From: Mycoplasma suis str. Illinois
GTDB taxonomy: Bacteria > Bacillota_I > Bacilli_A > Mycoplasmatales > Mycoplasmoidaceae
Length of the DNA stretch: 64,000 nt
Direction of reading: 5' to 3'
Assembly (NCBI RefSeq): GCF_000179035.2
Contig: NC_015155.1
Coordinates: 310,001-374,000 of the forward strand
The notes beneath the pieces were generated by a model. That model saw only the letters and a list, made by a program, of their open reading frames with translations. It had not been told where the DNA came from and did no database searches. Of this stretch, positions 1 through 64,000 are shown in pieces. The position numbers were made by a program, and so were the translations under genes. Each line of letters begins with the position of its first letter. Within the stretch, counting starts at the first letter, position 1.

Positions 1-98
1 TCCTGCCACCCCCGCCATATTATTAATTTCAAGAAGCAATTAAAAAGGAATAAATAAGAAAAAATTATTTCTGATTAACTAAAAAACTCACTTAAAAA

Positions 99-134
99 AA
101 GTAAGAATATTCTCTTTTAGAGGTATTCTTACTT
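99..134. repeat. 11-bp inverted repeat (hairpin) before the exchanger gene
   Basis: Perfect 11-bp arms, AAGTAAGAATA and TATTCTTACTT, enclose a 14-nt loop that itself contains a short CTCT/AGAG pairing. It lies 15 bp upstream of the next start codon. It may terminate a gene ending before the window or fold in the leader of the exchanger mRNA. The 98 bp before it show no gene I can support. Confidence 0.6.
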
Positions 135-148
135 ATAACTACTTTTAG

Positions 149-1315
149 ATGTCTTCTATTTCAACTTGATTAGAAGATCCTTTCATTCTAATTTTTTGCT
201 TTGTATATGTAAGTGCAGGAATAACTGCACTTTCTTTTTTATTTACAGAGTCAATAAAAAATGTACTAGAAAGATTTAAGCTTTCTGAAAACTTTGTAGG
301 CTCTAGCCTACTAGCAATGGGAACTTCTCTTTCAGAAACTATTAATGCTATTACTGCCGGAATATATGATAGAGGTTCTGGCAGTAATAATAGTCAGCAG
401 AATGGAGAAATGTCTTTCTCCCTGAACTCTCTCTATAACTTAACGGGAGCTAATTTAGTTCAAATAGTATTCCTTGCTTGCGCAACAATATTTATTTGAA
501 ATAGGGCGAGAAAAATAAAGTTTCTTCGCCCTGAATGCAATAGATTTATTTATTCTGTTTTTCAGGGAAAATTATTACTCTGAACTATTTCCACAGTAGA
601 GCTAGCTCTACTGGGAATATTTTTCTTATTTAAGGATTTTTCAAAACAGTTATCTATTGGGGGATATAGTGTTATCCCCTTTTTATTCTTTATTATTTGA
701 GCTTCTTATCTAATATTTTCGAAGAAGACTACTTCTTCGGAAAAAAATTCTTCTACATCCATTCAAGAACAGCAATTAATTCCGAAATATAAGAATATAT
801 TCCAAAACTTATCAAGTTTTAGTTTTCTAATAGTATTTATTCTTATATTTTTTGCTTTCGCTATTCTTGCATTTTTGAATTTCAACTTAGTTTCAAGATT
901 TGAGAAAACTCTAGGTATAGATAAGAATATAGGCTTAGGAACTATCCTAAGCCTAATGACTTCTCTACCTGAGTTTTCTTCTTTCTTCTTCTTGTATAAG
1001 TCTAAGTGTTATGATGCTGCATGTTCTGGTTTTCTAGGGTCAGCATTATTTAACTTAATGCTTCCAGCATTTACTCAGCTATTAAAAGGTGGTTGATTAA
1101 TTGATAGCATTTCAGAAAATGATCAAAAATCTCTTGTTTTCTGAATATTCACAATTCTTATTGTGAATATTTGCTTTGCTATTGGTTACTTCACTAATAA
1201 AAGACGTACATTCCTATGAGGAATAAGGAATGTACGCTGAAATATTAGTTGAAGTGGGGCAATAATACTTCTATATATTGTTCTCTCGCTAGTTATTTCT
1301 CCTATGTTTTTCTAG
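149..1315 (+). CDS. Sodium/calcium exchanger family (CaCA) membrane protein
   Basis: A 388-residue polytopic membrane protein with the two alpha-repeats typical of CaCA cation antiporters. The first, GTSLSETINAI (about residues 57-67), matches the family G-S-x-x-E core. The second, SLMTSLPEFSS followed by GSALFN, lies near residues 268-298. The acidic residues in these repeats normally coordinate the cation, so Ca2+/Na+ or Ca2+/H+ exchange at the cell membrane is likely; the ion is not determined. ATG 149 is the first start after an in-frame stop and gives the first membrane helix. UGA is read as Trp several times. The 3' end overlaps the convergent ileS end by 27 bp. Confidence 0.75.
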
Positions 1316-4027
1316 TGTCTTGACACAGTCAAGACATAGAAGATAATCCTTATCTATATATTTATAGTTTTGAGTCTCTTTATGACAATAAAGAAGACAT
1401 CTAGAACAAGGAGTATTTAGACTTTTTAGAACTTCTAGTTCGTTTGAACTAGAAAGTTCTAATTCAGCTACTCCTAGCATTCTTCTGAAATCCTCTTTAC
1501 TGAAGTAATTGAACATACTTTCAGGAAGAAGTAATTTAACTTCCTTTATGGAATTAAATTCCTTCTTTGAGTATTTTTTTTCCATAATGGAAAATAGTTT
1601 TTCCTTTATGGAAAAGAAGTGATCTCAGTGGGATTGTTCTTTTACTTGAGTATTGTGAATATTCGTGACATCTCAATTTTCCAGTCAAATTGAGTCTTTT
1701 TTGTTTTCCATTTCTAAGTGACTGTATACTTCCTCAGCCGTCTGAGGAAGGAATATAGAGAGAATAAGGAGAGAATATTTAAGTACTCTTGAAATGACAC
1801 TTATAACTTCTGATTTATAAGTGTCATCACTATCTCTAGAGTAGAGAATTGGTTTCACTATCTCTAGATATCAACTAGAGTAGAGATCAGTGAAATCCAT
1901 TAATTTCTTAATGACCTTATAGAAATTAAAGAGATTTAATTCTCTTTCTGCGAAACTTATAGTTTCCAGAAATAGAGAGTAAATATATTTATTTTCTGGA
2001 TAGTGGAAATTAAGTTCCACTAATTTAGTATTCTCTCAGTCAAATTTACCTAGTACTGAGAGAGAAAACTTAAATAAGATATTTCTTATTTTTCTGTATT
2101 GCAATTGAACAGAGTTCATTTGTGATTCACTAAATTTCATATCTTTTAGATAATTGGAATTTCCAATTCACAATCTGAAAATATCAGCTCCATATTTAGA
2201 AACCATTTCCAAGGGATCAATTACATTGCCCTTGGATTTGGACATTTTATGTCCTTTTTCATCTAGTACAAATCCATGGGCAACTAGAGATTTAAAAGGT
2301 AATTTACCCAAAGTAAGTAGAGAAAGAATAGAGGATGAATTGAATCATCCTCTAAGTTGATCTCCTCCCTCTATATAAACATCAGAAGGATAGACATTTC
2401 CTTCTTTATCTTTATTGAGGAAGAAAGCTGAACCGGAATCGAATCAAACATCTAGAGTATCTGTACATTTAGAAAACTTACTTTCTTCCTCTTTAGATAT
2501 ATTTCTCACAAAGTGAGAAATTGGCTTAGTATATCAACTACTAATACCTTCTTTAGTCAATATCTCTATATTTCTAGAGAGTTGTTCTAGTCCTCCAAAT
2601 ACCTTATTTTCTCGGAAGATAATAGGTATTGGAAGACCTCAAGCTCTTTGTCTAGAAATACATCACTCAGCTCTAGAGCTTAGTTGATCTTTTAATTTAT
2701 TGAATAATCAAGATGGTTGAGTAAATATTTTTTCAGAAAATATTCCATCTAAATCTTTCTTCAAACCATCTAGATTTAGGAATCACTGCTTAGTAGATCT
2801 ATATAAGATAGGCAAATTAGTTCTTCAGTCCTTACCTACTTTGTGCTTGATCTTGTGCACTTTTAATAGTTGTTCCTTTTCGGAAAGGAACTCTATTACT
2901 ATTTTGGAAGCTGATTGATAAAAGGTTTTTGCTATAGGAGGGAACTTTACCTCCTCAAAGAAAAAACCTTTTTCATCAATAGCACAATAAGGTTGTATAT
3001 TGTTTTCTTTGCAAACTAAGTAGTCTTCTTCACCTAGCCCTGGAGCCATATGAACAAATCCACTTCCTTTTCCTTCTACAAGGAAATTACCAAGGAATAT
3101 AGAATTTATATCCCCTGTTAGACTATTTAGATACTTTAGTTTTGGAAGTAGTTCAGATTCCACTGAACTAAGTATTTCAATATCTGATTCTTCTCATCCT
3201 AGTATTTCTTTAGCAGTAGAAATAAAAGTATGAGAAGATAAATAGATATTGTTTTGATATTTAAAGAATGAATACTTTAAACTTGGGTGAAAAGCTATGG
3301 CTAGATTGGCTTCCAAGCTGTAAGGAGTAGTTGTTCAAAGTATTATTTTTGCTCCCTCCAATTCTGGAGGGAGATCTGATACTATTTCTCAGACAAAGTA
3401 AATACTGTCACAGTCTACATCTTCATAGTTAAGTTCTGAATCAGCTAAAGCTGTTAAAGAAGAATATGATCATGCAACAGGTTTATATTCTTGGAAGATT
3501 AGATTTTTAGAGAAAAGTTCTCTAAAAATAGAATATTCATTCTCAGTGAAATTAGGGTTAGAAGTTAAATAGTATGGAACACAGGGAAAGGATAGATTTA
3601 GACTTGAAAGTTGCTTTGCCTGTGTTTCAACTTGAGAAAGAGCATAATTTAAAGATCTCTTAAGTTTTTCTGGAACCTCCATTTGCTTGAAATTTGGAAC
3701 TTCTTTCTCAAGTTTGGATTCAATTGGAAGTCCGTGCATGTCTCAGCCTAGCCCAAGCTCAGTAGAAAATCCTGAAATATTTTTTCACCTAACTATTAGA
3801 TCCTTTAGGACTTTGTTAAGTGCGTGTCCCATATGAATAGAACCATTAGCATATGGAGGCCCATCCATTACAACAAAACTAGGTTTATCCTTGTTTTGTT
3901 CTAGTCTCTTTGAGTAAATTTGATTTTGCAATCAAAACTCAAAGAAAGATTTCTGTTTTTGAACTAAATTAGCCTTCATAGAGAAGGCTGTTTTGGGTAA
4001 AAATAGAGTGTCTTTTAAAGAAGACAT
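1289..4027 (-). CDS. ileS: Isoleucyl-tRNA synthetase
   Basis: Class I aminoacyl-tRNA synthetase of 912 residues, the usual IleS length. It charges tRNA-Ile and edits misactivated Val. The HIGH-type motif (HMGH) is at about residues 65-68 in [16 protein letters not shown], and the KMSKS loop is at about residue 596. The C-terminus has two Cys-x-x-Cys pairs (about 874 and 898) forming the usual zinc knuckle. ATG 4027 gives the standard N-terminus. Many UGA codons fall at Trp positions. It is transcribed against gmk and overlaps the exchanger gene at its 3' end. Several perfect inverted repeats lie inside the coding region. Confidence 0.97.
1729..1826. repeat. Perfect hairpins inside ileS
   Basis: Two perfect inverted repeats lie close together within ileS: CTTCCTCAG/CTGAGGAAG (1729-1750, 4-nt loop) and TGACACTTATAA/TTATAAGTGTCA (1795-1826, 8-nt loop, 12-bp stem). 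They sit in coding sequence, so they are not ordinary terminators. They illustrate a pattern repeated along the window. Confidence 0.7.
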
Positions 4028-4133
4028 ACTACTTATTTTCTATAAATTTTGAAAAAAATTTATGAAAATGTATTTATGTGAGAGTAAAGAGTATTTTTCC
4101 AGTCTAAAAATTTAATAAAAATTTTTATACAAA

Positions 4134-4736
4134 ATACCTAATATTACCGAGAATATAGAAAAAATTCCTAAGAAAGGAAAGTTATTTGTTATCTGCGGCC
4201 CTAGTGGCGTAGGAAAAAGAACTTTACTTTCTGAATTAATAAAAAAAGAAGAACTTAATTTAACGATTAATGTGTCCTTTACATCTAGATCTCCCAGAGT
4301 GGGAGAAATAGATTCAAAGGACTACTACTTTATTTCCAAAGAAAAATTTGAGAAATTAATCCAAGAAGATAGATTCTTGGAGCATGCTTATTTCTTTGGA
4401 GAATATTATGGTACTTCTAGAGATACTGTTCAAGAACTTCTTGAACAGGGAAAAAATGTAATTCTAGAAATAGAAGTTATAGGTTTCTGACAAATTAAGA
4501 GAAAAATAGAAGACTTTGTTTCTATATTTATCTATCCTCCGTCTTTAGAACATTTAAGAGAAAGATTAGTCAAAAGACAGACGGAGGATAAAGAAAATAT
4601 AGATAGAAGATTAAAGAAAGCAGAAGAAGAGCTTAAAGAGATAGTTCACTTTAAGCACACAGTATTAAATGACAATATAGAACAAGCTCTTCTTTCTCTT
4701 ACTCAGATAATCACTTCCGAGGTAGGAAGTGATTAA
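4134..4736 (+). CDS. gmk: Guanylate kinase with non-canonical start
   Basis: Phosphorylates GMP to GDP with ATP. Walker A appears as GPSGVGKR (family usual GPSGVGKG/S), followed by the GMP-binding segment SFTSRSPRVGE and YYFISKEKF, and a C-terminal region rich in Arg and Lys as in the lid. About 200 residues, normal for Gmk. The frame opens after TAA 4116 and contains no ATG, GTG or TTG before the P-loop. The first ATG (part-way through SFTSRSPR) would delete the ATP site. ATA 4134 or ATA 4155 is the likely start; which of the two is unsure. It is followed 9 nt later by the HAD gene. Confidence 0.9.
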
Positions 4737-4745
4737 AAAATAAAA

Positions 4746-5633
4746 GTGGTGGAAAAAGGAGCTAGTAGATTGTTAAAGACAAAAATAAAAGTATTATTTT
4801 CTGACTTGGATGGTACTTTACTTTCCCCAAGAAGTTGACTTTGGGGAAAAGTAAGAACACATACACTTTCTACATTAGGTACTTTCTTAGATGATGGAGA
4901 ACATCATCTAATACTAGCTACAGGAAGAAATATAACTAGAGCTAAAGTAATTTCTGACTGATTAGAAGAAAGATTAGGTGGGTATAAGATACCCTACCTA
5001 ATCTGCTTAAATGGAGGAACTCTAGTTAATAATGAAACAGGAGAAGTAATTTATTCTAAGTGTTTTAAGGTCTCAAAACTTTGAGAACTTATTAAATTCG
5101 TTAGAAGAAATTTTCTAGCAGTTTTTATGATCTTTACTTCAGATAATCAGTTATTTACAGAGAATAACTGAATATCTAAGTGCTTTGCTAGAAAATTTTC
5201 TAAAAAATATGGAGCTGAAGTTAAGTTTGTAGAACTTTTTGATTTAGAAGGTAATTGAGAGAATATTCAAAAAGTAATGTTTATTAGTTTGCACAGAAAT
5301 TCAGAAAAACTTAGAGCTATGCTAGAAGCTAAGTTTTCTGAATTTTATGTATCCACTCACGGAGGTTGATTGCTAGAAGTTATTGATAAAAAAATCAATA
5401 AGTTCTATGCAATAGAAGAAATTCTAAAAATAGAAAAAAATTGAAACTTAAGGGAATGCTGCGGAGCAGGAAATGAGGGAAATGATCTTATGATGATTCA
5501 GGAATGTGGCTTTGGAGTGGCAGTAGACTTCCACTCCAAAAAGAGCTTTAAGTACAATCCTGAATTAATTAATTTCCACACAACAAATAAAGATGGAAAA
5601 GCTATTGCTAGAGCTCTTCTAGAGAACTTTTAG
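4746..5633 (+). CDS. HAD superfamily hydrolase, Cof-type
   Basis: A 295-residue haloacid-dehalogenase-type phosphatase. The nucleophile motif DLDGT is at residues 20-24; motif II is TGR in LILATGRN. Motifs III-IV are represented by GAGNEGNDLMM near residue 240, and the long cap between them is typical of Cof/IIB sugar-phosphate phosphatases. Substrate cannot be inferred. GTG 4746 (GTG 4749 also possible) follows gmk by 9 nt, so the two probably form one transcript. Several UGA codons encode Trp. An A7 tract inside the gene is read in frame without a shift. Confidence 0.85.
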
Positions 5634-5650
5634 TAGTTTTCTAACTAACT

Positions 5651-6130
5651 TTGACTAGAGTTCTAATTATCTGTGGAAGCAATAGTAGAGACTCCAAAAG
5701 TGTTACATTAACACAACAAATATCTAAACAGCTCTCTTTATGAGCTGTTTATCTAAATTCCTATGAATTTATTCCACTATTAACTAACGAAATAATAAAT
5801 AAGAGGGAGTTTCCTCCCTCTATTAAGTATTTATCTGAAAAAATACTAGAGCACGATATTCTTGTTTTGGTATTTCCGCAATATAACTACAACTTTTCAG
5901 GTTTCTTTAAGAATGTATTAGACTGGTGCAGTCTACATACTAAAAAAATTTTCTTAAAGAAACGAATAGTATTAGTTGGAGTTAGCAGTTCTAGAGTGGG
6001 AGAAGAAGAGTTCGAGAAAATAACTTCTTGAACTTGCTACTCCCTAGGTGCTGAAGAAATTGTTTTCTTCAACAAAACTCCTAATGAAAATCTGGAAGAT
6101 TTTATTAGTCAAATAGGTAAATATGTATAG
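5651..6130 (+). CDS. NADPH-dependent FMN reductase-like flavoprotein
   Basis: A 159-residue fl­avodoxin-fold protein. The N-terminal phosphate-binding loop GSNSRDSKSV follows the first strand (VLIICGSNSR), and the PQYNYNFSGFFKNVLDW segment matches the PEYN-S-x-P-G-x-x-K-x-x-x-D motif of FMN reductases. TTG 5651 is the only start after the in-frame stop. It overlaps the next gene (FecCD permease) by 8 nt, which ties it to the uptake operon. A flavin reductase beside a FecCD-type transporter could reduce ferric iron or a chelate, but that role is inferred from position only. Confidence 0.7.
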
Positions 6131-7253
6131 GAATATATATGCTTATTATTCTTTTCCTACAAAAATACTTGAAAAGAATAATAAGACTGAGAAGTGAAAT
6201 GTATTCAAATATCTTTTCAATAGAAAATGACTTATTGGCTTTGGCCTAGTATTAGTTACACTAGGCCTTTTAGTATTTAATCTATCTCAACAATTCCAAA
6301 ATAGCTGAGATACTGAAGAAGTCTTAGCTCCATTTTTTGGAGTTAGGCCTAAATTTCAGGAACAATCTCAGCAATTAGAAAGTGCTGGTTCCTGAGCTGG
6401 CTACCAAAAAGTAGTTTGAATTTGCTTAGCTTCTATTCTTGCAGCTATTCTTCTGTCTTTATCAGGGAATGTTTCACAATCCCTGCTACAAAACCCACTA
6501 GCTGATTGTTCAACTTTAGGAATGATTGATGCAGCGGGATTTGGGCTTATGATTCTCAAAACAATTTTGGGAGCCTCTACAGGAAATTATTATTGAGCAT
6601 ATTTTGCTTCTGCATTCTTTTGCGCATTTCTTGTGTTCGCTCTCATATTATTTCTCTTTAATAGAGAGACTGCATGAGAGAGAACAAATACATGCACAAT
6701 GATTATTCTCTTCGGTCTTGTTCTGAATATATTCTTCAGAACATCTGTCCACTTAATAAAAGAGCATAGTGCAACTTCAGTTAATGTTGCATATGCTCTT
6801 GCAATGGGAGGTGCTGAAAACATTTATGAAATGTTTCCATCTCAATACACACTACTAAGATGAGCAATTCCTATAGTAGTTGTTTTATTTATAGTCACTC
6901 GACTATTATCCAAGAATTGAAACCTAACTGAGTTAGGTTTTGATCAAGCACATTCTCTTGGAGTGAATATAAAACTTCTGCAGTTTATTGGTTACTCAAT
7001 AATACTGTGTTGCAACACACTAACAATTAACTTAGTAGGGAATATTTCTTTCATAGGACTTATTAGTACGCATTTAGCTAGAAAGCTATATCGTACTAGA
7101 AAGTATGAAACAATAATTCCAGTATCTGCAATTATTGCAGTTACTCTAATAATGGTTGCAGTTACTGTAAATCAATTAGTTCCAGCTATTTCTAGCTCTA
7201 ACTTAATACTTGCTTTAGGAGCTCTTTCCCTTCTTCTTTTAACTAAGGAATAA
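6123..7253 (+). CDS. FecCD-family ABC transporter permease 1
   Basis: A 376-residue polytopic protein with the FecCD signature: SLSGNVSQSLLQNPLADCSTLGMIDAAGFG resembles the family G-x-x-Q-x-x-x-x-NPLA-P-x-x-LG motif near residues 115-140. The C-terminal SFIGLISTHLARKL matches the family (F)IGL-x-x-PH-x-x-R motif. These permeases import iron-siderophore, haem or cobalamin. It starts at ATG 6123 inside the end of the flavin reductase gene. It is followed 5 nt later by a second permease. Several UGA codons are read as Trp. Confidence 0.85.
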
Positions 7254-7258
7254 GACTT

Positions 7259-8299
7259 ATGTCTGTATTCCACCCTATTAGGGCAGAGAGAGCTCTCCAA
7301 ATGAGGGCTCTTAGTGAGCCCTCAAAATGAATAAGTCTCCTAATAGTTTTCATTTCAGCTACATTCTTCACACTATTTACCTTTGATGGACGATATGACT
7401 TTTCATATCGGATATCTAATCCTAGACTTTGACAATATTTTCTCGCTATGTTCAGTGGAGGAGCACTAGGAGTAGCTGGACTACTCCTTCAAAAATTAAC
7501 TAAGAATCCACTAGCTGATATATCACTTTTAGGGATTGGATCCCTAAATATTATTGCTATATCTTTATATATCTTTTTCCAATTTGATGGAGAAAAAGCT
7601 TCAGTACCATCTCTAAAAGTAATACTCCCTTTTATTTCTTTGGCAGCGTCCCTAATAGGGACGTGCCTTATTTACTTTTTATCTAAGAATAAAAAGAATA
7701 CTCAATCCTTTGTTATTTCTGGAATATCATTTCAATTTTTCTGTGAAGCTATTAGCGTAGCTATTCTTAGCTTCGTCAATAGTGACAGAGATCAAGCTTC
7801 ACAGATTTCAAGAGAAATAGCTAACTATAGCTATGGAAGAATTCCAGATCTTCAAGATATATCAGCTTTTCCTCACTGAAGAATTGTCACAATTATTTCT
7901 TTCATACTAATCACCATTACAGTGGGATTAGTATGACTATTTAGAAGAGAACTAGAAATAATTGAATTGGGAGATGATTATGCTATCTCCCAGGGAATCC
8001 AAATAGAAAAACTAAAGAAAATGTTTTTTGTTGTTATTGCAGTTCTAGCTGGATTAGAAAGTGCCCTAATAGGGACAATATCCCTATTGGGAATAATTGC
8101 TCCACATATTGCCAAATTTATATTTGGCAATAAAGCTTCTTCTAATGTACTTGTAAGTTTTATTTGTGGAGCACTCCTAGTTGTATTAGCTACTTTCTTG
8201 TCCGTTAATTACGGACAAAACATTCCTATTGGAGTGCTCTCTACAGCAATTATTACTCCTATATTTTTATTCCTAATACTGAAACAAAGAGGAATTTAA
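7259..8299 (+). CDS. FecCD-family ABC transporter permease 2
   Basis: A 346-residue membrane protein paralogous to the preceding permease. FSGGALGVAGLLLQKLTKNPLAD (start about residue 64) is a close match to the FecCD motif, and LGIIAPHIAKF (about residues 281-291) matches the family coupling segment. Together with permease 1 it would form the heterodimeric channel. ATG 7259 lies 5 nt after the first permease stop. Short inverted repeats such as TCCCTAATAGGGA occur within the gene. The transported ligand is unknown; iron or haem is a reasonable guess for the family. Confidence 0.85.
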
Positions 8300-8327
8300 C
8301 TTTCCTCTTGAATTCGGAAATATAGAA

Positions 8328-9164
8328 ATGAAATTCAAATTTCTTTCTATATTTGCTTCAGTATTTACTGGATTTGTCCCTTTAACTGCTTATAGTTTTG
8401 GGAAATTGAATAGTAAATTTTCAGCTTTAAAAAGTAGAGATCAGTTTTTAAATCCTTCCCCTAGTGTGAGTGGAAGAGAAAGGGTTTCTAGTAGTCAGTC
8501 TTTCGAAATGCCCGACTATAGTTCTTGATCTTTGATATTTAATTCAGGTAGTTTTTCTTTCATTAAAAAAATTCTGAATCAATTAGATATTCAAGCTCAC
8601 AATAAACAATTAAAGCCTAAAAACACCCAAACATTACCAAAAGGTCTTTTCAATACTAGCAATGAACTCTATACAGAAAGCTTTCAAAAACTTATGAAAA
8701 AGTTTTTTAAAGATTTAAGTTGAGTTCATTTAGTAACTCCTATTGAGGGAGCTGGAGAACCTCAACAACAAGCTTTAGTTCAAGCTTCTTCATCAAGTAG
8801 TTCTTCCAGCTCATCTTCAAGTTCCTCGACTGATACAGATCTTTCAACTTATTTTGAACCATTTAGGCAAAAATTTTTTGCCATAAATGATTGAATTGAA
8901 ACATCTATTATGTTTTTGGTATTGTTAACTTGTTCATCTTTGTTATTAGCTGGATGAGTAATATTTGTGGTATTAGACCCAAATATTGAGAGGTCTAAAA
9001 AAATTAGAAAAATAGGTTTTCACCTGGTAACACAGTTTCCAGGATGATTAATAGTTGATTTCTTAGAAAAGAAAGATAAATCTAAGAAATTAGAGAATCT
9101 TTTATCTTCTTTCGAGAGAAAAGAAAAAATAGAAGTAAGTGTGATATATCTACCTTTAAGTTAG
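8328..9164 (+). CDS. Hypothetical membrane/secreted protein in uptake operon
   Basis: A 278-residue protein without a recognised domain. Residues 1-25 form a signal-like hydrophobic segment; a low-complexity run of serines lies near residues 155-170; a second membrane helix (IMFLVLLTCSSLLLAGW) is near residues 200-220; the C-terminus is charged. This suggests an exported, C-terminally anchored domain joined by a Ser linker. It sits between the FecCD permeases and their ATPase, where a substrate-binding protein is normally found, so it may be a diverged ligand receptor. That is inferred from position only. Confidence 0.6.
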
Positions 9165-9916
9165 ACAACGTTAACTTCAAGGTAGATAATTACAACATTC
9201 TGAAAAACATTAGTTGTAATTTAGAAAAGAATGAATTCTACTCTATAATAGGCCCCAACGGGGCCGGTAAGACTACATTCCTAAAACATTTGGGAGGTAT
9301 TCTTAAGCCTACATCTGGAAAACTCTATGTAGGTGATAAAGAATTAAAGAATATAAGTAGTAAAACATTCTGAGAGAAAACTGCTTATATTCCTCAAGAA
9401 CTAAATATACAGGGAGATACCCCTGTATATGATTTCTTACTTTACTCTAGATATTCTTCTATCTCAAGAATAGATAGAGTAAGTAATGAAGATCATGTTA
9501 GAACTTTAGAGGTTATTAAGTTAGCAGGTATAGAACACTTGCGCTGAAATAGAATGGGAGAACTTTCTGGCGGTCAAAGACAGAAAGTTATATTAGCAAG
9601 TATTTTGATGAAAGATGTAGAACTCATCTTGATGGATGAGCCTACAACTTTCCTAGATGTTCATAATAGAAATTTCTTTATTTCTTTCCTGAAGAGATTG
9701 CATCTCTCAGGTAAAACAATAATTGCTAACTTGCATAACTTTACAGAAATTTCTAATTTATCTACAAAGATTATTGCCCTAAAAGATGGAGAAATCTTCA
9801 AGATGGGAGATAAATCAGAAATTTTGCAAGCAGATGTTCTAAACGAACTATATGATTTAGAACTTCCTTCTGACAACTGACAATCTTTATTGTCAGTAAC
9901 ATCTTCTAACTATTAA
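9146..9916 (+). CDS. ABC transporter ATP-binding protein (FecE-like) with AUA start
   Basis: A 256-residue ATPase partner of the FecCD permeases. Walker A GPNGAGKTT, Q-loop in IPQELN, signature LSGGQRQK and Walker B LILMDEP are all intact, followed by D-loop FLDVHN and an H-switch histidine in ANLHNF. No ATG, GTG or TTG exists in frame between TAA 9083 and Walker A. ATA 9146 (then Ser-Thr-Phe-Lys-Leu-Asp-Asn-Val) gives the normal ABC N-terminus and overlaps the preceding gene by 19 nt. This is one of the clearest non-canonical starts in the window. Confidence 0.88.
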
Positions 9917-11138
9917 GTTCTTAAGAACTTTAATTTGGTTTGCGTGGAAGAACTGACTTCCTCTCAAGACAGCTGTAAAGTGAATTTCTATAAATCACTG
10001 AACAGCTGTCTTTTGTCTTCTAACTTCATGACTATTGAATTTTTTAGAAAATCAAAGCTTTAAGTCTTTAACTTTCTTTGATGAGCTAAAGTGACTTTTT
10101 ATAGCTATATCAATATTTCTTATTGTTTTTAAATTTTTGCTATCAACAAAAATTTATAACTCAATAGTCAATATTGATAGTTTTTTAAAGACATGTTTCT
10201 TTTTAGAAAGTGTCTTTAATCCTTTCGGAATTATATTTACGAAATATTTACTTTTAGCTTGTCCTATTGAATCTTGAGAAGAAAAACCTTCTTCACCTGA
10301 TTTAGTTTCGAAACTAAATCAGTATTATTCAAAAACTATTTTTCCAACAATAATTCCTTCACAGAAGAAATTATTGGTAATTTCTAATCTTTCTTTCTCT
10401 TATAGACACTTTCCTAAAGTTATTGCCAATCTATATAAGTATTTATCTAGATTGGAGTTCATGAGACTTAAATGAAAAAAATATTTAAGTAATAGAGAGA
10501 ATGAGAAACTCATTCGAGAACTTAATTTAAGTCTCAATTCAGGAAAGTTTATTGTAGTTGTAGGTAGCAATGGTTCTGGTAAAAGTACCATTGCTAAGAT
10601 AATAGTTCACCTTCTTTCCAACTATGAAGGTAAAGTATTGTGAGCTGGAAAGGAATTAAAGGACATTTCTATTAAATCTTTTGCTAGAAATGTCTCTTAT
10701 ATTCCTCAGCAATCAATAATCTATCACGATATTTCTCTTTTTGAATTCATCTCAATAGGATTCTCTCCTTGAGAAGGATTCACAAAGAAAATATCTAAAT
10801 CTAAAAAGGAAGAAAAAGTATTAGAAATACTTAAGGAAATGAAATTAGAGAAAGAAATGTCTAAGTCTTTGCATTCCCTCTCTGGAGGGAATAGACAGAA
10901 AGCTATTATTGCTAGATCAATAGTTCAGGGTTCAAAAATTATAGTTTTAGATGAACCTCTAAATTTCTTAGATATTAAAAATAAGATAGTCGTTCTGGAC
11001 TATCTTAAGTCCCTACAAAATAAATATGGTGTGACTATTATCATGATTCATCATGATATAGCACAAGTACAACCTTACTTGGATGAACTAGTAGTTATAG
11101 ATAATGGTTTCCTGGAAAAACACATAAGAGTTAGATAA
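9912..11138 (+). CDS. ABC ATPase with long hydrophobic N-terminal extension
   Basis: The C-terminal 250 residues are a complete ABC ATPase: Walker A GSNGSGKST, IPQQ Q-loop, LSGGNRQK signature, Walker B IIVLDEP and an H-loop in MIHHD. Ahead of it about 150 residues form an open frame with hydrophobic helices (for example WLFIAISIFLIVFKFLL) and many Trp encoded by UGA. The first in-frame codon that could start the whole frame is ATT 9912, overlapping the previous stop. TTG 10035 or TTG 10374 would give shorter forms. The extension is unlike standard transporter ATPases; it may anchor the ATPase in the membrane. Function of the extension is unknown. Confidence 0.7.
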
Positions 11139-11157
11139 AAATTTTTATCTAACTCTT
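11126..11157. terminator. Perfect 16-bp palindrome, likely terminator of the uptake operon
   Basis: Arms AAGAGTTAGATAAAAA and TTTTTATCTAACTCTT abut with no unpaired spacer (32 bp perfect palindrome). The left arm includes the last codons and stop of the ATPase gene, and the right side is followed by a T-rich stretch. A bidirectional intrinsic terminator is likely. Confidence 0.7.
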
Positions 11158-11169
11158 TTTAAATTTTTC

Positions 11170-12386
11170 TTGGTAACTAAAGTAAAGTGAATTTGAGGTT
11201 TTACAGGAACTTTCGGCTCTCAAAGTGTTTTGATTCCAGTATTAATTTCTCAAGATTCTGGAATCAAAACAATTACAGTAGCTGGAAGTAGCTCTTTATT
11301 CGAGCCAGTTGAATCACTGAGTGATTCAATTAATTTAAGTTCAAATAAAAATGTTGTTTTAAGTGCCCTCCCTACTGGTTCTACTTGAGGGAGAGAGGCA
11401 CTAAAAAATAAACAAATAGATCTTTCTCTGTTATCGACAGAGAAAGAGAATTCGCTAGGTATTGGATTTATTTTGGAAAATTTTTTGAAAACCGTAACAA
11501 TATCTGAACATAAATTAGTTAGAGATCCAGTAGTTCTTCTTTATTCTTCTAGTGGTTGTGTAGCCCAAGGAATTAAGGAATTGGGAGAATATTATCGACA
11601 AAAATATGCAAAAGATATTTTTGCAGGGAAGGAAATAAAAAATGTAGATAAAGACCAACTAAAAGTTTGTTTACAAAATTTAGTTGGTTTTTCAAGAGAA
11701 GGAAATAATAAAAGATCAAGTATTAATAGAGCTTTAATTGGAAAGCAAGAAAAAGAATTTGATCACTTAAAGATTAGAGAAGTTCCGGAAAATAGTCACT
11801 TAGCTATAGATTTTTTAATAAGAGAATCATCAAATGATTCTCTAGTGTTAGTTCCAAATTCTTTTTATGAAGTGAATAAAGATTATTTAAAGAGTTTGGG
11901 GTTTGAAGCTATAGTATTTGAACATTATTCTCTGGAAAGAAAAATGAATTTCGGAATAGAAAAAGATGAAATTAAGAATAATCCTGAAAAACTATTGTGA
12001 GTTAATGATTTTTTAACTCACTATAAAAAATTAGAAAGTGATTTTCAGTTGGACACTACAGCAGCTTATTATGACCAAAATAGACAATGCATTAAGTATT
12101 ATGGTCTCTTAGATTCTCCTGTAGAAGTTAATACCATCACTGGGGGGGGCACTCTCCCTCTAATGCCCAAAAAAATAATATTGATGCCAAAAGTCAAGAA
12201 TCAAGAAATAATTCCCCAACTTTGGGCAAAAATCACTATATTAAGAGCTTTATATCTTCAATTCTTGCTTTCTCAGAATCGCAAGAATGAGGAAGATACT
12301 TGCCACTCAAAACTATTCTTAATTCCCTCAAGAAAGATAAATCCATTATCTCATCAGAATGCTTAATAGAACAAAGTGAATCATAG
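11170..12386 (+). CDS. PstS-like substrate-binding protein 1, with phase-variable G8 tract
   Basis: Exported binding protein resembling PstS: an N-terminal hydrophobic segment, then VAGSSSLFEPVESL (about residues 38-51) and ALPTGSTWGREAL, matching the GSS...and GSG-x-G phosphate-contact loops, then DLSLLST. TTG 11170 is the first start after the palindromic terminator. At 12142-12149 lies G8. As printed, the frame continues to TAA 12364-12366 with an atypical tail. One more G would give a Ser/Asn-rich tail with a hydrophobic helix ending at TAG 12384-12386. It is paralogous to the next gene. Phosphate as ligand is inferred from the fold signature only. Confidence 0.65.
12142..12149 (+). repeat. 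Homopolymer G8 in PstS-like gene 1
   Basis: Eight consecutive G near the 3' end of the coding region. G7 closes the frame within five codons; G8 gives the printed tail; G9 opens a different, more protein-like tail. Length change by slipped-strand replication would therefore alter the C-terminus. Confidence 0.75.
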
Positions 12387-13518
12387 GATTCACTTCTGTT
12401 TTTGGTTCTCAAGCTATTTTGATTCCAGTATTAAGCTCTAAAGACTCAGGGCTCTCAACAGTAACGCTAGCTGGAAGTAGCTCACTATTTGATCCCTTTG
12501 AGTCTTTAGTAGATGTAATTAAAGATCCTAAAGTATCAGTAAGTATATTGCCTACTGGTACAGCTTGAAGTAGAGAAGCATTAGATAAGAAACATATAGA
12601 TATGTCTCTTACTTCTACTAGAAGAAAGGAAAGTGAAGCTAATGTTCAAATTGGGAGAGGATCATCTGGTTTGTTCGGAATCTTTAATGATATAGGAAAT
12701 CTTTTTTCAGGAAGAAATCCAATAATTAAAAATTTTTGACAGCAAACTGGACCAATAAAAGAATGGAATTTAGTCACTGATCCAGTTGGATTTTTATATA
12801 CAGATTATTTAGGTTGTCCTAAAAATGGAGAAAGTTTAAAGAAATGAGAAGGAACTTATGAAGATGATGTTTTGTCCATTCTTTTTGGACTAAAAGAAAA
12901 AATAATGTTAGAACTAGATTTCCTTGTCAAGGTAAATGAGAGGGATTTTCTAGGGAAGGAAGAGATTCCAGATCCAGCGTTAATAAAACATTATTAACAA
13001 AAGTAAGTTCAGGGCAAGATAAAAGCTCCGATCACCTTAAATTCAGGGAAATCCCTGAAAGTAATTATGCAGCTATTGAATTTTTAGTGAGAGAAGCTCA
13101 CTCAAATTCTTTAATTCCTATTCCTGAATCCTTTTATAAAGCTAATGAAGAATATTTAAAAGGATTAGGATTCCATTATCTTTCTTCAAGTGTTTCAACT
13201 TTTAGTCTTTTTTCTTCTTCGGGACCTACAACTTCCTATAACAGACAATTGAAGTTTGAGGTGAATAAACAAGAGCTAGAAAAAGAAGAAAGCATTAATA
13301 AAAGAAAATGAATCAACGAAGCTTTAACTCAATATGAGAAATTTAATAAAGACTTCAAGTTAAATGTTGCAGCCTCTTTTTATGACGGAAATAAAGAATG
13401 TGATGTAAATAGAGGTAATTTATTGCTAGAATACAAAGGACGACCTCATGAAGTTCACGAAGTCACAGGAAAACCTGAAGAAGTTAAAAACTGTAATCAA
13501 TCAAACAAAAAGAATTAA
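12359..13518 (+). CDS. PstS-like substrate-binding protein 2, frameshifted at A6
   Basis: Paralogue of the preceding gene over its whole length: VTLAGSSSLFDPFESLV and ILPTGTAWSREALDKKHID correspond to the same phosphate-loop segments. ATG 12359 gives an N-terminus homologous to protein 1. The printed frame ends at TAA 12995-12997 with a non-homologous tail. Reading one extra A at the A6 run 12897-12902 restores homology (GFSREG, SSDHLKFREIPES, AAIEFLVREA) through to TAA 13516-13518. This may be a lesion, a phase-variable state, expression through slippage, or a base-calling error. It overlaps the end of gene 1. Confidence 0.65.
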
Positions 13519-13533
13519 TTTTTAATATCTCCT

Positions 13534-13542
13534 CCCCCCCCC
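13534..13542. repeat. Intergenic C9 tract
   Basis: Nine C residues 15 bp after the second PstS-like gene, flanked by ATATCTCCT and GAGAGGGGAGAAGGATAT, which can pair imperfectly. A hypermutable tract in a hairpin between convergent genes. Nothing else is recognisable between 13519 and 13641 apart from a C6 run near 13604. Confidence 0.6.
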
Positions 13543-13641
13543 GAGAGGGGAGAAGGATATACAAAAAAACTAAACCATTAAAAAATCCAAGAAGATTCTT
13601 TTAAACCCCCCTGAAGAAGGGGAAAAAGTTTTTCTACTAAA

Positions 13642-14516
13642 TTAAGGTAGAACTATTTTGTGAGCTCACTTAGGGAAAAGGTCATTGTGAGTCAATATTT
13701 GGGAAATTTGAAGACTTGAATCTAATACAAACTCTTGATTTGTGAATGTAACTTTAGAAATTATTTGCTTAATTTGCTTTTCAATTACTTTGTCAATATT
13801 AGGGATATTTGGATTTTTAGCCAATAGGCTTTCTCTTAATTTATTTTTTCTTGTTCTAGTCAGTTAGGGCAAACTTCTTCTTCGGTCAAGAACAAACAAT
13901 TAGATGCTGCATAATGCAGCACTAATTTTTTAATTTCAAAAATATTTTCTATATCAGTTTTTTCTCCTGTTTTTAGAGAAAGAATAGCTCCTAATTTGTT
14001 ATTGTGGTGAACATAAGAAAGGTTTAGGCACTTCTCTTCTGAAACAGGAGAAACTATTAATTCAGTTATCTTAATAGTTTCTTTAGTAATAGAGGAAAGG
14101 GAGGAAATTTTTTGTTCTACTGTAAGTTCATCTTTAGTTGACTGTAGTTTTAGGAATTCTTCCAAACTTAATGTTTTGTTTTCTCCTTTTTGTAGATAAT
14201 TTAGAAGAATATCAGCAATTTCAGAGGCAGTAGATTTAAAGTCAGCAGAGTTAGTTACGAAGTCTGTCTCAGCTCTCATGCAGAATAGAGCTGCAATTGA
14301 ATAATCTTCTGTATGTACTTGAAAAATCTTTCCTTCCGGAAGTTCAGAATCTCCTGAAGAAGTTGAACTAGAATGTTTAATACTTTTCTTGAAAAGTAAT
14401 CCTTTAGCTTTGTCATAGTCATACTTAGCTTCTTCTAAAGCTTTTAGGCATTCATTGAAAGGAGCCAAAGTCTCCTTTCTAAGTCTTACTAAAAACTTCT
14501 TTTTATCTCCTACCAT
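13642..14516 (-). CDS. tsf: Elongation factor Ts, requires -1 shift at A6
   Basis: Nucleotide exchange factor for EF-Tu. The N-terminal UBA-like part (VRLRKETLAPFNECLKALEE) and the core TDFV motif (RAETDFVTNSADF) are clear. The printed frame stops at 13836-13838 after about 226 residues. The homologous C-terminus (KNPNIPNIDKVIEKQI, then VTFTNQEFVLD) is in the -1 frame and ends at 13642-13644. The two join if the A6 run (complement of 13844-13849) is read as A7, giving about 291 residues, normal for EF-Ts. The protein is essential, so slippage or a sequencing error is more likely than loss. ATG 14516. Confidence 0.9.
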
Positions 14517-14551
14517 AAAAAACTACTTACTAATTAGAGTTTACTCTCTAA

Positions 14552-15135
14552 TTAAGAAGAGATTGGATCTTTTGATTCACTTTTAGTTGCTGCTGCTTTC
14601 TTGGAGAGAGGAACAAAAACACAAGAATATTGTGTTTTGTTAACTCCTTTTAGAGGTTCCATTGTCTTTCCGGCATCTTGTATTATTTCTTTAATTCTGC
14701 CGAGAAGGCTCTCAGCAATAGGAGATTTAAAGTTAGCAGTTTCAAAAGGAGTCTTAATAATTAATTGAACTCTATCTCCAGCTTCCAATCATTCTTTCAT
14801 TTTTTTAATTTTTCATTCTAAATCATGAGAGTCAATCTTCAATTTAAGGGCAATAGATTTCATCTTATTGCCCTTATTTTTTCTTTTTTAGAAGATTGAT
14901 ATTCTTGTTTCTTTTTTTCTTGTATGAAAGATTCGTAATTTACAAGCTTTACTACATGAGGACTAAGTGAACTATTAACTAGCATAAGATCTAGTCCTTT
15001 TTCCTCTGCTTTAGTAAACATCTCCTCTCAGGAGACGATACTAGAAGAGCCGTCTTCTTCTATTAATCTATATGTCTCTTCGTTAGTGTTTTCCCGTGTA
15101 AGTTGTTTTGGAAATTTTTTTCCTAGTTTCAGTAT
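14552..15135 (-). CDS. infC: Translation initiation factor IF-3, non-AUG start and -1 shift at A6
   Basis: IF-3 keeps 30S subunits free and rejects wrong start codons. The N-domain is recognisable from TRENTNEETYRLIEEDG to VKLVNYESF. The linker ends at KKEK, where the printed frame departs. The C-domain (SIALKLKIDSHDLEWKIKK, then WLEAGDRVQLIIK and CVFVPLSKK) is in the -1 frame. They join if the A6 run (complement of 14877-14882) is read as A7. No ATG, GTG or TTG precedes the N-domain; ATA 15135 (or the following CTG) is the likely start. ATG 14863 could start a free-standing C-domain of about 103 residues. Non-AUG starts on infC are a known autoregulatory feature in other bacteria. Confidence 0.88.
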
Positions 15136-15178
15136 TGAAGTAACTAAAAGATGAAGTTAAATAAAATCTTTTTTAGAA

Positions 15179-15216
15179 AGTTAAATTCTTTAGTTTGCTT
15201 ACTAAAGAATTTAACT
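15179..15216. terminator. 16-bp perfect hairpin between tRNA-Leu and infC
   Basis: Arms AGTTAAATTCTTTAGT and ACTAAAGAATTTAACT with a 6-nt loop. On the minus strand it lies between rpoE and infC and could attenuate or terminate read-through into infC. On the plus strand it is 17 bp ahead of the tRNA. Confidence 0.55.
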
Positions 15217-15233
15217 CTTCCTTTAATCGTTAC

Positions 15234-15321
15234 GCTCTTGTGGTGGAATTGGTAGACACGGTAGTCTCAAAAGCTACTGATACAGAATATCGTCTCAGTT
15301 CGAGTCTGAGCAAGAGCACCA
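15234..15321 (+). tRNA. tRNA-Leu (anticodon CAA)
   Basis: Class II tRNA of 88 nt with encoded CCA. Acceptor GCTCTTG pairs with CAAGAGC; the anticodon stem GTAGT/GCTAC closes the loop CTCAAAA with anticodon CAA; a long variable arm follows; the T arm CTCAG-TTCGAGT-CTGAG is perfect. It lies on the plus strand between two minus-strand genes. Confidence 0.95.
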
Positions 15322-15352
15322 GTTTATTAACTAACCCTTTTATTTAAGAAGA

Positions 15353-15856
15353 CTATTCGTAGTCTTCATCTTCGTCATCGTTAGATTTTCTACCACTACT
15401 GTATCCTTCTCCTTCGGAGTCAATTTCATCATTAATTGAATCTTCTTCACTTTCAGGAGAAACATTGTTGCTTTCAAGTTCTTCATCTTCAACAATTTCA
15501 TCTTCAGATTCATCTTCTTTCGGAGATGATTCTTCTACTGGATCTTCACCTTCTAGTTCCTTCTCGGAGAAGGAAATCTTTTGAGCTCTCTTACCCATAA
15601 TCTTTAGATATTCTGAATATTCCATATATTCTCTAAGTTTTCACATATTTTTTCCAACATATACAAATCTCGGGTCACTTAATAATTCCATATAAAAAGG
15701 ACCAATTCAGTTTTCAATACTGTCTTTTTTAAAATCTTTAGCTTTCATTCATGTCTTATTTCAAAGAGCTTGAAAATTAAAACTTTGTTGACCAAAATTT
15801 TCTATAGCTACTTCATTAGCTATATTGATTAAATCTCTTAGATTTAATTTAGTCAT
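15353..15856 (-). CDS. rpoE: DNA-directed RNA polymerase delta subunit
   Basis: A 167-residue RpoE/delta homologue. The N-terminal winged-helix (HARE-HTH) domain, about residues 1-85, contains LRDLINIANEVA and ends in the conserved GKNMWKLREY pattern. The remaining half is strongly acidic (runs of Asp and Glu), as in Gram-positive delta, which displaces nucleic acid from RNA polymerase. ATG 15856 is preceded by AGGTAAG. In firmicutes the gene is a standalone small subunit; here it lies between the HD gene and the tRNA-Leu/infC region on the minus strand. Confidence 0.92.
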
Positions 15857-15902
15857 TTTTTCTTACCTTTTCTTTTATTTTAACTTAATTTTTCAAGTTT
15901 AA

Positions 15903-17176
15903 TCAATTATTATGGTGTTTTTTAGTCATTAAAACAAAGTGTATTTCTCTCTCTTCTTGGAATGGGAAACTTAATTCAAGATCTTTAAAAGTTTTTGAAC
16001 TTAAGTCAAAATAACTTAATTTTTGAATTTTTTGAACTGCCTTATGACTTATTAGAGAAGAAATTCTTTTTGTTTGTAGAATCTCTTCTTCTTTAATAAT
16101 GTCAGGACATTCAAGTGAAAATTTACTGAATTTTTCAAATTCTTCTTGCTGCATTCTTACTAGAACATGATTACTTTCTTCAGAGTTACCTCTGAAGAGT
16201 AATAAAAGAGAATATAGTGAATTAGAAATAGAAGATGGATTAGATTTTTTATCTCTCAAAACAATTCATCTAATTTTGAGAGAATAGTATAGTCTTTCAA
16301 ATTAATAAATTCTTCTACTTTTATTTCCTCTAGTGTTTTTTCAAAAAGAGGTAATAAGAGTTCATAATTCGCATTATTCACAAATTCAGAGTTAAAAATC
16401 TTTTTTCATTCTTGAAATATCGCAAACAATATTACTTGATAAGAACAAGCAGAGGGATTTGAATAAACTTCCCTCTGCATATATTCTCTAGCTAATAGAA
16501 GAGAATATCTCTGATAATTAGTTTTTTGCAAAAAAGCTAACTTTCTTTGACCATTTAATTTAAGTAGTCTAGTTCACTTAATTATTAGACTAGGATCTAT
16601 TGAGAGAGTGAAACTTCCGCAGAAGTATCTATCTCTCAATAGATAATCTAGTCTATCTACATCTATATCTGAAGAAATTAATTCTTCTATTCATTTTCTC
16701 TCACTCTTTCTAGATAAAATATTTACTATTTCTTCAGCAAAGAAGGAGTCTTCTTTGCCATGAACTCTAGATCTTTCAACTAAGAGAAGATTTAACTTAG
16801 AGTTTTTATTAAGAATTATTCTTTTTGTCATTTCTTCATGAGAGAAATTAGGGAAGAGTCACTCGAAAAAATGTGAAAAAGGACCATGCCCTAAGTCATG
16901 CAGGAGGGCACTAGCGAGAGCTAAGTCAATTTCTAATTGATCATCTTTCAGATTTAGATCTCCCAGAGAAAGAAAGTGGGAGATAAATTTAGAAGTTAAA
17001 GCATAAACACCCAGAGAATGAGAAAGTCTAGAGTGAGTAGCTCCTGGAAAGTTTTCATGCAAAAAACCTAATTGACTTATTGAAGATAGTCTTTGAAACT
17101 CCTGAGTATTTAAAAGTCCGTATAGTCAAAAGGAGTAGCCTTCAAAAATGATCTCACCATGTATGGGATCTTTTAT
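15903..17176 (-). CDS. HD-domain phosphohydrolase, AUA start and -1 shift at A6
   Basis: Metal-dependent phosphohydrolase of the dNTPase-like HD family. N-terminal DPIHGEI and TQEFQRL, then PGATHSRLSHSLGVY with the first metal His, and LLHDLGHGPFSH with the HD pair, are all conserved. Metal ligands are present. No ATG, GTG or TTG precedes these motifs after the in-frame TAA; ATA 17176 gives the usual N-terminus (Lys-Asp-Pro-Ile-His-Gly). The frame changes at A6 (complement of 16245-16250): reading A7 joins the long N-terminal frame to the C-terminal 120 residues ending at 15903. Nucleotide substrate is unknown. Confidence 0.85.
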
Positions 17177-17251
17177 GAACGGTCAACCCCCAGAAACTGG
17201 GAGTTCTAGGTGGGGTTTAGAAAAGAAAAGAATACCTAATTATCTAAGTAT

Positions 17252-18703
<1,452 letters not shown>

Positions 18704-18896
18704 AGTCTTTTAGTTAATTAATAAATAAATGATCTATTTAATTTTCTTATTTATTAATTAGCTTTAAAGACAATAAAAGACTAATTAAAAGAAAAAACCT
18801 AATAAACAATATATAGAAATATATAGATTTATTAGGTTAAAAAAGAGAAAATATTTTTTAAAAATATTTAATTGTTTTTGGTAATTAATTAACTAT
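18704..18896. repeat. Hairpin-rich spacer between gltX and hsdS1
   Basis: No gene. It contains AACCTAATAAA/TTTATTAGGTT (18796-18838, perfect 11-bp arms) and a longer AT-rich pairing of TTAATTAATAAATAA with TTATTTATTAATTAG nearer gltX. Promoters for the divergent gltX and hsdS1 must lie here, but I cannot fix a -10 or -35. Confidence 0.45.
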
Positions 18897-20084
<1,188 letters not shown>

Positions 20085-20186
20085 AAGTAGATAAAAGAAA
20101 AGAATTTTGTTAATAATTTTTTGAAAATTAAAAATTAATAAAATTTTTCTTTTCAAAAAAGCAATAAGAATTTAGTTATTCATTAA

Positions 20187-20783
20187 ATGACTTCTTTAAC
20201 AGCATTTTTAGGTGTTATGTTTCCTTGAACATTAAGTAATGGTGATATTACTATGTTTGCTTCTAATAAAGAAAAAACAACAGTAGAGTGCGAAGTTACA
20301 GATGATAAAACTTCTTTATCATCAACTAAAAAAATTTCCTCAAATAATTGCATTTCAGTTGAGGAATTTTTTAAAAAAGTAATAGAAATATTGGAAGATG
20401 AAAAACCAATTAAAAGGCGCAATATTGTTAGATTTCCCAGAATTTATAAAACACTTTGAGAATCTTTTGAATTTTCTAAAGGTAAAAAAGAATGTGCTCG
20501 AGCATCATGGGGTTTTCATGAGCAATTAAGAATAATAGAGAAGGGTTGTGCAGGATGAACAAAAAATATTTCTGTTGATGGAATTAAAAAAGATCCTAAT
20601 AAAGTTGTTCACTGAATAAGAGGAGAAAAGGTAGCAGTAACAAGGTATTTAAATAGATGAGGATTTTTAATGGGCAATTTAGAAGAAAAAGATGGAAAAA
20701 TGGATTGAAGAATGTATAAGACTCATTGTCATGGGAACTTTTTTAGACAGAGGGATCAAGTAGAAATAACTTGCGAAACCTAA
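20187..20783 (+). CDS. Hypothetical secreted protein, about 200 residues
   Basis: A 198-residue protein with a short hydrophobic N-terminus (TAFLGVMFPWTL) suited to export, followed by a soluble domain with Lys/Glu-rich and Trp-containing segments (CARASWGFHEQ, GCAGWTKNI, LNRWGFLMG) and several cysteines. No domain recognised. Short orphan proteins of this kind form large paralogous families in hemotropic mycoplasmas, so this may be one of them. It lies between two hsdS genes and has its own terminator-like hairpin downstream. ATG 20187 is the first start. Confidence 0.6.
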
Positions 20784-20813
20784 TTAATTATTAAATAAAA
20801 AATTAATTAAATT

Positions 20814-20829
20814 CCCCCTTTCTTGGGGG
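20814..20829 (+). terminator. Intrinsic terminator after the secreted orphan
   Basis: CCCCC-TTTCTT-GGGGG stem (part of a larger AATT...AATT pairing) followed by CTTAATTTTTT, 30 bp after the stop codon. Confidence 0.6.
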
Positions 20830-20875
20830 CTTAATTTTTTCTTTAAAAGTTAACTAAATATTTAATTAATAATTG

Positions 20876-22052
20876 ATGAGTGAAAAGTGAGAATGAGTTA
20901 CTTTGGATAAGTTGGGGAATATAGAGGCTGGCAGGCAAGCCTCTAAATTAGATAATTCACTTTTTGAAGGAGGAAACATCCCTTTAATAGGGGGAGAAGA
21001 AGTGTCAAAAAGTAGGTTTAGTGTTAACCCTGAAGTTAAAAAATTTTATAACTTGAAAGGATTGCGACAAAGTAAATTGTTTTCTAAAGGCAAAATTTTA
21101 TTCATTCGCTCCGGAAATTCAGCTGGAGATTCCTCTTTTCTAAATTTTGATTCCTGTTTAACTCAAAATCTTTATTCCTTTTCTTCCTTTAAGGAAATAT
21201 CTGATCCTAAATTTGTCAAATATTGTTTCAATTTCCAAAATTTAAAAACCAAATTAATCGTTTTATCTAAGTTACAAACAGCTCAACCAAATTTAACGCT
21301 TACAAAATTATTCCAAGTTAAGTTTCCTAAGCCCCCTCTAGATATTCAGCAAAAAATAGGAGAAATTCTTTCTAGATACGATTTAATTCTTGACAATAAT
21401 GAAAAACAAATTCAATTATTGAAGAATTTGAAAATATCTCTTTTTAAGGAATGATTTGTTAAGTTAAGGTTTCCTGATTATGAAAGTTACTCTATTCGGG
21501 GGGGAGTTACCTGAAGGCTGAAAGAGAGTCAAAATAGGAGAAATTTCAAAAATTCTTAAAGGAACTAAACCGGCAAATCACGCAAATTTATTGGGTGGAG
21601 GTGGAAAATATCCATTTTTTACCTCTTCTTTTACAACTAAAAGGTCTTACACCTTTTCATATGATTCATTTTCTTTGTTAGTTTCTGAAGGAGGAAGTAC
21701 TTTTCATGCAAAAATTTACAAAGGTAAATTTGAAGCTAGCAATCACACCTATGTAATTGATTTGGAAGAAAAAGAAAACACTTATTTAGTTTTGGAATTC
21801 TTAAATAATATTCATTTACCCAAATTAAATTGATTTACCTGCGCCACAACCTTCCTCAAGAATCTTTCTCCCCAGAAACTCAAAGAAATAGAAATCCTAA
21901 TTCCAGATCAAAAAATTCTCGAAAAATTCAATAATTTTTGGAAAAATATTCATTCCAAAATTGAGAAGTTGGAACTAAAAATGCAAAAATATGAAGAAAT
22001 TAAAAAGAAACTTTTGAATTCTCTTTTCTCTCAAGAAATTCAAGTCTATTAG
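20876..22052 (+). CDS. hsdS: Type I restriction specificity subunit 2, phase-variable (G7)
   Basis: Second HsdS, with a start almost identical to hsdS1 (EKWEWVTLDKLGNIEAG). TRD1 runs to FPKPPLDIQQKIGEIL, the conserved linker with an intact P-P-L-x-x-Q, then the central helix to LFKEWF. At 21498-21504 G7 breaks the frame and the printed reading stops at 21571-21573. One fewer G (or two more) leads into ELPEGWKRVKIGEISKIL, TRD2, and the terminal coiled-coil helix ending at 22052. In frame the protein would be about 391 residues. No hsdM or hsdR is in the window, so the partner subunits must be elsewhere or absent. Confidence 0.85.
21498..21504 (+). repeat. G7 tract switching hsdS2
   Basis: Seven G residues between the central conserved helix and TRD2. 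G7 gives a single-TRD protein; G6 or G9 gives the two-TRD subunit. Confidence 0.8.
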
Positions 22053-22065
22053 TTAATAAATAAGG

Positions 22066-22091
22066 AAGAGCCTTTATGGCTCTTTTATTTT
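22066..22091 (+). terminator. Intrinsic terminator after hsdS2
   Basis: AAGAGCC-TTTAT-GGCTCTT stem followed by TTATTTTTT, 13 bp after the hsdS2 stop, between convergent hsdS2 and the methyltransferase gene. Confidence 0.75.
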
Positions 22092-22099
22092 TTATCCTT

Positions 22100-23080
22100 T
22101 TAACTATTCAATACCTTTAGTATTTCTTTGGCAATTGCGAAAATAACAGGAACAGTTACTGAATTCCCAAATTGCTTGTAAGCTTGATTATCGCTAACAG
22201 GTATTAAAAAGTTATCTGGAAATCCCTGAAGTCTTGCCGCCTCACGAGGAGTTAATTTCCTAGGATTTTTATTTTTTTGTTCTATGAGGATTTCACTACC
22301 ATCCTTATAGTATCTAGCTGAAATAGTATTTGTGTAACTACTATTTTCACTAAAAAGGGAGAAACCAAATCCTCTCCCTTTTAGTTTGTGCTCTTCTTTT
22401 CTTCTTTTATGACCTTCTCATAAAAGATCAGAGATAGTATATTTATTATTTACTTCCTTTTCTAGTATGTCTCCCACACATGTAGCTTTTAGTGTGGGAG
22501 AAGGCATACTAAAGTTTTCGTAGGATTCAACTAAATCTTTATTGAATCCTACTATGTATATTCTTTCTCGATTTTGGGGTATTCCAAAATCTCTAGATTT
22601 AAGAACTTTATAAGTTATGTGATAATTCAAATCTTTTAAATGTTGTTCAATAACTTTTAAAGTTTCTCCTTTATTGTGAGTTCTTAAATTTTTTACATTT
22701 TCCAATAAAAAAGTCTTAGGCTTTTTATCCTTTAATATTCTTATTATTTCAAAGAAAAGAGCTCCTCTCTCATCTTCAAAACCTTTCTTTTTTCCTGCCT
22801 GACTAAAAGCTTGGCAGGGAAAACCAGCTACTAGAATATCATGATTCGGAATATCTTCTGAATTTATTTCTCTGATATCCCCTAAAGGTTCATCAGAGAA
22901 ATTAGATTTGTAAGTTTTCTTAGCAAACTTGTCTATTTCACTACTAAATACTACCTTAACTTCTCCAGTTAGGTGGAATCCTAATCTTGTCCCACCTATT
23001 CCTGCGAATAGGTCAATCATCCTGTATTTAGAATTTTCATTATTGGGGAATGGAGCTTCATTCCCTTCCTTATATCCCAT
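22100..23080 (-). CDS. C5 cytosine-specific DNA methyltransferase (orphan)
   Basis: A 326-residue type II m5C methyltransferase. Motif [14 protein letters not shown] (about residues 23-35) binds SAM; motif [13 protein letters not shown] holds the catalytic Cys; ENV (motif VI), [14 protein letters not shown] (motif VIII) and the C-terminal GNSVTVPVI (motif X) are all present, so it should be active. The target recognition domain between VIII and IX gives no clear specificity. No restriction endonuclease is adjacent. ATG 23080 is followed upstream by a perfect AT-rich palindrome. It is convergent with hsdS2. Confidence 0.93.
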
Positions 23081-23082
23081 CT

Positions 23083-23118
23083 AATTATTTATATATAAGG
23101 GAAAATATATAAATAATT
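23083..23118. repeat. 14-bp perfect inverted repeat at the methyltransferase start
   Basis: Arms AATTATTTATATAT and ATATATAAATAATT with an 8-nt spacer, directly upstream of the methyltransferase ATG. Its position overlaps where the promoter or leader must be, so it may be an operator or an mRNA hairpin that occludes initiation. The rest of 23119-23360 holds no gene I can support. Confidence 0.55.
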
Positions 23119-23360
23119 TAGATTTTTTGAACTAAAATTTAAATCAAGTCTTTTTGGAAATAAAATTCTGAAAGATTAATTAAAAGTTATTTTTAAAAGA
23201 GTTTTTATTAGCTTTTTCTGAGGAAAAGCTTAAATAAAAAATAGATATAGGAATGATCATGAAAAAGTTAATAAAATCAGAATCAACAGGTATATTTAGG
23301 TAAAAAGTCTTTTTTAGTTTTTGAAGAGACTTCAAAAACTTAAGTTGTGATTAGATTCTG

Positions 23361-24281
23361 ATGCTAGAGAAGAATATCTCTTTAAAAAAAAATGCTCTTG
23401 AGCATAATATAAGTCCTGAGAATGCAATTGAGATCTTTAACTTAAGCTGCTCCTTTAAAGATAAAAGAGTTTTACACTCTTTATCTTGTCAGCTTAAGAA
23501 AGGAAAAGTTTATGGAGTAGTAGGTCCCTCTGGGGCTGGTAAAAGTGTTTTTTGCGAACACCTTAATGGTCTTCAAAGATCAGAGACAGCCAATATCTAT
23601 TATTCTTGCGGAGAAAAAGTTCTATTTTTTCAGAACAAGTTAAAAAACTATAAAAAGATTAGAAGGGAAGTTGGAATGGTATTCCAACTACCCGACTATC
23701 AACTATTTAAGGAAACTGTTCTTCAAGATATCACTTTTGGACCAAAAATATTATTTAATATTCCTCCTTCTGAAATGCCAGAATGGGAGAGAAAAGCTAG
23801 AGAAATTCTAGAAGAATTATCTTTTCCTCTAGAATTAATCAATTCTTCTCCCTTTAAGTTATCTGGAGGTCAAAAGAGAAAAGTTACTCTTGCAGGAATA
23901 CTAATTCTAGAACCTAAGGTAATAGTATTTGATGAACCAATCTTGGGATTGGATCCTCAATCTGTTAATCAGGTTATAGAATTAGTAAATCAATTAAATA
24001 AGAAGGGCGTAACTATTGTTATTTCCTCTAACAATATGGATTTCATCCTCGAGACAACAGATAATATTCTCTTCCTCGAGGATGAAAAACTAAAGAGAAA
24101 TGAACCTACTTTTAATTTCTTTAAAGATTGCCCAGATTCACTGATAAAACCAAAAGTTATTCAATTTATAGAAAATTTAGTTAGAGAGAATAAGAAGTTT
24201 GAGGGCTTATGAAGTTATAAGCCCAGAAATATTCCTGAATTAGCTCTTTCAATATCTAATGTCGTTCAACGATCTAGTTAG
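23361..24281 (+). CDS. ecfA2: Energy-coupling factor transporter ATPase (EcfA2-like)
   Basis: ATPase of an ECF vitamin/metal transporter, 306 residues. Walker A GPSGAGKS, Q-loop VFQLPDYQLF (the ECF-typical F-Q-x-P-x-x-Q-L-F), signature LSGGQKRK and Walker B VIVFDEP are intact. The family His of the H-switch appears replaced: VISSNNM is found where V-x-H-x-M is usual. ATG 23361 gives an N-terminal extension of about 20 residues. The 3' end overlaps ecfT by 23 nt. Confidence 0.88.
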
Positions 24282-25527
24282 AGGAGGACTAGATAGTCAA
24301 GGAGGAGCAAGGCTCCTCGGACTGAAACCAGCTCATAAGGCCCATCCTCTCCTAAAATTAATCGTTTTTGTTCTTTCTGTATTCCTAGTTTTCTCCAAAC
24401 TAGGAATATTTCTACATATATTATTAATACTTTTCACAGCATTAATTCTTTTTCTTTCAGGATGCCTGAAAGACTTATATAAGAAATTAATATTTCTGTT
24501 TTTAGGTATTTACCTCTTTCTGTTCTGTGTTAACTGGATTTTCAATAAAAATCCAGGTTTCTGAGACCAGAATTATCTAACTAATTCTTATTCTGATTTT
24601 GCAGATAAATTAAAAAATATGTTTACTAGACCTTTGTTTAGTTTGACTTCTTCGCAAGGAGGTTCTAATGGAAGTACATCTAATTTGCAATCAGGTTGAT
24701 TTGCTGGAGGTGAAATTCTGGAATGATGTTGTTCAAATTGCGAAAAACAACCAAATTGCAAGTGCAGTCAACAATTGAATGGAACAAGCAAAATAGCTAA
24801 TGCTTCTTCCATTGATGAGCTGAAGAAGCTTTGTGAATGCGTAAAAGATAATGCACAGTGTTGTCAAGGTGGCAAATGCATCAAAGAAATACTTGAAAAA
24901 CAAAGCTTTAAGTCTTTCTTTGTGCAAACAGCACAAGGGAAGAAAGTTGTAGTATTTCTTCCTAAGTGATATACAATAACTGCTCTTCAATTTATATTGG
25001 CCTTCAACATGGCCAATAAGTTAACTATGATTATTGCTCTGTCAAGAGCATTAAGTCATACTACTGACTTAACTTCCTTTACATTTGCAGTAGGGGAATT
25101 AATAAGACCTTTAGCGGCTTTAAAAATGCCAGTAAAGGAAATAACTCTTATTATTTCCCTAGCTATTAGATTTATTCCTTCCCTATTATTGGAAGCTATT
25201 CGAATAATAAAAGCTCAATCCAGTAGAGGAATTGACTTCAAGAATGGAAGATTTAGAGATAAGGTAACAGCCTTCTTATCCCTATTTATTCCTCTATTTA
25301 TTATTTCGATGATTAAATCGAAAGAATTGGCAAATGCTATGACTTCAAGAGCATATTTGCCAAAAGAAGATAGAACTAAATTTAGAAATTATTCAGTTGA
25401 TAGATCTCAACTGTTTGTATTTGGAGGAATAATATCCTTTATTATTCTTTGCTATTACTTTGTATTTGGAGCTTTTTATTTCTCCCCTACAGGGATGGTA
25501 GATCCAATACTATTACTTTCTATTTAG
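24259..25527 (+). CDS. ecfT: ECF transporter transmembrane protein EcfT with Cys-rich insertion
   Basis: Scaffold subunit joining EcfA ATPases to S-components. N-terminal helices around LLKLIVFVLSVFLVFS and the C-terminal coupling helix SSRGIDF plus TSRAYLP (the two Ala-Arg-Gly-like motifs) identify it. It is 422 residues against about 265 usual. The excess is an insertion of about 130 residues (about 105-235) between membrane segments, with eleven or so cysteines in clusters such as WCCSNCEKQPNCKC and CCQGGKC. On the normal topology this loop would be outside the cell. A metal- or disulfide-stabilised external domain is likely, function unknown. Confidence 0.85.
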
Positions 25528-25556
25528 AAATCTTTTAAAAAACCTAAAAGATTTCT
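25526..25556. repeat. 11-bp inverted repeat after ecfT
   Basis: Arms AGAAATCTTTT and AAAAGATTTCT with a 9-nt loop. It starts at the ecfT stop codon and ends at the TTG start of the next gene, so it may partly terminate transcription or modulate translation of the downstream ECF genes. Confidence 0.6.
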
Positions 25557-25835
25557 TTGGGAGGTGAAGAATCTAGAAGTAAAAATAGTAAGTTTGATTG
25601 GTGAATCATACCTAGATTCTTCTATGAATTGACTAAGGGGGCAATTAAAAAGATTCTTCTTATACTTTTCTGGATCATATATGGGATCATATTTATAGCT
25701 TTATGAGTTGGAAGCAGTTTCTGGAGTGCCTTCCCCTTAGTCATCCTTGTAGTTATCTTTTACATTGTTAAATATCTAAGGGAAAAGATAAAAGAAGAAA
25801 AGGAGAAAAATAACAATAGAAGTAAATATAGGTAA
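25557..25835 (+). CDS. Small membrane protein in ECF operon
   Basis: A 92-residue protein with two adjacent hydrophobic stretches (LLILFWIIYGIIFIAL and VILVVIFYIVKYL) and a Lys/Glu/Asn-rich C-terminus. No family recognised. TTG 25557 is the only start in frame and sits just after the hairpin; the stop is 3 nt before the next ecfA. Its position inside the ECF operon suggests an accessory or S-component-like role, but it is too short for a known S-component. Confidence 0.6.
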
Positions 25836-25838
25836 GAG

Positions 25839-26723
25839 ATGTCAGCTTTAGAGAAAGAAAAAACAAAGCTTAAAGCTATTGATATTAAAAAGCTTTGTTT
25901 TTCTTACTCTAAAGACACTTCCTTCATTAAAAACTTGTCTATTTGTTTAGATGCAGAAAAGTATTACTGCATCGTGGGTCACAATGGATCAGGTAAGTCT
26001 ACTTTCTCAAAACTTTTGACAGGACTTTTAAAGCCTAAGTCTGGAACTATTCATATTTTTGACAAGTCCATCACAAAAATTAACTATCAGAAAATCTTCT
26101 CCTTTTTGGGAGTAGTTTTTCAAAATCCTGATAGTCAATTTATTACCTCTTCAATTGAAGAGGAATTAGCTTTTGGACTTGAAAATAAGAAAGTTCCCTC
26201 CAAACTTATGTCCAAAGTGGTAGAGGAACTTATTGAAGCTTTAAATTTGGAAAGCTTAAAAAATAAGTCTCCAGCCATATTATCTGGAGGACAAAAACAG
26301 AAGATAGCAATAGCTTCTGTTTTGGCATTTAATCCAGCGCTCTTCTTATTTGATGAATCTAGTTCGTTGCTTTCTCCTGCGGAAAAGCAACAAATAGTTA
26401 AGTTAATGAAGCAACTAGTAGTTGATTACAAAAAAACAGTAGTTTCAATAACTCACGATATGGAGGAGTTATTACAAGCAGATGAGATAATCATCTTTTC
26501 TAAGGGAAAGATAGTATCTCATCTAAAAAGTAGTGCAGAATTATTTAGACTACCTCTCTCTTTCTTTAAGGAGTTAGCTTTAACTCCCCCTTTCTCAGTT
26601 CAGTTAGGGAATTCCCTAACTGAGAAACACTCGTTAGATATTCCTCCTTTTTCTTCTGAGGAAGAATTAATTAGCAATATAGCTCAGCTAAAAAAGAGAA
26701 CTTTTGACTGAGAAAAAGAGTAA
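25839..26723 (+). CDS. ecfA1: Energy-coupling factor transporter ATPase (EcfA1-like)
   Basis: Second ECF ATPase, 294 residues. Walker A GHNGSGKST, Q-loop FQNPDSQFI (ECF-typical), signature LSGGQKQK and H-loop VSITHDM are intact. Walker B reads LFLFDESSS, with Ser in place of the common Pro after the catalytic Glu. It would pair with the EcfA2-like protein on EcfT. ATG 25839 follows AGGTAAGAG. Final codons include one UGA read as Trp before TAA 26721-26723. Confidence 0.88.
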
Positions 26724-26780
26724 TTTTCTTTGGTCAGTTTTTAAAATCTTGAATTGTAGTAGTTCAAATAAGTAATTAGA

Positions 26781-27257
26781 GTGGCAAAAATTAGAAAAAG
26801 AGAACTTCTCCCAAAGAAGGTGAGACCTTCTGGTGGATGATGAGAATCTCAAAATATTTTTAAAAAAATTGGATTAGTATGTGGTTACTTTTTAGTTTTC
26901 GTATTAGGTCTTTTTGCTCTTAATGTAGTAGCTTTTTTTGCCCTTCCAATTCTTATAGCTTCTTTAATTGGTGTTTGAACATTATTTGGAGCTATAAAAG
27001 TTTTTGATAATTGAAGGTGGGGAAATTTCTTTAGATTCTCAGTGGAAAGAGATGGCGATTCTTTTGACGATGAAGAATTAGATTTAGCTCTTAGAGGATC
27101 TAAAACTGAAGAAAAAGTAAATTCTCCTGAACAAGAACAAAAAGCAGAAGAACAAGTTGAAAGTTCTGAAAATGTTGAAACTGTAGTTGAAGAACTTCAA
27201 ACTCAAGAAGAAGCTTCCGAAGCTCAACCAGTTGAATTTTCAGAAGAAGTTAAATAA
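26781..27257 (+). CDS. Membrane protein with acidic tail
   Basis: A 158-residue protein. The N-terminus is basic (KIRKRELLPKK) with two Trp from consecutive UGA codons, then a hydrophobic region of about 45 residues with two helices (YFLVFVLGLFALNVVAFF, LPILIASLIGVWTLF), then a Glu/Ser/Val-rich tail of about 70 residues that is probably unstructured. No domain recognised. GTG 26781 is the first start in frame. It lies between the ECF operon and the large coiled-coil gene. Confidence 0.6.
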
Positions 27258-27335
27258 TTTTTTAATTGCTTCTTGTCTTTTAAAAATTTTTATTAAGCTA
27301 AATTAAGGCGAGTTTTCGCCTTCAAATAAAAAATA

Positions 27336-30300
27336 ATGAGTAAGCCTGCAACAAAGAGCATGACAATAAGAGAGAGAATTCAACGATTCTTAAATTCTCA
27401 CAGGTCTCCCTATGCTTTCATTTCTTCTCCAGAAATTCTTGATATATTAAGTCAATCTGAACAACTTCCTCTAGCTAGTGAATTAGATCCAAAGCTAGGC
27501 CCAATATTTGAACTTACTTTAGGTAAGAAACAATATTATGTAAGGGAAATATTAGATAAAAAATTCCTTCTCGTTAGAAAGGAATTTTTTAATGAAAGTC
27601 TTGTAGAAGTTAGAGTTCCTTCTGACATTAAGTCAGAATTTGGACTTGTTTACTTAGTTACTCAATTTCCTCTTGACGAATTAAGAAGGGGGAGTGAAGA
27701 GCAACTAGAAGTTTCCACTGAAGAACCTCCATTAACAACCATTGGTGAACCAGAATCTGGTTCTTACATTAAGTTATCTGACTCTGAAGAACAATCAATT
27801 TACTTATCAAGAAAATTCAAGGAGCAGCAAATTCAAAAATATAAGAGATTTACTTGAAGACCTTGCTTTGCTTCTCCCGGAGAATTATTTTCTAATTTCT
27901 TACTTTTAGGAAAAAATAATTTAACTGAAAAATTATCTCCCGCAGGAGATAACAAGGTAATTAAAACTCCAGTTAAAAATTGACTTTACAAGAATTATCA
28001 ATCTTCATTTGACTTCCTTCTTGAAGACTTTAAGGACTTCAAGACATCACTCATTGAAGTAGTTCCTACTCCGGAAGAAAAGTACAAGAAATCACTTGAA
28101 AAGACTTGCAAATATTCGCAAAAGTCTAAATACTTTAATGCTCATTTCCCATTTCCTGTAGTAAGGGAATTAAATAATTCCCATCACTTCTGACTTTCAT
28201 TATCAAGTCAATATAAGAAAGTTGATGATTTTGCAATCCAATTAAAGAACTATTACAGTTCTTTGAGTTTTAGACAACTAGATCAATTAGTTGAACAAAG
28301 AAATAATGAAGAAGTATCTACACGAATTTGATCTAAGTTACAGCAAAGAGCAACTGGACTTCATAAATACGAAAGTCAAAATAATTCCTTCAAGAAATTA
28401 CTTGACGAAAAAATTAATCAACTTCAAGCAAAGAATGATGAATTAACTTCCTATCTAACAGATCTTCAGCAGAAGTTATCTGAGGAAGGAAAATCCCCAG
28501 ATACTGATGTTGTTTACCTTCAAACTCTGAAGGAAAAGAAAGCGATACTAGAAGATATTGAGAAAACTCTTAGAGTTTTAGAAGAGTATTCTTTGAGAAT
28601 TCAAAGATTCTCTTCTCCAGAAAGTAGTAACTTCGAGGCTCATTTCTATCTAACAATATTTGGTTCTAATGCCATTCTTTCCCAATATGACTGACTTGTT
28701 GGTAATACACTATTTGAACTAAATGATCAAATAAATGAAATAGTTTATTACCAACAAGAAATTGAAAAGACTTTCTTTGAAAAATTAAGCATTCTTCACA
28801 AAGCTAGAAAAGCTGAATTAAAGCTTGAATTTATTTCTCAAGATAGAGAGCTTTCTAAGCTCATCTATCAACAAAAAGAAAAAGAAAAGAGACTTCTTAG
28901 ATCTGATCAATTAAAAGAACTAGAGATTCAAGGATCTCTACAAGTATCTAAATCTAATGTTCAAAAGAAAATTAATGAAGAAAAAGCTAAGTTATCTAGA
29001 TACCTAGATAGACTTAATAGACTGGATTCATATCCAGACTATGAAGATAGATCTAGAAGTCTTAGAGAAAGAAAAGAACTATTTAAGCAAAAAGTTGGTC
29101 AATATAGAGAAGAAATATATGCCCTAAAGCTTAAGGTTGAGAGAATTGAAGCTCAATATTCTTCTTTCCTTTCTTCCCTTAGGGAAGAAATATTGGACTT
29201 CCAAAAGAATATAAGTAATTCTTATTCTCTTCACCTTTCTCTTTTAAATAGTTCAACTAGTCAAGTTTGATCTGACTGAGCAAAACAAGGAATAGGTTAC
29301 ATTGAGAGAATTCTCTCAAGAAAAGACAAATTAATGAGAGAATTCTCTGAAATTATTGTTCTAAATCTGAAGAAAATGTATCTCTCTCAAGAAGAACTTC
29401 TTGAAGAATCTAAGAAGAGAGAAAAAGAATGAGAAAGAGTTTACTCTGAAATGGTTGAAGAATTTAAAACACTTGGATATTTCCTGTCCAAGCCTAAACC
29501 ATCTGAACATTACTATAGATTCTTACCTAAAATGGAAAGATCTCATCTTTCTCTATCACCTGAGATAGAGAAATTAATTTATTTCAAACCTATGTTGAAA
29601 TATTCAGCACCTAAGGTTAATGAATTAATAGGTCTTTCTCCTAAGTTATTGAATGATGAAGAATTCTTGGTTATAGACCAAGTTTGAACTAAATTAACTC
29701 CTATGCAAGAACACTATTTAAGACAAAAAGTTGCTAGAGAAAATCAAGAAAAAGATAAAGAGAGAATAGAAGAACTTTTGAAAAAACAAAAAGAAGAAAT
29801 GCATAAAAAATTGCAATCTAAGAATTACTGTTTTAGAAAAATGACTTTTGAGGAAGATTTTCCTCAAGAAGCAGATGAAGAAGAAAGAATGAGAAGATTG
29901 AAATCATTTGAGAAAGCTCAATTCCACAATTGGAAGGAAACTAACTTCACTTCTTCAGAAGTTAGATATAAATTCAAGGATATGTTGTCTAACTTAACTA
30001 AGAGAGTGATAACTCTAAAGGGTGTAGAAGTTTGAGGAAATAACTTAAACATTAGTGACAAGGGAGAATTAGAAGATCCTAGTCTAGTAGAAAGACTAGG
30101 AGAATGAGATTACTTTATTAAGTCCAAAGATAAATTGAGTTTTATAGAGTCTTGTGGACTATCTTCATTTAAGTTAGATGAATCAGAAACTTTCGATCTA
30201 GAAGGTGAAAGTTATCTATCTATTTTGGAAACTCTAGAAGATAGAGATTCAGAAATTAAGAATAGTAAAGTAGTTGGAAAACCTAATAAGCCAACTATTG

Positions 30301-30659
30301 ATGATTGATTGAATCTAAATCTAAAGAGATATAGAGAAGAAAAGAAGAAGATAGATATAGTTGAAGTTAAAGAAGGACTTCTATCTCTAGAGAGAGAGAT
30401 AGAAGTCCTAAAGAAAACTTCAGGTAATTACAAAGAGGCTTGTGAATTAGAAAGATCTAAGAGAGAAATATTGTGTGCTGAAATGAAGAAAGAATTAGAA
30501 GATATTCAACAATATCTTGAACAAGAATCTAAGGAACTGGAAGAGATATTTATTCAATCTCAAGATATGTTGAATCTAAGCTTTGAAGAAATAGATAAGA
30601 AGCTAGCAGAAAGAAGAAAGAATATTTTAGAACTTAAAATGGAAAAGAAACCTTTTTAA
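27336..30659 (+). CDS. Large coiled-coil protein (1107 residues)
   Basis: One uninterrupted frame under code 4, with UGA-Trp codons scattered through it. Long heptad-rich stretches dominate, for example around residues 345-450 (LDEKINQLQAKNDELTSYL), 480-650 and 790-850, ending in another coiled coil near 990-1105. There is no signal peptide and no recognised enzymatic domain. Proteins of this type build cytoskeletal or terminal-organelle structures in other mycoplasmas; a structural role is the best guess. It is immediately upstream of rpmB (6 nt), so it shares a transcript with ribosomal genes. Confidence 0.7.
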
Positions 30660-30665
30660 GTTCTT

Positions 30666-30869
30666 ATGGGAAATAGATTAGATAGAGTTACTGGAAGAAG
30701 TTCCAAAACTGGGAACAATAGATCCAAGGCCATGAACGCCACTAAGAGAGCTTGGAATTTAAATATTCAAAGCTTTCAATTAATAGATGCAGTTACTGGA
30801 AAGAAATTTAGAGTTAAAACTTCAGTAAAAACTGTTAGAACTTGAAAGAAAAATGGGAAAATTAAATAA
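30666..30869 (+). CDS. rpmB: 50S ribosomal protein L28
   Basis: A 67-residue L28. The conserved N-terminal D-R-V-T-G-R...GNNRSKAMNATKRAW pattern and the C-terminal VKTSVKTVRTWKK segment match the family. ATG 30666 lies 6 nt after the coiled-coil gene and the stop is 2 nt before rpsD. One Trp is encoded by UGA near the C-terminus. Too short for a simple length filter once UGA is treated as stop. Confidence 0.93.
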
Positions 30870-30871
30870 TT

Positions 30872-31480
30872 ATGTCTAGATATTTAGGACCTCTATATAA
30901 GAAATCCAGACAACATGGATTTTCTTTCTATGAAGATGGAAGAGAATTTTCTAAGGGAAAGCAAAGAGAATATGGTCCAGGTCAACACGGACCAACTAAA
31001 TTTAAAAAATTAAGTCTTCACGGGGAACAACTTAGAGAAAAGCAAAAACTTGCTATTCTCTATGGACTTAGAGAAAAGCAAATGAGAAGATTCTTTAAGA
31101 TGGCTCAAAAGATGCCAGGATCTCTAGCACTTAATTTCCTAATTCTTTTGGAAAGTAAATTAGACAATTTAGTATTTAGAGCTGGTATGGCTAATACTAG
31201 AAGAGCTGCTAGACAATTAATAGTTCACGGACACATAAGACTAAATGGAAAAAAAGTAGATATTCCTTCTTATGTTGTTCCTCCTTCTTCAGTAATTGAA
31301 GTTGCAGAAAAAAGTAGAGATATTCCAGTTGTTAACTATTTCAAACACTTTACACCTCTACCATTCATTCAATTGGATCACAAATACAGAGCAGTGTATT
31401 TGAGATATCCTGAAAGATCTGAAATGAATTTGGAACTAAATGAAGTTTTCGCAACTGAATGATATAAACAATATACTTAA
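30872..31480 (+). CDS. rpsD: 30S ribosomal protein S4
   Basis: Primary 16S rRNA-binding protein, 202 residues. N-terminal YLGPLYKKSRQHGF, then GQHGPTKFKKLSLHGEQLREKQKL, and the S4 RNA-binding domain (SKLDNLVFRAGMANTRRAARQLIVHGHI) are all typical. No N-terminal Cys zinc cluster. ATG 30872 follows rpmB by 2 nt. The last codons include one UGA-Trp. Confidence 0.97.
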
Positions 31481-31525
31481 TACCTCTCCTTACTGGAGAA
31501 TTAATTTTTTAGTTCTAAAAGTTAT

Positions 31526-32221
31526 ATAAGACTACAGCGAATTGTAGAAGTATTAAAGCAGGATTTATCCTGCTTTAGTAATTCCCTTTTAGTTGATATA
31601 GGGGCAGATTTAGGCCTTTTAGGCCTGAATTTGCTTTCTCAAAAACTAGTTAATAAAGTCTGAAATGTTGAAGTAAGTAAAAAAGCTTTGGAAGACTCTA
31701 AAGAAATATATAGTAGAAGAGGAGTTGCAAACTCCTCTGAATTTATTTATTCTGATGGTTTTACTGGACTCCCAAAAAAACTTAGTCAAAGTTTTTTAAA
31801 TTCAGAATCACAATTACTTGTAATTGTTTTTGCAGGGCTTGGCTCTACAAAAATTCTCAATATACTCGAGAAATTTCCTAAAGAATGACTTAAAGCTAAA
31901 AATGTTTTACTTTTAATTGTTTCTCACACTCATCCTCTAAAAATATTGGATTGATCTTCAGAGAATGAGTGAAAACTCAGAAAAGAAGAATATTTCACAT
32001 ATAATGACAAGATTTATCCAATATTATTGTTCTCTAAGGGATTTTCAGATATAGATCTTTTCCCTGAAAGAAGAAAAAATAATTATCTTGTAGATAATTT
32101 GTATTACCGAAAATACTGAGATAATTATTATGAGTGACAGGCAAAATATATAGAAAACAAGAAGGATAAAGTCATTCAAGAGTGAATGAAGTGATATTCT
32201 ACTATTAGACTCAAAAAGTAA
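31526..32221 (+). CDS. trmK: tRNA (adenine-N1)-methyltransferase TrmK with AUA start
   Basis: SAM-dependent m1A22 tRNA methyltransferase, 231 residues. N-terminal RLQRIVEVL, SAM motif I LLVDIGADLG, and FAGLGSTKIL (family AG-M-GG-x-x-I) identify TrmK; a C-terminal coiled-coil region follows. After the in-frame TAA 31502 there is no ATG, GTG or TTG before motif I. ATA 31526 gives the family N-terminus (Arg-Leu-Gln-Arg-Ile). Six UGA codons at least are read as Trp. It follows rpsD by 45 nt and ends at a strong hairpin. Confidence 0.85.
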
Positions 32222-32256
32222 ATTAACTTTTTAGTCTACGTAAATAATAAAGTAGT

Positions 32257-32282
32257 TAACTAGCTGAATTTTCAGCTAGTTA
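32257..32282 (+). terminator. 12-bp hairpin between trmK and polC
   Basis: TAACTAGCTGAA-TT-TTCAGCTAGTTA, perfect 12-bp arms separated by two bases, 35 bp after trmK and 16 bp before polC. A terminator for the rpmB-rpsD-trmK transcript or a polC leader hairpin. Confidence 0.6.
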
Positions 32283-32298
32283 TATAAGTTAGATAAAG

Positions 32299-35200
32299 AT
32301 GGCAGTTAAGTCTAAAAAAACATTGACTTCTAAATTTAAATCCCTTTTCGTTAAGAAGTTATTACTTCTTACAGAGGAGGAATTTAAAAAATTACTCGAA
32401 AGAGCTGAGATAAGTGGATCTTTTTCTTCCTCTAAAGATCGATTTGATGTAAATGTAACTTATTTTGATGAACCTCTATTTAGTGAATTAATAAAGTTCT
32501 TCAATTTCTCTTCCTCTGTTTGCTTTATTCACGTGAAATTGCACTATCTCTACAATACTAGTGCAATTTACAGACTAGTATCTGAATGATTTAAATATTT
32601 TTCTTTTAACTCGGAAGAACGAGAAAAGTTCTTCCTAAAAGAAAATCACATAGTTTTTGAATTCCCTCAGTTGATTCTCAAAGCTGAGAATCTTATGCAA
32701 GAAAAATATTTTTCTTTTCACTTAGATCATCTAAAAAGTTTTCTTGAATATGTCTTTGAGTATCACAAAATTTGAATCTCCTTTGTAAAAGTAGATTCAG
32801 TTCCAACAACCCCAACAATATCTATTCCGGAAAATAGATTTTCTTTTAGAGAGAACGAAGGAGAGTTTATTCCTCCGGGACAAGATAGAAATATAAGAAA
32901 AGGCCTTTATAAGCTTTACTTCTTCGAAGAAATAGAGAATTATTCTTATAGAAAGAAAAAAGCCTACCAAGTAGGCTTTACTAACCTAAAAGAACATTAT
33001 TTCCTAATTCTAGGAAGACTAGTAGATGACAAGAAGAGAGATTTAATTCTCGAAAAGCTAAAAATTGGGAAATGATTCCAAATTGAGTTCAAGTTAGACT
33101 TAGAGAATCTCTCTAAGACTAAAACACTTGCCAATTATGACGGATGACTAATTAATTGTTTAGAGGCTGAGTCTCCAGATGAGACTCAGTTCACAGACAA
33201 TTCAGAAAAGAAAGCTTTTCCTCTGAATGTATATACTAAGTACTCAAGTTTTGATGGTTTATTTACATCAGCTGAGTGAGCTAAATTATCCGCAGAATGC
33301 GGATATGATGTACTAGCTCTCACAGACTTTAATAATGTTCACTCTTTCCCAGAATCTGAAAAGAGTGTAAAGAAAAATAAATTAAAGGCTCTTTATGGAG
33401 CTGAGTTTGAAGTTGTTTCTTCAGACTTACAAATAATTAAGAATGTCGAAAATTTAAAACCAGAAGACGATATCGTCTTCTCAATTTTTGACCTAGAAAC
33501 AACAGGTCTAAATCCTATATTTGATGAAATAATAGAAATATTTGTTCTCAAATACAGTTCTGGAACTGTAATAGATCACTATTACAGCCTTATTAGATGT
33601 AATAAGAAGTTAAGAAAAGAAATTATTAACTTAACTCACATTACTGAAGAAAAACTAAATATGTCCGGAAGAGATAAGTTAACAGTTCTTCAGGAAGTAA
33701 GAGATTTTGTTTCTGGAACTGTATTAATAGCTCACAATGGAATAGACTTTGACTTTCCATTTCTGAACTCAGAATTGAGAAAGTCAGGACTTGAGCCACT
33801 AGATAACCCTATATTAGATACTCTAAGGCTCTGCAAAGCATTAGAAGAAGGAAAGAAGTCTAAGTCTTATTCTCTTTTTGCTATTGCAAAAAAGATGTCA
33901 ATTAATGTTGTGGAGCAGGAGCTCCACAACTCAGAATATGACACTAGATGTTTAGCAAAAATGTGAGAGTTCTGATCTCAACAACTTATTGATCTTTCAC
34001 TAGACCCATATACATATGATGGTCTAGTGAACCTTAATTCTTCATTTGACAAAGATAAATTACTTAGAAATTATTTTGGAAATAATGTAATTATTTTTGC
34101 AAAAAATCAAAAGGGATTGAAATCTCTTTATGAATTAGTTTCTATAGCCCATACTGAACACTTTGTGGATAAACCAAGACTTAAGTGAGATGCTATAGAA
34201 ACTAGAAGAGAAAACTTAATAGTCTTATCTTCTCCTACAAATAGTGCATTAGTAAATGCAGTATTAAATGATGAATTTGACACCTTCAAAAAAGAAGGCG
34301 AGAAATTTGACTATATAAGCTTGCCCCCTCCTTCTAATTTCTCTCACGAAATAAGTAGGGGGTTTTTTGAAGATGGGGAAGTAGAGACTCTTCTAAAAAC
34401 CTTTTATGAGTGAGCAGATAATTGTCAATTTAAATTAATTGCCAATTACTGCCTAAAATATCAAGACTTTAAAGAAGTTGAACAATACAAAGTACTTGTT
34501 CATGCTAAGAGTATAGGTGGCAAGAGACACTACCTATACTCAAGTAAACATGGTAATGATGTATTACCAGATTACTCTTGGAGAACTACAGAAAGACTTA
34601 TTTCAGAATATGACTTCCTATCTCTTTCCGAGAAAGAGAAGGAAGATCTATTCTTCACTTATAGATATGAATTAGCTAATAGTGTTAGTCCAGATATTTT
34701 TGTTAATAAGAGTGAATTAGCTATTCCAAAAATACCTGGAGCTCTCGAGAATATAAAAGAATATATTCACAGAAAATTAACAGCTAAATATGGAAAGAAG
34801 TTGGATAAGCAAATACAAGCGACAATAAATAGAGAGCTTACAGGTATTGTTGAAAACGGATATGAGTCAGTTTATTGGTGTGCACACCTTTTAGTTCAAA
34901 GGTCTAAGTCTGAAGGATTTTTAGTAGGATCAAGAGGATCTGTTGGATCCTCTTTCCTAGCACATGCACTAGAAATTAGTGATGTTAATCCACTACCACC
35001 TCATTACTACTGTAGTCAGTGTTCTTATTTCTTGATGTGCACTAATTTCAGAGAGTCAGGATTTGATCTAGAAACTAGAAGATGTCCTCAATGTGCTTCT
35101 GAATTATCCTCTGATGGCCAGAATATTCCATTCGAAACATTCTTAGGGCTAGAACGAAATAAGATTCCAGATATTGACCTTAACTTTTCTGGTCAATATC

Positions 35201-36615
35201 AACAAAAAGCCCATAACTTCTTGAGAGAGTTATTTGGAAAAGAACATACTTTCCGAGCCGGAACTATTTCTGCTATTGCAGAAAAAACATCTTTCGCACT
35301 AGCTAAAAATTTCTTACAAGATAATCAAATAGATTTCAATAAGGGACACCTTCACTGATTGTCCTATAGATTAACTGATGTAAAAAGAACTACAGGACAA
35401 CATCCTGGAGGAATAATAGTTATTCCTCGCGGAGAATCTATTTACAACTACACGCCAGTTAATTTTCCAGCAAACGATATAGAAAGTGAGTGGTTAACCA
35501 CTCACTTTGATAAGGACACATTTAAAGACTCACTCTTTAAGTTCGATATTCTAGGACAAGATGATCCAACTATTTTGGCTCTCTTGTCCAACTTTACTGG
35601 AGTAGATTTGGAAAAAATTCCTTTCAAGAATGAAAGACTTCTAAAAATGTTTAGTGATATTTCTGTTCTGGAAATACCACAAAACAAATTAGAACTACTT
35701 GGAGAAGTTGTTGGAACTCTGGGACTTCCAGAGTTCGGGACAGAAAAAACTAGAGAAATAATGAAAGCTTGCAGAAGTAAGATAAAACATTTCTCAGACT
35801 TAATAAGAATTTCTGGTATTAGCCATGGTAAAAATGTTTGAAAAAACAATATAGAAAAATTAATTTCTAGCCAAAAATTAAGTCTAAATGAGGTAATTAC
35901 ATGTCGGGACGACATCATGAATTACCTACTAGAGAAAAAAATAGATATTCAAAATGCTTTTAAAATAACCGAAAGTGTGAGAAGAGGAGGAGGAATCCCT
36001 CCTGAAAATCTACCTTTACTTAGAAAGGCTGGAGTTCCAGAATGATATATTGAGTGTGCAAATAAGATTACATATATTTTCCCTAAGGCCCACGCTACAG
36101 CTTATGTACTTATGTGCTGAAAAATAGCTTACTTTAAGTTAGAGTATCCTGTAGACTTCTATGCGGCTTATTTAACAATTACAAATAGACACTTTGATGT
36201 AGAGACACTTACAACAAATGATTTAGCTACTATAAAGAGAAAATATCAAGAGGGAAAAATGCTTATAAAGAGTAAAAAGAGTGGAGAAAATATAGAAAAA
36301 ACTAAATACTTAGTAATTATTTATGAAGTAGCCCTAGAAATGATTTCTAGGGGAATTACATTTAAGATGGTTGATTTAAATGAGTCACTCGCAAGTACAT
36401 TTAAGCCAGATAGAAAAAATAAAACAATATTACTTCCATTCTCTTCTATTGCTAGATTGGGAGCTATTACAGCTAAACAGCTAGAAGATGAACGAAATAG
36501 AGGAGGTAAGTTCTTAAATAGAGAAGACTTAGAGAAAAGAGTTAAGTTGAATGTAAGTATTTTGAAGTTACTTGAACAACTAAAAATAATAGAACCAAAA
36601 GTAAAAAGTAGTTAA
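32299..36615 (+). CDS. polC: DNA polymerase III PolC
   Basis: Replicative polymerase of Gram-positive type, 1438 residues. An OB/PHP-like N-terminal part is followed by a complete DEDD proofreading exonuclease (FDLETTGLNP near residue 397, LIAHNGIDFDFPFL, HNSEYDTRCLA). The polymerase core includes VGSRGSVGSSFLAHALEI, a zinc-like CSQC...CPQC pair, KIPDIDLNFSG with catalytic Asp residues, and TGQHPGGIIVIP. ATG 32299. More than ten UGA codons are read as Trp. An A7 tract near 35930 is read in frame without a shift. It ends 9 nt before convergent recU. Confidence 0.97.
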
Positions 36616-36624
36616 GGAATTCAC

Positions 36625-37170
36625 TTAACTGAGGCATGATTGCCTCAGTATTAAGTCTCAAGTTGGAGTTAAATTCAATATTCCAGGATAAGTAATTTGT
36701 ATTTCGAAAGCATTAACTTCTTTTAATTCTGGAATTCCTAACTTTCCCCTCTTCTTTTTCAATAAAAGAAGTTGGGAATAAGTAATTAATCAAAATGAAG
36801 ACTTTGAGTGAAAGAAGTGAATTAATAGAAATGCATTCCCTCCGCAAGAATCAATTTCCTCCATTTGAGTCAATTGATGCTTCTTTATGAGAGAAAATTT
36901 AAAGTTTTCTTCTTTAGTTTCTTTAAGTTCTATGGAAAAATATTTTCCAGAATAAACTCCATAGAAATCTAAATCACCTTTAGAAATTAATTTCACTTGA
37001 AAAGAGGATTTAGAGGGCTCAAAGCCTCTTTTTCCAGAAGTTGATAAGTGACTATAGTCTGGATTAGTTTTTCGCAAATAAGCTATCTTATTTGCTCTAT
37101 AGTATTCAGCAGTATTGAGCATTAATTCTTCCAGAATTTTCCCTCTATTTCTAAAAGTTAGGTGTCCCAT
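36625..37170 (-). CDS. recU: Holliday junction resolvase RecU
   Basis: RecU-family nuclease of 181 residues. N-terminal NRGKILEELM and the catalytic core SKGDLDFYGVYSGKYFSIELKET (Asp and Glu-x-Lys metal site), then LTQMEEIDSCGGNAFLLIHF, follow the family order. It resolves Holliday junctions during recombination. The C-terminus continues through a UGA-Trp to TAA 36625-36627; ATG 37170 is the start. Its last codons overlap a hairpin shared with the polC 3' end. Confidence 0.85.
36628..36649. terminator. Bidirectional hairpin between polC and recU
   Basis: ACTGAGGCA-TGAT-TGCCTCAGT, perfect 9-bp arms just after the polC stop; an AGTTAAG/CTTAACT pairing lies beside it. It falls in the last codons of recU, so on that strand it is coding. 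Confidence 0.6.
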
Positions 37171-37230
37171 ATTAGAAGTTCTTTCTATTCCTTTATTATC
37201 CCGTTGGGGATAAAAAGGAATAAAAATTAG

Positions 37231-38145
37231 TTATTCTCTAGTTTTTGTGAAGACTCAAAGTTCTGCACTTCTAGAAGCTCAATTAGTTTCTATTTCAGCT
37301 CTACTAGGGAGTAGAGGTGAATTAGATTTAAGAGTGAAACGAGGGGGAATAATTTCTCCCATTTCTGGAATTTTTATATAAGAAGAGTTTTGTCGCTTTC
37401 ACTCCAAAACTATTTCATCCTCTAGAGATTGGAATGTAATTATTAAAAGTTTTCCATTAACTTTTAATAATTCTGCAGCTTGTCTTAATGCTTCTTTGAA
37501 ACAATTTAGTTCATTGTTGCACTCAATTCTTAAAGATTGAAAGATTAATTTCATTGGATTTTTATTCTTTCTTTTATTGAGAATTTTGCTTCTCTCTATT
37601 ATCTCCTTTAACTGATTTACTTCAGTTATAGGAGTATTCTTTCTAAATTGAATAATTGTTTGAGTTAATCTTTCAGCTTCACTGATATTTCCATATTTCT
37701 TAAATATTCAATTCAATTTTTTGGGAGGATAGTTATTTAGTATTTCATAAACACTTTTACCTTCTAGACCAAATCTGAGCTCTAGTGTTGAAGAAGAGCT
37801 ATTGTAACTAAAAGTTCTTTCTTCATCCTTCAATTGAAGAGTTGAAAGACCTAAGTCAAATAGTATTCCATCCGCGGGAGGAAGACTGTTAGTTTTTCAA
37901 TAATTTCTCATACTTGTGTAATTTACATTTAGAAAACTAAATCTAGAATCCTGAGAAGATAACTCCTCAGCATATGGAATTACTTTAGGGTCAACATCCA
38001 TTCCTATAAGTCTGGAATTCACTCCTAAACTTTTTAGAAATTCTTTGGAGTGTCCTCCACATCCAAATGTGCAATCAATATAAATTCCATTTGCAGATGA
38101 AAGTCAGTTTTCGCAAACTTCTCTTAGCATTACTGGAATGTGCAT
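37231..38145 (-). CDS. rsmH: 16S rRNA m4C1402 methyltransferase RsmH (MraW)
   Basis: A 304-residue SAM methyltransferase. HIPVMLREV, then DCTFGCGGHSKEFL (motif I), FDLGLST and the C-terminal region with CNNELNCF (family R-I-x-V-N-x-E-L) and LLIITFQSLED (family ISFHSLED) identify it. Methylates C1402 of 16S rRNA in the decoding centre. ATG 38145. It follows mraZ as in the conserved dcw start; no ftsZ, ftsA or murein genes follow, as expected without a wall. Confidence 0.95.
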
Positions 38146-38157
38146 GTACAACTATCT

Positions 38158-38179
38158 TTTTCCCCTAAAGTGGGGAAAA
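38158..38179 (-). repeat. Hairpin between mraZ and rsmH
   Basis: TTTTCCCC-TAAAGT-GGGGAAAA (perfect 8-bp arms) in the 43-bp spacer. It could attenuate rsmH expression relative to mraZ. Confidence 0.5.
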
Positions 38180-38188
38180 GAAATTAAT

Positions 38189-38647
38189 TTATTCCGCTAA
38201 GTGTTTTTCTGGAGTTTCTTTAATAATTTGTTCTTCTTTTCAACTATCAAATAATTCTTTAGATCATACTTCAATATAGTCTCCAACTCCTATGAAGTAC
38301 ATTTCTTCATCTGCATCAAACACATTTAGAAGTTCATCTGGAATTCACATTCTTCCTTTGGAATCGATATCAACAGTTTTGGAGCTTCCAATAAAAAATC
38401 TTCTAACTGTATCAACTTCTTCCATAGTTGTACATCCATTTAATTTTCTAATAGCATAATATTCGAAGAAGTCTAGTGTTCACATACTCAAGCAACCTCC
38501 AGCCGATCTTGTCATAACTACTTTGTCCTTTAGTATGTGTCTTCATACTAGAGGAACATTTACTCTATTTTTTCCATCCATTCTTTCAGCATAAGTTCCT
38601 GCGAAAAAGTGTCTTGTTATTGTTTTGGGCTTATTACTGCCCTCCAC
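38189..38647 (-). CDS. mraZ: Transcriptional regulator MraZ
   Basis: AbrB-like DNA-binding protein of 152 residues with the two MraZ repeats: FAGTYAERMDGKNRVNVP and DIDSKGRMWIPDELL, each with the D-x-K-x-R core. In other mycoplasmas MraZ regulates its own dcw operon from repeats upstream. GTG 38647 (start of about nine residues before the first repeat) lies 3 nt after the rplU stop. An in-frame ATA nine codons later would also fit the family N-terminus. Several UGA-Trp codons. Confidence 0.92.
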
Positions 38648-38650
38648 TTT

Positions 38651-38998
38651 CTATTTTTTATTTATGGATGAAACTTGTAATAAAGTATTTTTTGCTCTGA
38701 AACCCATTCTTTTTCTATGTCTCTTTTGAGAAATTAAGTGAATAATATGAAGTTTTTTAGCTTTTAAGTGTTTAACTACCTTACACTTAACTTCTAGGTT
38801 TTCTAGGTAAGGAGTACCCACTTTTTCATCTCACATAAGAACTTTATCGAAAGTTAATTCACTTCCAATTTCTGTATTGTCCAAGAAACAAGAAATAATA
38901 TTATCTCCTACACTGCATAGATATTGTTTGTTTCTTATTTCGAAACAAATATTAGGAATCTTTTTTTCTTCTTTAATTACTTCTTTTTTCTTGGCCAT
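38651..38998 (-). CDS. rplU: 50S ribosomal protein L21
   Basis: L21 of 115 residues with a Lys/Glu-rich N-terminal extension. Core features FEIRNKQYLCSVGD, TFDKVLMW, VGTPYLENLEVKCKVVKHLKAKKLHI and KKRHRKRMGFR match the family. ATG 38998. The tight spacing to mraZ (3 nt) makes one transcript likely. Usual partner rpmA is not adjacent. Confidence 0.92.
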
Positions 38999-39008
38999 TT
39001 AATCTTTA

Positions 39009-39854
39009 TTATTCTTCATCTTCAGAATCATCTGAATCTTCTAGATCTTCTTCCTCTTGAGTTTCAACATATTCATTTAAACCATTTAAAGTTTCAAGAT
39101 CTTCTTTAGATAACTTTATTTCTTTAGCTTTAATTATTTCTCTTATTTCTTCTTCAGCTTCAGGAACTACTATAGGAACAATTTCATGATTAAGAAGGAA
39201 GGCAGCTAATAGTGCTTTAATAGTAATTCCATATTTTGCAGCCATATCTATTAGGATTGGATTTTGCTTATTTTTGGAATAATCTCCAAAAGGTAGAGAA
39301 GCTTGAACTTCAATATTGTGTTGCTTTCCGAATTCTATTCCCTTTCAATTCATACTATCTACTGAGCAATCATATTGGAGAATGTCTGGGAAAACTCCAG
39401 TTAATTTGTGCAGTCAGTTAATCATTGCATTACTGAAATTGCAAAGACCAATTCTCTTTGTTAGAGAATTTTGCTTGCAATTAACTAATTGCTTGTAAGC
39501 TGAGAAATTTAGTTCTTTATTTGGTGAAGGTCTGTGAAGCAAATAGGTGTGCATAACTGTAGTAACACCTATTTTGCTTAGAGAAAACTTTAGAGATTTA
39601 ATGATTCCTCCTGAAAATTGAGAAGGTCATACTTTTGACTGAAAGTATGGAAGAAAATTGAAGTTTGCATCTTCCTTTCTAAGAGTTTTGAGAGTTAATC
39701 CAATGATAGCTTCATTTCCATACTTTCATGCACAGTCAACAAAGTCATAATTACTTTCATTAGCAGCTTTTAGATATGGAGTAAGAATTTCAATAATTCG
39801 AAGAGATTCTGTCCCAAAACCAATTTTTGGAACAAATTTAGATTCTGAACTCAT
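39009..39854 (-). CDS. Aldo/keto reductase family protein
   Basis: A 281-residue AKR-fold oxidoreductase. The catalytic tetrad can be placed: Asp and Tyr in FVDCAWKYGNE, Lys in QSKVW, His in HTYLLHRP. It uses NAD(P)H to reduce carbonyls; substrate unknown. IGLCNFS corresponds to the family IG-V-SNF motif. The last 20 residues are very acidic, an unusual extension. ATG 39854 lies 5 nt after rpsI. Several UGA-Trp codons. Confidence 0.85.
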
Positions 39855-39859
39855 GAAGA

Positions 39860-40297
39860 CTATCTCTTAGTGAATTGAGGAGATCTTCTAGCTTTGTACT
39901 TACCAATTTTCTTTCGTTCCTTAACTCTACTGTCTTGAGTTAACAAATTAGCTTTTCTGAGAGATACTTTCATTTCTGGATAGTATTTCAGTAAAGCTCT
40001 TGCTATAGCTAGAGTAAGAGCCTTAGCTTGAGAACTCAATCCACCACCCTTAACAAAAGCTTTTATTAAGTACTTTTGTCCTAGGTGATTAGCAGGTAAA
40101 TAGGAAAAAGGAGAAAACAGTGTAGGAACTAGATATTCATCATTGAAGTAATCAATAGGAGTAATAGTTCTTCTATTTTCATGGTTTCCTACATAGATTT
40201 CCATTTTGTGTTCTAATCCTTCAGTACCACTGAAAGGAGTAAGAACAACATTCACTCTACTCTTTTTCCTTTTAGAGTAGGATCTAATTTCTGTCAT
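39860..40297 (-). CDS. rpsI: 30S ribosomal protein S9
   Basis: S9 of 145 residues. The conserved VKGGGLSSQAKALTLAIARALL core and the C-terminal basic KKIGKYKARRSPQFTKR tail, which reaches the P-site tRNA, are intact. A slightly longer N-terminal region than usual. ATG 40297. The usual partner rplM is not found next to it. Confidence 0.95.
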   Translation of the reverse strand: MTEIRSYSKRKKSRVNVVLTPFSGTEGLEHKMEIYVGNHENRRTITPIDYFNDEYLVPTLFSPFSYLPANHLGQKYLIKAFVKGGGLSSQAKALTLAIARALLKYYPEMKVSLRKANLLTQDSRVKERKKIGKYKARRSPQFTKR

Positions 40298-40476
40298 TGA
40301 TTTAGTTATTTGTTCTTAAAAACTATTAATAATGTAAATAATTTAAGAGCTTTTTAGAAGCTTTTAAAACAAAAGATAAATTGACCTAAGATAAGACTTT
40401 TTACTTTTTTAAATTTTATTTTTTTCTATATTTATATTTCTTCTTTACTTAAGTTAAAAGTATAGAAATAAAAGTT

Positions 40477-40503
40477 TTAGCAATCAAATATTTCATTTGC
40501 TAA
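40477..40503. promoter_or_regulatory. CIRCE-like element upstream of lon
   Basis: TTAGCAATC-N9-ATTTGCTAA resembles CIRCE (TTAGCACTC-N9-GAGTGCTAA), the HrcA operator: exact 9-9-9 spacing, seven of nine arm bases pair, outer six match consensus. It is 171 bp upstream of lon. HrcA control of lon is known in other mycoplasmas. The rest of 40298-40674, the divergent spacer between rpsI and lon, holds AT-rich sequence and AACTATAG/CTATAGTT repeats but no gene. Confidence 0.5.
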
Positions 40504-40674
40504 AATATTTGAAGAATTAAGATAGTTAGCAAACTATAGAAAAGCTCTTTAACTATAGTTAACAAAAGTTAACTAAATAATAAGTTATTAATTTAGTGAT
40601 TTTTTTAATTTTTTAGCTATTAAATATATGGGAAGTGTAAAAAAGAATATTTACTTAATTATTTAGAAAACAAG

Positions 40675-43119
40675 ATGGCAGGAAGAAAAAAAGAAAAAGA
40701 AGAAAACAATTTGGATATTCCAGTTTTGAATAATTCCCTCCCACTCTTAATTTCTAGAAATCTTGTAGTATTTCCTCACTCTAAAAGTTCCTTAGAGGTC
40801 GGAAGACCTCATTCACTATCAGCCATTAATTGTGCCCTTGAAGCTTTCAAGGGACAAATAATAGTAGTTTCTCAAAAGGATTACGATGTCGATCATCCTT
40901 TGCAATCAGATTTCTTTAATGTCGGAACTCTCTCAAAAGTTGAAGTAACTAAGAGACATAGTGATGACTCTTTATCAATTGAACTTAAGGGAATTCAAAG
41001 AGTAAAGATATTTAAGGCTAAGCTTCAGACATTCCCTAAACATGAAAATCTTGGAAATTTCTGATTAGCTGATTATGAAGTATTAAAGGAAAAGAATACT
41101 TCCTTCTCTAAAAATAAAGCTAATCTTGAAAAGCTATTTAAGTATTTTGAGGGAATTTTTGAAATGTCAGGAGAAGAATTTGAAATGCTTAAAAAGCTTT
41201 TCTTGTTTGAGGGTTCTCCAACAAGATCAGCTAAGTGTTGCGCTGAATTAATAGATAAGCTTTGCGGTATTTGACCGCAAGGAGAGGGAGAAAATGTATT
41301 AACAAAACAAAAATGATTGGAAGAGCTAAATCTATCAAAAAGAATTGCTTTGATGTTGGAATATGAGTTCCTAACAGAATCTGAAAAAGCAGAAATAAAT
41401 AGTTCTATTACTAAGAAAGTAAATAGAAATATCTCTAAACAACAGAGAGAATTCTATTTAAGAGAAAGAGTAAAGGTAATTAAAGAAGAGCTCGGAGAAG
41501 GGGTATCTAAAGATGGAGAACTTGCTAAGTTCAAGGAATGACTTAAAGACAATAATGCTCCAGAAAACATTAGAGAAAGAGTAAAGGAAGAAGTAAAGAA
41601 GTTAGAGTTTGCAAGTGCTCTTTCAACTAATGAATCACTAATTATTCATACTTATGTTTCTTGACTAACTTCTTTACCTTGAAATTCTTTCTCAAAAGAT
41701 CAAAAGAATATTTCCAAGGTAAAAGAAGAACTTGACAAGAATCATTATGGTCTTGAAAAAGTAAAGGAAAGAATAATGGAATTTGTTGCAGTCCAAAAGA
41801 AAACTAAGAATCCACAAGGAACCGTTATCTGTTTAGTTGGGCCTCCAGGAGTAGGTAAAACTTCTCTTGCCCAATCAATAGCTAAGGGACTTAACAAAGA
41901 GTGCGTAAAGATTTCACTAGGTGGAATGAATGATGAAGCAGAAATAAGAGGTCACAGAAAAACCTACGTGGGAGCTATGCCCGGAAAAATCATAAGAGGC
42001 TTAAAGCAAGCTAAAGTAAGTAATCCTCTATTTCTTCTAGATGAAATAGACAAGATGGTGGAAAGCCATCATGGAGACCCAATATCTGCTCTTCTAGAAG
42101 TATTGGATCCAAAACAAAATAGTGAATTTATGGACAACTACATAGAAGAAGAAGTGGATCTATCCAAGATAATGTTCATAGCTACAGCTAACTATGAGGA
42201 CAATATTCCTGATCCTTTGTTAGATAGATTAGAGATTATTAGATTAACTTCCTATACAGAAAGAGAGAAGTTAGAAATAACTAAAAATAAGTTAATTTCT
42301 GAGGTTTTAGAGGAACATGCTCTAAAACCTAGTGAATTAACTTTCAAGGATGAGGCAATAACTTACATTATTCAAAAATACACCAGAGAAGCTGGTGTAA
42401 GAAATCTAAAGCAATGTCTTGCTAAGATAGCTAGAAAGTTCATTCAGAGACAAGAAATGGAAAATGGACCTGATTTTGAAGAAATAACTATTGAATTAGT
42501 TAAAAAGTATCTTTCAACTGAGAAATATGAAACTACATCAAAAGATGAAGTTTCAATTCCCGGAGTAGTTAATGGAATGGCATATACAGAATATGGAGGC
42601 AACTTACTTCCAGTAGAAGTTAGTTACTATTCTGGAAAAGGCAATTTAATACTTACAGGTAACTTAAGAGATACTATGAAGGAATCAGCAAGCGTTGCTC
42701 TTTCCTACATAAAAGCTAATCAAGATGAGTACAAGTTGAGTGAGAATAAGTGAGGAGAATTAGACATAAATCTTCATGTTCCTTCAGGGGGAGTACCAAA
42801 AGATGGTCCTTCTGCAGGTATTACTATAACTACAGCAATGCTTTCAGCATTCCTAAAGATTCCAATACCTAATAATGTTGCTATGACGGGAGAAATGACT
42901 CTGAGAGGAAAAATACTACCAATTGGAGGTTTAAAGGAGAAGATAATTTCTGCTGTAAGAGGAGGAGTAGAAATCATCTTCTATCCTAAGGCTAACGATA
43001 GACACTTAGAGGATATTCCTAAAGAAATACTTGAAAAAATACAGTTAAAGCCTGTGAGATATTATTCAGAGCTTTACAACGAGCTCTTCCTAAATATTTG
43101 TAAAAAAGCAGATACCTAA
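40675..43119 (+). CDS. lon: ATP-dependent protease Lon
   Basis: Cytosolic AAA+ serine protease, 814 residues. The N-terminal substrate domain begins LPLLISRNLVVFPH. Walker A GPPGVGKT is at about residues 389-396 and Walker B FLLDEIDK follows. The protease domain has the catalytic Ser in KDGPSAGIT (about 712) and Lys in GGLKEKI (about 755). ATG 40675. UGA-Trp codons occur throughout. A CIRCE-like operator upstream suggests heat-shock control. It is convergent with rnpB. Confidence 0.97.
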
Positions 43120-43125
43120 GGAAAT

Positions 43126-43532
43126 CTTAGGAATTAATAAGCCATGTTCTGTATTTTTCGAGAAAATGTGAGTAATTAATCTAATTTAGTTTTTCAACTA
43201 AATTCCTAAGCTTAGTTGAATTCCTAAGCTTAAATTCCCTTACCATTATTTAGGTTTCTTGCTTGAGGGGTTTACCGCGTTTCACACTTTTACATTTCTG
43301 TAAAGCTCGTCTCTGTGGCACTTTAAAGAAACTAATTCATATAGCTTTAGGCTACTTAGAATTATTTTCCGCCATCAACTAGATTTCTCTAGCCGTTAAG
43401 TTTTATTTTTTATGTACTTACACAAACACTATAGACATCTCAGTCTATGCAAGCATGGACTTTCCTCTCCCCTAAAATAGCTCTAGGAGAGCTACTCACT
43501 TATCCCTAAAATACCTTTAGGTACCTGTTTTT
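43126..43532 (-). ncRNA. rnpB: RNase P RNA
   Basis: Catalytic RNA of RNase P, which matures tRNA 5' ends. On the minus strand: GAGGAAAGTCCATGCTTGC near the 5' end (P4 5' strand), TGTGAAACGCGGTAAACCCC in the middle-to-3' part, and ACAGAACATGGCTTAT near the 3' end (P4 3' strand). GATAAG and CTTAT close P1. These are the universally conserved type B blocks. Exact ends are uncertain by about 10 nt. Confidence 0.92.
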
Positions 43533-43590
43533 TATCATACAAATTTAAGAGTGATTAAAAAACAAATGATTTAAATTTAACTAGGAAACT

Positions 43591-44085
43591 ATGAGTATGA
43601 GAAAATTTCACAAATTAAAAGAAGATCAAGTTAATCAGTTAGTACAGAAATTTAAAGATTCCAACTCTTTCTTAACGTTGAAGTATGATTCCTTGGGAGT
43701 CAAATCTTCAAACTGGTTACGGAAAGAAGTAGGAAAAAAGGGAGGAGAAGTGAAAATGGTTTCAAATAATGTTTTGAGAAGAGCACTAAAGAGTTTTTCT
43801 AATTCTGAGATAGATTTAGAGTCTAAAGGACAACATTTTGTCCTCTTAATTAATTCAGAAAAGATTGAATTATTAAAGCTTTTGGCTGAACTAGCTAAGA
43901 AATATGAGCCACTTCAAGTTGGTATTGTTTACTGCGATAAAAAGTTCTTTTTAGATAAGGAACAAATTGCCTATTTGCCCGCTTGGGGAGAGAAGGAAGT
44001 GGCTATTGGAAAGCTTGCTTATCTATTAACTTTCCCAATCCTTTCTTTAATATTTGTATTGAAGGCTATAGAAAGTAAAAAATAA
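43591..44085 (+). CDS. rplJ: 50S ribosomal protein L10
   Basis: L10 of 164 residues, base of the L7/L12 stalk. The N-terminus follows the family layout (LKEDQVNQLVQKFKDSNSFLTLKYDSLGV, then KMVSNNVLRRAL), and the C-terminal helix that binds L7/L12 dimers is rich in Leu/Ile. ATG 43591 (the second Met two codons on is also possible). The operon partner rplL follows after 4 nt; rplA-rplK are not upstream, where divergent rnpB lies. Confidence 0.93.
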   Translation: MSMRKFHKLKEDQVNQLVQKFKDSNSFLTLKYDSLGVKSSNWLRKEVGKKGGEVKMVSNNVLRRALKSFSNSEIDLESKGQHFVLLINSEKIELLKLLAELAKKYEPLQVGIVYCDKKFFLDKEQIAYLPAWGEKEVAIGKLAYLLTFPILSLIFVLKAIESKK

Positions 44086-44089
44086 AATA

Positions 44090-44494
44090 ATGTCAGACGC
44101 ATTGAAGAAAAGCGGAAAGGAAATAATTGAATCAATTAAGTCCTTTACAGTTGCTGAACTTAACGAACTAGTAAGACAATTAGAAGCGGAATTCCAAGTT
44201 AGTGCTGCTAACTTTGCAGCTCCATCAGCTGCTTCAGGAAAGAAGGAAGAAGGTGAAGATTCACAAGAAGCAGTTAACAAGGATCTTTACCTAGCTTCTG
44301 CAGGAACAAACAAGATTGGTGTTATTAAGTTGATTAGAGAATTAACCTCACTAGGATTAATGGAAGCTAAGAAGATAGCTGATAGTGCTCCGTCACTAAT
44401 TAAGGCTGATGTAACTGCTGCACAATTTGATGAACTTAAAGCAAAGTTTGAAGCTATCGGAGCAACTGTAGAATTTAAATCCTCTTCTAAGTAG
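44090..44494 (+). CDS. rplL: 50S ribosomal protein L7/L12
   Basis: Stalk protein of 134 residues. N-terminal dimerisation helices (ESIKSFTVAELNELVRQLEAEF), an Ala/Ser-rich hinge, and the C-terminal domain NKIGVIKLIRELTSLGLMEAKKIADSAP that recruits translational GTPases. A central Glu-rich segment (KKEEGEDSQEAV) makes it slightly longer than usual. ATG 44090. It ends at a terminator hairpin. Confidence 0.96.
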   Translation: MSDALKKSGKEIIESIKSFTVAELNELVRQLEAEFQVSAANFAAPSAASGKKEEGEDSQEAVNKDLYLASAGTNKIGVIKLIRELTSLGLMEAKKIADSAPSLIKADVTAAQFDELKAKFEAIGATVEFKSSSK

Positions 44495-44535
44495 AAGAGT
44501 TTAGCGTCTTCGCAAAAGCGAAGAGTTAAAAAAAT
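44482..44535 (+). terminator. Terminator hairpins after rplL
   Basis: CTCTTCT-AAGT-AGAAGAG overlaps the stop codon, and CTTCGC-AAAA-GCGAAG (44508-44523) follows, then an A/T-rich run. Two consecutive stems close the rplJL unit. Confidence 0.6.
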
Positions 44536-44588
44536 TATTATGTTTTCTTGTTTTAAGTTTTTTGAAAATTTTGGAAGAAATAATAAAA

Positions 44589-44662
44589 TGGTGCCGAATA
44601 AGTGAATCGAACACTTCTCTAGTCATTACCATTGACTTGTTTTACCACTAAACTAATCCGGC
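44589..44662 (-). tRNA. tRNA-Thr (anticodon GGT)
   Basis: Acceptor GCCGGAT pairs with ATTCGGC; D arm follows; anticodon stem AGTCA/TGACT encloses ATGGTAA with anticodon GGT; the T arm AAGTG-TTCGATT-CACTT is perfect; CCA is encoded. It lies on the minus strand between rplL and rpsJ. Confidence 0.95.
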
Positions 44663-44749
44663 TGGTACTTTGGAGTTTTCTTTAATCTCCTATTTCTATA
44701 TTACCCAGAAGGTTTAAAAAAGCGTTCAATGTCTAAACTTTAAAGTAAT

Positions 44750-45061
44750 TTGTCTAGCGTTCTAAAAATTAAATTAACTTCTTTTGATTACAGACTTCTA
44801 GATCTGTGAGTGAAGAAAATTGTTGAATTAGCTTTAAGACACAATTCAGTAGTTAGAGGACCTATCCCTCTACCTACTAAGACAAAAATCTATACTGTTT
44901 TGAAATCCCCTCACGTTAATAAGCCTTCAATGGAACACTTTCAAAAGAAAGAACATAGAAGACTAATTTTGATCTCAGAATATGACAGTAAGCTGTGTGC
45001 TTACTTTGAAAAGATGAGTTTACCAGCTTCTTTAGACCTTAGATTGTCAATAATGATGTAA
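44750..45061 (+). CDS. rpsJ: 30S ribosomal protein S10
   Basis: First gene of the S10 operon, 103 residues; also the transcription antitermination factor NusE. KIKLTSFDYRLLDLWV, then RGPIPLPTKTKIYTVLKSPHVNK match the family throughout. TTG 44750 gives the full N-terminus; the later GTG 44810 would remove the first strand. One UGA-Trp at residue 20. It is followed 4 nt later by rplC. Confidence 0.95.
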
Positions 45062-45065
45062 TTCT

Positions 45066-45758
45066 ATGTCTAGAGAAGTTATTTGTCAAAAAATAGGAAT
45101 GAGCAGCATTTTTTCTGAAGGAGGAGAATTAATTCCTGTAACACTTCTTAAATTAATCCCTTTGCAAGTTTTGTCTTGCAAAACAGTTGAAAAGGAAGGA
45201 TATAATGCACTAGTTGTTGGAGTTGGAGAAGAATGTGAAGAACGAAAACTATCTAAACCAGTTAGAGGTCAATTCCAAAAAAAGGGAGTAGCACTTAGAA
45301 GAAAAATTACTGAATTATCTTGAGATGGTATCAAGGAATATTCAGTAGGTAATTTTGTTTCTTTCTCCGATTTGTTCCAAATTGGAGAAAAAATAAAAAT
45401 TCAAGGAGTTTCAAGAGGTATGGGTTTCACTGGAGCTATTAAAAGATGGAATTTTGCCACTGGACCAAAAACTCACGGTGCAGGTTATCCACACAGATTC
45501 CAAGGTTCCTTGGAAACTGGTAGAGGAGGTATGTCACCTCAAAAAGTTTGGAAGGGAAAGAAAATGTCAGGTAGAATGGGGGGAGAAAATTGCACTATTC
45601 TTAACCTAAGAATAGTTCACATTGATTCGGAAAATAATATTGTTGCTGTTAAGGGATCTATTCCCGGAAGAAAAAAGAGATTAGTTAGAGTTAGATCACT
45701 TCACAAGGCAAAGGCAATTGTTCCTTGTGAACTTCTAAATTTAAAAAAAAGTAAATAG
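45066..45758 (+). CDS. rplC: 50S ribosomal protein L3
   Basis: L3 of 230 residues. N-terminal ICQKIGMSSIFSEGGELIPVTLL and the central loop GFTGAIKRWNFATGPKTHG, plus GRGGMSPQKVWKGKKMSGRMG, which reaches the peptidyl transferase centre, are conserved. ATG 45066. It contains GAAAAAATAAAA (45388-45399) read in frame, showing that this motif alone does not force a frameshift. One UGA-Trp. Confidence 0.97.
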
Positions 45759-45761
45759 TAA

Positions 45762-46433
45762 ATGAGCGTAAAAGAAGAAATAAAAATATATACATTAGAT
45801 GGAGAGGTTGAATCCTCCATCAAATTTAGTGACTTTATTCCAGATTGAAAATCTGATTTTTACTATTCAGATGCAATTTTCCAAACAACTGTTAGTGAAC
45901 AACAATCTAAGAGGTTAGCTAGACCTCACACAAAAACCAAAGGGGAAGTTTCAGGGGGAGGTAAGAAGCCTTACAGACAAAAGCACACAGGTAGAGCTAG
46001 ACAAGGTTCTAGAAGAAACCCACAATTTGTAGGTGGTGGTGTAGCTTTTGGTCCTAGAAAGGAAGTTAATCACTACAAAAAGGTAAATAAGAGAATAAGA
46101 GCTCTAGCTATCAGATCTTCCTGAACATTAGCTCTAAATGAAAATAGAGTGTTCGGAATTTCTTCTAAAAAGCTGGAAAACTTTCCAGCTAATAGAACAA
46201 AGATTTTTTATTCTTTCCTCGGAAAATTAGGATTCCAAGGAGAAAAGAGAGTATATCTTATTGTTAAGAGTCTTTCTGAAGATATAGTTTTGGGAGCTAG
46301 AAATCTCCCAAACCTAAAAGTAGTAAAGGTTAATTCCATTACTATTTTTTCTCTTCTTAATGCAAGAAGAATTATCCTAAGTAATGAAGGATTTGAATGA
46401 CTAAAAACTAATTATTTCTCACTATGGAAGTAA
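45762..46433 (+). CDS. rplD: 50S ribosomal protein L4
   Basis: L4 of 223 residues. The extended loop with RPHTKTKGEVSGGGKKPYRQKHTGRARQGSRR, lining the exit tunnel, is typical, as is the C-terminal FSLLNARRIILS. ATG 45762 is 3 nt after rplC. The last codons overlap rplW by 10 nt. The frame contains several UGA-Trp codons. Confidence 0.95.
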
Positions 46434-46930
46434 TAGACGTAATAAGAGAGATCTATTATTACCAAAAGGGGCACCACTATAGATCTAGTAAAAGTTACAA
46501 GATAGTGTTCTTAGTAGATAGAAGAGCTAATAAAGTAATGATTAAGAAAGCTTTTAAGACTATGTTTGGAGTTCAACCTGAAAAAGTAAATACTCAAAAT
46601 AGACATCCACAACCTGCAAGAATAATGCCTAAAAGTAGAAAGAACTTTACAAAAGCTAAAAAAATAGCTTTTATATATCTAAAGAAAGAAGATTTTGAAA
46701 AGCTAAGACAATTGTTTGCTATGGAAACAATTCCAGAAGAATTTCAATCAATGGCTTCAACTCTTGAAAGTGAAGTGGCAGAAGCAGCTGCTGCAGCAGC
46801 GGCTGAAGTTGAAGCTCAAAATAATTCTGAAGGAGAAATAAAGGCTGAAGATGCAGCTAAGGAAATTCAAGTTGAAGAAGTGGGAGATCCTGTAGAAATA
46901 AAAAAGGAAGAAGAAGAAAAGAAAGAATAA
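46424..46930 (+). CDS. rplW: 50S ribosomal protein L23 with Ala/Glu-rich extension
   Basis: The first 95 residues or so are a normal L23 (SYKIVFLVDRRANKVMIKKAFKTMFGV) that lines the tunnel exit and docks SRP and trigger factor. A further 70 residues follow with an Ala run (AEAAAAAAAEVEAQ) and a Glu/Lys-rich end, not part of the family core. Mycoplasma ribosomal proteins often carry such tails. ATG 46424 lies inside the end of rplD. Confidence 0.93.
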   Translation: MEVIDVIREIYYYQKGHHYRSSKSYKIVFLVDRRANKVMIKKAFKTMFGVQPEKVNTQNRHPQPARIMPKSRKNFTKAKKIAFIYLKKEDFEKLRQLFAMETIPEEFQSMASTLESEVAEAAAAAAAEVEAQNNSEGEIKAEDAAKEIQVEEVGDPVEIKKEEEEKKE

Positions 46931-46943
46931 TTATTAGTACTAA

Positions 46944-47330
46944 ATGATTCTTACTGGAATTGCAAAAAAGATCTTTACTTCTTTGTTCCTTGGAACTTCA
47001 CTAGGGGCAGGTCCTTACGGAATAGCAATGTCTTCATCAGCAATTAATGGAAGAGATCTTACTCCTGTAGATAGCAAAGATCCAGGTTTTGGAGAACTTT
47101 GTCTTCTAGATGAAGCTGTTTGTGAAGCTATTGCTGATAAAGAGTGAAAAGAAGATGAAGAAGCTTTGAAACAAGAGGAAATAAATAAAAATAAAGAGTA
47201 TGAATCTGATTACTGAAAAGCTAGAAAAGATGACTACTGTGGATGAGGTTTTCAATGAGAAACATTAAATACATTCTTAGCTTGTGATGCTGAAGATGCT
47301 ACACAACTTAAAAATCAACAATCTAAGTAG
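46944..47330 (+). CDS. Secreted hypothetical protein inserted in S10 operon
   Basis: A 128-residue protein with a clear signal peptide (basic start, then [24 protein letters not shown]), followed by a short acidic domain with five cysteines ([27 protein letters not shown]). No family recognised. It sits between rplW (13 nt) and rplB (2 nt) in the same orientation, where no gene is normally found, so it would be co-expressed with ribosomal proteins. Two or more UGA-Trp codons. ATG 46944. Confidence 0.65.
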
Positions 47331-47332
47331 AT

Positions 47333-48181
47333 ATGGCAATTAAGCAAAAAGTACCTAGAAGCTCGGGAAGGAGAGTTGTAATCTCTATAGATTACAACAA
47401 GACTCTAACTAAGGATAGACCACACAAACCTTTATTAACTAAGTTAAAGAAACATGCAGGTAGAAATAATACTGGTCAAATTACTGTAAGACACAGAGGG
47501 GGAGAAAATAAGAGAAAGTATAGAATAATTGATTTCAAGAGAGACAAGCTAAATGTAAAGGGAGTTGTACAAACTATAGAGTACGATCCAAACAGAACTT
47601 GCTTTATCTCCCTTGTACACTATGCTGATGGAGAAAAAAGATATATTTTGGCTCCTTCAGAAATTAAGAAAGGAGATATAGTTGTATCAAGCATGGAAAG
47701 AACCAATTTAAGAATTGGTGATTGTATGCCTATAGGTGTAATTCCTGAAGGTATGATGGTTCACAATATTGAGATAAAACCTGGAGATGGTGGAAAAATG
47801 GTTAGATCTGCTGGATCTCAAGCACAAATACTTGGTAAAGACTTAACAGGTAAATACACTATTATCAAACTTCCTTCAAAGGAAGTTAGAAAAGTAATTA
47901 ATGGTGCTAGAGCAACTATTGGTCAATTGTCAGCTATAGAACACAACTTAGTTAGATTGGGAACTGCAGGAAAAAATAGACACTTAGGAATAAGACCTAC
48001 AGTTAGAGGGGTAGCTATGAACCCAAATGATCACATACACGGTGGTGGTGAAGGTAGATGTTCTATTGGTAGAGATGCTCCTAGAACTCCTTGAGGTAAG
48101 AGACACTTAGGAGTTAAAACTAGATCTAAGAAGAGATACTCTAATAGAATGATTGTTCAACGAAGAAATGCTAAAAATTAG
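47333..48181 (+). CDS. rplB: 50S ribosomal protein L2
   Basis: L2 of 282 residues. N-terminal OB part ([21 protein letters not shown]) and the C-terminal [23 protein letters not shown] with the His needed for peptidyl transferase are conserved. ATG 47333 lies 2 nt after the inserted secreted gene. One UGA-Trp follows the RTP segment (TPWGKRHLG). Confidence 0.97.
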
Positions 48182-48189
48182 ATAGAGAG

Positions 48190-48471
48190 ATGAGCAGAAG
48201 TTCTAAGAAAGGTTTATATGTTTTACCTAGCCTTCTTAAAAAGGCTGCAAAGATGCAGCAACAAGAAAAAAAGAAAGCCATTAAAACATGATCAAGAAAT
48301 AGTACTATTTATCCAGAATTTTTGTCACTAACTTTCCTTGTTCACAATGGAAGAACATTTGTGACAGTTGTATGTAATGAATATATGTTGGGACACAAAT
48401 TGGGAGAATTTGCTCCAACTAGAGTGTTTAAACAACACACTCTAGCTAAGTCAGGACATAACAAGAAATAG
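48190..48471 (+). CDS. rpsS: 30S ribosomal protein S19
   Basis: S19 of 93 residues. Conserved [28 protein letters not shown] and [18 protein letters not shown] blocks. ATG 48190 follows AGATAGAGAG. In standard order after rplB; stop 2 nt before rplV. One UGA-Trp in the conserved T-W-S-R motif. Confidence 0.96.
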
Positions 48472-48473
48472 TT

Positions 48474-48899
48474 ATGTTAGTTAAAGTAGTTCACAAGAAT
48501 GTTAGAGTTTCCCCAAAGAAAGCTATTCTTGTTTGCAGATTACTTCAAGGTAAGTCTCTTACTGAAGCTTATAGAATACTAAGTTCTATAAATGAAAAGA
48601 AATCAGTGAAACTTCTTAGAAAAATACTTCTAGAAGCTTCAGCTAATGCAGTAAATAACTATGCTATGAGAGGAGATAATTTGCAAATACAAGAATGTGT
48701 TGCGAATAAAGGAATTATCTTAAAAAGAACATTCTATAGAGCTAAAGGTAGAACTGACTTAAGACTTAAGAGATGATCTCATATCTCAGTTACACTTAGA
48801 GAGGGAGAACAAGTTAAGAGATCAAAAGAATCAAGCAAAAAACATGAAGGTAAGGAATTAAGTACTAAGAAGGCTGAATCCAAGTCTTCAGAAGAATAG
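48474..48899 (+). CDS. rplV: 50S ribosomal protein L22
   Basis: L22 of 141 residues. KNVRVSPKKAILVCRLLQGKSLTEA and the beta-hairpin IILKRTFYRAKGRTDLRLKRWSHISVTL lining the exit tunnel are typical. A Lys/Ser/Glu-rich tail of about 30 residues extends beyond the usual end. ATG 48474. The family R-x-R-x-x-x-I-x-K-R hairpin tip is intact. One UGA-Trp. Confidence 0.95.
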
Positions 48900-48905
48900 T
48901 TAGGT

Positions 48906-49631
48906 ATGGGTCAGAAAAGTAATCCTAATTGCGTAAGACTTGGGTTCAATAAGAACTGACTGTCTAGATGAAATTCTCCAGACAGAAAACATGCTGCTCT
49001 TTGAATACTTGAAGATGAAAAAATTAGAAAATTCCTAAATAAGGAATGCAGAGATGGAATTCTAGCTCAAATAGAAATTGATAGATTTATCAATTTACAA
49101 GGTGTTTGAACACTTTCAATTACATTACATCTAATTGAAATTGGACTTTACAATCACGGTGAAACTAAGAATAAATTAGTGAGAATGCTTAGAAGGTTAA
49201 CTAATAAGAAATGAGAAATTAATTTGATATTCCTAGAACTAAAAAATCCAGGAGTTAGTTCTATAGTTCTAGCTAATGAAGTGGTTGAACTACTAGAAGC
49301 TAGAACTCCACTAAGAATGGTTATGAAAAAGACTATTAAGAAGGCTATGTATTCTGGAGCTAGAGGAGTAAAAATACAAGTTTCTGGAAGAATTAATGGA
49401 GCTGACATGGCAAGAATAGAAAGCTGTACAGAGGGAGAAATTCCTTGTTCTACTCTTAGAGCAGATATTGAATACTGCTATAGAGTGGCTAGAACCACTT
49501 ATGGAGTTCTAGGAGTAAAAGTTTGAGTTAATAGAGGACTATATTTTGGCTCTTATTTTGCTCCTATGCCTGATAGAGTTAGAGTGTATAGAGATGAGAC
49601 TGGTAAATATTTAATTTCTCAAGGTAACTAG
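48906..49631 (+). CDS. rpsC: 30S ribosomal protein S3
   Basis: S3 of 241 residues. N-terminal GQKSNPNCVRLGFNKNWLSRW, a KH domain in the first half, and the C-terminal domain GARGVKIQVSGRINGADMAR are typical. The region around [24 protein letters not shown] matches the family. ATG 48906. UGA-Trp in several places. Helicase-active entry-channel protein. Confidence 0.97.
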
Positions 49632-49649
49632 AGAAATAATTAAGATATC

Positions 49650-50072
49650 ATGCAACCAAAGAGAACTAAGTGAAGAAAGCCTCATAAAGTTAGTTTTGAG
49701 GGAAAAGCTAAGGGGAATAGATATCTTTCTTTTGGATCAGCTGGACTTAGAGCGCTAGAAGGAGCTTGAATAACTGAAAGACAATTGGAAGCAGCAAGAA
49801 TTGCTATTTCCAAGAGATTGGGGAAAACTGGAAAAATGTGAATAAGAATATTCCCGCATAATTCTATGACTAAGAAACCATTGGAAGTAAGAATGGGTTC
49901 TGGTAAGGGTGCTCCAGATCACTTTGTGGCTACTGTAAAAATGGGAACAATTATGTTTGAAGTTGAAGGACTTCCAGAAAAGGAAGTATTAAAGACTTTT
50001 TATAAGGCAAGTGCAAAGTTGCCTATAAAAACTGAGACAGTTTTTAAGGGAAAACCACTTCCGAAACTTTAG
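49650..50072 (+). CDS. rplP: 50S ribosomal protein L16
   Basis: L16 of 140 residues. N-terminal PKRTKWRKPHKVSFEGKAKGNR, then FGSAGLRALEGAWITERQLEAARIAI and VRMGSGKGAPDHFVATVK are conserved. It organises the A-site of the large subunit. ATG 49650. Several UGA-Trp codons in the first half. Confidence 0.96.
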
Positions 50073-50082
50073 AGATTAGATT

Positions 50083-50352
50083 ATGCTAAAAGAGTTAAGA
50101 GAAACTGATACAGAATCTTTAAAGTCAATGCTTTTCAAGTTAAAAGTAAAGCTATTGGAATATAGATTCCAATTAGCTCAAGGAGCTCTTAAAAATACTA
50201 GTTTAATAAAGCTAACTAAGAGAACAATTGCCCAAATATTGACAATTCTTCACGAAAGAAAAGAGCGTTTTAGTAATCAAGATTTTGCTAGATTCCTAAA
50301 ACAAGCAGAAGAAGAAAAACAAGAACAAATAGCAAAGGCTAATAAGAAGTAA
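50083..50352 (+). CDS. rpmC: 50S ribosomal protein L29
   Basis: L29 of 89 residues: LKELRETDTESLKSMLFKLKVKLLEYRFQLAQGALKN follows the family pattern, with a C-terminal coiled-coil extension of Glu/Lys beyond the usual 65 residues. ATG 50083. Stop 2 nt before rpsQ. Confidence 0.93.
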   Translation: MLKELRETDTESLKSMLFKLKVKLLEYRFQLAQGALKNTSLIKLTKRTIAQILTILHERKERFSNQDFARFLKQAEEEKQEQIAKANKK

Positions 50353-50354
50353 TT

Positions 50355-50627
50355 ATGGAGGGAGAAGGACAAGTAAGAAGAGCAAAAGTACTAACTGGAC
50401 AAGTTATTGCTGTAAGACCTAAAACTATAGTTGTAAGGATAAGAAGGATATACAGAATTCCTAAGTATGGTAAATTGAAAATAAAGTACAAGAAATGTCA
50501 TGCACATGATGAAAGAAATATAGCTAAGATAGGAGAAACTGTGAGTATCAGAGCTACTAGAGCTAGATCAGCTCTAAAGAGATGATCTTTAATTGTTCCT
50601 AATTCAGAGGTTTCATCCTCTAAATAG
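50355..50627 (+). CDS. rpsQ: 30S ribosomal protein S17
   Basis: S17 of 90 residues. OB-fold core: VLTGQVIAVRPKTIVVRIRRIYRIPKYGK, then HDERNIAKIGETVSIRATR (family H-D-E-x-x-x-x-x-G-D-x-V). ATG 50355. One UGA-Trp in the last third. Confidence 0.94.
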
Positions 50628-50637
50628 TTAGGTAAGT

Positions 50638-51006
50638 ATGATTCAAGTTTTATCTAGATTAAATGTTGCAGATAACACTGGAGCCAAAGAAGTTGGTGTT
50701 ATCAAAGTATATGGAGGTACTAGAAGAAGATATGCCGGAATAGGAGATATAGTTTTAGTTTCAGTGAAAAAGTTATCAACTTTTTCAGGAGTTAAGAAGG
50801 GAGAAATGTTTAAAGCTTTAATAGTTAGAACTAAGACTGGTATTAAGAGAAAGTCAGGAGCTACTCTTAGTTTTGATGAAAATGCATGTGTTCTTCTAAA
50901 AAATGATGGAACTATTCTTGGAACTAGAGTATTTGGTCCTCTAACAAGAGAGTTAAAGGAAAAAGGATATAACAAATTGATTTCAATAGCTGAATTCGTT
51001 CTTTAG
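50638..51006 (+). CDS. rplN: 50S ribosomal protein L14
   Basis: L14 of 122 residues, exactly the family length. MIQVLSRLNVADNTGAKEVGVIKV, RYAGIGDIVLVSVK and GTRVFGPLTRELKEKGYNKLISIA are conserved. Binds at the subunit bridge. ATG 50638. Confidence 0.97.
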   Translation: MIQVLSRLNVADNTGAKEVGVIKVYGGTRRRYAGIGDIVLVSVKKLSTFSGVKKGEMFKALIVRTKTGIKRKSGATLSFDENACVLLKNDGTILGTRVFGPLTRELKEKGYNKLISIAEFVL

Positions 51007-51008
51007 TT

Positions 51009-51299
51009 ATGAAAAGACTAAAGAAAGGCGATCAAGTTATGGTTATGACTGGAAAAGAAAAAGGTAAGCAGGGAAAAATTAAGCAAATAATTGTTGATAA
51101 GCAAAGAGCTGTTGTTGAAGGAGTTAATAGTTGTAGAGTTTATAAGAAAAATAGAGGAGCAGTAGATATGGAAAGACCTATTCATTTATCTAATTTAGCT
51201 CTTATGTCAGGAGGAAGAAAATCAGAACCTATGAAAGTTTCTTACATAGTTAAAGATGGAAAAAAGGAAAAAGTAAATAGAAAAAGTAATAAAGAATAG
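51009..51299 (+). CDS. rplX: 50S ribosomal protein L24
   Basis: L24 of 96 residues. KOW domain KKGDQVMVMTGKEKGKQGKIKQII, then VVEGVNSCRVYKKN and MERPIHLSNLALM. An assembly initiator of the 50S subunit. ATG 51009, 2 nt after rplN. Confidence 0.95.
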   Translation: MKRLKKGDQVMVMTGKEKGKQGKIKQIIVDKQRAVVEGVNSCRVYKKNRGAVDMERPIHLSNLALMSGGRKSEPMKVSYIVKDGKKEKVNRKSNKE

Positions 51300-51301
51300 A
51301 T

Positions 51302-51877
51302 ATGTCTTCTAATAGCAATCCTGTTAGTTCTTTTAACTGAAATCTAAAGAGTAAGTACAGAGAAGAAATAATTCCTTCACTAATGAAGGAATTTAATTTC
51401 ACTACTCCTATGCAAGTACCTAGACTTCAAAAAATAGTAGTAAATATTGGTTGCGGTGATGGGGCTAAGGAAAAACTTTATATTGAATCTTCATTTAAAG
51501 AATTAGAGTTGGTAGTGGCTCAAAAGCCAGTAATAACTAAAGCTAAGTCTTCTATTTCTGAATTCAAATTGAGAGAGGGACAACCAGTAGGAATCAAAGC
51601 TACTTTAAGAAATGATCGAATGTGATCATTTCTTGAAAAGCTATTTAAAGTAGCTCTTCCAAGAGTGAGAGACTTTAAGGGAATTAGTAAATCATCAGTA
51701 GATAAGCAAGGAAATCTAAATATTGGGCTAAAAGAACAAATTATTTTTACTGAACTAAACTATGACAAAGTAAAAAAATTAAGAGGAATGAATATTACAT
51801 TTGTTACCTCTCTTAAAAATAGAGAAGCTTCTATATCTCTATTTGCGCAACTAGGATGTCCATTTTCTAAAACTTAA
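51302..51877 (+). CDS. rplE: 50S ribosomal protein L5
   Basis: L5 of 191 residues. KYREEIIPSLMKEFNFTTPMQVPRLQKIVVNIGCG and the C-terminal LPRVRDFKGIS, LNIGLKEQIIF are typical. It binds 5S rRNA. ATG 51302. A UGA-Trp within the conserved M-W-x-F-L-E-K-L segment. Confidence 0.97.
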
Positions 51878-51893
51878 ACTAACTTAGTAGGAT

Positions 51894-52079
51894 ATGGCAA
51901 GAAAAGCATTAATACTTAAACAACAAAGAATTCCTAAGTTTAAGACTAGAGCTTACACTAGATGTGGTAGATGCGGAAGAGCTAGAGCAGTATTTAGAGA
52001 CTACAATCTTTGCAGACTTTGTTTTAGAGATCTAGCTAGTTGAGGATATATTCCTGGAATAACTAAGTCCTCATGATAA
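51894..52079 (+). CDS. rpsZ: 30S ribosomal protein S14 type Z
   Basis: A 61-residue zinc-binding S14. [48 protein letters not shown] has the C-x-x-C...C-x-x-C knuckle. ATG 51894. The stop overlaps the rpsH start by 7 nt (ATGATAA), which suggests translational coupling. Two UGA-Trp codons near the end. Confidence 0.96.
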
Positions 52080-52465
52080 CAGATTTAGTTGCTGACGCAC
52101 TAAATCAAATTAAGTTAGGTAGTTGTGTCAAGAAAAAAGAAGTAAGTTTTTGATCTTCAAAATTACTAGAAGAAATTTTGAGAGTAATGGAAGAAGAAGG
52201 ATATATTAGAGGATTTGTTACAAAGATTGAAAACAATAAAAGAAGAACTACTGTTTATCTAAAGTACAAAGATGGAGTTTCTTCCATCTGTGGACTTAAG
52301 AAAATTACTACTCCGAGCAGATTTGTTAGCTCTAAAGCCGAAAAGCTTCCTATATTAATGTCTGGACTTGGAACAGTAGTTGTAAGCACTTCTAGAGGTG
52401 TTATGTGTGAGAAAACAGCTAGAAAGCAAGGACTAGGGGGAGTTATTCTTGCATATATCTGATAA
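52073..52465 (+). CDS. rpsH: 30S ribosomal protein S8
   Basis: S8 of 130 residues. N-terminal [14 protein letters not shown] is followed by LLEEILRVMEEEGYIRGF and the C-terminal [26 protein letters not shown] (family S-T-S-x-G-x-M-x-x-x-x-A). ATG 52073 lies inside the rpsZ end. The last codon before TAA is a UGA-Trp. Confidence 0.96.
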
Positions 52466-52471
52466 ATATAT

Positions 52472-53026
52472 ATGTCACGAATAGGAAATAGAAAAATAGA
52501 AGTTCCAGCTGGAGTTAAAGTAGAAACCAATCCTAATTGTCTAATTTTTGAAAAAGATGGAAAAGTTAGAAAAATTAATTATGACAGTAAATTAGTTAAA
52601 GTGAGTTTGGATAATTCAGTTTTGTCATTTACAAGAGCTGATTCTTCAAAGTTCTCAAATATGATGCAGGGAACTTTGAATTCTCTTTCTCTTGGAGCTA
52701 TTATTGGGCTAACTAAGGGATTCCAAAAAAAATTAATTATTGAGGGTGTAGGTTATAAAGTAGTTCAAAAGGGAGAAGAAATAGTTCTTTCTCTTGGATA
52801 TTCCAAAGACATAATATTAAAAGTTCCAGCTGATGTTAAATTGGAAATTCCTTCCAATGGTAAGGAAATGACACTAAAGTCTCACAATAAGGAAGTATTG
52901 GGAGAATTTGTTGCACTTATAAAAAAGCAAAGACCAGTTGAACCTTACAAGGGAAAAGGGATTAGAATAGATGGAGAATATGTAATGAGAAAACAAGGTA
53001 AGAGTTCTGAGGGGACTAAGAAATAG
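52472..53026 (+). CDS. rplF: 50S ribosomal protein L6
   Basis: L6 of 184 residues. SRIGNRKIEVPAGVKV at the N-terminus, GFQKKLIIEGVGYKVV in the middle and PVEPYKGKGIRIDGEYVMRKQGK at the end match the family. ATG 52472, 6 nt after rpsH. Confidence 0.97.
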   Translation: MSRIGNRKIEVPAGVKVETNPNCLIFEKDGKVRKINYDSKLVKVSLDNSVLSFTRADSSKFSNMMQGTLNSLSLGAIIGLTKGFQKKLIIEGVGYKVVQKGEEIVLSLGYSKDIILKVPADVKLEIPSNGKEMTLKSHNKEVLGEFVALIKKQRPVEPYKGKGIRIDGEYVMRKQGKSSEGTKK

Positions 53027-53036
53027 TTAAAAGTTA

Positions 53037-53393
53037 ATGTCTAAGGATAGTCTTGTAGAGATAAAAAAGAGACAGCTTAGAAGAGCTAAACGTGTCTCTG
53101 CTAAATCTAAAGAAGGTAAAAGATATATTCTTAGAGTTAAGAAAACAAATCTTCACCTTTATCTTTTAGTTAGATCTCACATTACAGGTAAGATGCTTTT
53201 TTCTTGTTCAACTTTGCAATTGAGAATTAAAAAAGGTAGTGAAGAATACATTGAGAAGCTTACAGCTTCTCTAATTGAAAAGCTAAAAGAAAGAAATATA
53301 GATAAATTAAGTTTGGACAGAGGATATCATTCTTACTCAGGAACACTTCAAAAAGTAAGAGAGATACTTTTAGCTAATGAAATAAAAATATAG
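53037..53393 (+). CDS. rplR: 50S ribosomal protein L18
   Basis: L18 of 118 residues, 5S rRNA binder. RAKRVSAKSKEGKRYILRVKKTNLHLYLLV and the C-terminal KLSLDRGYHSYSGTLQKVREILLANEIKI (family F-D-R-x-G-x-x-Y-H-G-R-V) are recognisable; the usual Gly/Arg are replaced by Ser-Gly-Thr. ATG 53037. Confidence 0.92.
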   Translation: MSKDSLVEIKKRQLRRAKRVSAKSKEGKRYILRVKKTNLHLYLLVRSHITGKMLFSCSTLQLRIKKGSEEYIEKLTASLIEKLKERNIDKLSLDRGYHSYSGTLQKVREILLANEIKI

Positions 53394-53398
53394 TAAGT

Positions 53399-54085
53399 AT
53401 GCAAGAGTTTAAGAAAGTAGGTTTTTACTATGACTACAAAAAGTCAAGAGAAGAAACTAATGTAAAGAGAAAGAACTCCAATCTACCTGCTGGTAGTCAA
53501 TTAAAAGATGGAGAACAAAAGAAAGAAGATGAAAAGAAAACATTTAATTGACAAATTAGTGAATTTGAGGAAAAAGTGATAAAGATTAAGAGAGTATCTA
53601 AGACTACTAGAGGTGGTAGACAAGGAAGAGTATGAGTATTAGTTGCTGCAGGAAATAAAAAGGGGAAAATAGGTTTTGCAATTGGTAAGTCTAAGGAATA
53701 CTCTACAGCTTTTAGTAAAGCTGCTAAGAAAGCAGCTAAAAGAGCTGTTAGAGTTCCAATGAATAGTAAAGGAACTATCTATCACGAATATTTGGGAAAA
53801 CACAATGCTTCCAAAATTTTGCTAAAACCAGCAAAAGAAGGTACTGGAATTATTGCTGGTGGTCCAGTAAAGAAATTACTTCTTTTGGCTGGTTACAAAG
53901 ATCTTTATTCAAAGAATTTGGGAGCCAATAATCCTGTTAATATGGTTAGAGCAACATTTGATGCTCTACTTTCTCAAAGATCTCCAAGAACTATAGCTAA
54001 ATTAAGAGATAAAACATTTAATGAATTATTCCATTTAGAAGATAATGTTCAAGATCAAATTTCAGAAAATATAGACAATAGTTAG
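53399..54085 (+). CDS. rpsE: 30S ribosomal protein S5
   Basis: S5 of 228 residues with an N-terminal Lys/Glu-rich extension. EEKVIKIKRVSKTTRGGRQGRVWVLVAAGN, GKSKEYSTAFSKAAKKAAKR and TGIIAGGPVKKLLLLAGYKDLYSKNLGA are conserved; involved in decoding accuracy. ATG 53399. A UGA-Trp in the V-W-V-L-V segment. Confidence 0.96.
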
Positions 54086-54088
54086 GTA

Positions 54089-54559
54089 ATGAAGTTACAC
54101 GAACTTCATTACTCTCCAGGTTCTAGAGGTCAGAGAAGAAAAAGAGTAGGTAGAGGTTTTGGTTCTGGTATTGGAGGTAGATCTACAAGAGGTACTAAGG
54201 GGCAAAATGCTAGAAAGTCTGGTACAGTAAGACTAGGGTTTGAAGGGGGACAAATGCCCCTATTTAGAAAAATAGGTAAATATGGTTTCAGCAATAGAGC
54301 TTTCAGGGAAAAAATCAGAACTATTCCATTAGCTAGATTTGAATTCTTTCCAGATGTAAAAGAATTCAATATGCTAACAATGCAAGAGCTTCGAATTATT
54401 AAGAGAAGAGATAGAAAAATAAAAATTATTGGAAATTCTTGTTCTCTAAAAGGTATTAAGATTTCTGCCCACTTATTCTCTAGGGGAGTAATTTCTTGAG
54501 CAGAACAAAATGGTGTTGAATTACATACTCTTGAGGATACTCAAGTATTAGATTGTTAG
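54089..54559 (+). CDS. rplO: 50S ribosomal protein L15
   Basis: L15 of 156 residues. LHELHYSPGSRGQRRKRVGRGFGSGIGGRSTRGTKGQNAR, then GFEGGQMPLFRKIGKYGF are typical. ATG 54089. The 3' end runs 8 nt into secY. A UGA-Trp in the last third. Confidence 0.96.
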
Positions 54560-56075
54560 TCATCCTCCCAATAAAAAAATTCAACTAGCTCTAGGAAAAC
54601 AAAGAGGGGCTTGAAACCCCTCTTTATTCTTCAGCAAGAATAGGGGAACTATTATTTCCCTTTCCGCTACTTTCGCTATTCTTTTCCTATTCCAAATAGG
54701 ATCACATATAACAGCTCCTCTAGTCGATTCTTCTAGAAAAAATTCTTTATCTGGGTTAGCTCAACTTTTAAACCTATTCGGAGGAGGAGGATTTAAGAGA
54801 GCAAGTATTTTCTCTGTAGGGATTTCTCCCTACATTACTGCTCAGATAATTATGCAAATACTATCTAATGACCTTATTAAGAAGCTCACGGAATTAAGGA
54901 AAGCTGGTGAGATGGGAAGAGTCAAAATAGAGCTTTACACTCGTCTCTTGACTCTTCCATTTGCAATTATTACCTCACTAGGTACTCTTTACCTCCTAAA
55001 TAATGAGGGAATTAGCTTCATTCACTTGTGAGAGCCTCCAACTAGAGATGGGACTCTTTATAAAGCTGGTCAACAAGTTGCTGAAAATCTTTCAACAACT
55101 GGTGGCAAACCATTTATTACATTTGGTCAACTGTACTTTATGCAAAAAGTACTAATGGTACTTGTATTTGTTTCAGGAACTTATATTTCCCTATTCCTTT
55201 CTGACTTAATTTCTAAGAAAGGATTGGGAAATGGTATCTCCCTTCTTATTGTTTCAGGAATTATTTCTTCAATTCCTGAAAACTTCTATTCTTCTTACCA
55301 ATATCTTTCTTCATTGGAAGGAGGAGCTCACAATGTGAAGCTATTAATAAACATATTTAAGTTCCTTATATATGTTTTCTTCTATGTAATGGTTATAGCT
55401 TTAATGGTCTTTATCACAGGATCTGTGAGAAAGATTCCTATTCAGCAAACAGGTGCTGGACTAATACTAGATAAAAAGAAGTTAGGTTATTTACCTATAA
55501 AAATAATGCCTGTGGGCATTATGCCAGTAGTGTTTGCTGGTTCTGTAATGATCTTTCCTATAGGGATTGCAGAACTAACTAAATCTTCTTCTCCAGGATT
55601 TAATGCATTTATTAGAGATTATGTTTCTTTTGGTAGTCCAACAGGACTACTAATTTATTTCCTTCTAATAGTGGTTTTTTCTTTCTTGTATTGTCAAGTA
55701 CAGTTCAATACAGAAGAAATGTGTAGATCATTTCAAAAACAAGCACAATTCATTCCTGGTGTTATGATTGGACAGGAAACTCATAACTATTTAAGAATGA
55801 TTCTTAATAAGATAAATTGGTTTGGAGCTCCCTTTTTAGGATTAGTAACAATTATGCCCAATTTATTAAATTTATGAACGGGAATTCCATCACAGATTGC
55901 TTTTGGAGGAACAGGAATATTACTTCTTGTATCAACAGCACTTAACATATATGAAGAGCTATTGTCTACACATATAATTTCCAAATATAAAGCTGAACAA
56001 GAACTAGAACTATCTACTCTGGAGAATAAGTTACATTTATCTACAAGTAGTAAATCTCCTTACTTGCTATGGTAG
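54552..56075 (+). CDS. secY: Preprotein translocase subunit SecY with AUU start
   Basis: Channel of the Sec translocase, 507 residues and about ten membrane helices. TM1 with LFQIGSHITAP, the plug region, GISPYITAQIIMQIL, GLGNGISLLIVSGI, RKIPIQ and the C-terminal half with PGFNAFI and PFLGL are typical. After the in-frame TAG 54549-54551 no ATG, GTG or TTG occurs before TM1 or the plug. ATT 54552, overlapping the rplO stop, or ATT 54579 must start it. It lies in the usual spc position, followed by adk (7-nt overlap). Several UGA-Trp codons. Confidence 0.96.
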
Positions 56076-56773
56076 ATAGTTCTAGAGAGTTCACTTTAAT
56101 AGTTCTTATAGCCCCTCCGGGATCAGGAAAGGGAACTCTTTCAGAATTATTAAAAGAACGAAAAGGTATTTACGTTCTTTCTGCTGGAAAAATATTTAGA
56201 ACTTTAATTGCTCAGAGAAAAGAACAAGAAGATAATAGTGGGGAAAAATTACAAGATGTAAACAAAGGTGGATATCTTGCAGATGAAGTAGTTAATAAAT
56301 ATGCTATTGCTGAATTAGAAAGAATTCAGCAAGAACTAATAGAAAAAAATAATAGTAAAAAACTATTTATTACTTTGGATGGATATCCAAGAACTATGGG
56401 ACAAGCTAAAGAACTAGAAAGATGATCTAAAGATAAAAAACTAATAATAGTTACGCTAGAAGGACTAAGTGATATTCAAATTCAAGAAAGACTAAGTAAT
56501 AGATACTTATGTCAAGAACATGAGCATATATTTAATGCTCTTAATAAGGATTTTCCAACTAATGGAATTTGTCCAAAAGATGGATCAAAACTTATTAAGA
56601 GAGTTGATGACTCTCAAATAGAAGTTATGCAAAAGAGACTTAATTTACATAAGTCTCTTACATCACCTATTTGTGAGTACTATAAGTCACAAAATATAAC
56701 TACTATAACAATTGACAGTAGTCTAACTATTGAGGGAATGTATCTTTCTTTCTGCGAAAAAATAGGTATCTAA
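56069..56773 (+). CDS. adk: Adenylate kinase
   Basis: Makes 2 ADP from ATP and AMP. Walker A PPGSGKGT is at about residues 16-23, then SAGKIFRTLI, LDGYPRTMGQA (family DG-F-PR) and a long lid with CQEHEHIFN...CPKDGSKLIKR that keeps only part of the zinc Cys set. 234 residues. ATG 56069 overlaps the secY end. Usual position after secY. Confidence 0.95.
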
Positions 56774-56838
56774 TTTTTTTTTAATTAACTTTTTTCCCTC
56801 AGCAGAAAACTAAAAAAGAAATAGAAAAAGAACTTTTT

Positions 56839-56878
56839 AGATAAGAGAAAGCTCCGTAAGGGAGATTTTCTCTTATCT
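56839..56878 (+). terminator. 12-bp hairpin after adk
   Basis: AGATAAGAGAAA and TTTCTCTTATCT form perfect arms, extended by GCTCC/GGAGA toward the loop. It lies 65 bp after adk and 22 bp before the next gene, so it may terminate the spc transcript or act as a leader hairpin for the IF-1-like gene. Confidence 0.6.
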
Positions 56879-56900
56879 ATTTAGTATTTCCTTTTAAAGA

Positions 56901-57170
56901 ATGCCTGAATATTTAGTGGGAATAGTTAGAGAAGTTGTTCACAAGAAATTTGTAATTGTTGAGTGTGAAATTGCAAATCCCTCTACTTTCTATTGCATTC
57001 TTTCTTGAAAAATAAGACTCAAAAAAATTGTGTCTTATTTTTTGTCTAGAAAATTTCCAGAAAAAATAAAACCCTTTTCTCTGGAATCCAAAGAAGTCAT
57101 TTTTAAGTTAAAAAATTGTGAAAACTTTTCACTTCAGGATTCTGGAATTATTGTTGAAATAAGAAATTAA
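56901..57170 (+). CDS. IF-1-like OB-fold protein A (cassette 1)
   Basis: An 89-residue protein related by pattern to IF-1: GIVREVVHKKFVIVECE, then FYCILSWKIRLKK and the C-terminal SGIIVEIRN align with IF-1 strands (VVKMVTAENVKVEL, DCHLAKKLKK, KIIERI). It is paralogous to the protein at 58795 (shared C-x-L-S-W-K-x-R motif and G-I-V-V-E end). It lies two genes upstream of the true infA. Probably binds RNA or the 30S subunit; this is inferred from the OB-like pattern. ATG 56901. One UGA-Trp in the L-S-W-K motif. Confidence 0.65.
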
Positions 57171-57182
57171 CTTTTAGTTTTT

Positions 57183-57608
57183 TTGCTAGCAGTAGCTATT
57201 GTTGTGAGTACTCTTGCAGCAGCTTTCTTAATTTGAATTATTATTGAAGTTTCAATAACAAGAACAACTCCTTTTATTTGAAATTTTTTTGTAAAAAAAG
57301 TAGATCATAGGTGAGTTCAGTGACGCAAAGGTTTTATTATTTTCTCTCAGTGTCCCTACTTCACTAAATATCTTGTTTTAGTTGGGGACACTGATATGAA
57401 TGGAACAAACCATTATTTAAAAAGAAGTTGTCAATTATCTTTCTGATTAGGTATCAGAAATAAGATAAAACCTATTAAGTTATTTGAGGGAGATGTAGTT
57501 CTAGTTTTGTGCAGTAATCCAATATTTGATGAATGAAAAATATTTAGAATAGTTAAGTTAAATTCTGCTCAGTTTGAGCAGAAAAACTATTCAAATATTC
57601 AAAATTAA
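57183..57608 (+). CDS. Membrane-anchored OB-like protein B (cassette 1)
   Basis: A 141-residue protein: one N-terminal membrane helix (VAIVVSTLAAAFLIWIII) then a cytosolic domain beginning KKVDHRWVQWRKGFII. It is paralogous to the protein at 59151 (shared DHRW-x-x-WRKG, SC-x-LS, and V-x-VLVL segments). The end GDVVLVLCSN resembles the last strands of an IF-1-type OB fold. TTG 57183 is the first start after the in-frame stop. Function unknown. Tightly linked to gene A upstream and map downstream. Confidence 0.6.
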
Positions 57609-57617
57609 TTAATAGAA

Positions 57618-58496
57618 ATGATTTTTAACTTAAATAGACCAGAAACTGTGAAGCCAAAGGCTGAACATGAAATTCAAATAATGAGAATAGGTGGTCTCAT
57701 TTGACAATCTATTAGAGACCACCTAATTAGGGAAGTTAAAACCGGAATGACTTTAAGTCAAGTTGAAAAATTAGTAGAAGTTCAATTTAAAAAATATGGA
57801 CTTTTTCCATCTTTTAAGGAAACTGGAAAGTTTCCATATTTAATTTGTACTTCTCTAAATAGTTGTGTAGTTCATGGAGCTCCTTCTGAAGAAGTAATAA
57901 AGGAAGGAGATAAGTTAACTATTGATTTAGGGTTTAAGTACAGGGACTACAATATAGATTCAGCTTTCTCCCTATTTTTTGAACCTGCGGGAGAAAGTGA
58001 AAAATCTAAAGAATTAACTGCAAAAATAAGAGATTACAAATATCTTGATCAATTAACTAAAGCAGCTTTTTATGAGTCTATTAGTGAATTAAAAGCTGGT
58101 TGCACTACTGGACATATTGCAGAAAAAATAGAGTCTTTCGTGAAGACCTATTTTCCTAAAAAGTATTCAATACTTTATGGCTTTACAGGACATGGAATTG
58201 GAAAGACGTTGCATGACTTTCCAAGAATACCAAATTATGGTTTAAAGAAAGAACAAGGTCATATTCTTTCTGCAGGCTCTACTATATGTATAGAGCCTAT
58301 GATAATAGAACAGGAAGATGGTAAGTGAGAAATAGATAAAGATGGTTTTAGTGTTTGTGCAAAAAATAAGAATGCACAAACAATGCATTATGAGCACTTA
58401 GTGTTAATACTCGAAGATGGAGTTGAAGTATTAACAGCTAGTCAGTGAGAAATGGAAGAATTAAGATCTTCCTGAGAGATAATAAAGGGAGTTTAG
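57618..58496 (+). CDS. map: Methionine aminopeptidase
   Basis: Removes N-terminal Met; type I, 292 residues. Metal ligands are in place: Asp in TIDLGFKYRDYNIDSAF (both), His in FTGHGIGKTLHD, Glu in CIEPMI, Glu in HYEHLVLI. An insertion with KELTAKIRDYKYL lies between the second Asp and the His region. ATG 57618. Its usual place between adk and infA is kept. UGA-Trp in the C-terminal part. Confidence 0.95.
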
Positions 58497-58499
58497 TAT

Positions 58500-58727
58500 A
58501 TGTCTAAAGATAGTTCAAAGTTTTCTTTAGAGGGAAAAGTAGTTAAGATGGTGACAGCTGAAAATGTTAAGGTGGAACTTTCAAATAAAAAAGTAATGGA
58601 TTGTCACTTAGCTAAAAAGCTCAAGAAGTATAGTTCATACATTCTTGAGGGAGATCCAGTTATTGTGGAAATTGATCCTTATGATCTCTCAAAGGGAAAG
58701 ATAATAGAAAGAATAAAAGTTAGATAG
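58500..58727 (+). CDS. infA: Translation initiation factor IF-1
   Basis: A 75-residue IF-1: FSLEGKVVKMVTAENVKVELSN, DCHLAKKLKKYSSYILEGDPVIVEIDPYDLSKGKIIERIK, the family EGDPV-x-VE-x-xPYDL-x-x-G-x-I core. Occupies the A-site of 30S during initiation and works with IF-3. ATG 58500 lies 3 nt after map. Followed by a CCCTCT/AGAGGG hairpin, then the second IF-1-like cassette. Confidence 0.96.
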   Translation: MSKDSSKFSLEGKVVKMVTAENVKVELSNKKVMDCHLAKKLKKYSSYILEGDPVIVEIDPYDLSKGKIIERIKVR

Positions 58728-58737
58728 AGGATTTTTT

Positions 58738-58753
58738 CCCTCTAAAAAGAGGG
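58738..58753 (+). terminator. Hairpin after infA
   Basis: CCCTCT-AAAA-AGAGGG, 10 bp after the infA stop; a T-run precedes it and an AT-rich stretch follows. Possible partial terminator between infA and the second cassette. Confidence 0.5.
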
Positions 58754-58794
58754 ATATACTTTCTTTAAACTAAGTTTTTTATTCTTTTATAAAA

Positions 58795-59127
58795 ATGACT
58801 AATACAGGAGATAAGGAATTAAGTTTCTATGAGAAACTTAAGTCTAAGTGAAGTCTAGCTGATTACCTAGAAGGTGAAATAAAAGAAGAAATTATTGGAA
58901 GTAAATACATATCAATTGAATGTAAAAACATTCATCCATTTGTATTTCAATGTGTTCTTTCCTGAAAACTTAGAAGACAATTTAGAAAAATTTCTAGAAA
59001 GGAAGAGGGAAATTCCTTTCTAGAAATAGGTAAAAAAGTGAAATTTAAGTGCAAGTTAAATTCAGAAAATGTTCTTAAGGGAAGAGCTTTAAATGGAGTT
59101 GGTATTGTAGTAGAACTTCTAGACTAA
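58795..59127 (+). CDS. IF-1-like OB-fold protein A-prime (cassette 2)
   Basis: A 110-residue paralogue of the protein at 56901: GEIKEEIIGSKYISIECK, FQCVLSWKLRRQFRK, GKKVKFKCKL and NGVGIVVELLD align with it and with IF-1 strands. An N-terminal extension of about 25 residues is added. ATG 58795 lies downstream of the infA hairpin. A hairpin (AACTTCTAG/CTAGAAGTT) follows its end. Role unknown; ribosome or RNA binding is inferred from the fold pattern. Confidence 0.65.
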
Positions 59128-59150
59128 ATAGACTAGAAGTTAACTAAAAA

Positions 59151-59531
59151 ATGGAGCCAATAGCATGGATTATTACAGTATCTCTGCTATCCATCGCTTT
59201 TCTAGCTACAATAGCAGAGATAAAGAGATCTAAAACACTTCCTTCTACTTGATATCTTTTGTGTCAAAAGATAGATCATAGATGGATTCTGTGGAGAAAG
59301 GGAATAGTCCTTTCTTCAGAAGGAGAAGATAATAAAAAATACTCTGTTAATTTAGGATACTATGACGGAAATCGAGAACTCTATTATCTTCCTCATAGTT
59401 GCAAGCTATCGCTGCGACTCAGATTAAAGAGTTTACTTAGTGACTTTAGTCTAGAACCCGGAGTCCAAGTTCTAGTATTAATGTGTAATAAGAACATAAA
59501 GAAGATAATAAAAATAGTTAAATTTAAATAG
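59151..59531 (+). CDS. Membrane-anchored OB-like protein B-prime (cassette 2)
   Basis: A 126-residue paralogue of the protein at 57183: an N-terminal membrane helix (WIITVSLLSIAFLATI), then CQKIDHRWILWRKGIVL, SCKLSLRLRLK and GVQVLVLMCNKNIKK. The same two-gene order (A then B) is seen on both sides of map-infA. ATG 59151. It ends 16 nt before rpmJ, so it is embedded in the alpha operon. Function unknown. Confidence 0.6.
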
Positions 59532-59547
59532 TAGAGAGTAGAAATAT

Positions 59548-59661
59548 ATGAAAGTAAGAGCATCAGTTAAAAAAATTTGTGAACACTGTAAAGTAGTTAG
59601 AAGAAAAAACAGAATAAGAGTTATTTGTAAGATAGCTAAGCATAAGCAAAGACAAGGTTAG
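59548..59661 (+). CDS. rpmJ: 50S ribosomal protein L36
   Basis: A 37-residue L36 of the zinc type: [20 protein letters not shown], then a C...C-x-x-x-x-H arrangement ([13 protein letters not shown]). ATG 59548. Stop 4 nt before rpsM. Normal alpha-operon position. Confidence 0.95.
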
Positions 59662-59665
59662 TTAG

Positions 59666-60154
59666 ATGGCAAGAATATTAGGTGTAATTCTTCCAGATAA
59701 GAAAGAGCTATTTGTAGCTCTTACAAAAATATATGGAATTGGATTAACTACTTCCAAGAAGATTATTCAGTACTGGGTACTGAATAAGGTAATTTCTGAA
59801 AATAAATTGACTGAAGCAGAGAAGTCAAAACTAGAAGTCTATATGAAAAAAAGAGTCTATAGTTTGTCCTCCGAGGAGTTAGCTTCTCTATCTCAAGCCA
59901 TAGTTAAACTTCAGTCAATTCAAGAGGAAGTGCCTGAAGTGTCTAGTTTCTTCAAGGATAGATTACTTCTGGAAGGGGATTTAAGAAAGAAAATTAGTGA
60001 TGATTTGACTAACTTAAAGGAGATTGCTTCTTATGTTGGATTGAGACATAGAAGAAATTTACCAGTACATGGACAAAGAACAAGAACTAACGCTAGAACA
60101 AGAAAAGGTCCTAGAAAAACTGTTGCAAATAAGAAGATTGAAGGTAAGAAATAG
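59666..60154 (+). CDS. rpsM: 30S ribosomal protein S13 with internal insertion
   Basis: S13 normally has about 120 residues; here 162. N-terminal RILGVILPDKKELFVALTKIYGIG and C-terminal YVGLRHRRNLPVHGQRTRTNARTRKGPRK are conserved. About 40 extra residues in the middle (around 45-105) enlarge the helical region. ATG 59666. It contacts the P-site tRNA and 23S bridge. Confidence 0.95.
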   Translation: MARILGVILPDKKELFVALTKIYGIGLTTSKKIIQYWVLNKVISENKLTEAEKSKLEVYMKKRVYSLSSEELASLSQAIVKLQSIQEEVPEVSSFFKDRLLLEGDLRKKISDDLTNLKEIASYVGLRHRRNLPVHGQRTRTNARTRKGPRKTVANKKIEGKK

Positions 60155-60179
60155 TAAAATTTAATTGGCTGTTAAATAA

Positions 60180-60569
60180 ATGTCAGTTGGAAAAGAAAAA
60201 CCTAAGTCAAAGAAAAATAAATTTTCTTTCTCAAGCGGAATAATGCACGTAACTACTTCTATCAATAACACAATCATTTCTCTTTCCGATCTAGAAGGAA
60301 ACGTAGTTCTTTCGGAAAGTGCTGGAACCATCGGATACAAGGGAACTAAGAAGGCAACTCCTTATGTTGCAAATCTAGTTGCTACTAAAATAGGAAAGGA
60401 GGCTAAAGAAAAAGGAGTTAGTACATTGGCAATTCATATGAAGGGAATTGGAAAGGGAAAGGAAATCGCTCTTAGAACTTTAATTGGACTTGGATTTGAA
60501 ATTACTGAAGTAGCTGATAAGACTCCTTTGCCACACAATGGATGTACTCCAAGTAAGAGACCTAGATAG
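60180..60569 (+). CDS. rpsK: 30S ribosomal protein S11
   Basis: S11 of 129 residues. GIMHVTTSINNTIISLSDLEGNVVLSESAGTIGYKGTKKATPYVA and DKTPLPHNGCTPSKRPR (family D-x-T-P-x-P-H-N-G-C-R-P-P-K-R-R) are conserved; one Arg is Thr. ATG 60180. Confidence 0.97.
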   Translation: MSVGKEKPKSKKNKFSFSSGIMHVTTSINNTIISLSDLEGNVVLSESAGTIGYKGTKKATPYVANLVATKIGKEAKEKGVSTLAIHMKGIGKGKEIALRTLIGLGFEITEVADKTPLPHNGCTPSKRPR

Positions 60570-60575
60570 TTAGTT

Positions 60576-61598
60576 ATGTCACTTTTGAATAAATTTACAA
60601 ATTTTGCAATTGAAACAGAAGTTGTAGATTCTTCTGAAACTTCTGCTTCAGTAGTTTTTTACCCTCTAGAGAGAGGACTTGGCAACACCATTGGAAACAC
60701 TCTTAGAAGACTTCTTCTAAGTTCAATTCCTTCTCCTGCAGTATTTGCAATAAGAGTTGCAGGACTACCACATGAATTTTCTCCAATTAAGGGAGTAGCT
60801 GAAGATGTTACTCAACTTATTATCGCTATTAAGAAGCTAGTTCTTAAGGTTGATGAAAAAATTGCTGATTTTGAACACCTAAAGGATCTTCCAATTGAAA
60901 AGTGACCTTTCTTGAAAATTAGAAAGAGCAAAGTTGGAGTTGTTCAAGCAAAAGATATTGAATGTTTTGCTGGAGTTGAAGTTGTAAATCCAGAACTAAA
61001 ACTTTGTGAAATAACTGAAGAAGGAACTTCACTTGAAATTGACCTTTACTGTATGGTTGACAGAGGTCACAGAAGTTCAAATGAAAATAGAGAAAGACTA
61101 AGTACTCTTTCCCTAATTCCTATCGACACTACTTTCTCACCTGTTCTTCTAGTTGATTGAAAAGTTAGTGAAGAAAAGACTACAAAATATGGTATTAGTG
61201 ACAGACTAAGACTTAATGTTTCAACTAATGGATCTATTAAGGCTCTTGATGCAGTATGGTATGCAGCAAAGATTTTGATTTCAATGTTCACCAAGATAGC
61301 TGAACATGATGTTGAACTATTTAAGCTTGATAGTTATGCTAAAAAAGTTGATAGAAAAGAAAAGGAAGAAGTTCACTCTTCAATCTCTTCTTCTCCAATT
61401 GAAGACTTGGAATTGACTCAACGGACATTCAATATCCTAAAGAATAGTGGAATTAACACTATTTCTGAGCTAGTTGCTTATAGTTTTGACGAACTGGCTG
61501 AATTCAGAAATCTTGGAAAGAAAGCTCTGTTGGAAGTTCAAGCAAAACTTGAAGAAAGAGGATACAAGTTCAGAGAAAGTAGTTCTTCAGATTCTTAG
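60576..61598 (+). CDS. rpoA: DNA-directed RNA polymerase alpha subunit
   Basis: Alpha subunit of 340 residues. The N-terminal assembly domain has PLERGLGNTIGNTLRRLLLSSIPSPAV and GVAEDVTQLI. The C-terminal domain (about 275-335) has ELTQRTFNILKNSGINTISEL and FRNLGKKALLEVQAKLEERG. ATG 60576, 6 nt after rpsK. UGA-Trp at two sites. It ends before a GGACTTT/AAAGTCC terminator. Confidence 0.97.
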
Positions 61599-61607
61599 TT
61601 AAGTAAG

Positions 61608-61627
61608 GGACTTTAAAAGTCCTTTTC
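61608..61627 (+). terminator. Terminator of the alpha operon
   Basis: GGACTTT and AAAGTCC arms followed by TTTTCCCCC, 10 bp after rpoA. rplQ, usually next, is not found. Confidence 0.65.
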
Positions 61628-61691
61628 CCCCACTCAGGGGGAGAGAAAATATTTAACCTTTTTTCTTTAGGTAGGAAAAGAAGAGTGTTGT

Positions 61692-61709
61692 TAGGGGCGG
61701 AAAGCCCCT
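61692..61709 (-). terminator. Terminator of the trmD transcript
   Basis: On the minus strand GGGGC-TTTCC-GCCCC with TTAAGGA/TAACAA flanks, followed by ACTCTTTTC. It lies 13 bp beyond the stop of the small membrane gene. Confidence 0.6.
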
Positions 61710-61722
61710 CCTTAACTTTTAC

Positions 61723-61872
61723 CTACTGATTATCACTCGGAGCTGAAGTTGAAGATGAAAAAGCTCCATTGTACTTAACGATCGCCACAACTACAACAAC
61801 TCCAATGGAAATATAAAAAATTCTTCTAATTCAGCGAGGGACAGCCATTAAAGCCCTTATCAACATAAACAT
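61723..61872 (-). CDS. Small membrane protein (49 residues)
   Basis: A short frame missed by length filters: MFMLIRALMAVPRWIRR, one membrane helix (IFYISIGVVVVVAIV), then a Ser/Thr-rich tail (FSSSTSAPSDNQ). The stop is followed by a terminator. ATG 61872 lies 2 nt after trmD, so translation is probably coupled. SecE/SecG-like small subunits look like this but no family motif is clear. Confidence 0.5.
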
Positions 61873-61874
61873 AT

Positions 61875-62516
61875 TTAAGGTTTCTTCTTTTTAATTCGAG
61901 ATTCTTCCCTGAATTGTTTTATTTTAGATTGATTTCCTGAGAAAAGCACATCAGGAACTTTATAACCCATAAAGTTCTTTGGAGGTGCATATACAGGAAA
62001 ATCTAAGTCACTATCTGATTCAATAGTATTAAAGCTTTCGGAAAGCAAGCTTTCCGCAGAAATAACATCAGGAACTAATCTAACTACACTTTCTAGAACT
62101 ATAGAGGCTGCTAAAGTTCCTGAAGAAATAATGTAATCTCCAATGGAGATTGCTTCACTAACAAAATTTCTTATTCTTTCATCTATTCCTTCATAGTGAC
62201 CACATATAAAGACAATATTCTTAGTTTCTGAAATTCTCTCTAATTCTCTAGATTTAGTTTGAGTTAATTTTTCTCCTCTAGGGCAGAGGAGAATAATGTG
62301 AGTATTTTCCAATAAGTTGTTTGCTTTCAAAATGTTGTATATAGGTTCTACTGAAATTACCATTCCACTACTTCCCCCATATGGTGTGTAATCAACTTGT
62401 TGATTTCACTTTTGTCTTAAGTTAATTATTTTGAAGAGAATATTAGCTCTATAAATTGACTTAAGAGTTATAGAGTGAATTAACCAGTTGGTTATATCCA
62501 CTGGGAAAAGAGTTAT
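61875..62516 (-). CDS. trmD: tRNA (guanine-N1)-methyltransferase TrmD, probable AUA start
   Basis: Makes m1G37, which prevents +1 frameshifting. DYTPYGGSSGMVI, LCPRGEKLTQ, CGHYEGIDERI and EAISIGDYIISSG (SPOUT knot and SAM site) identify it. 213 residues. The frame has no ATG or TTG before the core, and the first GTG would cut the first strand. ATA 62516 (Ile-Thr-Leu-Phe-Pro) lies 9 nt after a strong AGGAGAGAG ribosome binding site. This is one of the better supported non-AUG starts. UGA-Trp codons present. Confidence 0.92.
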
Positions 62517-62648
62517 GAAATAAAACTCTCTCCTTTTAGCCCTTAAACTTAAAGCTTTATTTTTAATTTTTTTAAAGTCCAACTATTTTAAAATTTAATT
62601 CTGATTTAAAGGTTTAATCAATAATAAGCAAATAAATAGTTAATTAAA

Positions 62649-63125
62649 GTGGCAAGACACTATATAACTGAAGCTAAATTAAAAGAGTTGCAAAAGCAAC
62701 TTGATAATTTAGTAAATGTTGAAAGACCTCAAGTTCTTGAAGAATTAAAGCAAGCAAGAAGTCTAGGCGACTTGTCAGAAAATGCTGACTATGATTCTGC
62801 AAAGCAAAGACAACATGAAATTGAAAAAAAAGTTCAAGAAATTGAAGCTATATTAAAGAACTATTCTCTAATTGACAAGAAAGGTTCTTCTGAAAGAGGG
62901 GAAAAAGTAGTTGAAATTGGTTCTAAAGTAAAAATATTCCACTCACTAACTAATAAAGAATATGTTTATGAAATACTAGGAAGTCTTGATGCAGACCCAG
63001 CAAATATGAAAATTTCCAATGAATCTCCTATAGCTAAAACAATTATGGGAAAACCTGTTGGAGGAACTTATCAAGTAGAAGGACTAAAGAAAAGCTATTA
63101 CATCAAAATTCTAGAGATACTTTAA
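62649..63125 (+). CDS. greA: Transcription elongation factor GreA
   Basis: A 158-residue GreA. The N-terminal coiled coil (YITEAKLKELQKQLDNLVNVERPQVLEELKQARSLGDLSENADYDSAK) with the acidic tip D-L-S-E-N-A-D-Y and the C-terminal FKBP-like domain (SPIAKTIMGKPVGG) are complete. GTG 62649. It rescues backtracked RNA polymerase. It is divergent from trmD. Confidence 0.96.
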   Translation: MARHYITEAKLKELQKQLDNLVNVERPQVLEELKQARSLGDLSENADYDSAKQRQHEIEKKVQEIEAILKNYSLIDKKGSSERGEKVVEIGSKVKIFHSLTNKEYVYEILGSLDADPANMKISNESPIAKTIMGKPVGGTYQVEGLKKSYYIKILEIL

Positions 63126-63148
63126 GTAAGTTTTTTCTTTAGTCCTTT

Positions 63149-63913
63149 ATAGCTGTTTCTTTTTTTAGAAACTTAAATTTCGAACTACTAATAGTAGGTT
63201 CGATTTCAGAAGTAACCTCTACTGGAGTTTTAGTTACTCCAAAACTTTATTCCGTTTTCAACAAAAACAGATTGTTTTATTTCCAAGAAGTACCTAATAA
63301 AGCTACTAATTTACCTTGCAGCTTCCTTTCGTTAAGTGAGTTCTATGAAAATTGGGAAAAAATATCTCTTTCCAAGGAAGAAGAGCGATTTCTTCTTCCA
63401 GTTAATTGGGAATTAGTTCACTCCCTATTAACTGAACTTAAAGAAGAAGGAAAGCTAGATTTAGAACTTCCTTCTAAAGAGATTCCAGTTCAAGATCCAA
63501 TTTCTCTTAGAGAATGGAGATTTCAAATAAAGCAAGCACTTCTTGCTTTGCTAGAAAGAGATTACAGACAACTTCTTGAAAAATACAACACTCAAGTATT
63601 TATTCACCCTTCCTCTAAGCTAAACTATAAGTTAGTTCACCCAGAAGAAATAAGACATAAAACAAAACCTGTTCCTACGATTTCAGCAATGAAGAATTTG
63701 CATTCATTCTTAAATCGTAGATTGGATATTCTTCCACTATTTTCCAATTCCAAAGATGCTAATCTAAAAGTATATGAGTCATGAAAAATAGAAAGTTTGA
63801 AGGGAGAAACTTCCTTTAAATTTGATGAATCACTTTTAAAGGAGTGAGAAACAAATGCATCAGATTTATTTGTTTTACATTCTTTTAAAGAACCTTCTCT
63901 CCCTAAGTTCTAA
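63149..63913 (+). CDS. Hypothetical protein with hydrophobic N-terminus
   Basis: The frame opens after TAG 63140-63142. If ATA 63149 is the start, 254 residues result, with a hydrophobic segment (FELLIVGSISEV) then a soluble Glu/Lys/Leu-rich domain (LTELKEEGKLDLELPSKE, FIHPSSKLNYKLVHPEE). If TTG 63272 is the start the hydrophobic part is lost. No family recognised. The stop is 3 nt before rpsP. One or two UGA-Trp codons near the end. Confidence 0.55.
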
Positions 63914-63916
63914 AGT

Positions 63917-64000
63917 ATGGTAAGAATAAGACTTAAGAAGATGGGAAAAAAGCATTATCCTATTTACAGAATTGTTGCTGTAGATGCTAGAAGAAGTAGA
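63917..64000 (+). CDS. rpsP: 30S ribosomal protein S16 (partial)
   Basis: The first 28 residues: VRIRLKKMGKKHYPIYRIVAVD, the conserved S16 start. The gene continues beyond the window. ATG 63917. Neighbours rimM and trmD, often linked to rpsP, are not on this strand here; trmD lies 1.4 kb away on the other strand. Confidence 0.92.
   Translation, partial: MVRIRLKKMGKKHYPIYRIVAVDARRSR

Follow-up and report, generated by a model that had tools for sequence, protein, structure and literature searches.

The window analysed here is a stretch of 64,000 nt (positions 310001-374000) of the single 742,431-bp contig of Mycoplasma suis strain Illinois, a blood parasite of pigs whose genome uses TGA as a tryptophan codon (genetic code 4). 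Four genes within it each present as two overlapping same-strand code-4 frames, the second at -1 relative to the first. Their frames, together with the A6 tracts (in mRNA sense) at which the frames had been predicted to part, are as follows, in window coordinates:

12368..12994, + strand: PstS-like 2 (PBP-like lipoprotein paralogue), upstream frame, a code-4 ORF; residues 2-170 match the neighbouring paralogue at 43%
12823..13515, + strand: PstS-like 2, downstream (-1) frame; residues 35-216 match the neighbouring paralogue at 38%
12897..12902, + strand: A6 of PstS-like 2, zero frame GAA AAA ATA, within the break interval
13839..14516, - strand: tsf (EF-Ts), upstream frame; Pfam EF_TS positions 2-136
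13645..13863, - strand: tsf, downstream (-1) frame, the C-terminal ~68 aa; Pfam EF_TS positions 150-191, 71% identical to M. parvum
13844..13849, - strand: A6 (mRNA sense) at the tsf break, zero frame GAA AAA ATA; frame-aware localisation of width 0
14821..15156, - strand: infC (IF-3), upstream frame, N-terminal domain; Pfam IF3_N
14555..14887, - strand: infC, downstream (-1) frame, C-terminal domain; Pfam IF3_C, 73% identical to M. parvum
14877..14882, - strand: A6 (mRNA sense) at the infC break, zero frame GAA AAA ATA, with an 11-bp hairpin directly 3'
16163..17239, - strand: HD-domain (phosphohydrolase-type) gene, upstream frame; Pfam HD, 87% identical to M. parvum
15888..16301, - strand: HD-domain gene, downstream (-1) frame; aligns to the M. 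parvum protein's C-terminus at 61% identity
16245..16250, - strand: A6 (mRNA sense) at the HD-gene break, zero frame ATA AAA AAT

Read directly from the sequence, all four predicted tracts are in place, the context said to be common to three of them (GAAAAAATAA) is found at three of the four, and the direction is as uniform as had been claimed, with every break one base short. The accompanying claim that homologous sequence continues at -1 from the A6 itself holds for tsf, infC and the HD gene, where alignment to M. parvum identifies the C-terminal ~100 aa in the -1 frame. For PstS-like 2, whose two frames align to residues 1-148 and 163-321 of the neighbouring paralogue, the break can be bracketed to ~47 nt (about 12878-12925) covered by no alignment, so that the A6 at 12897 falls within the bracketed stretch and is a plausible break site, but is not pinned. 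We regard the original observation as holding for three of the genes and as likely to hold for PstS-like 2.

Two neighbouring features are recorded alongside these genes. The infC hairpin (window 14807-14882, 11 bp with one bulge) overlaps the ATG that starts the IF-3 C-terminal domain, and part of its inner stem is retained in M. parvum. Between tRNA-Leu and the HD gene lies an acid-tailed ORF (15356-15862) that by eye resembles an RNA polymerase delta subunit (RpoE, HARE-HTH), and for which a Pfam search returned no match.

A search for EF_TS in 29 genomes, M. suis included, gave a one-piece match in 27 and no match in one fragmentary genome; M. suis alone was split into two pieces in different frames. 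In all six other genomes of the genus examined, tsf, infC and the HD gene each occupy one stop-free frame, with no conserved frame break for any of the three. The closest relative also lacks a longer A run at the positions homologous to the tsf and infC tracts (GAAAAAAG and GAGAAAAAT), and given this and the single frames in six relatives, the break is not a conserved programmed site. The same relative does carry an in-frame A7 at the site homologous to a further M. suis break, at genome position 299145. The original prediction held that each gene has one A too few; its direction stands, and since the closest relative has no longer A run at infC or tsf, seven A's are the likeliest original state, not a proven one.

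We surveyed M. suis genes against those of M. parvum strain Indiana in both directions with frame-aware localisation. A frame break was found in 12 of the 387 M. suis genes conserved with M. parvum, and in eight of the 12 it falls at a run of exactly six A's or T's. Of these eight, seven are one base short (genome coordinates 299145, tsf 323844, infC 324877, HD 326245, 380224, 418204 and 718357), while the eighth, at a T6 in a quinolinate/nicotinate phosphoribosyltransferase-type gene (288017), is one base long. Two more lie in G9 (250323) and G10 (659014) tracts of DUF31 peptidase genes, and the last two are weak or due to a break in the M. parvum query. The break at 299145 is lost under the stricter overlap rule of a three-genome comparison and is kept here from the M. 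suis/M. parvum survey. Chance alone would put an A/T run of at least six in 0.84 of the 12 localisation windows, against the eight observed (P about 1e-6); in intact genes, such a run is the longest in 5-8% of random localisation windows.

In the reverse direction the pattern disappears: M. parvum shows three breaks in 415 genes, none of them at runs of six or more, although it has twice as many A7/T7 runs as M. suis (Fisher P = 0.003 per gene, 0.0003 per A7/T7 tract). M. ovis has one single-base-short break, at an A8, in addition to a methyltransferase-like gene broken twice. These genomes differ in how they were sequenced. M. suis Illinois was sequenced in 2011 by GS-FLX Titanium (454) only, on a quarter plate; the average read was 140 nt long, the mean coverage was 38.6 and one gap was closed by Sanger sequencing (PMC3091866); on that account it is a pyrosequenced genome uncorrected by another chemistry. 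M. parvum strain Indiana was sequenced by Illumina at 1000x (PMC3869333), and M. ovis likewise by Illumina (PMC3907730). Among 454 errors, miscalled homopolymer length predominates, and it becomes commoner as runs lengthen (PMC4719071).

The original prediction had left three explanations open, namely slippage restoring the frame, recent lesions and under-called homopolymers. A 454-only genome, an excess of breaks at six-nucleotide A/T runs and the absence of this class from M. parvum together favour the last of these, and we put the probability at about 0.85 that the A6 tracts are homopolymer undercalls in the M. suis assembly, the true runs being A7. On this account the genomic runs would really be seven long, 454 would have called seven A's or T's as six, and intact tsf, infC, HD and PstS-like 2 genes would thereby appear broken. 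Set beside the roughly 353 coding A7/T7 tracts that are intact, the seven breaks would correspond to an undercall rate of ~2%. Against undercalling, no A8/T8 run was seen undercalled in the M. suis survey, although its coding set holds only about 40 of them.

Some features of the breaks fit less comfortably with undercalling. The break at 288017 is a gain of a base and not a loss. The predicted cluster of four sites within 3.4 kb is borne out in part, in that a span of 2.4 kb contains three of the seven short breaks (P = 0.0035 when compared with random A7/T7 tracts, a post hoc test), but four more are found elsewhere in the genome. TAA directly follows four of the six A6 sites (P about 0.0005-0.001, also post hoc). 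Neither the cluster nor the TAA context follows from random undercalling. If the runs were undercalled, the cluster would stem from weak local read coverage or flow context, and our guess is that low local read depth combined with context-dependent flow errors explains both the cluster and the TAA context.

It is worth noting that a genome-wide homopolymer spectrum was considered as a further measure of undercalling and dropped. A/T runs of at least seven are fewer in M. suis than in M. parvum, but intact coding genes are equally depleted, and the spectrum difference therefore says little about error; it more likely reflects base composition.

The same survey bears on the possibility that these are real, recent one-base deletions in a pig-passaged strain, with no rescue. 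The PstS-like and HD genes would then have been lost, and the others tolerated in truncated or split form, for example with the IF-3 domains made separately. A reduced genome under relaxed selection offers room for this, DNA polymerase slippage likewise favours homopolymers, and an in-frame ATG just past the infC break begins the IF-3 C-terminal domain. However, tsf and infC are expected to be essential, each gene carries a single lesion, and in these two the part after the break is conserved as well as the part before it (71 vs 66% identity to M. parvum for tsf, 73 vs 52% for infC). Other lesions are also nearly absent, with few in-frame stops and two weak non-homopolymer shifts in the survey gene set; stops were counted on a clean gene set, as counts over all ORFs are swamped by antisense shadow ORFs. 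Finally, the class is missing from Illumina-sequenced M. parvum despite its more numerous A7/T7 runs. We consider genuine deletions improbable.

A second alternative accepts the A6 as real and has the ribosome slip by -1 at AAA, restoring the frame and yielding full-length EF-Ts, IF-3 and HD protein, with a slow AUA codon following AAA at three of the four sites. The uniform direction at all four sites, the zero-frame GAA AAA ATA at three of them and the TAA described above are in its favour, as are the strong hairpin right after the infC tract (z -3.75) and the genetic background: hemoplasmas lack ribosomal protein L9, a limiter of slippage (PMC4014445), and a tmRNA gene was not found in the suis clade (PMC4131195). 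Against this, GAAAAAATAA in the codon phase it has in tsf, infC and PstS-like 2 is found 25 times in M. suis genes that are intact and show homology to either side of it, where a strong slip site would harm the gene, and GAA AAA ATA occurs 53 times under the same definition. With a zero frame of GAA AAA ATA, no tandem slippery heptamer of the form X XXY YYZ is found at tsf, infC or PstS-like 2, and the A-site AUA fails to re-pair in the -1 frame at these three sites; A AAA AAT is read at the HD site only. Downstream RNA structure in 60-nt windows is not significantly enriched at eight sites relative to windows at 1474 control tracts (P = 0.17), and the sites are unconserved in relatives. Ribosomal rescue of the four genes is very improbable in our estimation, and we would attach equally little weight to its more specific form, in which a hemoplasma lacking L9 and tmRNA makes EF-Ts and IF-3 by efficient -1 slippage at AAA-AUA or AAA-stop contexts. 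Among the titles and abstracts that a literature search returned, no proteomics paper on full-length M. suis EF-Ts turned up.

Rescue could also act on the message, with RNA polymerase slipping on A6 so that a fraction of transcripts gains an A, as in Buchnera and Blochmannia. The homopolymeric sites and the AT-rich, reduced genome speak for such a process, and there is an endosymbiont precedent, with 12-50% of transcripts corrected at long poly(A) runs (PMC5009743). The runs in the assembly are six nucleotides long, however, whereas known slip sites are usually at least 8-9 nt (PMC3711429, PMC5009743), the cut-off in PMC3711429 being at least 8 nt. There are moreover 936 A6 runs in conserved coding genes, and the longer intact coding runs (290 A7 and 37 A8) would slip more, spoiling their own messages. 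This makes transcriptional slippage the least probable of the explanations considered. Of the three options first left open, then, undercalling is the one we favour, while slippage of either kind finds no support in these comparisons.

The choice between these readings matters for how the reference genome is used. Were the breaks real, translation factors that are essential would themselves have to be made through recoding. If they are artefacts, the reference record probably truncates seven or more conserved genes, including tsf and infC, and inferences of gene loss or pseudogenes drawn from it may be affected. One example is pncB, described as frameshifted in the M. suis genome paper (PMC3091866): the phosphoribosyltransferase-type gene broken at 288017 is probably this gene, and the claim of its inactivation may also rest on a homopolymer error.

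Two further observations concern breaks and tracts of other kinds. Three hemoplasma genomes show a sharp, separate excess of G/C runs of about eight nucleotides (171, 90 and 142 runs of at least seven), of which the window offers examples at 12143-12150 and, as a C run, near 13533-13542. About half or more of these runs lie inside ORFs, some sit in hairpins, and C/A and then A often come next. By their sequence they look like candidate phase-variable (contingency) tracts, and such G tracts contain the M. suis breaks at 250323 (G9) and 659014 (G10). Separately, the gene at window 22103-23080, the product of which resembles a DNA methyltransferase on inspection by eye, has no break in M. suis, whereas its M. 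parvum counterpart is frame-broken at 466712 and its M. ovis counterpart at both 142768 and 143026; in these Illumina-sequenced genomes the breaks would be genuine decay.

Set against known systems, the M. suis breaks resemble 454 miscalls in being single-base changes at A/T homopolymers of conserved genes, mostly with one base lost, in a 454-only genome, and depart from them in that the clustering and the TAA context are stronger than random miscalls would give. With the transcriptional rescue of Buchnera and Blochmannia they share a reduced, AT-rich genome and breaks at A runs in conserved genes, but the M. suis runs are only six nucleotides long, are unconserved in relatives and are known from the genome sequence alone. 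An A-rich site and the -1 direction recall programmed ribosomal frameshifting of the dnaX type; unlike dnaX, the M. suis sites lack both an A AAA AAG heptamer and conserved stimulators and are not themselves conserved, and products from both frames are not expected for tsf or infC. A further parallel is with the singleton frameshift genes of GeneTack (PMC3711429), which are likewise frame transitions supported by homology and seen in one genome only; we find no essential difference from these, and the GeneTack authors expected singleton frameshifts to be sequencing errors (PMC3711429).

Follow-up and report, generated by a model that had tools for sequence, protein, structure and literature searches.

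Non-AUG start codons and altered IF-3 fidelity residues in a genus of hemoplasmas, with an apparently split infC in Mycoplasma suis Illinois

Results

The infC locus is printed in two frames

The window (the whole stretch of 64,000 nucleotides of M. suis strain Illinois that was analysed) carries the gene of initiation factor IF-3, infC, on its minus strand, together with two other genes, tsf and an HD-domain gene, that bear on its interpretation.

14552..15156, minus strand: infC (IF-3), which changes frame in the printed sequence but runs in one unbroken frame in six relatives
14818..15156, minus strand: frame of the IF-3 N-domain (code 4, stop to stop, 112 aa; PF05198), whose conserved portion stops at ∼14880
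14552..14887, minus strand: frame of the IF-3 C-domain (111 aa; PF00707), −1 relative to the N-domain frame
14877..14882, minus strand: A6 run at the infC frame break, one base short against the frame of all relatives
15130..15135, minus strand: candidate non-AUG infC starts ATA (15135) and CTG (15132), where relatives have ATT AAA/AAG or CTG AAA
14861..14863, minus strand: internal ATG opening the IF-3 C-domain, kept no further than M. parvum
13642..14522, minus strand: tsf (EF-Ts), broken like infC at an A6 run near 13845
15885..17239, minus strand: HD-domain gene with an A6-run break near 16245 and an apparent ATT start at 17233; no ATG, GTG or TTG for 59 codons

The genus is represented by seven hemoplasma genomes, i.e. 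M. suis, M. parvum (G006), M. ovis (G002), G004, which we take to be M. wenyonii, and G001, G003 and G005, whereas M. haemofelis Langford 1 (G010) and M. haemocanis (G019) serve as the outside comparison. On translation of the minus strand in code 4, with TGA read as Trp, Pfam profiles recover IF3_N (7e-12, 15156-14818) and IF3_C (5e-10, 14887-14552) in the expected order, PDB IF-3 chains match at 4e-24 in the profile search, and the M. suis Illinois genome holds a single copy of either domain. The two domains do not share a frame in the printed M. suis sequence, whereas each of the other six genomes (M. parvum, M. ovis and M. wenyonii included) reads through from N- to C-domain without a change of frame. 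An earlier note on this DNA had described just such a split, with the C-domain in the −1 frame beyond an A6 run, and profiles and frames bear it out. As another A6 run lies close by (14884-14889), the position of the break was taken from the conserved motif S-x-K-[KR]-E-K, the Glu of which is kept in G001, G002, G004 and M. parvum; this assigns the break to the first run, 14877-14882, in agreement with the earlier placement. Between M. suis and M. parvum the C-domain shows a dN of 0.16 and a dS of 1.1, i.e. purifying selection. A search with the C-domain for relatives among the genome contigs returned nothing.

Upstream of the N-domain in M. suis there is no ATG, GTG or TTG. The start that had been named for infC, at 15135, is an ATA that is followed by CTG at 15132, and at the conserved start position the genus has ATT AAA/AAG in three genomes and CTG AAA in three, with G005 ambiguous.

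Frame breaks of the M. suis assembly fall in A/T6 runs

A survey of 304 kb of M. suis Illinois against samples of its relatives revealed five frame breaks in conserved genes (infC, tsf, the HD-domain gene and two others), each at an A/T6 run that is one base too short. Those of infC, tsf and the HD-domain gene all fall between 13.8 and 16.3 kb of the window, within a span of at most 2.4 kb, and two further breaks lie near 9,146 of the sampled locus L095 and near 6,228 of L096. That all five coincide with A/T6 runs is more than chance would give and points to a systematic cause. In M. parvum, where the HD-domain gene is a single frame of 451 aa, no break was found at A/T6 runs despite a larger number of such runs than in M. 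suis (Fisher p ∼0.004); the survey gave none in M. ovis and one possible candidate in M. wenyonii. The M. suis Illinois genome (742,431 bp, 31.1% G+C) was sequenced by 454 GS-FLX only, at 38.6-fold, with one gap closed by Sanger reads (PMC3091866), whereas that of M. parvum was obtained by Illumina at 1,000-fold (PMC3869333). The infC split is thus most likely a 454 homopolymer undercall by which one base was lost, a reading we hold with good confidence, and M. suis probably makes one full-length IF-3. The deletion, which is based on one assembly, could be real in strain Illinois.

Two other ways of accounting for the break were weighed. If the A6 is true in strain Illinois, full-length IF-3 might be regained during expression, either through a −1 slip of the ribosome at A AAA ATA or through slippage in transcription; all five breaks do lie at A/T6 runs and go in the −1 direction, a −1 slip on AAA yields exactly the conserved sequence and the C-domain is still under selection. 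An A6 is, however, short for known slippage, the slip site is kept in no relative, and it is not special, as intact conserved M. suis genes contain 96 copies of A AAA ATA and 67 of A AAA AAT, so that we consider this course improbable. We give still less credence to a truly split infC from which separate N- and C-domains are made with a lowered fidelity of start selection. The ATG at 14863, from which the earlier note envisaged a free C-domain, does exist and has AAGGG ∼7 bases on its 5′ side, but its Met is found only in M. suis and M. parvum and is not a conserved option; moreover, the same type of break recurs in tsf and other genes, and relatives with an intact infC have the same AUN (AUU, AUC or AUA) starts. 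With the undercall as the preferred reading, the frameshift matters only as a caution about indels in the M. suis Illinois assembly.

Breaks of other kinds were also seen. At L100 (∼15990-16130), a gene that has a relative in M. parvum loses its frame at a G8 run; phase variation and sequencing error are both possible causes. The M. parvum ortholog (L086, ∼6711-6741) of the M. suis ORF at 22103-23080 (minus strand) is broken away from any homopolymer and looks like a real pseudogene.

A share of conserved genes in the genus lacks ATG, GTG and TTG at the start

The AUA and AUU starts that had been noticed in nearby genes are borne out by the HD-domain gene (ATT 17233), gltX and secY, and the ribosomal protein genes of the window add aligned positions at which start codons differ among species.

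17252..18709, minus strand: gltX (GluRS), apparent ATT start at 18703, with only AAG ACT between the upstream stop and this ATT; the first canonical codon is codon 170
52472..53026, plus strand: uL6, ATG in M. suis; at the same aligned position ATT in G004 and TTG in G005 and G006
53037..53393, plus strand: uL18, ATG in M. suis; at the same aligned position ATT in G001, G004, G005 and G006 (ATT in four of five)
54552..56075, plus strand: secY, with ATT (54552) right after the upstream in-frame stop; the first canonical codon is codon 100

The clearest case is uS12, which starts with ATT in all seven genomes of the genus and with ATG in 18 genomes outside it, the latter being those in which the N-terminus was found by motif (no match was obtained in G011, G015 and G020, and that in G013 was a false one). 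At one aligned codon, uS7 has ATG in M. suis, ATT in G001 and G002, ATC in G003 and G004, and ATA in G005 and G006; an in-frame stop lies 1-2 codons upstream of it, and thus no ATG, GTG or TTG is able to serve as start. The relatives use an upstream ATG or GTG for gltX, the start site of which therefore shifts between species. In the S10-spc operon, ATG, GTG or TTG still opens the majority of ribosomal genes, and AUN starts are common in the genus, not universal.

In cross-genus gene pairs, a conserved N-terminus lacks ATG, GTG and TTG in 10-20% of genes in four sampled genomes of the genus versus 0-1% in M. haemofelis and M. haemocanis (17/85 versus 1/85 in one such comparison, p = 7e-5); the crude measure returns 9% even for a control pair within one genus (M. 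haemofelis-M. haemocanis), so that a fair comparison can be drawn only across genera. The segments before the first canonical codon have a pN/pS of 0.25-0.26 as compared with 0.22-0.27 in the remainder of the genes; their evolution matches that of the remainder, and they are on this ground taken to be translated. Around the N-termini there is an excess of AUU, AUA and AUC (31 of 39 tight cases versus 18.5 expected), although they are absent from some genes, and across the wider gene set the starts are not pinned to an exact codon. In the enriched-codon search, the ATA signal is modest and ATC gives none, owing to the breadth of the region scanned. Start codons called by aligned column against M. 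haemofelis were too noisy, as the N-termini are of unequal length, and the column count within the genus, also noisy, was applied only to clear cases.

The apparent N-termini could instead be untranslated, with the genes starting further in. Downstream canonical codons are available in most of them, but uS7, uS12 and gltX would lose conserved core, and the upstream segments are as constrained (pN/pS 0.25) as the rest, which makes internal starts highly unlikely. We therefore retain the upstream starts: AUU, AUC and AUA seem, as judged from sequence comparison, to be ordinary start codons in this genus, serving between about one in ten and one in five conserved genes, those of ribosomal proteins included. 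The annotated starts of M. suis (ATG 65-67%, TTG 23-25%) make it an outlier; these counts come from a gene caller that does not recognise AUU or AUA, and the published table notes that Prodigal ignores AUU, AUA and CUG (PMC4444185). No report of routine AUU, AUC or AUA starts in hemoplasmas was found in the open-access literature.

Reassignment of AUA to Met was also considered and was rejected, as a tRNA-Ile(UAU) is present. This tRNA, with anticodon TAT, lies at L056:1498-1573 (minus strand), and the only CAT tRNAs found are two, the initiator and a probable elongator Met. AUA is probably decoded without a lysidine-modified tRNA and not reassigned to Met.

IF-3 has lost fidelity residues throughout the genus

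The proposal of the earlier note that a split or reduced IF-3 causes the AUA/AUU starts does not hold: the six relatives with unbroken infC have either AUN starts or an unusually large share of genes that lack a canonical one, so that full-length IF-3 and such starts occur side by side and the split is refuted there as the cause. The wider idea that IF-3 lies behind the relaxed starts fares better, as substitutions shared by the genus offer a likely route that the split does not. Among 37 aligned genomes, Tyr75 is Tyr or Phe in the 30 outside the genus and in Escherichia coli, whereas it is Gln in M. suis and M. parvum and Arg in G001-G005. Arg133 is replaced by Glu or Asp in all seven genomes of the genus but in no other genome of the alignment; position 132 holds Phe or Tyr in the seven and Gly elsewhere, except for Ser in G011; and Arg131 is Pro in 7/7, such that R131-G132-R133 becomes P-[FY]-[ED]. 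In structural work, Tyr75 is placed at the platform of the 30S subunit ahead of tRNA accommodation, and mutants of this residue lose fidelity while retaining full 30S binding (PMC5037330). No report of Tyr75 loss in hemoplasmas was found in the open-access literature.

The IF-3 of M. haemofelis and M. haemocanis likewise carries R131P, yet retains Tyr75, Gly132 and Arg133, and these species have canonical starts although they too lack the anti-Shine-Dalgarno sequence, from which it follows that not every change matters. Relaxed start selection would thus probably have come about through the clade-wide substitutions in an intact protein. The seven genomes form one clade, and the association of IF-3 residues with AUN starts runs through one evolutionary event only.

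Initiator tRNA, uS9 and 16S rRNA

The initiator tRNA of mycoplasmas is reportedly marked by an AU/GC/GU anticodon stem, and position 131 of IF-3 and uS9 are also said to be changed. In the genus, the AU/GC/GU stem replaces three G-C pairs, as it does in most genera of the family. The initiator tRNA itself (L050:1667-1744, minus strand) has a C1 x U72 mismatch, that of E. coli being C1 x A72. The 16S tail is without CCUCC, the anti-Shine-Dalgarno sequence, in all hemoplasmas examined, M. haemofelis and M. haemocanis included; the 3′ ends (L298-L306) read GGTGGATAACTTTTT in M. suis (L305) and GGATAATCTTC in M. haemofelis. Loss of the anti-Shine-Dalgarno sequence in some Mycoplasma is already known (PMC6107228).

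Two further candidates for a cause of the AUN starts were set aside. The uS9 tail QFTKR is family-wide, and the main change in the 16S 690 loop, near the Tyr75 contact, is common to genera with canonical starts. Two additional changes in the h23 690 loop (TAGTGGTGGAATACGTAG), near the binding site of IF3 Tyr75, are common to M. suis and M. parvum.

Discussion

Taken jointly, that the infC split is a 454 error and that the genus uses AUN starts through an altered IF-3 is an explanation we regard as probable. IF-3 normally rejects 30S complexes in which the third position of the start codon is mispaired. The hemoplasma factor, with neither the platform contact of Tyr75 nor Arg133 and with Pro131 and an aromatic residue at 132, would tolerate the CAU anticodon of the initiator tRNA on AUU, AUC and AUA, and such tolerance may in turn have let these starts spread. 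Beneath this there may lie an older and wider loosening, of which the AU/GC/GU stem and the hemoplasma 16S without CCUCC would be the traces, and termination-reinitiation may help at secY and uS7, where the starts are at or near an upstream stop.

The same features could be turned into a cause of their own, by which AUN starts are permitted through the initiator tRNA, the loss of the anti-Shine-Dalgarno sequence or coupling to an upstream stop, IF-3 having no part. The AU/GC/GU stem across the family, the missing anti-Shine-Dalgarno sequence in hemoplasmas, the secY ATT directly after a stop and the uS7 start 1-2 codons past one are all in keeping with it, but M. haemofelis and M. haemocanis share the stem, are without the anti-Shine-Dalgarno sequence and still have canonical starts, and it is the IF-3 substitutions that divide the two groups. 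We consider such a cause possible, though rather unlikely, and infer that a lax IF-3 permits the AUN starts. In its broadest form, the proposal is that the genus has abandoned third-position start discrimination, with AUU, AUC and AUA as normal starts following a natural loss of IF-3 fidelity residues in cells without anti-Shine-Dalgarno, and with N-termini widely mis-annotated; on the genome comparisons made here, we lean towards this view.

If the proposal is true, nature has carried out and fixed an IF-3 fidelity experiment, which raises the question of how ribosomes with neither an anti-Shine-Dalgarno sequence nor strict start checking locate the correct start. In that case, many N-termini in these uncultivable parasites would also be misplaced by gene callers that accept only ATG, GTG and TTG.

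Several known systems compare with the present case. The 454 homopolymer undercalls of AT-rich genomes resemble the M. suis A/T6 runs that are one base short in several genes of one assembly, and the present case is a candidate instance of them. Unusual initiator tRNAs, a changed IF-3 and a non-AUG preference are already known for mycoplasmas, as given for Ayyub et al. 2018 (RNA Biol 15:70) where that work is cited in PMC10568206. In agreement with this, the genus has the AU/GC/GU stem, a residue other than Arg at IF-3 131 and a preference for non-AUG codons, whereas the loss of Tyr75 and Arg133 and the AUU, AUC and AUA starts of essential genes are found only in the genus. M. haemofelis and G020, presumably M. 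genitalium, have the initiator stem in common with the genus but keep both Tyr75 and Arg133.

For infC itself, non-canonical starts occur elsewhere, with AUU in E. coli and AUC in Streptomyces (PMC5472188). The hemoplasma infC is likewise without ATG, GTG or TTG at its conserved start, as is the E. coli gene with its AUU, where the codon serves feedback control; unlike the situation in E. coli and Streptomyces, many other hemoplasma genes share non-canonical starts, and the feature cannot therefore be a specific infC feedback. The closest parallel is provided by the E. coli infC fidelity mutants at Tyr75 and other positions, in which the same residue is lost and the same class of start codons is released as is proposed for the hemoplasmas. 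Those mutants were made in the laboratory, whereas the hemoplasma change, known here from sequence, is natural and fixed in a clade.

Follow-up and report, generated by a model that had tools for sequence, protein, structure and literature searches.

Introduction

Mycoplasma suis is a blood parasite of pigs with 361 CDS that group into 68 paralogous families; of these families, 40 are exclusive to this species (PMC4423628). The published rule for a paralogous family in M. suis is 30% identity over 70% of the length (PMC3091866), and sites under positive selection have been found in 12 of 14 such families tested (PMC3958358). The species-exclusive hypothetical families include large clustered arrays, and the gene families reported here resemble them in being exclusive to M. 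suis and in having no known function (PMC3091866, PMC4423628, PMC3958358). They differ in forming linked two-member families that flank map and infA within the ribosomal operon. The second described system close to them is translation initiation factor IF-1 (infA; PF01176, TIGR00008), because one of our families is likewise small and basic and carries a C-x-L-S-x-K-h-R core that aligns, at marginal significance, with [IVL]-S-G-K-M-R of IF-1.

Here we describe a locus in a 64,000-nucleotide stretch of the M. suis Illinois genome (the window). A first-pass annotation had read it as an IF-1-like cassette of two genes, one soluble and one membrane-anchored, duplicated around map and infA. We compared the locus with its counterparts in related hemoplasmas and with models of IF-1.

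Results

We translated the M. suis Illinois genes with TGA as Trp (table 4). The resulting gene order was adk-A-B-map-infA-A'-B'-rpmJ with A through B' all on the + strand, so that the open reading frames and order given in the first-pass annotation were borne out. Gene A (56901–57170) encodes 89 amino acids, and gene B (57183–57608) encodes 141 amino acids from a TTG start that lies in A's reading frame, just past A's stop. The host operon genes follow: map (57618–58496), a type I methionyl aminopeptidase (TIGR00500 above cut-off, E 2e-53), and infA (58500–58727), the true IF-1 (PF01176 above cut-off, E 7e-14; 60.0 bits against TIGR00008, slightly below its cut-off of 61.15). The second cassette consists of A' (58795–59127; 110 amino acids) and B' (59151–59531; 126 amino acids). 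The IF-1 proteins of the suis group (infA here; L007 and L009–L012) are unusually diverged. M. parvum alone passes the TIGR00008 cut-off and others score 47–59 bits, whereas the rest of the family mostly scores higher, at about 75–112 bits.

The spacer between adk and A (56774–56900) contains a long stem-loop with a 12-bp outer stem at about 56838–56880. Its predicted RNA fold has an energy of −31.1 kcal/mol (z −2.9 against shuffles), and the spacer has no equivalent at the matching junction of M. parvum. A smaller stem-loop (58737–58754) lies in the spacer between infA and A' (58728–58794). The stem-loops before A and A' could modulate read-through. Rfam gave only sub-threshold matches in the locus, and no promoter-like site was seen on the + strand of the cassette region.

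Proteins A and A' are predicted to be soluble, and all four cassette proteins are basic (net charge +5 to +10). Each B protein contains one strong hydrophobic segment, with 19-residue Kyte-Doolittle maxima of 2.74 at residues 3–21 of B and 2.33 at residues 4–22 of B', in agreement with the single N-terminal membrane helix proposed earlier. The charges beside this helix weakly favor a cytoplasmic location of the C-terminal part. Scans of the four proteins against Pfam, NCBIfam and PHROGs gave no informative match; one PHROG, of unknown function, matched B' over 18 residues only (E 0.005) and was set aside. The best matches among PDB sequence profiles were triosephosphate isomerase and an uncharacterised protein, both at chance level. 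Taken together, this anatomy suggests at most a pair of proteins linked to the membrane, with nucleic acid or protein as their binding partner.

M. suis and its sister species M. parvum were collinear between rpoC (32.3 kb) and the end of the window, and from 43 kb onward A, B, A' and B' were the sole predicted genes lacking an M. parvum counterpart. The first-pass annotation was thus right about the duplicated soluble-plus-membrane cassette, which is more striking than it had claimed. In M. parvum there is an overlap of adk with map, and rpmJ directly follows infA. The four other suis-group genomes read had adk and map abutting or overlapping and an infA–rpmJ gap within about 10 nt. All five of these congeners therefore have both junctions closed (about 0–10 nt), and the cassettes look inserted in the M. 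suis lineage; the simplest reading would be two insertions, or one insertion followed by duplication. Elsewhere among the ribosomal protein genes, just before L2, the window contains a small, fast-evolving hypothetical gene (46944–47330), whose M. parvum counterpart is only 52% identical.

Single-sequence and profile searches detected no copies beyond these two in the M. suis genome (742,431 bases) and no relatives of A or B in its congeners. A profile of B searched against 395 genomes of the class gave a best other match of E 0.0015 per genome, about chance at that number. Neither A nor B had a relative in pattern-based scans of some 85,000 species genomes, and relatives of B were likewise absent from the viral contigs scanned. 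One congener (G003) yielded neither map, infA nor rpsM, and thus provides no evidence either way on the absence of A and B; its ribosomal region seems to be missing from the sequence searched. L2 was also not found there, with an approximate query of which only the first ~70 residues were M. suis sequence. Families A and B are thus exclusive to M. suis among the hemoplasmas compared, G003 with its apparently missing ribosomal region aside.

The closest parallel in position came from the haemofelis group. There the gap between adk and map holds small genes for lineage-specific one-helix proteins (L057, 2320–2880; L058, 2450–2760; L059, 2670–3010), in one case (L057, genome G010) as two tandem copies. 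These genes resemble B in having one helix and in their location, but they lie on the opposite strand, have low-complexity tails, show no sequence relationship to A or B, and are not accompanied by a second insertion after infA. Because these private genes are unrelated to the cassettes, the adk–map junction seems to have acquired such genes repeatedly.

The two cassettes were clearly related to one another. BLASTP aligned A with A' at 36/95 identical residues (38%, E 8e-12) and B with B' at 47/120 (39%, E 4e-23); the alignment scores were 118 and 191, compared with shuffle maxima of 51 and 47, respectively. These E values rule out dissimilarity of the two cassettes, the result that the first-pass annotation had named as fatal to its proposal. 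The A and A' alignment spans 95 columns of 110 and that of B and B' 120 columns, so that both pairs satisfy the published rule for paralogous families. A and A' share the motifs C-[IV]-L-S-W-K-[IL]-R and G-I-[IV]-V-E, as had been claimed. For B and B', the shared DHRW-x-x-WRKG stood, whereas V-x-VLVL is exact in B' only (VQVLVL; DVVLVL in B) and sits well ahead of the C-terminus instead of forming the ending of the proteins. The A and B families did not align to each other.

Between copies, codon position 2 was best conserved (0.72 for A/A', 0.64 for B/B'), as expected of selected proteins, and position-3 identity was 0.49 and 0.43, respectively. Nucleotide similarity was largely gone between A and A' (p 0.15) and mostly lost between B and B', yet significant over about 90 nt in the latter pair. 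We concluded that A/A' and B/B' are true paralogue pairs and that all four genes are under constraint as proteins. It is accordingly highly improbable that the four genes are open frames without meaning or pseudogenes in decay. Such a reading would suit the failure to find homologues outside M. suis, or proteomic evidence for the four proteins in the literature searched, but meaningless frames should not be four in number, full-length and co-oriented, with conservation between copies at the protein level and highest at codon position 2.

We then consider IF-1. Three HMMs of IF-1 were used, built from the suis group, from hemoplasmas, and from a broad set of 39 sequences. With each of them, IF-1 itself came top among the 81 predicted proteins of the window, followed by A and then A'. 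Shuffled sequences scored as high or higher in 0–1 of 2000 trials for A and in 1–5 of 2000 for A'. Proteins B and B' scored like their shuffles, with no significant match. The alignments of A and A' took in the initial strands together with the C-x-L-S-x-K-h-R core, mainly in the N-terminal half, where [IV]-L-S-W-K-[IL]-R aligns with [IVL]-S-G-K-M-R of IF-1 at marginal significance. The G-I-x-V-E end, which the first-pass annotation had also aligned with IF-1, fell outside these profile alignments. The C-terminal IF-1 motif GDxVxVExxPYDLxxGRI is absent from A and A', and B has merely EGDVVLVL. A and A' further differ from IF-1 in having extra residues after the core and in falling under every curated cut-off: at E values up to 1, Pfam and NCBIfam left both A proteins without a family and matched neither B protein to an IF-1 family. 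Whole-genome searches with IF-1 models, in which the first pass acts as a filter, did not list A or A'.

In profile-profile comparison with the broad IF-1 profile, the score of the A family fell to near the 99th percentile of shuffled controls. An hhalign probability of 48–56% for A against the hemoplasma IF-1 profile was not taken as proof, since the broad profile gave only 4%; in addition, with such two-sequence profiles a chance-looking match of B to ribosomal protein L5 scored higher. Overall, the similarity of A and A' to IF-1 is marginal and that of B and B' is absent, and on sequence grounds we do not count A and A' as members of the IF-1 family. That the A family descends from IF-1 is possible, though we consider it a good deal less likely than not.

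Predicted structures did not sharpen this picture. AlphaFold models computed from two-sequence alignments had mean pLDDT values of 54.9 (A') and 50.1 (B'). When compared with solved structures, these low-confidence models gave top rows that were mutually unrelated (Z ≤ 6.4 for A', Z ≤ 2.7 for B'); IF-1 was not among the matches listed, which excludes nothing. The first-pass annotation had proposed that all four proteins are OB-fold paralogues of IF-1, one soluble and one membrane-anchored in each cassette, with a possible role in tuning initiation or in holding ribosomes at the membrane. A weak hint of this survives in A and A', in the HMM ranks and shuffles and in the core shared with IF-1, and the strand-helix-strand order of the low-confidence B' model could fit an OB topology. 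Against the proposal, B and B', which unlike IF-1 carry a membrane helix, score at shuffle level against IF-1; further, the A and B families do not align mutually, curated IF-1 models leave all four proteins unmatched, and the models are too poor and their structure matches too disparate to support it. We therefore regard the four-paralogue proposal as very unlikely.

A narrower derivation is somewhat better placed, although still doubtful: A and A' alone would derive from a duplicated infA and would have lost the IF-1 function, with B as an unrelated partner of independent origin. The ranks and shuffles of A and A' in the IF-1 HMMs, the hhalign result with the hemoplasma profile, and the location of A' directly 3' of infA are all consistent with this. 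Against it, the signal drops with the broad IF-1 profile, the alignment is confined to the N-terminal half, A has no nucleotide similarity to infA, and A does not appear among the matches listed by the genome-wide searches with IF-1 models. Moreover, infA is 87% identical between M. suis and M. parvum, so that descent after the species split would need extreme acceleration. Less likely again is a version in which A and A' are neofunctionalised IF-1 paralogues that, with the co-inherited membrane proteins B and B', would make up a membrane-linked translation (or RNA-binding) accessory that M. suis alone possesses and that was duplicated inside the operon of the initiation factor. In the literature searched, the coverage of which was incomplete, we found no IF-1 paralogue described as partnered by a membrane-anchored protein.

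Separately, we observed many short hairpins in M. suis coding sequences. The window contains 63 perfect inverted repeats (stem at least 10 bp, loop 3–12) versus 1.5 expected from dinucleotide shuffles. In predicted CDS of M. suis there were 108 with stems of at least 9 bp (7.9 in synonymous-codon shuffles) and 53 with stems of at least 10 bp (2.1 in shuffles), an excess of roughly 14 to 25 times. The excess was weaker in M. parvum (13 versus 4.0 and 5 versus 1.2, respectively), and the short segments analysed from other hemoplasmas were near background. The M. suis hairpins have many different sequences (for example 930–955, 30374–30409, 58990–59027 and 59763–59787). Amino acid identity to M. 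parvum was 0.81 inside them and 0.80 outside, and for only 7 of 35 did M. parvum have a hairpin in the corresponding position. A survey reports that inverted repeats are generally represented normally in protein-coding regions and discusses template switching as a source (PMC4060949), and coding palindromes are described from nematomorph mitochondria (PMC6649704). The pattern looks as if template switching were an ongoing source of perfect hairpins in M. suis CDS. Genes A and A' each have such a hairpin (at 57008–57042 and 58990–59027, respectively) shortly 3' of the L-S-W-K core, in the stretch where their length differs from that of IF-1, and hairpin formation may have remodelled this stretch.

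Discussion

The best account of our results is that A and B are two more hypothetical paralogue families exclusive to M. suis, of a type that abounds in hemoplasma genomes, placed inside the ribosomal operon. That is, a two-gene cassette probably entered an operon of M. suis and now exists as two diverged copies. The cassette comprises A, a small, basic, soluble protein, and B, which is predicted to cross the membrane once and has a basic domain following the helix. It would have been inserted into secY-adk-map-infA-rpmJ in an ancestor of M. suis, and is now represented by the two strongly diverged copies flanking map and infA. Because gene order and strand are the same on both sides, we suggest that a block, for example map-infA-A-B, was duplicated in tandem and that one map-infA was then lost. 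Counting against block duplication, we found no relic of map or infA upstream of A. Counting against a recent insertion and duplication, position-3 identity between the copies is below that of M. suis–M. parvum orthologues (mean 0.59), which implies that the copies diverged before the species split or evolve fast. Fast evolution is allowed by the positive selection reported for M. suis paralogous families.

The cassettes are probably read from the ribosomal operon, given their shared strand and the lack of a visible + strand promoter-like site in the region, and their products would then be made in step with ribosomes. The pairing of A with B in both copies suggests that the two proteins work together. 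B may hold its basic domain at the membrane, probably on the cytoplasmic side, and A may bind either this domain or nucleic acid. Protein A could be an old, degenerate derivative of IF-1; lacking the conserved C-terminal part, it is not expected to act as IF-1.

If the A family did arise from IF-1, then an essential and normally single-copy factor would have been duplicated and given a membrane-protein partner in a reduced genome, which would be unusual. M. parvum is regarded as non-pathogenic (PMC4423628), and the cassettes are the sole difference in gene content between it and M. suis over a long ribosomal block. Even as ordinary private families, A and B indicate that a highly conserved bacterial operon can take in gene pairs private to one species where the relatives have closed junctions.
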